Virus record (IMG/VR): IMGVR_UViG_3300036852_000288
Location: 1-25,956 of that record
Direction: 5' to 3' (one strand)
Source of the DNA: a virus
Length of the DNA stretch: 25,956 nt
Of the stretch, positions 1 to 25,956 are shown piece by piece. The notes under the pieces were generated by a model. It had not been told where the DNA came from. It was given only the letters and a program-made list of their open reading frames with translations, and searched no databases. Position 1 is the stretch's first letter; each line of letters starts with the position of its first letter. The position numbers and the translations under genes were made by a program.

Positions 1-694
1 CCCACAGGCCAGCGATCCAGCCGCCGACGCTCTCGATGGCTGGCTTCAGTAGCTGATAGATGCTCTCAGCGGCGAGCTCGATCGTCGCAACGAACACGTC
101 GCCGAACGAAACCTGCGTTTCGGCCGTTTTGTTGATCTCGTGCGTGAGGCCGGCGATAGCTCCCGCTGCTAGACCCGCGACTACGGCGACCGGACCGAGG
201 CGGACGGCGAATTTTCCAACCTGCCCGATAGCATCACGAAGCGCAGCGCCCATGCCGCCCTGCCCCATGTAAAGCTGGCCGATCTGGGCGATCTGGAAGC
301 CAAGGTTCTGCAGGCCGTAGATGTTGCCGGAGAGCAGCAGCGGGAGTGACTGCCCGATGTCGATCAGCTGGTAACTGAGTTGCCGGCTCATCTGGCTCGA
401 GGCGCGTGTCGCGAGCGTCTGCGCCTGTAATGCAGCGGTGTACTGATGAGCCCCCGCCGCGCCGGCCATATGTGCGGACGCCGCCTGCGCCTCTGCCGTT
501 ACCATCCCCCGAATAGCGGAATTTGCCTGCTGCGTCGTCGCACCCAGCTGCCTGGTCGCTTGGTCGACCCCACGGAGGCTCTTGGAGGCGACTTGGTCGA
601 ACTTCGCCGATTCCCGCTGTGCCTCGGCAAACCCCGGGCCCAGCTGCGAAAGATCGGCCTTAACCTGGACCGCGACCTGACCGATGATTTCCAT
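1..694 (-). CDS. Tail tape measure protein, N-terminal part (runs off the left edge)
   Basis: The minus strand is open from an ATG at 694 to the window edge, giving 231 complete codons. A GAGG ribosome binding site lies about nine bases before the ATG. The visible protein begins MEIIGQVAVQVKADL and is rich in Ala, Gln and Ser, with long predicted helices at about residues 20-110. A hydrophobic Gly/Ala-rich stretch follows at about 164-183. Tape measure proteins set siphovirus tail length and usually show helical repeats plus hydrophobic segments, and they follow the two tail chaperone genes. That is the order here, apart from the plus-strand gene in between. The family is inferred from composition and position, because the rest of the gene is outside the window. 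Confidence 0.8.
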   Translation of the reverse strand, partial: MEIIGQVAVQVKADLSQLGPGFAEAQRESAKFDQVASKSLRGVDQATRQLGATTQQANSAIRGMVTAEAQAASAHMAGAAGAHQYTAALQAQTLATRASSQMSRQLSYQLIDIGQSLPLLLSGNIYGLQNLGFQIAQIGQLYMGQGGMGAALRDAIGQVGKFAVRLGPVAVVAGLAAGAIAGLTHEINKTAETQVSFGDVFVATIELAAESIYQLLKPAIESVGGWIAGLW

Positions 695-751
695 GGTCTT
701 TACCTCTTCGGCACCCCCGGTCTATCGTTCCGGCCCTCACGGGAGGACTGG

Positions 752-1201
752 ATGCGGGTTGCAGTGATCGCTTTGTTTGTGATGGTCGCCGCGCCGGCGA
801 CGGCCGACGAAGGCTGTCGATCAGGGCGGAGCGACATTATTGAACTCGCCGCCTGGGCGGCAGAACCTGGGAGCGCAGGCACGGTGTTGGCACTGCAGTT
901 CCGCAGTTCCACCGAGCGACCCGTTCGTATGATCGAGGGAACAGTACTATTTAGCGACGTCTTGGACCGCCCGATCGGGGAGGTCGAGATCGATCCTGAC
1001 CTGCACATCGGCCCCGTAGGCGAAGCGACACAGGAGAGCAATCTGCCGAGCCTCAATCGCCTTGCGGTCGCCAGGCCGGAGGACATTCGGGCCAGTGTGT
1101 GCGTTGCGGCCGTGGTCTACGAGGACGGTACCGTGGATCGCTTCGACACCGACGAGCCCACGAGTCTTGCGGATGAAGTGGCCCGACTCCTCAATCCCTA
1201 G
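752..1201 (+). CDS. Secreted small protein, likely moron inside the tail module
   Basis: This 149-aa gene is on the strand opposite to the phage genes. It sits between the tape measure start at 694 and the tail chaperone stop at 1198. A GGGAGGA ribosome binding site lies just before the ATG at 752; the frame is open further upstream, but only this start has a good site. The N-terminus (MRVAVIALFVMVAAPATA) is a typical Sec signal peptide with an AxA-type cleavage site after residue 18. The mature part is acidic, has two cysteines, and alternates strand-like segments, suggesting an Ig-like beta fold; this is inference. I do not recognise a family. Its stop shares the bases CTAG with the stop of the opposing gene. 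A periplasmic protein encoded within tail genes is best read as a lysogenic-conversion or superinfection-type accessory gene. Confidence 0.75.
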   Translation: MRVAVIALFVMVAAPATADEGCRSGRSDIIELAAWAAEPGSAGTVLALQFRSSTERPVRMIEGTVLFSDVLDRPIGEVEIDPDLHIGPVGEATQESNLPSLNRLAVARPEDIRASVCVAAVVYEDGTVDRFDTDEPTSLADEVARLLNP

Positions 1202-1458
1202 CGCTTGCGATCGAACAGGGCTCGGAAGAGCTGCGGTGAAAGCGTCTGGCCTGTCCCGGTTCTCACGGGCGGAACCTCTGCCTTCTGTTCGCGCTTGATG
1301 AAGCCGCCCGTCTCGAGGACCTCAAGCATGAATTCCCACTGGCCCTCGCTCGCCATCGCGATTGCGTTCATGTCGGCGTTGAGGGTTTGCTCCTCGGTCC
1401 AGTGAAGGACGCCAAGGGCAAATCGTGCGAGCTGGTCGCTATAGTCCGCGAGGCTCAC
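1198..1458 (-). CDS. Tail assembly chaperone, second (T-like) frame
   Basis: This 86-aa frame begins with GTG at 1458, two bases beyond the stop of the preceding chaperone gene. It lies in the -1 frame relative to that gene. In siphoviruses the second chaperone is usually made only as a C-terminal extension of the first, as in lambda gpG/gpGT, through -1 ribosomal slippage. Here the -1 frame stays open from the slippery heptamer at 1467-1473 through this gene, so the fusion product is possible. The protein is Leu- and Glu-rich, with a helical start resembling the small chaperone partners encoded before tape measure genes. Independent initiation at the GTG cannot be excluded. Confidence 0.75.
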   Translation of the reverse strand: MSLADYSDQLARFALGVLHWTEEQTLNADMNAIAMASEGQWEFMLEVLETGGFIKREQKAEVPPVRTGTGQTLSPQLFRALFDRKR

Positions 1459-1460
1459 CC

Positions 1461-1808
1461 TTACTGAGGGTTTTCCTCCTGCTCATCACCTCCTGATTGA
1501 TCGGGAGCACGGCCGCCATTTGCGAGCATCGAGAGATAGCGAATTGCCGGAGCAGCGAGCTCGGTCATTCCGGTGGTCCACACCTGCTCCGCAACTTCCT
1601 TGGTGTCGGTACGATTGAGCCCAAGGGCGATGACGGACGCGAGGGCATCGAAATCCATCTTGCCGACGGCCTCGATTGCAGCGGCAATCCCGCCATGCTG
1701 CCTTGAGAGCGTCTGCGCCGCGCGCAGCGTGGGCTTGAGCACGGCGGTTTCGCCATCGAGCACGATTTCGACGTTGCCGGCACCGAGCCGAGCTTTGTTT
1801 GTGGTCAT
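1461..1808 (-). CDS. Tail assembly chaperone, first (G-like) frame
   Basis: This 115-aa protein starts with ATG at 1808. It has a beta-strand start (NVEIVLDGETAVLKPTL), then a helical segment with a Gly-rich turn, and ends in an acidic Gln/Glu tail. That architecture is typical of the gpG-like or gene-transfer-agent-like tail chaperones that hold the tape measure protein during tail assembly. It follows the tail tube gene and precedes the -1 frame chaperone and the tape measure, the standard siphovirus order. The slippery heptamer sits in its last four codons. I am confident of the role from context; sequence alone is only moderately diagnostic. Confidence 0.8.
   Translation of the reverse strand: MTTNKARLGAGNVEIVLDGETAVLKPTLRAAQTLSRQHGGIAAAIEAVGKMDFDALASVIALGLNRTDTKEVAEQVWTTGMTELAAPAIRYLSMLANGGRAPDQSGGDEQEENPQ
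1467..1473 (-). promoter_or_regulatory. Programmed -1 ribosomal frameshift site (A AAC CCT)
   Basis: On the minus strand the codons AAC CCT of the upstream chaperone are preceded by A, giving the canonical X XXY YYZ heptamer AAACCCT in the zero frame. It lies one codon (CAG) before the TAA stop. After a one-base slip back the reading continues TCA GTA AGG GTG into the downstream chaperone frame with no stop. Position, frame and motif all match the slippage signal of siphovirus tail chaperone pairs. Confidence 0.75.
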
Positions 1809-1831
1809 GGAGATTCCTCAGTTGGTGGCGA

Positions 1832-2575
1832 TCAAGGCGCCGGGATCGGATCGACGAAGACGATGTTCGAGTTGATTTCGAGCGTGCAGGCCAGGTTGCG
1901 AATGGTGTTGGCATCCCCGCCCTGGTTGGGGGCGTTCATGGCGAGCGCCGCAAACAACGCGAACGTGGGGGCCGGCACCGTTGAGCCGGTGTGCACGCCG
2001 TTCTGCGCGCCGGTGGTCGCGATGGAGGTGCCGCCCGGGGTTGCCGCAACCTCGAACGTGTTGGCTGCCGGATTCTTGACGTAGTAAGTCGTGCCGGCGA
2101 CGAGGCCCGTGGGCAGCGCGCCGGTGGTCGAGAACTTGACCGGCGTGTTCGCCACGAAACCATGTGCCGTCCATGTGACAACACCCGGGGTCGCGATCGT
2201 GATGGTGACCGTGCTCGAGACTGGCTCGACCTGGTCATTGAACCGGATCCGCACGGCATAGTTGTTCTTGTTGCTTCCGGCGGCGGCGACGCGCAGCGCG
2301 ATCTGGCCGGGATCGTCCTGCAGCACGGCGAAGACATTCTGCATCGAGCCCGCGTTGCTCGTGCCCTTCTGCTTCACGTCGCGGCCACGGTTGATGAGCG
2401 CCGTGGTGATGAGCGCAGCGGTATCGCCGAACTCACCCATCTGGGACCAGCCGTCGACCTCCGTCCACACTTGCGCGGCGAAGTCCGCTTCGGTCAGGTC
2501 AACGAGGCCGGGATTGAGGACGCTGCCGATGTCGATGTGGCAATCGGCGACGGGGTACAAATTTCCATTTGGCAT
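1832..2575 (-). CDS. Major tail tube protein with an inserted beta domain
   Basis: This 247-aa protein lies between the tail terminator and the tail chaperones, the usual place of the tail tube gene. Residues about 1-118 and 200-247 look like one domain, beginning PNGNLYPVADCHIDIGSV and ending LEINSNIVFVDP. Between them, at about 122-198, is a Thr/Gly/Ala-rich block with TWTAHGF, TGALPTGLVAGTTYYV and NTFEVAATPGGT. I recognise this block as a small beta module that recurs in many unrelated phage structural proteins. Here it appears to be inserted into the tube protein, where it would probably project from the tail surface. The gene has a long 5' leader with a GATGGAG ribosome binding site and starts with ATG at 2575. 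Confidence 0.75.
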   Translation of the reverse strand: MPNGNLYPVADCHIDIGSVLNPGLVDLTEADFAAQVWTEVDGWSQMGEFGDTAALITTALINRGRDVKQKGTSNAGSMQNVFAVLQDDPGQIALRVAAAGSNKNNYAVRIRFNDQVEPVSSTVTITIATPGVVTWTAHGFVANTPVKFSTTGALPTGLVAGTTYYVKNPAANTFEVAATPGGTSIATTGAQNGVHTGSTVPAPTFALFAALAMNAPNQGGDANTIRNLACTLEINSNIVFVDPIPAP

Positions 2576-2683
2576 GAGAGGGCTCCATCAAGGGCCGGGC
2601 GCGCAGTCATGCGGGCCAGTTCGCCACCTGCCCAAGGTGGCGTTTGGGGCGACACTCCGGAGGGCTGAGCCGGAGCGAAAGAG
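2576..2683 (-). promoter_or_regulatory. Structured intergenic leader before the tail tube gene
   Basis: These 108 bases hold no gene. A perfect 8-bp hairpin lies at 2622-2642 (CGCCACCT, five-base loop, AGGTGGCG) and a 6-bp hairpin at 2655-2675 (CTCCGG, nine-base loop, CCGGAG). Neither is followed by a T-run on the minus strand, so they are more likely attenuating or RNA-stabilising structures than strong terminators. Nearer the gene, CCCTTGATGGAG resembles the ribosome-binding element in front of the capsid and decoration genes, and a weak 4-bp hairpin lies just upstream of it at 2602-2613. Confidence 0.5.
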
Positions 2684-3121
2684 CTACTTGGCGCGCAGCC
2701 TGATGGTCAGCGTGACGCGACGGCCGACACGGCTTTCATCATCGACGGGCGCCGGCGATGGTCCGGTGCAGCGGATATCGGTCACGCCGTAGCCTGCGAC
2801 CTGCAGCGCTCGGGCCTGCCGATGGAAGAGGCTGTAGATCAGATCGCCAACCGCCTCGACGTTCCGATAGCTGTCCGGCTGCGGGCCATAGGCGTTGATG
2901 TCGATCACCAGCACCGGGCGGAAGTCCGATACGCCATCCTCATCTGTCCGGGCGATGTTCGGCCCGATGACCACCATCGGGTAGGGTGCATCTGACGGCA
3001 CTGGCCGGCGCGTGTGAACCGAGAACGAGCCATTGTAGCTGGCGAGCTTCGACGTGATCGCCGGGACGGCAACAACCGCTGCTCGCAGGCCTGGGAGTGC
3101 GTCTAGAGGAGGCGCTGTCAT
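2684..3121 (-). CDS. Tail terminator or tail completion protein
   Basis: This 145-aa gene begins with ATG at 3121 and overlaps the previous gene stop as ATGA. The protein has an N-terminal helix, then alternating strands including a YPMVVIGP segment and a PVLVIDINAYG segment. It ends in a basic strand (RRVTLTIRLRAK). This layout matches the DUF3168/lambda gpU-like proteins that cap the tail tube and join it to the head. It is the last neck gene before the tail tube gene, which supports the role. Family membership is inferred from layout rather than from a unique motif. Confidence 0.65.
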   Translation of the reverse strand: MTAPPLDALPGLRAAVVAVPAITSKLASYNGSFSVHTRRPVPSDAPYPMVVIGPNIARTDEDGVSDFRPVLVIDINAYGPQPDSYRNVEAVGDLIYSLFHRQARALQVAGYGVTDIRCTGPSPAPVDDESRVGRRVTLTIRLRAK

Positions 3122-3522
3122 TCGAGTGCGCTCCTCACCTCTGCAGCGATGTCCTGCTCGATCTCCTCGCGCGAATTGGCAAGGGCCGGCCTCGCGAAAG
3201 GACGAGGCGCCATCTTCGCCGTACCATGCTCGAGGGCCGCTGCATGCGCCGCCGACCAGATCGCCGTGCCGGTGAGCTCGGCCTGGTCGAATTCGGTCCG
3301 GTTGGACTGGACGAGGCGGCCGGTATCGGATGCGGGCGGCTGTCCCGGCGCCGAGGCCTGATGCGTGACGCCGCGGCGGCGATAGACACGGCCTGTCTTC
3401 GGCGTTTCGAGGATCAGGCTTGTGGCCTCCTCGACCACGGCCTCAGTGCCGCGCACGACGCCGCGCATGGCAGCGGCACGCACCTTGGCAAGGACGGCAT
3501 CCCCCTTCCACTCGACGGTCAC
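3118..3522 (-). CDS. HK97 gp10-like head-tail/tail completion protein
   Basis: I choose the GTG at 3522, which overlaps the stop of the preceding gene as GTGA and gives 134 residues beginning MTVEWKGDAVLAKVR. An in-frame ATG at 3600 would add 26 residues and overlap the previous gene by 82 bases. The protein shows a long N-terminal helix, then a basic loop with TPKTGRVYRRRG and DTGRLVQSN, and then HAAALEHGTAKMAPRPFARPAL. The 'TGR ... E.GT ... ARPFL-like' pattern is characteristic of HK97 gp10-like proteins at the head-tail joint. It sits in a run of start-stop-overlapping genes with the neighbouring neck genes. Confidence 0.75.
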   Translation of the reverse strand: MTVEWKGDAVLAKVRAAAMRGVVRGTEAVVEEATSLILETPKTGRVYRRRGVTHQASAPGQPPASDTGRLVQSNRTEFDQAELTGTAIWSAAHAAALEHGTAKMAPRPFARPALANSREEIEQDIAAEVRSALE

Positions 3523-3896
3523 GGCGCAGCTACCTTGTACGCCTGGCACACCCACAATGCCGTGGCGGGATCGGTCTTCACGGCGCGCAGCTGATACCAC
3601 TGGCCCTCAAATTGAGCCTTGTCGTCCTTCCCCGGCTGAATACCGGCAGCAAGGCTTTGGGCAAAGACGTTGACGATGAGGTCGGTCTGCGGGATCCCCG
3701 CGCGAGCACGATAGGCATCGTCGTATTGGTCGGTGAAGCCCTCGCAGGGGTTCAGCGTCACAGCACCAGGAATCGGATCGCCATGAGCATCGACGCCGGC
3801 GGCCGCTTGCTGCCGCAGCGTCCCGGTCAAGAGCTTGCCCTTGAAGCCGGCAAAGATGGCCTTCGCGATCTGGCCGGTGAGCAGCGGGCCCGACAT
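3519..3896 (-). CDS. Neck/minor structural protein, probable head closure protein
   Basis: This 125-aa gene starts with ATG at 3896 inside the stop of the previous gene (TGATG). Its own stop overlaps the next GTG start. The protein starts MSGPLLTGQIAKAIFAGFKG, then has GAVTLNPCEGFTDQYDD, and ends in strands with QFEGQWYQLRAVKTDPATALW. Neck proteins that close the portal often have this size and a small beta-barrel character, and the position between capsid and gp10-like genes fits. I cannot name the family from motifs alone. Confidence 0.6.
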   Translation of the reverse strand: MSGPLLTGQIAKAIFAGFKGKLLTGTLRQQAAAGVDAHGDPIPGAVTLNPCEGFTDQYDDAYRARAGIPQTDLIVNVFAQSLAAGIQPGKDDKAQFEGQWYQLRAVKTDPATALWVCQAYKVAAP

Positions 3897-4534
3897 CAGT
3901 TCGCCAGCGCCTCGTCGATGCGCCGCTGCAGTTCATCGGCTTTCCAGCCGTTGAAAGGCTTCTTGCCTAGCAATGCGGTGTAATCGGCCCGCAGCTTTGC
4001 GATGTCGGGAGCGACTGCCCCGCCCTTTTTCCCGTTACCGTCATGGTCGAGCGGATCACTCTTGGGCTCGGCATTGCTGGAGGGCGTGGTGTCGGCCGGA
4101 TCGGCCCCGGCATCGCTCGGGACAGTGGCCAGCAGGCGGTCGAGTTCCGCGCGGAGAAGCGCTTCGCGATCGTCGTTCGGAAGCTCGTTCCACTCCTCGA
4201 CCGTCATGCCGGAAAGCTCATGCGCCGCGGCAACGATCGCGCCCAGCTGCACGGTCTCGCCGGCGATCTCGTAGGTAGAGGCCAGAACGCTCGATCCGAT
4301 GAGCATCTCGTCGTTCTGCTCGCCGGGATTCTCCGGGAGCGCGCCGGGCTTGTCGACGCCCGCAAGCATGATGCGGTGCGCCTCGAAGAGCTGGCGCAGC
4401 TTTCGGGTCGGTACCAGTGTCTTGTCGAACGGCGCGCCGGCGTTGAACGTCGTGCCGCAGATCGTCAGAGGACGCCGAAAGACCACGAAGTCTTTGTCGC
4501 GCTCAAAGGAATGCCGCCAGATCGCTCGGGCCAT
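3896..4534 (-). CDS. Phage protein after the capsid gene, with acidic linker and SAP-like C-terminus
   Basis: This 212-aa protein begins MARAIWRHSFERDKDFVVFRRP at an ATG at 4534. Residues about 1-125 form one region. A low-complexity Ala/Asp/Pro/Ser linker with DPLDHDGNGKKGG follows at about 140-175. The last 35 residues (IAKLRADYTALLGKKPFNGWKADELQRRIDEAL) resemble a helix-extension-helix, SAP- or LEM-like fold, often used to bind nucleic acid. Genes at this position, directly after the capsid, often encode head-tail connectors, and several have a helix-turn-helix end of this kind. The exact role is not recognised. Confidence 0.6.
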   Translation of the reverse strand: MARAIWRHSFERDKDFVVFRRPLTICGTTFNAGAPFDKTLVPTRKLRQLFEAHRIMLAGVDKPGALPENPGEQNDEMLIGSSVLASTYEIAGETVQLGAIVAAAHELSGMTVEEWNELPNDDREALLRAELDRLLATVPSDAGADPADTTPSSNAEPKSDPLDHDGNGKKGGAVAPDIAKLRADYTALLGKKPFNGWKADELQRRIDEALAN

Positions 4535-4622
4535 GGTCGTTCATCCTGTATCAAGTGGAGGTGCAGGTTAGTCGGGGCGTTGCTATTGCCTGGACGAGGG
4601 CCCCGTCCTCAGATTCGCCGGC
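4535..4622. other. 88-bp intergenic stretch after the capsid gene
   Basis: No gene fits here. An inverted repeat at 4592-4608 (GGACG, seven-base loop, CGTCC) lies just beyond the capsid stop. It has no following T-run on the minus strand, so it may slow or process the transcript rather than end it. CTTGATACAGGATG near the next start partly resembles the leader element of the capsid gene. Confidence 0.4.
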
Positions 4623-5636
4623 TTAGGCGACGGCGTCCTTGAAGAAGAAGCCGAGGTCAGCGCCGACGACCTTCTGGTCGAAGGCTTGCTGCACTTCGAC
4701 GCGGTCCGACTCCAGCCATTCCATGCGGAACTTCTTGATCCGCATACCCATGCCGGTGGCCCCGAACCAGCCCGACCAGGAGAAGGTATAGCCAGCGGTC
4801 GGCTGCATGATGCTCGGAGTCGGTGTGACATAGGCGAGCAGCGCATGCTTTCCGGCGATGAACTGGCTCAGTTCCTTTGCCGCCGAGGCCGCATAGTCGG
4901 CACCCTTGGCGCCGGCATTGAACACCGCTTTGGACACGAGGATCTCTTCGAGCTCGAAGAGCTGGGCGAGCGCATTGACGTTGACCATGGCCGGCTTGCC
5001 CGGGGTCTGGCCGTACTTCACGCGGTCGACGATATCCGGGTGATCCACCAGGGCATCGTAAGCGGCCTTACCGAGCGTCAGTTTGTTCGGCTCGAACCCG
5101 GTAGCCTCGAGCACTTTGCGCTTGGCGGTGCGGACGTCCTCGATGGGCGTCGAGCCGGCGTCGTTCCACTGGAGGAAGGAAGTGCCCGGCACAGGCGCAG
5201 CCGCTACGCCCTGTTCTTGGCTGCCCCAGATGCCCGCGGCAAAGTAGTTGGCAGCCCATGCCCGCTCGCGGCGGATCAAAGCCTTCTGGGTGACGAAGAT
5301 CGTGGCATCACGATCGGGACCGAGGACCGAGTCCGAGTTGGCGCGGATCTGGTCGTCGATGTCCTTGTGGTAGGCGTTCACCGGCGCGTAGTAGGTCGGC
5401 GTGTTGTCGAGGGTGTAGCCGCCACCCGCCGATTCCGTGCCGGGAGCGCGTTCGCGCATCTCGTCGCGGTTGAAGTCGGCGCGGCTGTACACGTAGTAGC
5501 GGTCCGACTGCTTGGTGACCGGGATATTCGGAAACACCCGGTCGGCAATGAAGTGAGACTGGTCCTGAACGTACGCCACCGACATGTTGGTGAGCGGTAC
5601 GTTTACGTGGACGTTGCTCAGATTGGGCTGAGGCAT
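4623..5636 (-). CDS. Major capsid protein
   Basis: This 337-aa protein forms the procapsid shell. It lies directly after the decoration gene and before the neck genes. It begins with an extended N-arm (MPQPNLSNVHVNVPLTNMSV), followed by HFIADRVFPNIPV and a YYVYSRADFNRDEMRERAPG segment. It includes the capsid-like stretch GFEPNKLTLGKAAYDALVDH and a C-terminal GYTFSWSGWFG region. The size and the 'F..NKLTLG..AY..L..HPDI.DRVKYG' pattern match the HK97-fold capsid proteins of siphoviruses with this gene order. The ATG at 5636 is preceded by the GATGGAGAA ribosome binding site in a structured leader shared with the decoration gene. Confidence 0.9.
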   Translation of the reverse strand: MPQPNLSNVHVNVPLTNMSVAYVQDQSHFIADRVFPNIPVTKQSDRYYVYSRADFNRDEMRERAPGTESAGGGYTLDNTPTYYAPVNAYHKDIDDQIRANSDSVLGPDRDATIFVTQKALIRRERAWAANYFAAGIWGSQEQGVAAAPVPGTSFLQWNDAGSTPIEDVRTAKRKVLEATGFEPNKLTLGKAAYDALVDHPDIVDRVKYGQTPGKPAMVNVNALAQLFELEEILVSKAVFNAGAKGADYAASAAKELSQFIAGKHALLAYVTPTPSIMQPTAGYTFSWSGWFGATGMGMRIKKFRMEWLESDRVEVQQAFDQKVVGADLGFFFKDAVA

Positions 5637-5700
5637 CGTAGTTCTCCATCAAAGGGATAGCGGCGTCTCACGACGGCGCGTTGAGGGAAGCGGGAGGGGT
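5637..5700 (-). promoter_or_regulatory. Capsid gene leader with GNRA-loop hairpin and strong ribosome binding site
   Basis: Reading toward the capsid gene there is a hairpin at 5664-5675 with stem CGTC/GACG and loop GTGA, extended by two more pairs after one G-G mismatch. Seven bases later comes CCCTTTGATGGAGAA, whose GGAG pairs with the ribosome. The element recurs in front of the decoration gene with different stem bases but the same loop. This suggests a conserved translation or stability element for highly made proteins. Confidence 0.55.
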
Positions 5701-6054
5701 CTAGGCGACCTTCTCCCAGAGCATGGGGACGACGTCGTCGGCGACGCCGCCGGCGATCAGTTTGCCGAGCTGGGCACCGGCAGCGGCAGCAGCGGCGCGG
5801 CCGTCAGCTGCAGACGCGACGGTTGCACCGGCCGCGAGGGTGGCGCCGAGACGAACCTCGACGACGCCCTCGACCGCCAGCGAAACGGCCTGACCGATCG
5901 TGCCAGTGCCATCGATCACGCCATCGGCGAGTGCGGCAGCGCCGGCCACGGCCAGCAGGCCGCTGCCATTGATGACGCCGAACAGGAACTGGCTGGTCGA
6001 CAGATCGGCCGCGGCGACCAGCGTGATCGTCCGCTTCTTCTCATTGTAGGACAT
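5701..6054 (-). CDS. Head decoration (capsid cement) protein
   Basis: This 117-aa protein begins MSYNEKKRTITLVAAADLS. It continues as an Ala/Gly/Val-rich beta protein with FGVINGSGLLAVAG, IDGTGTIGQAVSLAV and ATLAAGATVASAADGRA. This matches the DUF2190/capsid cement proteins that bind the outer capsid surface and stabilise the shell. Its place directly upstream of the major capsid gene is the usual one. Composition is strongly biased, as is normal for the family. Confidence 0.8.
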   Translation of the reverse strand: MSYNEKKRTITLVAAADLSTSQFLFGVINGSGLLAVAGAAALADGVIDGTGTIGQAVSLAVEGVVEVRLGATLAAGATVASAADGRAAAAAAGAQLGKLIAGGVADDVVPMLWEKVA

Positions 6055-6125
6055 GGAAAATTCTCCATCTAAGGGACGTGCCGCCTCACGGCGGGAAAAC
6101 GTCTATATGTTGACGGGAGGCCGCC
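6055..6125 (-). promoter_or_regulatory. Decoration gene leader with GNRA-loop hairpin
   Basis: On the minus strand a perfect 5-bp stem CCGCC/GGCGG with loop GTGA lies at 6081-6094. It is followed after five bases by CCCTTAGATGGAGAA, which supplies the ribosome binding site for the ATG at 6054. The layout matches the capsid gene leader at 5637-5700. No gene fits in these 71 bases. Confidence 0.55.
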
Positions 6126-6800
6126 TTACGGCTGGGTAGCGGCCGGCGTGGTGATCTGTGCGTACAGGTCGGGGTTCTGCTCCATCGCCTTGGAGTAGGC
6201 CTTCTCGTAAGAGATGCTTTCGGCCTTCTGAATTTCCTCGGCCCTCTTCTTGAGCTGGGCCTCGGGCGAGCTGGTGTCGGCCGTGGAGCCGTCCATGACG
6301 CCCTTCATGGCGAAGCCGCTGGCGACCATTTTCTCGGCCGCTTTGAGGATGCCTTCGAGGTCCTTGCGGACTTCCTCGGTCATCGTGCCCATGGCCTTCA
6401 GGATGGCGGCCTTGGCGACAGGCGTGCCCGGCAGATGGCCGAACTCGTCGGAGGCCCGCTTGGTGAGATCGGACATCTCGCGCTTGTCGCGCTCGTCCTT
6501 GGCGATCTTGTCGGACTCATCGGCGCGCTTCGCCATGTCGACGAGGCGCGGATCATCCGACTTGCGGAACTCCGTCCCGTCCGCGGACTTGAAGACGACC
6601 GGGTTGTCCTCGGTGCTCTTCTTCACCTTGGCCTTGCGTTCCTCGGGCGACATGCGGAGATACTTCTCCTTCTCGTCGCCCTCGAGCTCGTCGAGGTGAT
6701 CGCGATCCGCCTTCGACATCGTGAGGATGTTCGTGAGGCGGGAATTGAGATCGGCAACCTGCTTCTCGAGGTCGGCGACCTTCTTGACATCATCGGGCAT
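6126..6800 (-). CDS. Separate scaffold protein from an internal in-frame start (predicted)
   Basis: An ATG at 6800, in frame with the 440-aa gene, is preceded by AAGGAG at 6807-6812 with a six-base spacer. This is one of the best ribosome binding sites in the window. Translation from it would give a 224-aa protein beginning MPDDVKKVADLEKQVADL, almost wholly charged and helical. This is the same arrangement as lambda C/Nu3, where the scaffold is made from an internal start in the protease-scaffold gene. The site is seen; its use is inferred. Confidence 0.5.
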   Translation of the reverse strand: MPDDVKKVADLEKQVADLNSRLTNILTMSKADRDHLDELEGDEKEKYLRMSPEERKAKVKKSTEDNPVVFKSADGTEFRKSDDPRLVDMAKRADESDKIAKDERDKREMSDLTKRASDEFGHLPGTPVAKAAILKAMGTMTEEVRKDLEGILKAAEKMVASGFAMKGVMDGSTADTSSPEAQLKKRAEEIQKAESISYEKAYSKAMEQNPDLYAQITTPAATQP

Positions 6801-7448
6801 GGGAGTCTCCTTTTTGCCGATGTGATCGCCGGCAGAAGCGCCGGCAGCGATGAGCTCGGTGAGCTCGGCTTCAACCGCGGGGATCTTCTCCCGCACGGCA
6901 TTCAGGAATTCCTCGACGGAGTTGCGCGTCATCAGCATGCGCGCGTCGGCGGAAAGGCTGGCGTCACCCAGGATGGAGGTGACCGAGTCCTGCATGGAGC
7001 TGAACAGCGGCCAGAGTTCTTCCTGGACCTCGCTGAACCGTGTCGAGCGGATACGCTCGGCCATGAAGTCCCCGAAGGGTTTGGCGCCGTCGGCCGGATC
7101 GATCCAGCGCTTGGCGATGACCTCGATCGTCGCGTCGAGTTTCTTCACTTCCCAATCCTCAGGGAGCGAGTCGACGGCGTCGAGGGCGCGAGCCCGGGCA
7201 ATGATGTGCTTCTTGGCAGCATCCTTGTCCTTGGCGCGGCCGTAGGCCTCTACGGCGTTCTTGAGATCGGCCGTGGTCGCGATCGGGAACGAGCCGTCAG
7301 GCATTGCCGCACCGCTCTCGGCCAGGCGCTCGCGCTCCTCGGCCGTGAAGTCGCGCTTCATGATCGTCATCCTGGCACCCTTCTGCGCCGGCCGATCGAC
7401 CGCGCTGATTTCCATGATGGAGAAGTCCTCCATGACCCGCTTAGGCAT
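6126..7448 (-). CDS. Scaffold-bearing head protein with a protease-end motif at its N-terminus
   Basis: This 440-aa protein starts with ATG at 7448 and overlaps the stop of the protease gene by eight bases. Residues about 7-25 (EDFSIMEISAVDRPAQKGA) are the motif that normally ends an HK97-type or XkdF prohead protease ('..EiSaVd.PAn.gA'). Residues about 30-215 contain helical segments. Residues about 217-440 are a highly charged coiled-coil region, with a DVKKVADLEKQVADLNSRL heptad-like start, typical of scaffolding proteins. The scaffold directs capsid assembly and is then removed or cleaved. A strong internal ribosome binding site before Met217 suggests that the scaffold half is also made alone. 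It may be joined to the protease by frameshifting; see findings. Confidence 0.75.
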   Translation of the reverse strand: MPKRVMEDFSIMEISAVDRPAQKGARMTIMKRDFTAEERERLAESGAAMPDGSFPIATTADLKNAVEAYGRAKDKDAAKKHIIARARALDAVDSLPEDWEVKKLDATIEVIAKRWIDPADGAKPFGDFMAERIRSTRFSEVQEELWPLFSSMQDSVTSILGDASLSADARMLMTRNSVEEFLNAVREKIPAVEAELTELIAAGASAGDHIGKKETPMPDDVKKVADLEKQVADLNSRLTNILTMSKADRDHLDELEGDEKEKYLRMSPEERKAKVKKSTEDNPVVFKSADGTEFRKSDDPRLVDMAKRADESDKIAKDERDKREMSDLTKRASDEFGHLPGTPVAKAAILKAMGTMTEEVRKDLEGILKAAEKMVASGFAMKGVMDGSTADTSSPEAQLKKRAEEIQKAESISYEKAYSKAMEQNPDLYAQITTPAATQP

Positions 7449-8307
7449 CGGCCAACTCCCTGTCCTTGATGCGCCGGCCGCCGATCGAGAACCCCGTGTA
7501 GGTGCCGTCCTTGAACTTGCTCAGGATCTCGGCATTGTCGGGCTTCATCGCGATCATGAGGCCGGTCTGCTTGGTTTCGATGCCCATCGCCTTCGCGATG
7601 TCGGCGGTCATGGGCCAGGCGAAGACGACCGAGCCCTTCTCGTCGCCGGCGTGCATCTCCTTGGCGACACGACTGTTCGCCATGAAGTCCGCGGCGGCCT
7701 TCAGCATGGCGCCCTCGGGGATATGGTCCCCCTGGGTGTCGTAATAGTCCTTGCCCTCGGCCTTGCAGACGATGGCCCAGCCGAAGACGAGGCCGAGGCC
7801 TTCGTCGACCTTGAAGACCATGGCGTCGCCCTGGAATTCGCCCTTCATGACGTTCGTCTCCGGATCGAGGTCCTTGAAGCGGACCTCCGCTTCGTCGTCG
7901 CCCTTCAGCCAAGCCGCGGTGAGCCGGTGATGTCCGTCCGCGATCCAGAGGCGGTCGTTGATCTTGACCACCACAGGCAGTTTGCCGCCCGTGACGCCCT
8001 TTGCCGCAATCGCTTCCACCTTGGCGGTGTCGACGCGGTTCTGCATGGCGGTGAGCTCGTCGAGCTTCACCGACTTGGCGGGGAGTTGCTCTGAATCGGT
8101 CAGCGCGCCGAAGAAGCGCGGCACCTGGTCCTCGCGGAGGGAGCCGAGGGTATTGCCCTCATAGGCGAACGGGGTCTTCGAGCGCTCGGTGTCGAGGGGC
8201 TCCAGTGCCCGAGCAGCGAGCTTCTCCAGGTCATCCTTCTTGGGCTTCTTGCGCGCGGCCCAATCGGTGCCGTCGACATGGACCGCGGCGGCGGATGGCT
8301 CGCTCAT
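7441..8307 (-). CDS. ParB-like domain fused to XkdF-type prohead protease
   Basis: I place the start at the ATG at 8307, overlapping the MuF gene stop as ATGA, which gives 288 residues. An ATG at 8355 is possible but overlaps MuF more. Residues about 80-145 look like a ParB/sulfiredoxin-type domain: PVVVKINDRLWIADGHHRL with a DGHHR motif and a following helix. Residues about 172-288 match the XkdF putative serine protease: VFGWAIV, YDTQGDHIPEGAML, a conserved histidine in KEMHAG (about 219) and a serine in TGFSIGG (about 274). The protease would process capsid and scaffold during maturation. Its usual last motif (EISAVDRPA) is missing here and is instead encoded at the start of the next gene, in the +1 frame. 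Confidence 0.8.
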   Translation of the reverse strand: MSEPSAAAVHVDGTDWAARKKPKKDDLEKLAARALEPLDTERSKTPFAYEGNTLGSLREDQVPRFFGALTDSEQLPAKSVKLDELTAMQNRVDTAKVEAIAAKGVTGGKLPVVVKINDRLWIADGHHRLTAAWLKGDDEAEVRFKDLDPETNVMKGEFQGDAMVFKVDEGLGLVFGWAIVCKAEGKDYYDTQGDHIPEGAMLKAAADFMANSRVAKEMHAGDEKGSVVFAWPMTADIAKAMGIETKQTGLMIAMKPDNAEILSKFKDGTYTGFSIGGRRIKDRELADA

Positions 8308-9332
8308 TGCTGCCCCTCGGGCTTGTGAATTCGGTGCACTGCCACGCAGCGGCACATGATTGTCTCTGATCCCGGCGCCTCAGGATCACCCGGGTAGCGC
8401 AGCCTTGCGCCGCTCGGGCTCGTGAAGCGCTCCTCCATCCCGACCGCCTGCCCGTCCATCAGCCGATGCGTATGGCGGACCCGATTGTCTCTCGTGGAGC
8501 GCCAAACCCGCTCGACCAGCTCGGCGTCGATACCGGTGTCCTCTAGCGTCTGCTGCAGGGCTTCCTGCCGAGCCTGACCGACAACCCTCGTGGTTTCGGT
8601 CCGCGCGATAGTCTCTGCTCGATAGGCGACGTAGTGCTCGCGATATCGAGACACCATGCGATCGATCTGCGCGGCCTTCAGCGGCTCGCCGGTGCGATCC
8701 GCACGTTCAACCGTCCGATCGAAGCGCCGGTCCCGCAGATCGCGATCCAGGGCCTCAGCGCTACCGGCTTCGAGCAGCCGGCGATAGTTGTGCACCGCCG
8801 CTTCCTGGCTCGCTGTAAGCCCGAGAGCGTTCCTGAAGGCCCGCGCCATCTGCCGCGGCCCCGCGCCCTCCAGGAGCCCTTCGGTGAGCGCCTGGCGGAT
8901 CGCCTCCCGCTGGCTGGCGGCAATCTCCCGGATGAACTGCAACTGCGCGCTGCGCATCAGCGCCGCCGCCCGCTCGTTCACCGGGTCGAAGCTGATCCCC
9001 GTCGAGGGTGCCCAGCTTCTCACCTGATCGGCCAGGACCGACACCTCTGTCCGACCGGCGAGGATGAAGACCTCTGACAGAACCGACGCCATCCGGGCAA
9101 TGTAGCGGTCGACCACGGCAAGAGCGGCCTCGACATCGCCGCGGCCGAGGAAGTCGGCGACCTCGCGCAGCACCTCATCGCTCTGGATTGTCTGCACAAA
9201 GCGCAGGAAGGCCCGCTTGACGCTGCGCTCCAGCCCGCGGACCAGGCGCTCTATGCGCTCGACCTCCGGCGATTTCTTCTTGGCGAAGATCGTCGCTGTC
9301 GGGTATCGAATACCCGATGCTTCAAGTTGCAT
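8304..9332 (-). CDS. MuF-like (SPP1 gp7) minor head protein
   Basis: This 342-aa protein starts with ATG at 9332 with a GAGG ribosome binding site. The first 225 residues are largely helical and Arg/Glu-rich. The C-terminal MuF domain is clear from about residue 235: ARTETTRVVGQARQEAL, then RVWRSTRDNRVRHTHRLMDG, ERFTSPSGARLRYPGD and the end motif IMCRCVAV. MuF/gp7 proteins are minor capsid proteins near the portal, present in a few copies and often ejected with DNA. The gene overlaps the protease gene by four bases, and its start overlaps the start of a small plus-strand gene. Confidence 0.88.
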   Translation of the reverse strand: MQLEASGIRYPTATIFAKKKSPEVERIERLVRGLERSVKRAFLRFVQTIQSDEVLREVADFLGRGDVEAALAVVDRYIARMASVLSEVFILAGRTEVSVLADQVRSWAPSTGISFDPVNERAAALMRSAQLQFIREIAASQREAIRQALTEGLLEGAGPRQMARAFRNALGLTASQEAAVHNYRRLLEAGSAEALDRDLRDRRFDRTVERADRTGEPLKAAQIDRMVSRYREHYVAYRAETIARTETTRVVGQARQEALQQTLEDTGIDAELVERVWRSTRDNRVRHTHRLMDGQAVGMEERFTSPSGARLRYPGDPEAPGSETIMCRCVAVHRIHKPEGQQ

Positions 9333-9508
9333 ACGATCCTCGAGATGTTTGGCAGCGGGCCGACGATCCGTCGACCTGGCGCCCGACCGACAACCCGGTG
9401 CTAATCAGGGCCGCGAAGGCGAAGGGCGTGAAGAGCGCCGACTATTGGCAGGGCATCGCATTGCTTGCCGCGATGCACGATGAGGACGCCGCCGATGAGC
9501 GTCGCTAG
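9317..9508 (+). CDS. Small hypothetical protein on the plus strand
   Basis: This 63-aa frame begins MLQVAYDPRDVWQRADDPSTW and reads against the phage genes. It fills a gap of about 190 bases between the divergent MuF start and the 91-aa gene's stop, where the minus strand has no plausible gene. Its later codons have the GC-rich third positions usual for genes in this window. The ribosome binding site is poor, so a non-ATG start further upstream is possible. A hairpin covers the stop codon. The protein is charged, with no signal peptide or membrane segment, and I do not recognise it. Confidence 0.5.
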   Translation: MLQVAYDPRDVWQRADDPSTWRPTDNPVLIRAAKAKGVKSADYWQGIALLAAMHDEDAADERR

Positions 9509-9521
9509 GCTGCGCGCCTAG
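9505..9521. terminator. Hairpin over the stop of the 63-aa plus-strand gene
   Basis: CTAGGC, a five-base loop and GCCTAG form a perfect 6-bp inverted repeat. It contains the TAG of the plus-strand gene and ends one base before the stop of the opposing minus gene. There is no T-run, so it is at most a weak terminator or a block to converging transcripts. Confidence 0.4.
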
Positions 9522-9797
9522 TCAGCGCGTTCGCTCGGCCAACCACTTCTCGGCCAATCGCTTGGCCTCAGCAATGGTCTCTTCCCGCGTGCGTTCCCAA
9601 AAGTGAAAGGGTGGGTCTCCACCCGGAGTGTGGGTGCGACCGTTGCGAGCGGCCGCGATGAACGGCTCGGACTTCCTCCATTCACCGCTGAAGTTGTCCC
9701 ACACTGCCCAAGCATCTGGTACGGCGGGGAACACACCGATGTGCCCTTTGACAAATCCGTTGTGGTACGGCTGCCAGTCATCTGAACCGTTTGTCAT
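9522..9797 (-). CDS. Hypothetical small phage protein
   Basis: This 91-aa frame starts with ATG at 9797 with AAGG about eight bases before it, 12 bases after the connector gene's stop. It is rich in Trp (DDWQPYHNGF, DAWAVWDNFSGEWRKSEPF) and ends in a charged helix (REETIAEAKRLAEKWLAERTR). There is no signal peptide or membrane segment. The Trp-rich middle and the terminal helix suggest a folded small protein. I do not recognise the family. Placement between connector and MuF gene suggests a late, perhaps accessory, role. Confidence 0.6.
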   Translation of the reverse strand: MTNGSDDWQPYHNGFVKGHIGVFPAVPDAWAVWDNFSGEWRKSEPFIAAARNGRTHTPGGDPPFHFWERTREETIAEAKRLAEKWLAERTR

Positions 9798-9809
9798 TTC
9801 CAGACCTTA

Positions 9810-10388
9810 TCAGACGCCCCGCGCGAACCCGTAGTCGGGATCGGCAAACGGTGAGCAACGATCCGTCCCGCTCGAGTACGCTCCGGCGCCCAGGATGCTG
9901 CCGGCGGCCGTTCCGTCCAGGCAGTCGGCCAATGGCGCTAGAATGCCGCCGATCGACGATCCTGCCGCCTGCTGCGACGTGATCCCGGAGTTGAAGTACT
10001 CGATCTCAACCGACCCGGCCTTCAGGCGACGGGTTCCGCCCTGAGCCGAGACCGAACCTCCCGCGAGCTCCGGGTTCTGGCTGATCGCGAAGGCAAGCTG
10101 GATAGTCGCTGTCACCAGCGCTGCTGGCAGCGTGCCGGGAGGATCGCCGTCGAGACAGGTCCGCGGCCATGCCAATGCGTTGTCGGCCTCGGTCTTCTCG
10201 CCTTTCCACGGCATCGAGTCGATTACCCGAACCGCCGACACGATCGCCCGGCCCTTGTCGTCGTCGCTCAGAGCCGTCCATGCCGCGGCATTCACCGACC
10301 CGTTGAGGTAGAGGTTGGCAGCGGCGAGGTCGACGTAGGCGTCGTACGCCTGCGCGCCGATGGTGATCTGCGGGTAGGTGAAGGGCAT
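9810..10388 (-). CDS. Head-tail connector, DnaT-like family
   Basis: This 192-aa protein has the pattern of the phage 'DnaT-like ssDNA-binding/connector' family. That pattern is a repeated YDAYVDLAAANLYLNG start, AWTALSDDDKGRAIVSAVRVIDSMPWKGEKT, then ALAWPRTCLDGDPPGTLPAALVTATIQLAFA. In phages this fold serves as an adaptor on the portal ring. The C-terminal 80 residues are Gly/Ser-rich with several cysteines and are less typical. Ribosome binding site GGAG lies five bases before the ATG. It lies between accessory virion genes and the MuF gene rather than after the capsid gene. Confidence 0.7.
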   Translation of the reverse strand: MPFTYPQITIGAQAYDAYVDLAAANLYLNGSVNAAAWTALSDDDKGRAIVSAVRVIDSMPWKGEKTEADNALAWPRTCLDGDPPGTLPAALVTATIQLAFAISQNPELAGGSVSAQGGTRRLKAGSVEIEYFNSGITSQQAAGSSIGGILAPLADCLDGTAAGSILGAGAYSSGTDRCSPFADPDYGFARGV

Positions 10389-10490
10389 TCTCTACTCCGG
10401 GGATCTTGCAAGGCACGATGGTTGAGGGCTTGCGATTAGAGGTGAGGCGGCACACCTTCGTCGTTTCAGCTAAACTCCGAAAGGCGCCCT
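10389..10490. promoter_or_regulatory. Divergent intergenic region between the connector and a plus-strand gene
   Basis: These 102 bases separate two divergent starts, at 10388 (minus) and 10491 (plus), and must hold signals for both. Ribosome binding sites are visible at both ends: CCGGAG for the minus gene and GAAAGG for the plus gene. A -10-like TAAACT at 10471-10476 faces the plus gene, but I see no convincing -35 partner, so the promoter call is weak. Confidence 0.35.
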
Positions 10491-10706
10491 ATGACCACGC
10501 TTTCCAACGATCAGCTCCTGCTGCTCAAGCAAGTGCACGATGACGGTACCCACACCTTGAGGGGCATGCGGGATCACCGTCCGTTTGCCGACCTGGAGGA
10601 ACGCGGCCTCCTGACGCACCTCTCGGTGAACCTTGAAACCGTCGAATACAAGATCACCGACCAAGGTGCCCGAGTTTTGGTGGAATTGGGCTTAGCTCCC
10701 TCTTGA
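10491..10706 (+). CDS. Small winged-helix-like protein on the plus strand
   Basis: This 71-aa gene starts with ATG at 10491 with GAAAGG seven bases upstream. It begins MTTLSNDQLLLLKQVHDDG and continues as helix, helix, then FADLEERGLLTHLS, then VEYKITDQGARVLVELG. This pattern of a last helix, a two-stranded wing and 'ItdqGarvL' is typical of small winged-helix DNA-binding domains such as those in MarR- and PadR-like proteins. A regulatory role is inferred. It is encoded against the late genes, between the connector and a virion protein, and ends in a perfect 8-bp hairpin. Confidence 0.65.
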   Translation: MTTLSNDQLLLLKQVHDDGTHTLRGMRDHRPFADLEERGLLTHLSVNLETVEYKITDQGARVLVELGLAPS

Positions 10707-10721
10707 GCTGCATCAGCTCAA
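10703..10721. terminator. 8-bp hairpin spanning both converging stop codons
   Basis: TTGAGCTG, loop CAT and CAGCTCAA form a perfect inverted repeat. The left arm contains the TGA of the 71-aa plus gene and the right arm contains the TGA of the 252-aa minus gene. There is no T-run on either strand. It is suited to a bidirectional pause or weak terminator. Confidence 0.5.
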
Positions 10722-11471
10722 CGTGAAGCCGGTGACGACGCCACTGGCGTTCACCTGCGGCGTGATGGTGTCGACGAAAGTTCCGGTGACGGGAACCTGC
10801 AGCCCGACGTTGTTGCCGACCAGAGCGGCATTCGCCGGCAACTTAGCGCTCACGACGCCCGCGGCGACGACCACGCTGCCGACGACATTCTGACTCTCAG
10901 CCTGGTTCTCGACCTCGATCGCGTCCCCGTGCTGCACGATGGCGTCGGTGGAGTTCGTCAGCGGGAACGGCGCCCAGGCGCCGCCTGTCAGGGCGACGGT
11001 GGCCGGAACCGTCTTTGAGCCGGCCGACACCTGAACCGGCGTACCTTGGAAGGCGATGCGGGAGGTCACATTCGCCAGCACGAGGGTCAGCGCGTTGCCC
11101 GTCACATGGACGGCAGCTGCCGCGCTGCCGGTGTCATCGTACTGATTGACGAGCACCGACGACTGCTGATCCGTCAGTATCGTAGCAGTGCCCGGAAGCT
11201 TGACCCCACCGAAGGCGCCGGGATCGCCCGTAACCTTCGCGGTACCGGTCGTCAGCGTCGCCGAGTCCGCGGTGTTGCGAACGGGCGCAACCTCGTTATT
11301 GGTGACGATCGCCCCATCAGCAGGGACGGTGCTGACGCCCTTCTCGGCGATATGCTTCGACCACGGGCCATTGCCTTCGGTAGCCTGCAGCGCCTGGGCG
11401 ACGCGGCGCTGCCACGAGCCCGATCCGGTGATGCCGAGCTGCTGCGCTACATCTCGCCACCAGCTTGCCAT
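10713..11471 (-). CDS. Beta-rich accessory virion protein
   Basis: This 252-aa protein begins MASWWRDVAQQLGITGSGSWQRRVAQALQ, a helical, Trp-rich N-terminus of about 45 residues. The rest is Thr/Val/Ala/Gly-rich and strand-like, with ILTDQQSSVLVNQYDDTGS and TFVDTITPQVNASGVVTGFTLS. Such an N-terminal anchor plus a long beta region is typical of head or tail appendages. Similar neutral beta segments occur in decoration and adhesin-like phage proteins, but I cannot name the family. The neighbouring fibre and coiled-coil genes suggest that they form one appendage complex. Confidence 0.65.
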   Translation of the reverse strand: MASWWRDVAQQLGITGSGSWQRRVAQALQATEGNGPWSKHIAEKGVSTVPADGAIVTNNEVAPVRNTADSATLTTGTAKVTGDPGAFGGVKLPGTATILTDQQSSVLVNQYDDTGSAAAAVHVTGNALTLVLANVTSRIAFQGTPVQVSAGSKTVPATVALTGGAWAPFPLTNSTDAIVQHGDAIEVENQAESQNVVGSVVVAAGVVSAKLPANAALVGNNVGLQVPVTGTFVDTITPQVNASGVVTGFTLS

Positions 11472-11476
11472 TGGCC

Positions 11477-11725
11477 TTACTCGTCCGACGCTTCCGACTG
11501 GCCGGCCGCTTTGTCGACTGAGGCCTGCGGCTGCTCCGTCGCCGCTTCTTCCGCCTGCTTCTCCGCCATCGCCGCCGCGGCCTGCTCGCGCGCCAACTGG
11601 TCATTGGCCTGCGTCTGGACGTCGAGCGCGAGCTCGTCGAGCGACCGCTTGGCCAGCTCGATCATCGAGCCGAGCGTGTTGAGCTTCGCGCCGGTCAGCC
11701 GGAGCGTGAAGGTCTTGTCCATCAT
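11477..11725 (-). CDS. Small coiled-coil phage protein
   Basis: This 82-aa protein has a short strand-like start (TFTLRLTGAKLNTLGSMIELA), then an uninterrupted Ala/Glu/Gln-rich helix at about residues 28-65 (KRSLDELALDVQTQANDQL and onward). It ends in an acidic Ser/Glu tail. It lies six bases upstream of the 252-aa virion protein and just after the fibre gene. A role as a small chaperone or structural partner of the fibre is plausible but not shown. Confidence 0.6.
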   Translation of the reverse strand: MMDKTFTLRLTGAKLNTLGSMIELAKRSLDELALDVQTQANDQLAREQAAAAMAEKQAEEAATEQPQASVDKAAGQSEASDE

Positions 11726-11751
11726 GGGATGCGTTCCTTGTTGGAGGGGCC

Positions 11752-13974
11752 TCAGGCCACCCGGTAAAGCGTGTAGGCGTTTGCCGCAGTGCGACGGGCG
11801 CGGAACTTGGCAGCACTGCGATTTCCAACCGCGCTGCCGTCCTGAACCACCATCTGGCCCGAGAGCGTCCAGCCCGCGGCCGTGGCAAGGGTGATCGTGA
11901 AGGCCGCAGCCCCGAGGTTGATGACGTTGAAGTCGAACGCATCCCCCACTGCGAGGCCGGGATGCGCAGCAAGCAACGCGGCTTCCAGCGCGGTGCCCAG
12001 AGGCAGCGTATAGACCGCGGCAGCAACCGGCGTGCCGACGATGAGCCCGGTCAGCAGTTCCGCTGCCGTGAGCGGGCCGGTGCCGGTCGTGGCGGTCGGC
12101 GCCGGCTGCGGGAAGACCGGAGAGTCCACGTAATCCTTGGTGACGAGCGACTTGGCCGCCGCCGGCACATAGGTCGCGCTCTCAGCGAGCAGTTGGCCGT
12201 CGCTGCGAATGCGGAAGAGGATCGGCGGGGCTTCGTTGTTGTTGTTGGGCCGGGCGCCCATCACCAGGTCGCCGCGCGTGTTCGTGGTGGTGCTGGTCTC
12301 CTGGTATCCCATCACCGCCGGATACTGGTTCCCCAATGCCGCGATGTAGCCGAAGCCGATGAGACGATACGAGTTTGCGTTCCACTCGCCACCGCCGATG
12401 CCGAGGTAGGTCGCCGCGATGCCGAAGGTCGTCGGCGCATCATTCTGCGTTCCCGGGATCTTCATCGCGAGGCGGGCTTTGATCCCCGCTACGTTCTGAA
12501 TGACGTCGATTTCGGCGCTGGACAGGGCACCCCCGGCGCCCCTGATGCGGAACAGCTCATTCGAGGCCGCTGGGCCCGTCGCCGCATAGAACACATGGTC
12601 GAGCGTCGTAGCGTTTCCCTGGTAGCGCATGACGTTCGCAGTGACGCCGAAGCCATCAAACTGATGATCGTTGTTAGCTCCCTCGAACATGACGATCTTG
12701 CGGTTAACCAGCGCGTTAGAAAACTGGAGCGGAGCGTGCGGCGTCTGCGTGCCGATGCCCAATCCTGCCGCGAGTAACGTCGCCTTGCTGACGCCGCCGA
12801 CGGACCAATCCTGCTGGGTAACAGCGCCAGCAACGCGGTCGATGCCCCAAGCTTCGGAAGCTACGCTGCCCGCGTCGTTGATGGCCCGGAAGGCGATACG
12901 GTTGGCGGTGGCCAGCCAGTTCCACTTCTTGGCGTCAGCCCCGCCGGCCGTGTGCGATATCTCGAGCACGGGCGATGTGCTGGCGATGCTTACTGATGGA
13001 TCGGCCGATCCGCCCACATGGGAGAAGATGTGCTTGGCGGTCCAGGTCGGCGCGATCGCCGGATTGATCGCCGGTGCGCCATCCGAGCGCATGAAGGTGG
13101 CCGCCACGCCGTTGATCGCGGCCATGCCGGCCAGCGCGGAGGGGTTCGCGCCCCCTGCCCCGAACTCGCCGGTATCGACCCAGTTCGCCAGCGTCGTAGC
13201 AGGATCCGCTGTCAGGTAAAACACATGCGGGGGATTGAAGTCGGTACGGATGCACACCGCCGGCGCCGTGACAACGAGCGCCAGCATTTCAGCCTGCGTC
13301 GCGGCCCTGCCGACGTCGTGGTCGAGAGGAGGAAGCTCACTCGCCGATATCTTGCCGCTGCCGTCAAGCGAGGCGACGCCTCCGGCGGCTCCCTTCTGGG
13401 TCAACGGGATGGCGGTGGCGACCAGCGCGTCGACATACTTCTTGTCGGTCAGGGATTGGTTGGTGGACGGGACATACGCGGGGTCCTCAGCCACGATCTG
13501 GCCGTCCAAACCGGTGACGCGGAATTTGACTGTCGGCGCCGTGTCCGTCGCAACTGCGCGTGTCGCAACGATGAAGTCGCCATAGGACTGCCCAGAGGTC
13601 TCCTTCTCTTCCATGCCGACCCAGACCGGCGAGTGCTGCGCCATGCTCTGGACGTAACCAAAGCCGATGCCACGCTTGCCGTTCAGGGAGAACTCACGGC
13701 CTCCGATGAACAGGTACGTCGTGTCGGGCCCGATGTCGGTCGGCTGGTTGTTGTGGCCGGTGCCGCTGTTGTACCGGGCGAGCCACAACTTGCCGGTTGC
13801 GTTGCTGTCCAGAATGGTCAGCGGACCGGTCATCGTGTCGCCGGTCTTGGAGACGCCGCCGCCAGCGACAATCAGGTCGGCAATGGACGCAACCTGACGG
13901 TTCTTCTGCGCGTTGGGCAGCTTCCGGCGCTGCTGAGGCCGATAGACCTCAATCAGGTATGTCGAGTCGACCAT
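11752..13974 (-). CDS. Fibre protein with an internally duplicated module
   Basis: This 740-aa protein is a receptor-binding or head-fibre type protein. Near the N-terminus is VSKTGDTMTGPLTI (about 41-54), a motif common in phage fibres. Residues about 85-183 and 522-617 are two copies of one module. Both have TYL.IGG.E, then IGFGY, a GDF/GDL strand, P..F.., DGQ..AE, TYVP-like and SL..K.YVD. The C-terminal domain (about 632-740) has PLTAAELLTG, YTLPLGTALEAALLA, FDFNVINLG and ends AYTLYRVA, resembling C-terminal beta domains of other phage fibres or decoration proteins. The gene lies between portal and MuF genes, an unusual place for a tail fibre, so a head- or neck-attached fibre is possible. 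Confidence 0.8.
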   Translation of the reverse strand: MVDSTYLIEVYRPQQRRKLPNAQKNRQVASIADLIVAGGGVSKTGDTMTGPLTILDSNATGKLWLARYNSGTGHNNQPTDIGPDTTYLFIGGREFSLNGKRGIGFGYVQSMAQHSPVWVGMEEKETSGQSYGDFIVATRAVATDTAPTVKFRVTGLDGQIVAEDPAYVPSTNQSLTDKKYVDALVATAIPLTQKGAAGGVASLDGSGKISASELPPLDHDVGRAATQAEMLALVVTAPAVCIRTDFNPPHVFYLTADPATTLANWVDTGEFGAGGANPSALAGMAAINGVAATFMRSDGAPAINPAIAPTWTAKHIFSHVGGSADPSVSIASTSPVLEISHTAGGADAKKWNWLATANRIAFRAINDAGSVASEAWGIDRVAGAVTQQDWSVGGVSKATLLAAGLGIGTQTPHAPLQFSNALVNRKIVMFEGANNDHQFDGFGVTANVMRYQGNATTLDHVFYAATGPAASNELFRIRGAGGALSSAEIDVIQNVAGIKARLAMKIPGTQNDAPTTFGIAATYLGIGGGEWNANSYRLIGFGYIAALGNQYPAVMGYQETSTTTNTRGDLVMGARPNNNNEAPPILFRIRSDGQLLAESATYVPAAAKSLVTKDYVDSPVFPQPAPTATTGTGPLTAAELLTGLIVGTPVAAAVYTLPLGTALEAALLAAHPGLAVGDAFDFNVINLGAAAFTITLATAAGWTLSGQMVVQDGSAVGNRSAAKFRARRTAANAYTLYRVA

Positions 13975-14005
13975 TTGAAGTCTCCCATCAGCCTGCTCGG
14001 CTCAA

Positions 14006-14329
14006 TCAGTTCACGGCGTCGATGACCGCGACAACCACTGCGTAGTTCGCCACCGGCACCGCGATCGGCACCAGGACCTGGACGCCAACGACGTTGACGG
14101 CATTGAGCCGCGTCGCCTGGAGGGTGAAGCCAAGGGCTGTCCGGGCAACAAAGCTGATGCTGTTCATCCCGTTCGACCCGGGCACCGGCAGCACCATCGG
14201 CGGCTGACCGAACGGCGTCCCGAAGACTACCGACCAGCGGCCATCCGCCCCGGTTAGACCGCTGTAAAATTCATGGCGCCGCTCTACAAAGGGCTCAGGG
14301 GGCGCAGGGGTGGCGGGATAGAGCGGCAC
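14006..14329 (-). CDS. Small beta-rich phage protein, possible fibre-tip or lectin-like domain
   Basis: This 107-aa gene starts with GTG at 14329, directly after the stop of the previous gene. It begins with a Pro-rich stretch (MPLYPATPAPPEPFVERR), then GADGRWSVVFGTPFGQPPMVLPVPGSNGMN, ALGFTLQATRLNAVN and a hydrophobic end. The 'dGrwsv.F..pF..pP.v....' pattern resembles small beta-sandwich domains at phage tail-fibre tips. Resemblance is by eye only. It lies directly upstream of the 740-aa fibre gene. Confidence 0.6.
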   Translation of the reverse strand: MPLYPATPAPPEPFVERRHEFYSGLTGADGRWSVVFGTPFGQPPMVLPVPGSNGMNSISFVARTALGFTLQATRLNAVNVVGVQVLVPIAVPVANYAVVVAVIDAVN

Positions 14330-14674
14330 CTACCACTCCCGCGCCGAGAACGCCTGACCGGCCGTGCCGCCGATGATCGAGACCGGCCCTACGGAGACGC
14401 CGTGTGCTGGCGCCTCATAAAGCGCGCCGGCGGCGATCTTGATGCTCGGCTGGCCTTGGGTCGCTGCCCCGAGCTCGTTGATCCACAGATCGGCCTCGCC
14501 GAGGTTCTGCACCCAGAAGCCGCTGCGGTCGGCCCGCGCCGCCATCATCTCCTGAGCTTCGCCTGCTGACGTGATCGTGCCGCTGCAATCGACGGGGCTT
14601 GCCGAATACGCCCGAAACAAGTTCGTTATCGGCGGCTTCAACCCGTCGGAGATTTGGCGCAGCCAGGAGGTCAT
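14330..14674 (-). CDS. Small virion-associated protein downstream of the portal
   Basis: This 114-aa gene begins with ATG at 14674 inside the stop of the endonuclease gene (ATGA). The protein has an amphipathic start (MTSWLRQISDGLKPPITNLF), then DCSGTITSAGEAQEMM, GFWVQNLGEADLWINELG and a Gly-rich beta end. The 'tit..g.aq.l......r.g.w.qN.s..dLwin..G.A' pattern is one I associate with small phage capsid or fibre accessory proteins. Before the endonuclease arrived this gene probably followed the portal gene directly. Confidence 0.6.
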   Translation of the reverse strand: MTSWLRQISDGLKPPITNLFRAYSASPVDCSGTITSAGEAQEMMAARADRSGFWVQNLGEADLWINELGAATQGQPSIKIAAGALYEAPAHGVSVGPVSIIGGTAGQAFSAREW

Positions 14675-15432
14675 GGCCTGTCTTCAAGCAATTCAGCGCC
14701 GCTGTCGGGCGGCTGCGACAGGCCGAGCATTTCAGTGTCTAGCCGCGCCCATTTCTTCCCCTTGTTGATCAGGGAGATGGTGCTCGGGTGAACTCCGAAG
14801 TCGGCCGCTATGGCCTTCTGCGCCTCACCAGTGGCAAGCCGGCGTCTGATCTCGCGCACGTCCTCGGGCTGCAACTTTGCCTGCGGATTGGCCGCCCCGG
14901 TCATGCGCGCCGATAATTCCTGCATCCGTATCGGGTCGCTGTTTCGCTCAGCCAGCATTGCCCGAAGGGCCGCCGTCCGCTTCTTCCGATACTCAGGATC
15001 TTTCCAGAGCCCTTGGAGCGGCTCAAGGCACTTGGCCCTGTACTCCGGGTCCTTCCAGCGCTCCCGAGACGTCTCAGATGCCCGGAGCAGCTTCGCCGGC
15101 TCTCGTATGCGCGCCACCATGGCAGCGTGCTCATGCTCCGTCCGCTCAGGAATACCCTCCCCGCCCCCGGTGAGGTTGTACCCTCCTGGAAAGCGTGTGC
15201 GGTGCTCTTCAATGGCTTCGCACTCTAGCCGGCAGAGGTCATCCCAATTGTCGGAGCGCGCCAGCACGTCAATCTGCACCGCATCGACGCCATACTTCTT
15301 GATGGCGTTCGAGATGGCGTAGTTGCGGCTGCGGCCGTAGTAGTGGTGCCTGAGGCGTTCTCGTGCCGTGCTCAGGGTGATGCCAATGTACGCCTTACCC
15401 GACGGGAAGGTCAGCTTGTACAGCTCCCCCAT
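14671..15432 (-). CDS. GIY-YIG homing endonuclease with portal-derived C-terminus
   Basis: This 253-aa protein starts with ATG at 15432 overlapping the portal stop (TGATG). Residues about 4-85 are a GIY-YIG nuclease domain: LYKLTFPSGKAYIGIT, a catalytic-type Arg in RERLRHH, and Glu in LECEAIEEH, then GGYNLTGGGEG. Two NUMOD3-like repeats (WKDPEYR) occur at about 126-132 and 143-149. A DNA-binding helix-turn-helix lies at about 188-230 (AQKAIAADFGVHPSTISLI). The last 21 residues (EMLGLSQPPDSGAELLEDRP with one residue before) copy the C-terminus of the portal protein. Such enzymes cut an allele lacking them and spread by repair. The copied tail marks the insertion point. Confidence 0.88.
   Translation of the reverse strand: MGELYKLTFPSGKAYIGITLSTARERLRHHYYGRSRNYAISNAIKKYGVDAVQIDVLARSDNWDDLCRLECEAIEEHRTRFPGGYNLTGGGEGIPERTEHEHAAMVARIREPAKLLRASETSRERWKDPEYRAKCLEPLQGLWKDPEYRKKRTAALRAMLAERNSDPIRMQELSARMTGAANPQAKLQPEDVREIRRRLATGEAQKAIAADFGVHPSTISLINKGKKWARLDTEMLGLSQPPDSGAELLEDRP
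14675..14730 (-). repeat. Imperfect direct repeat, copy 1 (end of endonuclease gene)
   Basis: This segment encodes EMLGLSQPPD..LLEDRP in the endonuclease frame. It is a diverged copy of 15439-15498 at the portal 3' end, with GGCCTGTCTT and CCGAGCAT shared at the two ends (plus-strand reading). It is probably the original portal 3' end, now serving as the endonuclease tail. Confidence 0.75.
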
Positions 15433-16826
15433 CAGGCGGGCCTGTCTTCCAAGAGATCACCGCCGCTTGTGTCGGGTGGTGCTGACAGACCGAGCATCTC
15501 TCTGACCTCAGATATCGCGGGATCATCAGGCGCGAGCACCGCCCCTGCCGTGGCCATATCCCGCAGCGTGGCCGAAACCTGCTCCACCGACATGAACGAC
15601 ACGTCCTCCGCGACCATTGTGGGCTTGAGGCGATCGTCGAAGCCATTCAGCGTCCAGAGCGCCCCGATCAGGTCGTGCCCGTACATCTCGCTCATGTCCG
15701 AGACGACGCCGTTCACCTGCAGGTAGAGGTTCTTGCTCTTGTCCTCGCTGAGGGCGCGGGATCCGGAGTTCTGACCGATGAGCAACTGCTCGATACCCAT
15801 CGCGCGGGCGATTTCATAGTTGGTCCGCTCGATCGCGGCGCCGAGGTACTCGATACCGGTCGATTGGCCCTGCAGCAGTTCCATGCCCCAGCGAAGGGTC
15901 GATGCCCACGAGTGACCGTCGGCCTGCAGGTTCTTGAACGGCTGGCTATCAAGCAGCAGGCCGGTATTCACGTCCTTGGCCTGCGTCTCGATGAAGCTCC
16001 GCATCGCCGCGATGGCCTGAGTGACCTTGTTCGCGAAGTCCGTGTCGCCGGGCCGATCGCGCACCGCCTGCTCGAGCTCGGCGATGGGGGCGCGGCCGAT
16101 GGGCGTTCCCCTCAAGTCCCGGTCGAAGCCGATGCCCTCGATCTTGAGATATTCCTTCAGCCGCTCCGCCGGCTCCGTCACCTGGCGGAGGATGCCCAAG
16201 CCTTCCGGGCTGTCGGACAGCGTGTCGTCGACGAGATAAACGAACTTCCAGCGCGGGATGTAGAACAGCTCGCCGGTCTGCGGTGAGCGCTGCACCACGC
16301 CTCGCACCCGACCATTTGCAGGGTCGATATCCCATTGCCAGATCGTGTGCTGCGGCCGCGCCTCGATGTTCTCAATCCCGACCAGCCCATCGGGCCGCTT
16401 CTTGGCCTGCCATTCCTGAATGGAGAAGCCGTAGAAGCGGTACATCCCCGAGCGACGGATGACCCGGCGCCAGGAGACCTCCATGTCGGTCATGACGTGC
16501 TCGACGAACTCGGCATGCGCCTTTGCCTCGTCCGAGGACTCTCCGTCCGGAAGGTCCTTTGCCGGGCTGACCGTCCAGGCGGGCTTGGTCACCAGCCCGA
16601 GGAAGTACCGGATGCCGGCCGCCACGATCGAGGTGTTGACCATGATGTCCGAGAAGGTCTCGTACCGGTTGTAGCCGGCGACCTTTTGATTGCGCTCGAC
16701 GTTCTGGACGAACCCGCCATAGACGGCGGTGCCGGAGACGCCGGCCTCCTTGTAGGGGCTGACGCGCGGCTTGTTCTCGAACCCGATCAGGCTGAACAGG
16801 TTCGTCATGAAGCTCGGCGTGGGCAT
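15432..16826 (-). CDS. Portal protein
   Basis: This 464-aa protein forms the ring through which DNA enters and leaves the capsid. It follows the large terminase gene by ten bases, as expected. Recognisable parts are SIVAAGIRYFLGLVTKPAW near residue 70, GFSIQEWQAKKRPDG, LFYIPRWKFVYLVDD, and AERLKEYLKIEGIGFDRDL. A long helix and NYEIARAMGIEQLLIGQNSGSRAL follow. These resemble the DUF935/Mu gp29-like portal family. The acidic C-terminus (LLEDRPA) is duplicated at the end of the following endonuclease gene. Start ATG at 16826. Confidence 0.85.
   Translation of the reverse strand: MPTPSFMTNLFSLIGFENKPRVSPYKEAGVSGTAVYGGFVQNVERNQKVAGYNRYETFSDIMVNTSIVAAGIRYFLGLVTKPAWTVSPAKDLPDGESSDEAKAHAEFVEHVMTDMEVSWRRVIRRSGMYRFYGFSIQEWQAKKRPDGLVGIENIEARPQHTIWQWDIDPANGRVRGVVQRSPQTGELFYIPRWKFVYLVDDTLSDSPEGLGILRQVTEPAERLKEYLKIEGIGFDRDLRGTPIGRAPIAELEQAVRDRPGDTDFANKVTQAIAAMRSFIETQAKDVNTGLLLDSQPFKNLQADGHSWASTLRWGMELLQGQSTGIEYLGAAIERTNYEIARAMGIEQLLIGQNSGSRALSEDKSKNLYLQVNGVVSDMSEMYGHDLIGALWTLNGFDDRLKPTMVAEDVSFMSVEQVSATLRDMATAGAVLAPDDPAISEVREMLGLSAPPDTSGGDLLEDRPA
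15439..15498 (-). repeat. Imperfect direct repeat, copy 2 (end of portal gene)
   Basis: This segment encodes EMLGLSAPPDTSGGDLLEDRP in the portal frame and pairs with the copy at 14675-14730. The repeats flank the endonuclease gene. The base changes and small length differences between copies suggest that this one came in with the endonuclease from a related phage. Confidence 0.75.
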
Positions 16827-16836
16827 GCGACAGCGC

Positions 16837-18438
16837 CTAGTTTGTTAGCGGGACGGTGATCGGAGCGCCGATGCCGGCGAAGCCGTCACCGGACCTGTCG
16901 CGCACGAGCCGCCCGAAAGCGCCGCTCGAGGCGTCGACCTGGTCCTTGAAGCTGCCGCCGGGGAACAGGCACAGCTCGTCGATGTAGTCCGAGTTCCACT
17001 CGCCCTCGACGAGGTAGACGTTGCCGGCCTCACACTGCACCGCGAAGGGTTCGGCCCGAGTGTACTTGTCGCCGGTTTCGGGCTGCGCTCGGGCGATATA
17101 CCCCGCCATCATCGCCACGAGATCCTTGCTCTGCACCTTGCCGGCCTGCCCAGGGTCCTGAGGGAAGCTGATTTCGACGCTCTTGCCGTCGACCTCGGCC
17201 GTCGCCTTGATCAGCTTGCGGACCTCGTTGCCTTCATCCTGCGTCTTGACGGCGTGCCCGACCACGTAGCGGCCGTCAGGAGTCTTGCCGAGCTTTACGC
17301 CCGCGGTACGGGCGGCCTTCTTGTCCTTGGTGGCGGCCAAATCCCAGTGCCGCACCCATCGGGTGCCTTCTGGCGCCCGACTGATGATCTTGCCCTCGAA
17401 CCATTCCCGCTTGAACAAGCCACCTTCGCGCGGCGTCGGGCGCTGCTGATACTGGCCCGCCCATGCATAGTCGCCTTTGGCCTTCTTCAGCCGGGCGAGC
17501 TCGGCCGGCGGGAAGCGCTCGGGGAATAGCAACTCGCCATCCACCGTGCGGGGGTCCTCGAAGAACAGTTCGCCGTCGACATAGGTCCGACAGGGTCCGC
17601 CCGTCCTTCTGCCCTGGTCATCGATCTGCTCGGCCTCGAACTCCATCGGGAGGTTGAGGTGGGTGAACCCGATGTCCAATTCCATCGCCACCGCGGCGAC
17701 GTCCTGGCTGTGTAGGCGCTGCATGATGATGACGATCACCGACGACATGCCGTCGTTGAGGCGGTCGGTGATGCCCTCGCGAAAGGTGCGGATCGTCGTT
17801 GCGCGCTCGGCGTCACTTTCGGCCGTCTCGGTCGAATGCGGATCGTCAATCTTGACCCGGTCGCCTCGGCCGCCGGTCATGGACTTGAACGGCCGAGCCT
17901 CGCTGAAACCGTTGCCGGTGTTCTCGAACTTGCCCTTCGCGTTCTGATCGTCGCGGAGGTCGAGCTTCCAGATCGCCTGGAACTTGTCGCTCTCGACAAG
18001 CCGACGCAGCTTGAGGTTGTCGCGCAGGACGTTCGGCTGGCTGTAGGACGTCGCCAGAACCTGCAGATCCGGGCGCCCGCGCGGACCCCACTCCCAAGCG
18101 GTCCAGAAGACCATCAGGAGCGACTTCATCATGCCGGGCGGCACGGTCATCAGCAGGAACTGGATGAGCCCGGCCGAGACCGCTTCCAGATGCCGGCACA
18201 TGGCGCGAAGCGCCCAGCCCATCTTCAGTTCACGGACGGGCTCGAGGATGGGCCAGAATTCAACAATGAAGCCTTCCAGCGTCTCGCATCGCGCCCGGAT
18301 GCGTTCGGCATCCTGGGCGATACGCTGACGCTCGATCTCAGTTGCCCGCCTCGCCTTCTCCTCTCGGATCAGCCGCATCATCGTCGCCGGCGAGGGCAAG
18401 CGGCCCGAAGAGGGCTTCAAGAGCGGCGAGTTGCTCAT
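16837..18438 (-). CDS. Terminase large subunit
   Basis: This 533-aa protein packages DNA by ATP hydrolysis and cuts the concatemer. Visible motifs are Walker A VPPGMMKS (about 99-106), Walker B region RVKIDDPHS (about 194-202), a coupling strand SVIVIIMQRLH (about 233-243), and GDYAWAGQYQQRP (about 322-334). The RNase H-like nuclease has acidic residues in RHWDLAATKD (about 366), PQDPGQ (about 428) and FKDQVDASS (about 499-502). The ATG at 18438 overlaps the small subunit gene by about 100 bases. Met20/Met21 at 18381-18384 could be the true start, but no better ribosome site is seen there. Confidence 0.93.
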   Translation of the reverse strand: MSNSPLLKPSSGRLPSPATMMRLIREEKARRATEIERQRIAQDAERIRARCETLEGFIVEFWPILEPVRELKMGWALRAMCRHLEAVSAGLIQFLLMTVPPGMMKSLLMVFWTAWEWGPRGRPDLQVLATSYSQPNVLRDNLKLRRLVESDKFQAIWKLDLRDDQNAKGKFENTGNGFSEARPFKSMTGGRGDRVKIDDPHSTETAESDAERATTIRTFREGITDRLNDGMSSVIVIIMQRLHSQDVAAVAMELDIGFTHLNLPMEFEAEQIDDQGRRTGGPCRTYVDGELFFEDPRTVDGELLFPERFPPAELARLKKAKGDYAWAGQYQQRPTPREGGLFKREWFEGKIISRAPEGTRWVRHWDLAATKDKKAARTAGVKLGKTPDGRYVVGHAVKTQDEGNEVRKLIKATAEVDGKSVEISFPQDPGQAGKVQSKDLVAMMAGYIARAQPETGDKYTRAEPFAVQCEAGNVYLVEGEWNSDYIDELCLFPGGSFKDQVDASSGAFGRLVRDRSGDGFAGIGAPITVPLTN

Positions 18439-18859
18439 CCGTTGCCTTGCTGAGATCGATCGTCTGAACGGGCCCGCCGTTCGGGCCCTGATGTCGGGTC
18501 ACGGAGATGTCCTTGCGGCCCTGGCGAGTCTTCTCCCACCAGATCGCGGCAGTCACCGCCTGTTGGCCGTCGCCCGTTGCGCGTTTGAAGAGACTTTCCG
18601 ACACCTTGGCGTTGGCCTTGATGATCCCGAGATCGAGCTCGTCGCGGCATTGCTTCCGCAGGGTCTTGGGCGCCACCTTCAATACCCTGGCGATATCCTC
18701 CTCCGGCACGCCGTAGCCTGCCATGGCCTCGACAGATGCCCGCTGCTCGGCTGTGGGCTTCCACTCCGGCCGGCCCCGCGCTTTCTTCGCAGCCTGCTTC
18801 TTCGGTGCGGATTTCGCGGCCCGCTTGCGGGTCGCGACCTTCGATTTGCGGTCCAGCAA
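18338..18859 (-). CDS. Terminase small subunit
   Basis: This 173-aa protein recognises phage DNA for packaging. The start is a TTG at 18859, with GGAG about nine bases upstream. A Lys/Ala-rich N-terminus (about 1-30) is followed by a helix-turn-helix in TAEQRASVEAMAGYGVPEEDIARVLKVAPKTLRKQCRDEL (about 36-75). Then come FKRATGDGQQAVTAAIWWEKTRQGRKD and an acidic C-terminus. This layout is typical of small terminases. Its position directly before the large subunit confirms it. Confidence 0.85.
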   Translation of the reverse strand: MLDRKSKVATRKRAAKSAPKKQAAKKARGRPEWKPTAEQRASVEAMAGYGVPEEDIARVLKVAPKTLRKQCRDELDLGIIKANAKVSESLFKRATGDGQQAVTAAIWWEKTRQGRKDISVTRHQGPNGGPVQTIDLSKATDEQLAALEALFGPLALAGDDDAADPRGEGEAGN

Positions 18860-18950
18860 AAGTGTTTCTCCGGGAGAGCGACCTCTCCAGTTGCTCCGGT
18901 CGATTCCTCATGGCTGGACACCGTCATCAACGCTCGGAAAGGAGCCCGAA
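18860..18950. promoter_or_regulatory. Divergent control region between packaging genes and the 224-aa gene
   Basis: These 91 bases separate divergent starts and must serve both transcripts. A hairpin GGAGAG/CTCTCC with four-base loop lies at 18873-18888, in the leader of the terminase transcript. The plus gene has an AAAGGAG ribosome binding site at 18938-18944. I see no clear -35/-10 pair, so promoter positions are not assigned. Confidence 0.45.
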
Positions 18951-19625
18951 ATGACGAAGACCCAGACCACCAAGACGACAGCGAAGACCGCCCCGAAGGC
19001 CGACGCCAAGACTGCCAAGCCCGCGGGCGAGAAGGCGGCGAAGCCGGTTAAGAAGGTTGCGACCTCGCTTCAGCCGATGCCGATGGCCGAGATGGTCAAG
19101 ATCATCGGCTCCGCGAAGGAGTTCACGACCTACATCGTCGCCAAGGGCCTGAAGCTGTTCAACAGCTACCCGACCCTTGCCGAGGCGGCGAAGGCGGCGG
19201 ACAGCCTGCAGAAGACCCACAAGAAGGCGGTCCTCGTTTCGGCCATTGATGCCGAGAAGAAGGCCACCACCATCCCCGAGGGCGTGTGGCGGTCAGCGGC
19301 CCGCAAGATCGGCCCGGCGCCGGCACTCAAGGCCGAGGAGCTTACCCCGGCCGCAAAGGCCGCCAAGAAGGCCGCAAGCCCGCAGGGCAAGCGCGCTGAG
19401 GTACTTGCCGCCGCCGAGAAGGGCGTCCTGCCCGCCGCGCCGGATTTCAGCGCCGAGACGCACAAGCGTTTCCGCCCGAAGCTGGCCGAGGTGGTCGCCT
19501 TGGTCGAGAAGGGCGACGTGAAGGCCCTGAAGGCCTTCCCGATCAACCCGGTATCGAGCAGCCCGAAGGCGCTAGCGAAGTATCGGGACCTCGCGGTGAT
19601 TGCCCTCGAGGCGAAGGCCGCCTAA
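18951..19625 (+). CDS. Lysine/alanine-rich basic protein, possibly DNA-associated
   Basis: This 224-aa gene is on the plus strand, with an excellent AAAGGAG ribosome binding site before the ATG at 18951. The first 40 residues are almost all Lys, Thr and Ala (MTKTQTTKTTAKTAPKADAK and onward), like the tails of histone H1-like bacterial proteins. A folded part begins near residue 41 with PMAEMVKIIGSAKEFTTYIV, followed by helical Ala/Lys segments to the end. There is no signal peptide. I do not recognise the family; binding to DNA is inferred from charge. It forms its own transcription unit, divergent from the packaging genes and closed by a clear terminator at 19653-19677. Confidence 0.75.
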   Translation: MTKTQTTKTTAKTAPKADAKTAKPAGEKAAKPVKKVATSLQPMPMAEMVKIIGSAKEFTTYIVAKGLKLFNSYPTLAEAAKAADSLQKTHKKAVLVSAIDAEKKATTIPEGVWRSAARKIGPAPALKAEELTPAAKAAKKAASPQGKRAEVLAAAEKGVLPAAPDFSAETHKRFRPKLAEVVALVEKGDVKALKAFPINPVSSSPKALAKYRDLAVIALEAKAA

Positions 19626-20311
19626 GCCGGCCCCAGCACATTCCAGAAAAGGACGCGCCCCTCGCGGGCGCGTTTTTGCATGCACACGTCCCACGCCTTG
19701 GCGTCGTAGTGCCAATCCGAGGGGAACGGCGGCTGTTGCCGGGCCCGATGGCCGAAGGGCTTAGGGTAGACGAAGATCTCCGCCCCTACAGCGGCAACCG
19801 CCCGACCGACCTCCACGATGCACAGCCGGGCATTCGGCCAGGCCATCTTCAGCCCCGAGGCGAGCACGCCCGAGCCGCCGGCACACCAGACCTCGTCGGG
19901 CAGTTCCCGCGTCGATCGAGCCGCTTCCGCGATCGCAACCGATGCCCCGGGCACCTTCATGCCGAAGGGCGCCAGCCTGGCGCCGGTCGCCGCGCAATAG
20001 TCTTCGGCGCGCTTTTGCACCACGTTGAGATAGCCGGGCTCGACCTGCACGATCGTGGCGCCGAACTTCTTCGCCATCAGGACGCGGGGATGCGGCGTCT
20101 CCCGCTTGGCCACGAAGATGGTCGCCCTCTTGCCGAGCTGCTGCGCGACGAAGGCCAGGGACGTCTGTGCCCCGCCTTCCTGCGGGGAGGCGTAGACGAC
20201 CTCTCCGACTTCATCGAATAGTTTCGGCAGGTACCGGGCCTTGGTCCCGCCGGCGAAGAGATCGTCGCGGACGACCGCGATTCCGTCGTGTTCCTGCACA
20301 ATCGGTCGCAT
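19622..20311 (-). CDS. PLP-dependent (tryptophan synthase beta/ACC deaminase-like fold) enzyme
   Basis: I choose the ATG at 20311 (229 aa), which avoids overlap with the divergent Rap1a-like gene; an ATG at 20350 would add 13 residues. The protein begins RPIVQEHDGIAVVRDDLFAGGTKARYL. The Lys in GGTK (about 24) matches the PLP-binding lysine of GGNK in D-cysteine desulfhydrase and ACC deaminase. ASPQEGGAQTSLAFVAQQLGKRATIFV then matches their 'GG.qSNh' substrate loop and following helix. A glycine-rich CAGGSGVLASG could bind the cofactor phosphate. It is shorter than the roughly 330-residue family members, lacking much of the second domain. The substrate is unknown; the neighbours suggest a DNA-related task. 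An opposing terminator lies within its last codons. Confidence 0.75.
   Translation of the reverse strand: MRPIVQEHDGIAVVRDDLFAGGTKARYLPKLFDEVGEVVYASPQEGGAQTSLAFVAQQLGKRATIFVAKRETPHPRVLMAKKFGATIVQVEPGYLNVVQKRAEDYCAATGARLAPFGMKVPGASVAIAEAARSTRELPDEVWCAGGSGVLASGLKMAWPNARLCIVEVGRAVAAVGAEIFVYPKPFGHRARQQPPFPSDWHYDAKAWDVCMQKRAREGRVLFWNVLGPA
19653..19677 (+). terminator. Intrinsic terminator of the 224-aa gene, inside the PLP gene
   Basis: ACGCGCCC, loop CTCGC and GGGCGCGT form a perfect 8-bp stem ending in five T residues (19673-19677) on the plus strand. An AAAA run on the other side (19647-19650) gives it some bidirectional character. It lies 28 bases after the stop of the plus gene and inside the last 20 or so codons of the opposing PLP gene. 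Confidence 0.8.
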
Positions 20312-20348
20312 GCTACCGTCTGTTTGTGAACGAGCGAGAGGACGCTCC

Positions 20349-20663
20349 ATGAAACGCTATGCTGCAGTTGTCCTGCTGATGCTGGCACCCTCGGCCGCCT
20401 CGGGCGGCTACTACGAGACGGGCAACGACATCTACGACGGCTGTACGACCAAGCAGCAGGTGGGCTTCTGCCTGGCATACGCTGCTGGGATCGCCGACGC
20501 CGCATACTTCACGCCCATGAGCGGCATCTGCATCCCGTTGGGGGTCCAGCTTAGCCAGGTCCGTGATGTGATGGTCGGCTATCTGGACGAACACCCGGAA
20601 ACCCGACACGAGCCCGCGTACTATCTCGTCAATCGGGCTCTTATCGAGGCCTGGCCCTGCTAG
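20349..20663 (+). CDS. Secreted Rap1a/Tai family-like protein (immunity-type moron)
   Basis: This 104-aa gene reads on the plus strand between two minus-strand phage genes. The ATG at 20349 has GAGAGG upstream; earlier in-frame ATGs lie in the PLP gene and have no signal sequence. A Sec signal peptide is clear (MKRYAAVVLLMLAPSAASG). The mature part shows the Rap1a/Tai pattern: GNDIYDGC, FCLAYAAGIADA, ICIPLGVQLSQVRDVMVGYL, HPETRHEPAYYLVNRAL and a terminal PC. Four cysteines (about 32, 41, 61, 104) fit two disulfides. Family members studied in Serratia are periplasmic immunity proteins against type VI amidase effectors. In a phage it could protect the lysogen or block rivals; this is inference. 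Confidence 0.8.
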   Translation: MKRYAAVVLLMLAPSAASGGYYETGNDIYDGCTTKQQVGFCLAYAAGIADAAYFTPMSGICIPLGVQLSQVRDVMVGYLDEHPETRHEPAYYLVNRALIEAWPC

Positions 20664-20669
20664 AGCAGG
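20656..20669. terminator. Palindrome over the converging stops of Rap1a-like and methyltransferase genes
   Basis: CCTGCTAGAGCAGG is an inverted repeat with 6-base arms around AG. As RNA it would form a 5-bp stem with a four-base loop. It contains the TAG of the plus gene and the TAG of the minus gene, which overlap. There is no T-run, so termination would be weak. Confidence 0.35.
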
Positions 20670-21517
20670 TCGCCAAACGCGGCCGCCGGATCATCGAAGG
20701 CCCCGAACTCGACGTCGCCGCAGGCGGCCGTCGCCTTCTTCGGATCGCCCTTCACGAAGACGAGGCAGTTCTGATGGGTCTTGCCTAGCTTCCGGCTCGT
20801 CTCGAACTGCTTTCCCGCCCTGACCGGCAATGAGCCGGCCATCGTGACGAGGACCGCGTCGTTGTAGAGGCGCAGGCCGGTTTCCTCGAAGGCCATCTGC
20901 GTGTGGGCAGGAAAGCCCCGATAGAGGCCCTTCCTGTCCCGTACATCCCCGACGATGAAGCAGGCGAAGCGATCGTCCTTCAGCCTGGCCGCGCCGGCGG
21001 CGATGATCTTGCGGTAAGCCGCCAGGAAGGCGTCGTAATCCATGTTCGACAGGTCGCGCGGGTCTTCGCTGTAACGCTCGAGATCCGCGTAGGGCGGGCA
21101 CGAGAACAGGAAGTCCGCCTCGACGTCGGTCAGCTGCTCGAGCTCGAGGCTGTCGCCTACGATCCATTTCGGCATCGGCCGCTTGCACAGCGCCTTGGCC
21201 TGGGCCCGATTGGCCTCGACCTGCTCCGGCCGGAGATCTATCCCGACATACAGGCGCCCCAGCTTCGAGGCGACGATGCCGCGAACCGAGCCTCCCGCAA
21301 ACGGATCGAGGACGACGCCTTCCGCAGGGCAGAACCAGCGATAGGCCAGCTCGCATAGGACCGGATCGAAGATCGACGTCCCGGACAGGGTACGTTCGGC
21401 CCCGTCCTCCATGTTCATCTCGCCGTAGACCAGGCCGCCCTTGACCTTGGCCGATCGCTCGGCCCACGCGCCCTTGCCTCCGCCGCCACCGGGCGCCACG
21501 TTCGCTTTCCGGGCCAT
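20660..21517 (-). CDS. DNA methyltransferase (amino-methyltransferase, N4/N6 type)
   Basis: I start this at the ATG at 21517, which overlaps the ParB-like gene stop as TGATG and gives 285 residues. An ATG at 21640 is less likely. The SAM-binding motif is DPFAGGSVRGIVASKLG (about 71-87), followed by YVGIDLR. The catalytic motif is FLFSCPPYADLE (about 137-147), an (S)xPPY form typical of enzymes that methylate exocyclic amino groups of adenine or cytosine. The N-terminus is Gly/Lys-rich. No restriction gene is adjacent, so it is an orphan enzyme, probably protecting phage DNA or acting with its ParB-like and PLP neighbours. Confidence 0.87.
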   Translation of the reverse strand: MARKANVAPGGGGGKGAWAERSAKVKGGLVYGEMNMEDGAERTLSGTSIFDPVLCELAYRWFCPAEGVVLDPFAGGSVRGIVASKLGRLYVGIDLRPEQVEANRAQAKALCKRPMPKWIVGDSLELEQLTDVEADFLFSCPPYADLERYSEDPRDLSNMDYDAFLAAYRKIIAAGAARLKDDRFACFIVGDVRDRKGLYRGFPAHTQMAFEETGLRLYNDAVLVTMAGSLPVRAGKQFETSRKLGKTHQNCLVFVKGDPKKATAACGDVEFGAFDDPAAAFGDLL

Positions 21518-22137
21518 CAGCGCCGCTTCCCGCCGACGGCCGCCAGAACCGTATCGCTCAGTTGCAGATGATTGTCGCCGCGGCCGAGCTCGGACTGGAT
21601 GCCGATCGCCAACCAGGCGCGCTTGCGTTCCTGCCACCAACCCTCCCGAGCATTGAGGACCGAGAACGGCGCAATGCCGAAGCGCTCCATCAGGGTGCGC
21701 TCGGCCGCGGCCTTGGTCTTCGCCCGTTCGGTTGGCCCCTCGAGCTCGGCAAGATCGAAACCGAGCGGGGCCAGGTCGAAGCCTTCCCCCTTCAGGTCCT
21801 GCAGTTCGACGCCGAGGACATCGAGGGCCCAGCTCGTTTCTTCGCCAACCCGGTTGTCAGCCAGGCGGTAGGCTTTCGCCTGCGCCGGCGTCAGCCCCTT
21901 GGCCACGTGCACCGGGACCGTTTCCAGCCCGAGATGCTTGGCAGCGAGGAGCCGGGTGTGGCCGACGAGGACGACGCCGGCTGCGTCTACCACGATGGGC
22001 TGCCGCCATCCGAACTCCCGGATGGACGCGGCGACCTTTAGAATTGCGCTCTCCGGGATTACCCGGGGGTTACGCTCGTAGGGGAAAACCTCCCCAACCG
22101 GACGCCATTCGACGTCCAGGGCATTGTCGGAGTGCAT
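21517..22137 (-). CDS. ParB-like (ParB/RepB/Spo0J N-terminal domain) protein
   Basis: This 206-aa protein carries a ParB-like domain at about residues 10-100. The motifs are VGEVFPYERNPRVIPESAI, SIREFGWRQPIVVD, GVVLVGHTRLLAAKHLG with a GHTR motif, and LTPAQAKAYRLADNRVGE. In phages such domains often sit beside or are fused to DNA methyltransferases. They may have CTP-binding, nuclease or DNA-targeting roles rather than partition, and no ParA is present here. The C-terminal 100 residues (a DLAPLGFDLAELEG hinge, then a helical part) are not recognised. The next gene overlaps it as TGATG, so the two are probably translated together. Confidence 0.85.
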   Translation of the reverse strand: MHSDNALDVEWRPVGEVFPYERNPRVIPESAILKVAASIREFGWRQPIVVDAAGVVLVGHTRLLAAKHLGLETVPVHVAKGLTPAQAKAYRLADNRVGEETSWALDVLGVELQDLKGEGFDLAPLGFDLAELEGPTERAKTKAAAERTLMERFGIAPFSVLNAREGWWQERKRAWLAIGIQSELGRGDNHLQLSDTVLAAVGGKRR

Positions 22138-22575
22138 GACAGTAGCCTTGATGCCCGCGCCGGGGACCCGGTGGGCGGGATGGCCGAGAGACGGCCGGCT
22201 TTAGGTCATGCGAGTCTTCAGCTCGCGGTTCCGGGCATTGCAGTGCCCGCTACCCCCGCCCTTTCTTTTATGGGCGGTAATAAATCCCTGGCAGCCCTAC
22301 GTCATCGGGCGTTCGCGGCGATGGTGCGCGCGGGTTTTAGACGCTCTCCGACAATCACCTCGGTGCATCGCCAGGACGGCGAGCCCCAGATCATCGTGAG
22401 GTGTAAGGGCATCCGTGTCCCCCTTGGGAGGGTCCCAGACAGCGCCGGCGTCGGCGGGGTGCAAGGGAGTGTCCCGCGGGGACAGTTTCCGACGCTATCT
22501 GGAATAACGGCGAAACTGCCGCTTTTCCGGTCACTTAGTCAAAATCGATGGGCACACGGTGGCGGCGCGCGGCTT
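22138..22575. promoter_or_regulatory. 438-bp control region between early genes and the ParB-methylase-PLP genes
   Basis: I find no long gene on the minus strand here; a 36-aa candidate is listed separately. Several inverted repeats are present. CAGTTTC (22483-22489) and GAAACTG (22512-22518) are perfect 7-base arms 22 bases apart and could be an operator. TGTCCC/GGGACA lies at 22470-22484, CCGCCC/GGGCGG at 22256-22277, and CGGGCA/TGCCCG at 22232-22249. The region probably ends the early transcript and starts the next one. I cannot assign a promoter with confidence. Confidence 0.5.
22302..22412 (-). CDS. Possible 36-aa small protein
   Basis: This short minus-strand frame begins with ATG at 22412. 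AAGGGGG lies about eight bases upstream as a ribosome binding site. The peptide starts MPLHLTMIWGSPSWRCTEV and continues with VGERLKPARTIAANAR. It has no signal or membrane segment. It lies in an otherwise noncoding stretch on the strand of the phage genes. Too short for composition to decide; treat as a candidate. Confidence 0.35.
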   Translation of the reverse strand: MPLHLTMIWGSPSWRCTEVIVGERLKPARTIAANAR

Positions 22576-23139
22576 TCAGTCCGAGCCCGAGGCCTGCCGA
22601 TTGTTCTTTCGCTTCGGTTTTTCGGTGAACCAGACCGCCAATTCGGCATCGTTGAGGGTGCGCGCGACCACCGAGGCGGCGAAATCGCGCTGCCGGCGCA
22701 TCGTGCGCTCGGCTATGCCAAGGCGCCGGGCGAACTCCTCCTCGGTCTCGGTGACCCCATCGAAGGTGCGCTTGCCGAAGGACGCCCAACGCGACCAGCG
22801 TAGGAATACCCGCCGCTGCTGCTGATAGCCGACCAGGGCGCCGTTGCGCCACGCGGGATGGCGAGAACCGTCCCCGCCCTCGAATCCGACCAGAACCCAC
22901 TCCGCTCGCGTGATGTCTTGCCGGGAGGGGCGAAAGCGATCTTCTTCCTCAGGGGGCGTGCGTTCTTCGGGGTCGGGCTCGTATTCAGGCCAGTACGCCC
23001 GATCACTCCGAGGCCCTATGCTGCCCGGCATGGCACGGAATACGCGCTCGGCGAAGGCGTGAGCATGAAGGACGCGATCCGGCGTCCACAATTCCTGGGT
23101 ACCGAGTGCCCACCGGGGAATATCAATCAGCGTCGTCAA
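22576..23139 (-). CDS. Early helix-turn-helix phage protein
   Basis: This 187-aa protein starts with TTG at 23139, with GAGG seven bases before it, and overlaps the end of the GcrA-like gene by 17 bases. The first 60 residues include DIPRWALGTQELWTPDRV. A Pro/Glu-rich linker (EYEPDPEERTPPEEEDRF) follows. The C-terminal third has TETEEEFARRLGIAERTMRRQRDFAASVV, a clear helix-turn-helix, and a basic end (KPKRKNNRQ). DNA binding is therefore likely. I do not recognise the family. It is the last gene of the early cluster before the control region. Confidence 0.7.
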   Translation of the reverse strand: MTTLIDIPRWALGTQELWTPDRVLHAHAFAERVFRAMPGSIGPRSDRAYWPEYEPDPEERTPPEEEDRFRPSRQDITRAEWVLVGFEGGDGSRHPAWRNGALVGYQQQRRVFLRWSRWASFGKRTFDGVTETEEEFARRLGIAERTMRRQRDFAASVVARTLNDAELAVWFTEKPKRKNNRQASGSD

Positions 23140-23467
23140 CTATGGCCTCGTATAAGTCGTCTTCGATGGCCTTCACGCCTACGCGCTGCAGCCATTCCTC
23201 TGTCGTCATCCCCTGCGCCCTTGCTCGCTTTCGGAGGAGGCGGGCCTGATGGGAATTCAGCCGCGTCACTACGCTGGTACTGCCCGGCAGGTTTCCGAAC
23301 TCCTTAAGCCCGGCCCAATCGCGCATCCTTCGGATCAGTCGACCTGATGTGCCGTCCCCGAGCTCGAGGGCGATGTCGGTCGCCATGCGGCCGCGGCCGA
23401 GCTGATACCCGACGCGCATAGCCTTGCGGTTCGACCATCTGGGAGGGAATTGGGAGCGGCGCCTCAA
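23123..23467 (-). CDS. GcrA-like DNA-binding phage protein
   Basis: I choose a TTG start at 23467 that overlaps the primase-helicase stop as TTGA. GGGGAG lies about ten bases upstream, giving 114 residues; an ATG at 23419 would remove 16. The region PPRWSNRKAMRVGYQLGRGRM, then ATDIALELGDGTSGRLIRRM, resembles the N-terminal helix-turn-helix of GcrA ('W...R......L...G....qIA..LG.....avigk..R'). GcrA is an alphaproteobacterial cell-cycle regulator that acts with methylated DNA and RNA polymerase. A second helical part carries VVTRLNSHQARLLRKRAR. Similarity is by eye and moderate. Confidence 0.6.
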   Translation of the reverse strand: MRRRSQFPPRWSNRKAMRVGYQLGRGRMATDIALELGDGTSGRLIRRMRDWAGLKEFGNLPGSTSVVTRLNSHQARLLRKRARAQGMTTEEWLQRVGVKAIEDDLYEAIVDDAD

Positions 23468-25683
23468 AATGGAGGCTCCCCAGGCTTCAGCGTCTCGCGC
23501 ACCTCGGAGGGCAGCGCCTGCGGTTTCTCCGCGGGCTTGGATGCACGACGCGGCGGTCGATCTTCTTTGCCGAGTGACCAGACGACCTTCAAGTCGGTAT
23601 CGCGCCCCATCCACCCGCTGTTGATCAGCGCGGTGACGTTGCGCTTCATCACGCCGGCGAGCTCCTTGTTGCGCGCCTCTATCTCAGTCGCCTTGAACGA
23701 CCACGTCTTCCGGACGCGATCCACGAACGCCTTCTCGCTCACCGCCCGGGTCACCGACGTTCGGGCGCCGGCCGGCATGGGGACCGATTCGTCCTGCAGG
23801 GCTGCGAGCAATGCGTCGAAGACGAGCTTCTGATCGGCCGACAGCTTCCCGGTTGCCGGCTCGCTATCGGTCACTTCGCTGCTGGGGCGATCGAGGACGC
23901 ATGTGGTGATGTCGTATCCATCAGCGTCCGTGCCAAGCTTGAGTGTCCGCAGCACGAAGTTCCAGCCTATCCGATTGGGCCCGTTCTTGTTCTTCTTCAG
24001 AAACGCCCGCCTGATCATTCGGCCTTCGGAGTCCTGAACGAACTCGGGTGGTGCCTTGCGGTTGTGCTGGAACTTTGTGAGGGGTCGAATTTCGATGACT
24101 TGCGAGATGTTGGCGGTGATGGATGTGTGCCCTCTCACGCGCAGGCCCTCGGCATTGAAGTGATGCGCAATCCCGACGGCCGCGCCGGTGCGGGAAACGA
24201 TGCGGTTGATCCTGCCCTGCACTTTGCCGACCTCGGCCGACTTGATCTCGTCGAGGCCTTCGGTCGAGGCCGAATAGGTGTCGATGATCACCAATTCGAG
24301 ATTGACGCCGTAGAACTGCTCGAGAGCGAGGCACTCGTCGATAAGGAGATCGACGCTCGCATCGTCCATGAGCGAGAACTTCTGCTCGCCCTCGACGTCC
24401 GACCCCATGACGACGAACGGGACGCCCTCCCCGGCCAGGTCCTTATCCCGGAGGTAGCCTTCCACGCGCATCTGGACGCCGCGGGCGTCCTCTCGCGCCA
24501 TGTAGATCACAAGTCCCTGCTTGACCTTGCGGTCGCCATAGTCGACGCCGCGGGCAATCTTCATGCCCATGTCGATCATGAAGAACGACTTGCCCGACTG
24601 TTCTTCGCCAACGACAACAAATATGCCCTGGCGCTCGATCAGCCCTTTGATTAGCCAGTCATACGCGACCCGGCCATGAGCTACGTCGGACAGGTGTTTC
24701 GCGCCAAGCCTCGAGGGCGGCGGCGCCGGCATCCACTCCAGGAGTTGATCAACTAGGGCCTGCAGTTGATCAAGTGACCCCCCGGCATCCTTCCAATCGG
24801 TGACGTCCTTTGGCCCGCCCCACTTGCCGATCATCCGAATCCGACGGGCGATCCCCTTCAGCGAATACGCAACCGACTGGATGCGGGCGAGGCCTGCGGC
24901 ATCGTCGTCCCCGAGGATAACGACGTCGGCGTCCTTAAGCAGCGCCGCCATCTCAGGCGTCCAGTTCTTCGCGCCGCCGGAATTGGTGGAGGCGACAAGG
25001 CCCCAACGCTCCAGCGTCTCGACGTCCTTCTCCCCCTCAGGGAGATAGATCGTCTTCCCCTCGGCGATCGCCGCCTCGACGAGGTGATGGCGCCAGATGG
25101 TGTGCCCTACCCCTTCGAGGTTCCACAACGCCTGGCCGTTGACCTTGCGGCGCTGCGCGAAGGTCTTCTTCGGCGTCCCCAGCTTTCCCAGTTCCCACGA
25201 GCCATCCGGGAGTTTGAATTGGAAGCGGACGACCTGGTACAGGAACTCCCCGTCGCGGTCGGTGTAATCGTACATCGCCGCAACGATCTTCTTGCCCTTT
25301 GTCTCTGCCTTCTCCTCGATCGGGCCCGGGTCCTCGGCTTCACGCACCGGCGGCGCCTCACGGGGCTCCGGCCGATCGACGGGCAGCGGGATTCCGGCCA
25401 GCTCGGCGACGAGCTCGACGGCCTCGGGGAATGTCTTGCCCTGGCTGTCCATCAGGAACGCGAAGTGGTCCCCGGACACGCCACAGCCGAAACAGTGGTA
25501 GAGGCCCTTCTGCGCCTCGGCATGGAAGCTCGGTGTCGCCTCGCTGTGGAACGGGCAACAGGCCCAGAGATCGCCCTTGGAGGGGATGGACTTCTCCTTG
25601 TCCCACGTCACGTATTGCCCGACGACGTCGGTAATCGACACCGCGTTGCGGAGTTCATTGAGGAAGCTGTCGGTGAAGTGCAT
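23464..25683 (-). CDS. Bifunctional DNA primase-helicase
   Basis: I place the start at the ATG at 25683, overlapping the previous stop as TGATG (739 aa); a TTG one codon earlier is possible. A CHC2 zinc finger lies at about 43-68 (CCPFHSEATPSFH, then CFGCGVSGDH). A Toprim domain follows at about 210-270, with LPEGEKD and ILGDDDAAG as acidic motifs. A RecA-like ATPase begins near 355, with Walker A VVGEEQSGKSFF, Walker B LELVIIDTYSAS and a GIAHHFN motif. This domain set is that of phage primase-helicases that prime and unwind at the replication fork. The C-terminal 150 residues include a basic, helical part (about 620-700) and a Pro/Lys-rich end. Confidence 0.9.
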   Translation of the reverse strand: MHFTDSFLNELRNAVSITDVVGQYVTWDKEKSIPSKGDLWACCPFHSEATPSFHAEAQKGLYHCFGCGVSGDHFAFLMDSQGKTFPEAVELVAELAGIPLPVDRPEPREAPPVREAEDPGPIEEKAETKGKKIVAAMYDYTDRDGEFLYQVVRFQFKLPDGSWELGKLGTPKKTFAQRRKVNGQALWNLEGVGHTIWRHHLVEAAIAEGKTIYLPEGEKDVETLERWGLVASTNSGGAKNWTPEMAALLKDADVVILGDDDAAGLARIQSVAYSLKGIARRIRMIGKWGGPKDVTDWKDAGGSLDQLQALVDQLLEWMPAPPPSRLGAKHLSDVAHGRVAYDWLIKGLIERQGIFVVVGEEQSGKSFFMIDMGMKIARGVDYGDRKVKQGLVIYMAREDARGVQMRVEGYLRDKDLAGEGVPFVVMGSDVEGEQKFSLMDDASVDLLIDECLALEQFYGVNLELVIIDTYSASTEGLDEIKSAEVGKVQGRINRIVSRTGAAVGIAHHFNAEGLRVRGHTSITANISQVIEIRPLTKFQHNRKAPPEFVQDSEGRMIRRAFLKKNKNGPNRIGWNFVLRTLKLGTDADGYDITTCVLDRPSSEVTDSEPATGKLSADQKLVFDALLAALQDESVPMPAGARTSVTRAVSEKAFVDRVRKTWSFKATEIEARNKELAGVMKRNVTALINSGWMGRDTDLKVVWSLGKEDRPPRRASKPAEKPQALPSEVRETLKPGEPPF

Positions 25684-25922
25684 CAACCAGCAAGCTCCTT
25701 CTGGAGCTCGACGATGAAGTCCCGGCTTCGATCTTCGCGGGTCCCCATCAGGCGGAAGATGTGCGCGGCGCGCTCGAACACCTGCGCGCGCCGCTGGCGG
25801 TCCTCATGGAAGGCGGGGTGGGGAAACGTGTCCCGGTAGAAGGCTGCCGACGCCCAGGCGTTATCCGCTTCGCCCTGGCAGGCTTCGGCCATTTCTTCGA
25901 GAGTGATCTTCGCCGCCGGCAT
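25683..25922 (-). CDS. Small early phage protein
   Basis: This 79-aa protein starts with ATG at 25922 and its stop overlaps the primase-helicase start. It is helical and begins MPAAKITLEEMAEACQGEAD, with a central AFYRDTFPHPAFHEDRQRRAQVFERAAHIFRLMG. It ends in DFIVELQKEL. Similar short helical proteins are common in phage early regions. It has no recognised domain. The gene is probably co-translated with the primase-helicase. Confidence 0.7.
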   Translation of the reverse strand: MPAAKITLEEMAEACQGEADNAWASAAFYRDTFPHPAFHEDRQRRAQVFERAAHIFRLMGTREDRSRDFIVELQKELAG

Positions 25923-25956
25923 AGATAGTCCTAGACACGGACGCGGTGATACGCGC

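Follow-up and report, generated by a model that had tools for sequence, protein, structure and literature searches.

A phage homing endonuclease gene carries a copy of the neighbouring portal C-terminus and probably records a replaced gene tail

Introduction

How can a free-standing homing endonuclease gene (HEG) enter an essential gene without killing the phage? The question is raised by the virus record IMGVR_UViG_3300036852_000288, in which the C-terminal end of a portal protein recurs at the end of the endonuclease encoded behind it. The first-pass annotation of this DNA had proposed that the endonuclease entered the 3' end of the portal gene, brought along a replacement tail and took over the old tail as its own C-terminus. 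Here, we ask whether the likeness is real, which of the two tails is native to the portal, and whether the arrangement recurs at other HEG loci.

Results

The portal and endonuclease locus

All genes under discussion are located on the minus strand of the window, by which we mean the whole record of 25,956 bases. The features are as follows:

15432-16826, minus strand: portal gene, Mu-like/DUF935 portal of 464 amino acids, the target of the HEG (Pfam Portal_Mu, E=1.9e-14)
15435-15530, minus strand: putative foreign replacement tail of the portal, codons 433-464 (GC3 changepoint and third-base identity against contig L003)
15435-15500, minus strand: upstream copy of the duplicated tail, EMLGLSAPPDTSGGDLLEDRPA (alignment with the HEG tail)
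15430-15434, minus strand: TGATG stop/start overlap of portal and HEG (stop TGA and start ATG with one base in common)
14671-15432, minus strand: GIY-YIG HEG of 253 amino acids (phrog_314, 1mk0, Foldseek)
15157-15432, minus strand: GIY-YIG catalytic domain, HEG residues 1-92 (Y5, Y15, G17, R26, E70 and N86 invariant in relatives)
14773-14877, minus strand: C-terminal helix-turn-helix DNA-binding domain, HEG residues 186-220 (Pfam HTH_38, E=1.6e-6)
14674-14733, minus strand: putative old (native) portal tail, now HEG residues 234-253 (begins where HEG relatives end; low pLDDT)
14671-14674, minus strand: ATGA overlap of the HEG stop and the start of the next gene (sequence)
14330-14674, minus strand: next gene, 114 amino acids, phrog_22789 (absent from HEG-free relatives)
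14006-14329, minus strand: second small gene, 107 amino acids, phrog_17509 (absent from HEG-free relatives)
11752-13974, minus strand: tail/fibre-like gene (homologue directly after the portal in contigs L003, L004 and L005)

The start-stop overlaps that had been reported at both junctions are thus present, TGATG between the portal and the HEG and ATGA between the HEG and the next gene. The window portal matched 830 phage records, and the 114-amino acid gene behind the HEG had only four matches in the phage collection, all of them weak.

Some other features of the window may be recorded here. The tail/fibre-like gene contains an internal repeat, in which residues 510-620 are 39% identical to its own N-terminal part. 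A pyridoxal-phosphate-dependent enzyme (19622-20350, minus strand; Pfam PALP, E=2.8e-11) is encoded between the terminase and DNA-methylase/ParB-like genes, and a capsid-protease-like protein (7441-8355, minus strand; Peptidase_S78_2, E=1.2e-9) has an N-terminal stretch that is weakly ParB-like/VapB-like and is possibly a fusion.

The endonuclease and its C-terminal addition

The 253-amino acid protein matches the homing endonuclease family phrog_314 (E=3.4e-25) and, by profile, the catalytic domain of I-TevI, 1mk0 (E=2e-6). The best Foldseek matches of its structural model are 1ln0 and 1mk0 (probability 1.00, E about 0.01, approximately 95 alignment columns), with a target TM score of 0.74 for 1ln0. 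The GIY-YIG Pfam model itself did not match the window HEG at E<=0.1; the core residues Y5, Y15, G17, R26, E70 and N86 are invariant among 13 sequences. By these sequence and model matches, the protein is an I-TevI-like GIY-YIG homing endonuclease. The alignment to phrog_20467 stops at residue 234, and the HEG relatives in L131 and L114 end shortly past the same helix-turn-helix. Since the relatives end at about the residue where the portal-like tail begins, the tail is an addition to an otherwise ordinary HEG. Consistently, the model is poorly determined over this stretch (pLDDT 38-51), which it depicts as a low-confidence appendage.

Related enzymes are found near other portals. In the Yuavirus L106 (Pseudomonas phage LKO4) and its relatives, a related GIY-YIG HEG (about 40% identical over 60% of the query) is located just downstream of the portal region, with a TGATG overlap and without a tail copy. 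In a related portal cluster, L056 encodes a GIY-YIG HEG (3692-4285) between a 188-amino acid gene ending in DLGKLA and a 126-amino acid gene; this HEG ends in RWGKL and its overlap with the upstream gene is TGATG, as in the window. L056 may have a very short tail copy, one that is not significant by itself; it was not counted as a tail-copy case, as GKL alone is common to the two tails and about 0.3% of random pairs are likewise matched.

The portal tail is present in two copies

The portal ends in EVREMLGLSAPPDTSGGDLLEDRPA before its stop codon, with the duplicated part EMLGLSAPPDTSGGDLLEDRPA, and the HEG ends in DTEMLGLSQPPDSGAELLEDRP, with the duplicated part EMLGLSQPPDSGAELLEDRP. The portal tail (about 15500-15435) and the HEG tail (about 14733-14674) are 77% identical in nucleotides and 85% in amino acids over 20 aligned codons with one codon gap, and a self-search of the window matched the last 20 or so residues of the HEG to the portal tail at 81% identity. 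The two tails differ mostly at third bases, with 17 of 20 residues kept against about 11 under random changes, although choosing the pairs by protein similarity biases this test toward kept residues.

To place the likeness against a background, GIY-YIG HEG loci from IMG/VR were combined with two related loci from phage records into a survey of 125 unique loci, at each of which the tail of the upstream gene was compared with the HEG end and the DNA just after it, with mismatched loci as the null. The same-locus score of the window is 81, compared to a 99.9th percentile of 41 and a maximum of 47 for the cross-locus pairs. The copy of the portal tail at the end of the HEG is beyond chance, and both the likeness of the tails and the kinship of their DNA, as first reported, are real.

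Portals of relatives without the endonuclease

Relatives without the endonuclease, against which the first-pass annotation had proposed to compare the portal ends, do exist. The IMG/VR contigs L003, L004 and L005 encode portals that are 78, 74 and 65% identical to the window portal over their length, and in each of them the homologue of the tail/fibre-like gene comes immediately after the portal, while the HEG and both small genes are absent. The portal of L003 ends in EMLGLSAPPQDDAGPLVGDRTG and keeps the EMLGLSAPP tail motif. The more general motif E(V/I)R..LGLS is common in the portals of this family, which indicates that the HEG tail is truly derived from a portal. The ending LLEDRP is found in 0 of 80 related portals.

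As L003, the closest of the HEG-free relatives, is only 78% identical and lacks both small genes, it does not represent a clean empty site. When IMG/VR was searched with the tail motif as a DNA pattern, the only contig recovered was L003, and neither a donor nor a closer empty site was found. No portal with the present window tail was found in IMG/VR or in the phage collection, and the plasmids contained no useful portal relative. The donor lineage of the inserted tail may be unsampled.

Which of the two window tails looks foreign

The GC3 of the portal gene has a changepoint at codon 432/433, with values of 0.887 before and 0.5625 after it (permutation p=0.0015). The drop over the last 32 codons is 0.324, compared to a mean of 0.07 (sd 0.10) in the 80 related portals, only one of which has a drop above that of the window; the drop in L005 is 0.24. 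The GC3 of the HEG tail, 0.67, is also below that of the portal body. The first-pass annotation had further suggested comparing the divergence of the portal tail with that of the body, and the tail is indeed the more divergent at third bases: the identity to L003 is 0.62 (267/430) in the body versus 0.31-0.32 (10/32) in the tail (Fisher p=0.001). The HEG-borne tail, with a third-base identity to L003 of 0.55 (11/20), does not differ from the portal body.

When the end of the L003 portal is compared with both copies, short tails of 20-32 codons, the outcome is thus divided: third positions favor the copy in the HEG, whereas the amino acid identities are equal (59% for the portal tail and 60% for the HEG tail). 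From composition and third positions, the last 32 or so codons of the portal (PDDPAISEVREMLGLSAPPDTSGGDLLEDRPA) look foreign and the copy in the HEG (PPDSGAELLEDRP) looks native. On the evidence from the window alone, the case for a foreign portal tail is good but not decisive, because both copies are equally near L003 at the amino acid level.

Tail copies at other endonuclease loci

Five cases beyond the window were identified in the survey (L163, L202, L250, L258 and L234), all in unrelated genes. Scores of at least 65 were obtained for the same-locus pairs of the window, L258, L234 and L250, versus 0 of 15,500 cross pairs. The remaining two of the six cases rest on short matches: in L163, where the target is a neck/tail-completion-like protein, KGSVKPLP is common to the gene tail and the HEG end (cross-pair frequency 0.0009), and in L202, where the upstream gene is RNA polymerase beta-like, the match is a tail of four residues only, the terminal LAPK, although no mismatched pair has four terminal residues alike. 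In the window and L163, the HEG reading frame runs on through the leftover tail; in L258, L234 and L250, the leftover tail occupies a different frame and is located at the HEG end or immediately behind it. L181, L266 and L135 were rejected as cases due to weak scores and unconvincing alignments. The copy is absent at most of the surveyed GIY-YIG HEG loci and was found at 0 of 13 further GIY-YIG loci from phage records, so that it represents a minority pattern, at roughly 5% of the loci.

The composition of two of these loci points in the same direction as in the window. In L163, GC3 is about 0.10 in the last 21 or so codons of the gene, 0.69 in its body and 0.38 in the HEG, and the leftover DNA has a GC content of about 61%, like the rest of that phage. 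In L258, the values are 0.53 in the gene tail, 0.72 in the body, 0.49 in the HEG and 0.70 in the leftover. L234 is AT-rich throughout, and its composition is uninformative on direction. The L163 target gene has phage relatives, but these are too divergent to reveal how it originally ended; the target genes of L258, L234 and L250 had no match in the phage collection, but that of L250 has matches in IMG/VR.

In the 42 loci that were informative, the upstream gene shifts toward the composition of the HEG over its last 20 codons (p=0.001), and the shift persists in the 37 loci that remain without the known cases (still p=0.001). It may be due in part to GC3 declining at gene ends in general. In L130, L151, L125 and L222, the last 20 codons of the upstream gene drop sharply in GC3, to or below the HEG values, and no old tail is detectable. 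It is possible, from this composition, that these four are decayed cases of tail replacement.

A direction test in L250

The target gene in L250, of 153 amino acids, has relatives without a HEG in L281, L282 and L284, which allow the empty-site comparison that had been proposed for the portal. The body of the gene (117 codons) is 89% identical to L281 and 85% to L282. The tail presently on the gene is 44 and 39% identical in amino acids to L281 and L282, respectively, whereas the leftover behind the HEG is 83 and 86% identical to them; L284 gives the same order (33% for the present tail versus 51% for the leftover). The HEG-free relatives thus match the leftover and not the present tail. Judged by these alignments, the native tail of L250 is the leftover, and the gene presently carries a foreign one. 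A second HEG, 31% identical, is located upstream of an L250-type target gene in the same phage (L279/L280:3-521).

Discussion

Alternative explanations

The alternative that survives best is a local duplication, in which the portal's own tail was doubled when the HEG was inserted, by a staggered break or slippage, and the copies diverged later, with no other phage involved. Both copies are portal-like and nearer to each other (85% in amino acids) than either is to L003 (59-60%), as such a duplication would predict. However, the copies differ by 23% in their DNA, mostly at third positions, the foreign composition is found on the present gene tail and not on the leftover in four of the five long cases, and in L250 a local duplication is refuted, since the HEG-free relatives match the leftover only. 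We therefore consider it unlikely for the window.

Somewhat less probable still is that the HEG lineage has long possessed its tail, having acquired it from some other portal and independently of any former tail of this phage, in which case the tail of the window portal would be native. The EMLGLS motif is widespread in the portals of the family, so that the source could be another phage, but no other HEG in the 125-locus survey ends in an EMLGLS-type portal motif, and endonucleases of this type that carry the motif away from portals, which would have spoken against the first reading, were not seen. Moreover, the HEG tail is at least as near to L003 as the portal tail is, and nearer at third positions, and it is the portal tail that departs more from the portal body.

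Phage group I introns often carry GIY-YIG HEGs, and among the HEG matches in phage records there are several that interrupt terL or td. That the HEG belongs to an intron- or intein-like element, with the second tail as a downstream exon restored by splicing, is nevertheless very improbable here: the portal reading frame is complete, with its own stop before the HEG, two tails would be redundant, and a search of 13900-16900 for RNA families gave no credible family and no intron, only two matches far below the gathering scores, neither of them an intron. Finally, a chance or convergent likeness of the C-termini, or a reading artefact, is refuted by the in-register likeness of the DNA and by a score that no cross-locus pair reaches.

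A model for a probable replacement of the portal tail

We prefer the reading that a HEG cassette swapped the portal tail and that the old tail became the C-terminus of the HEG, and estimate its probability at about 0.8. The entry into the portal 3' end, the replacement tail and the reuse of the old one, as originally claimed, are supported by the relatives, the composition, the recurrence at other loci and the test in L250; the transfer from a donor in the window itself is what these patterns suggest. In the proposed scheme, a free-standing GIY-YIG HEG would travel between phages as a cassette composed of the 3' end of the target gene and the HEG. In the recipient, the enzyme would cut the portal gene close to its 3' end. 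Repair of the left side would rely on homology inside the portal, whereby the entire tail, together with a short piece upstream of the cut, is replaced by that of the donor, and the right side of the cassette would be joined to the cut end non-homologously, because the downstream DNA of the donor does not match the recipient. As the right side is joined without homology, the recipient's own tail would stay behind the HEG, where the old portal tail, being in frame, would become the last 20 residues of the HEG and still overlap the next gene. The cut would lie near the start of the duplicated segment, with the old tail beginning at the cut and marking it.

In each of the five long cases, the start of the putative foreign segment precedes the duplicated tail by about 4-12 codons. 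This offset is 10 codons in the window (433 versus 443), 7 in L163, about 12 in L258 and about 4 in L234, and up to 7 in L250 as judged by identity to the HEG-free relatives; the GC3 changepoints alone are weak in L250 (p=0.04) and L234 (p=0.08). A foreign start upstream of the duplication suggests that a cut was repaired with a short co-converted tract on its left side and joined without homology on its right.

Whether HEGs generally invade phages in this way, by replacing a gene tail, is, in our judgement, evenly balanced. If they do, the substitute 3' end would keep the gene working, its synonymous differences would resist recutting, the old tail would remain as a scar at the cut site, and the C-termini of essential proteins would be shuffled between lineages. 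Many further cases may escape notice because of decay of the old tail. The loci would thus record how a phage can survive the entry of a free-standing HEG into an essential gene: the cassette supplies a working 3' end, and the old one is left as a scar. Such a scar would predict the cut site of an uncharacterised enzyme to within about a dozen codons, so that target sites become testable from sequence alone, and the process would offer a route by which essential virion proteins gain C-termini from other phages.

Comparison with known systems

Free-standing GIY-YIG HEGs of phages, such as the Seg proteins of T4 and the I-TevI family, are similar to the window HEG in their I-TevI-like catalytic domain, their C-terminal DNA-binding domain, the conserved neighbor gene and their absence in relatives. 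A term search of the review on T4 mobile elements (PMC2988022) gave no tail replacement with a leftover tail. In T4 gene 39/60 (PMC5009743) and Aeh1 nrdA/mobE, whose overlap is mentioned in PMC2988022, a HEG likewise resides in a conserved gene whose function is kept by a compensating arrangement. However, the gene is split there, while here it is whole and capped with a substitute 3' end. Searches of the open-access literature, and term searches of the phage-HEG papers PMC2988022 and PMC10448857, gave no phage case of C-terminal replacement by a HEG; subscription papers were mostly outside this coverage, and priority is thus not certain.

The closest parallel is found in fungal mitochondria, where HEG cassettes replace the C-termini of atp6 in Allomyces macrogynus and of atp6, atp9, cox2 and nad3 in Glomus sp. 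(PMC3630166). In these hybrids, the C-terminus left behind the endonuclease is the native one and resembles that of relatives, whereas the inserted one has diverged, with numerous synonymous changes (PMC3630166). As in our loci, the HEG follows a chimeric gene with a cassette-borne C-terminus, and the element in Glomus atp9 is also of the GIY-YIG type. Two hallmarks of the mitochondrial cassettes recur here: a chimeric gene with an in-frame, putatively foreign tail followed by a HEG is seen in the window (p=0.0015), and a copy of the C-terminus after or inside the HEG 3' end in the window, L163, L250, L258 and L234, and by four residues in L202. The fungal cassettes differ in that they concern organelle genes and, in several instances, LAGLIDADG enzymes, whereas the targets here are genes of phages, for virion proteins among others, and start/stop overlaps are frequent at their junctions. 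In the window and L163, unlike in the fungal cassettes, the old tail appears to have been recruited, in frame, as the C-terminal end of the HEG. The scheme is thus known from fungal mitochondria, and the present loci would place it in phages. What seems new, with the above proviso on priority, is its occurrence in phage genes and with GIY-YIG enzymes, together with the reuse, in two cases, of the old tail as the C-terminus of the HEG itself.
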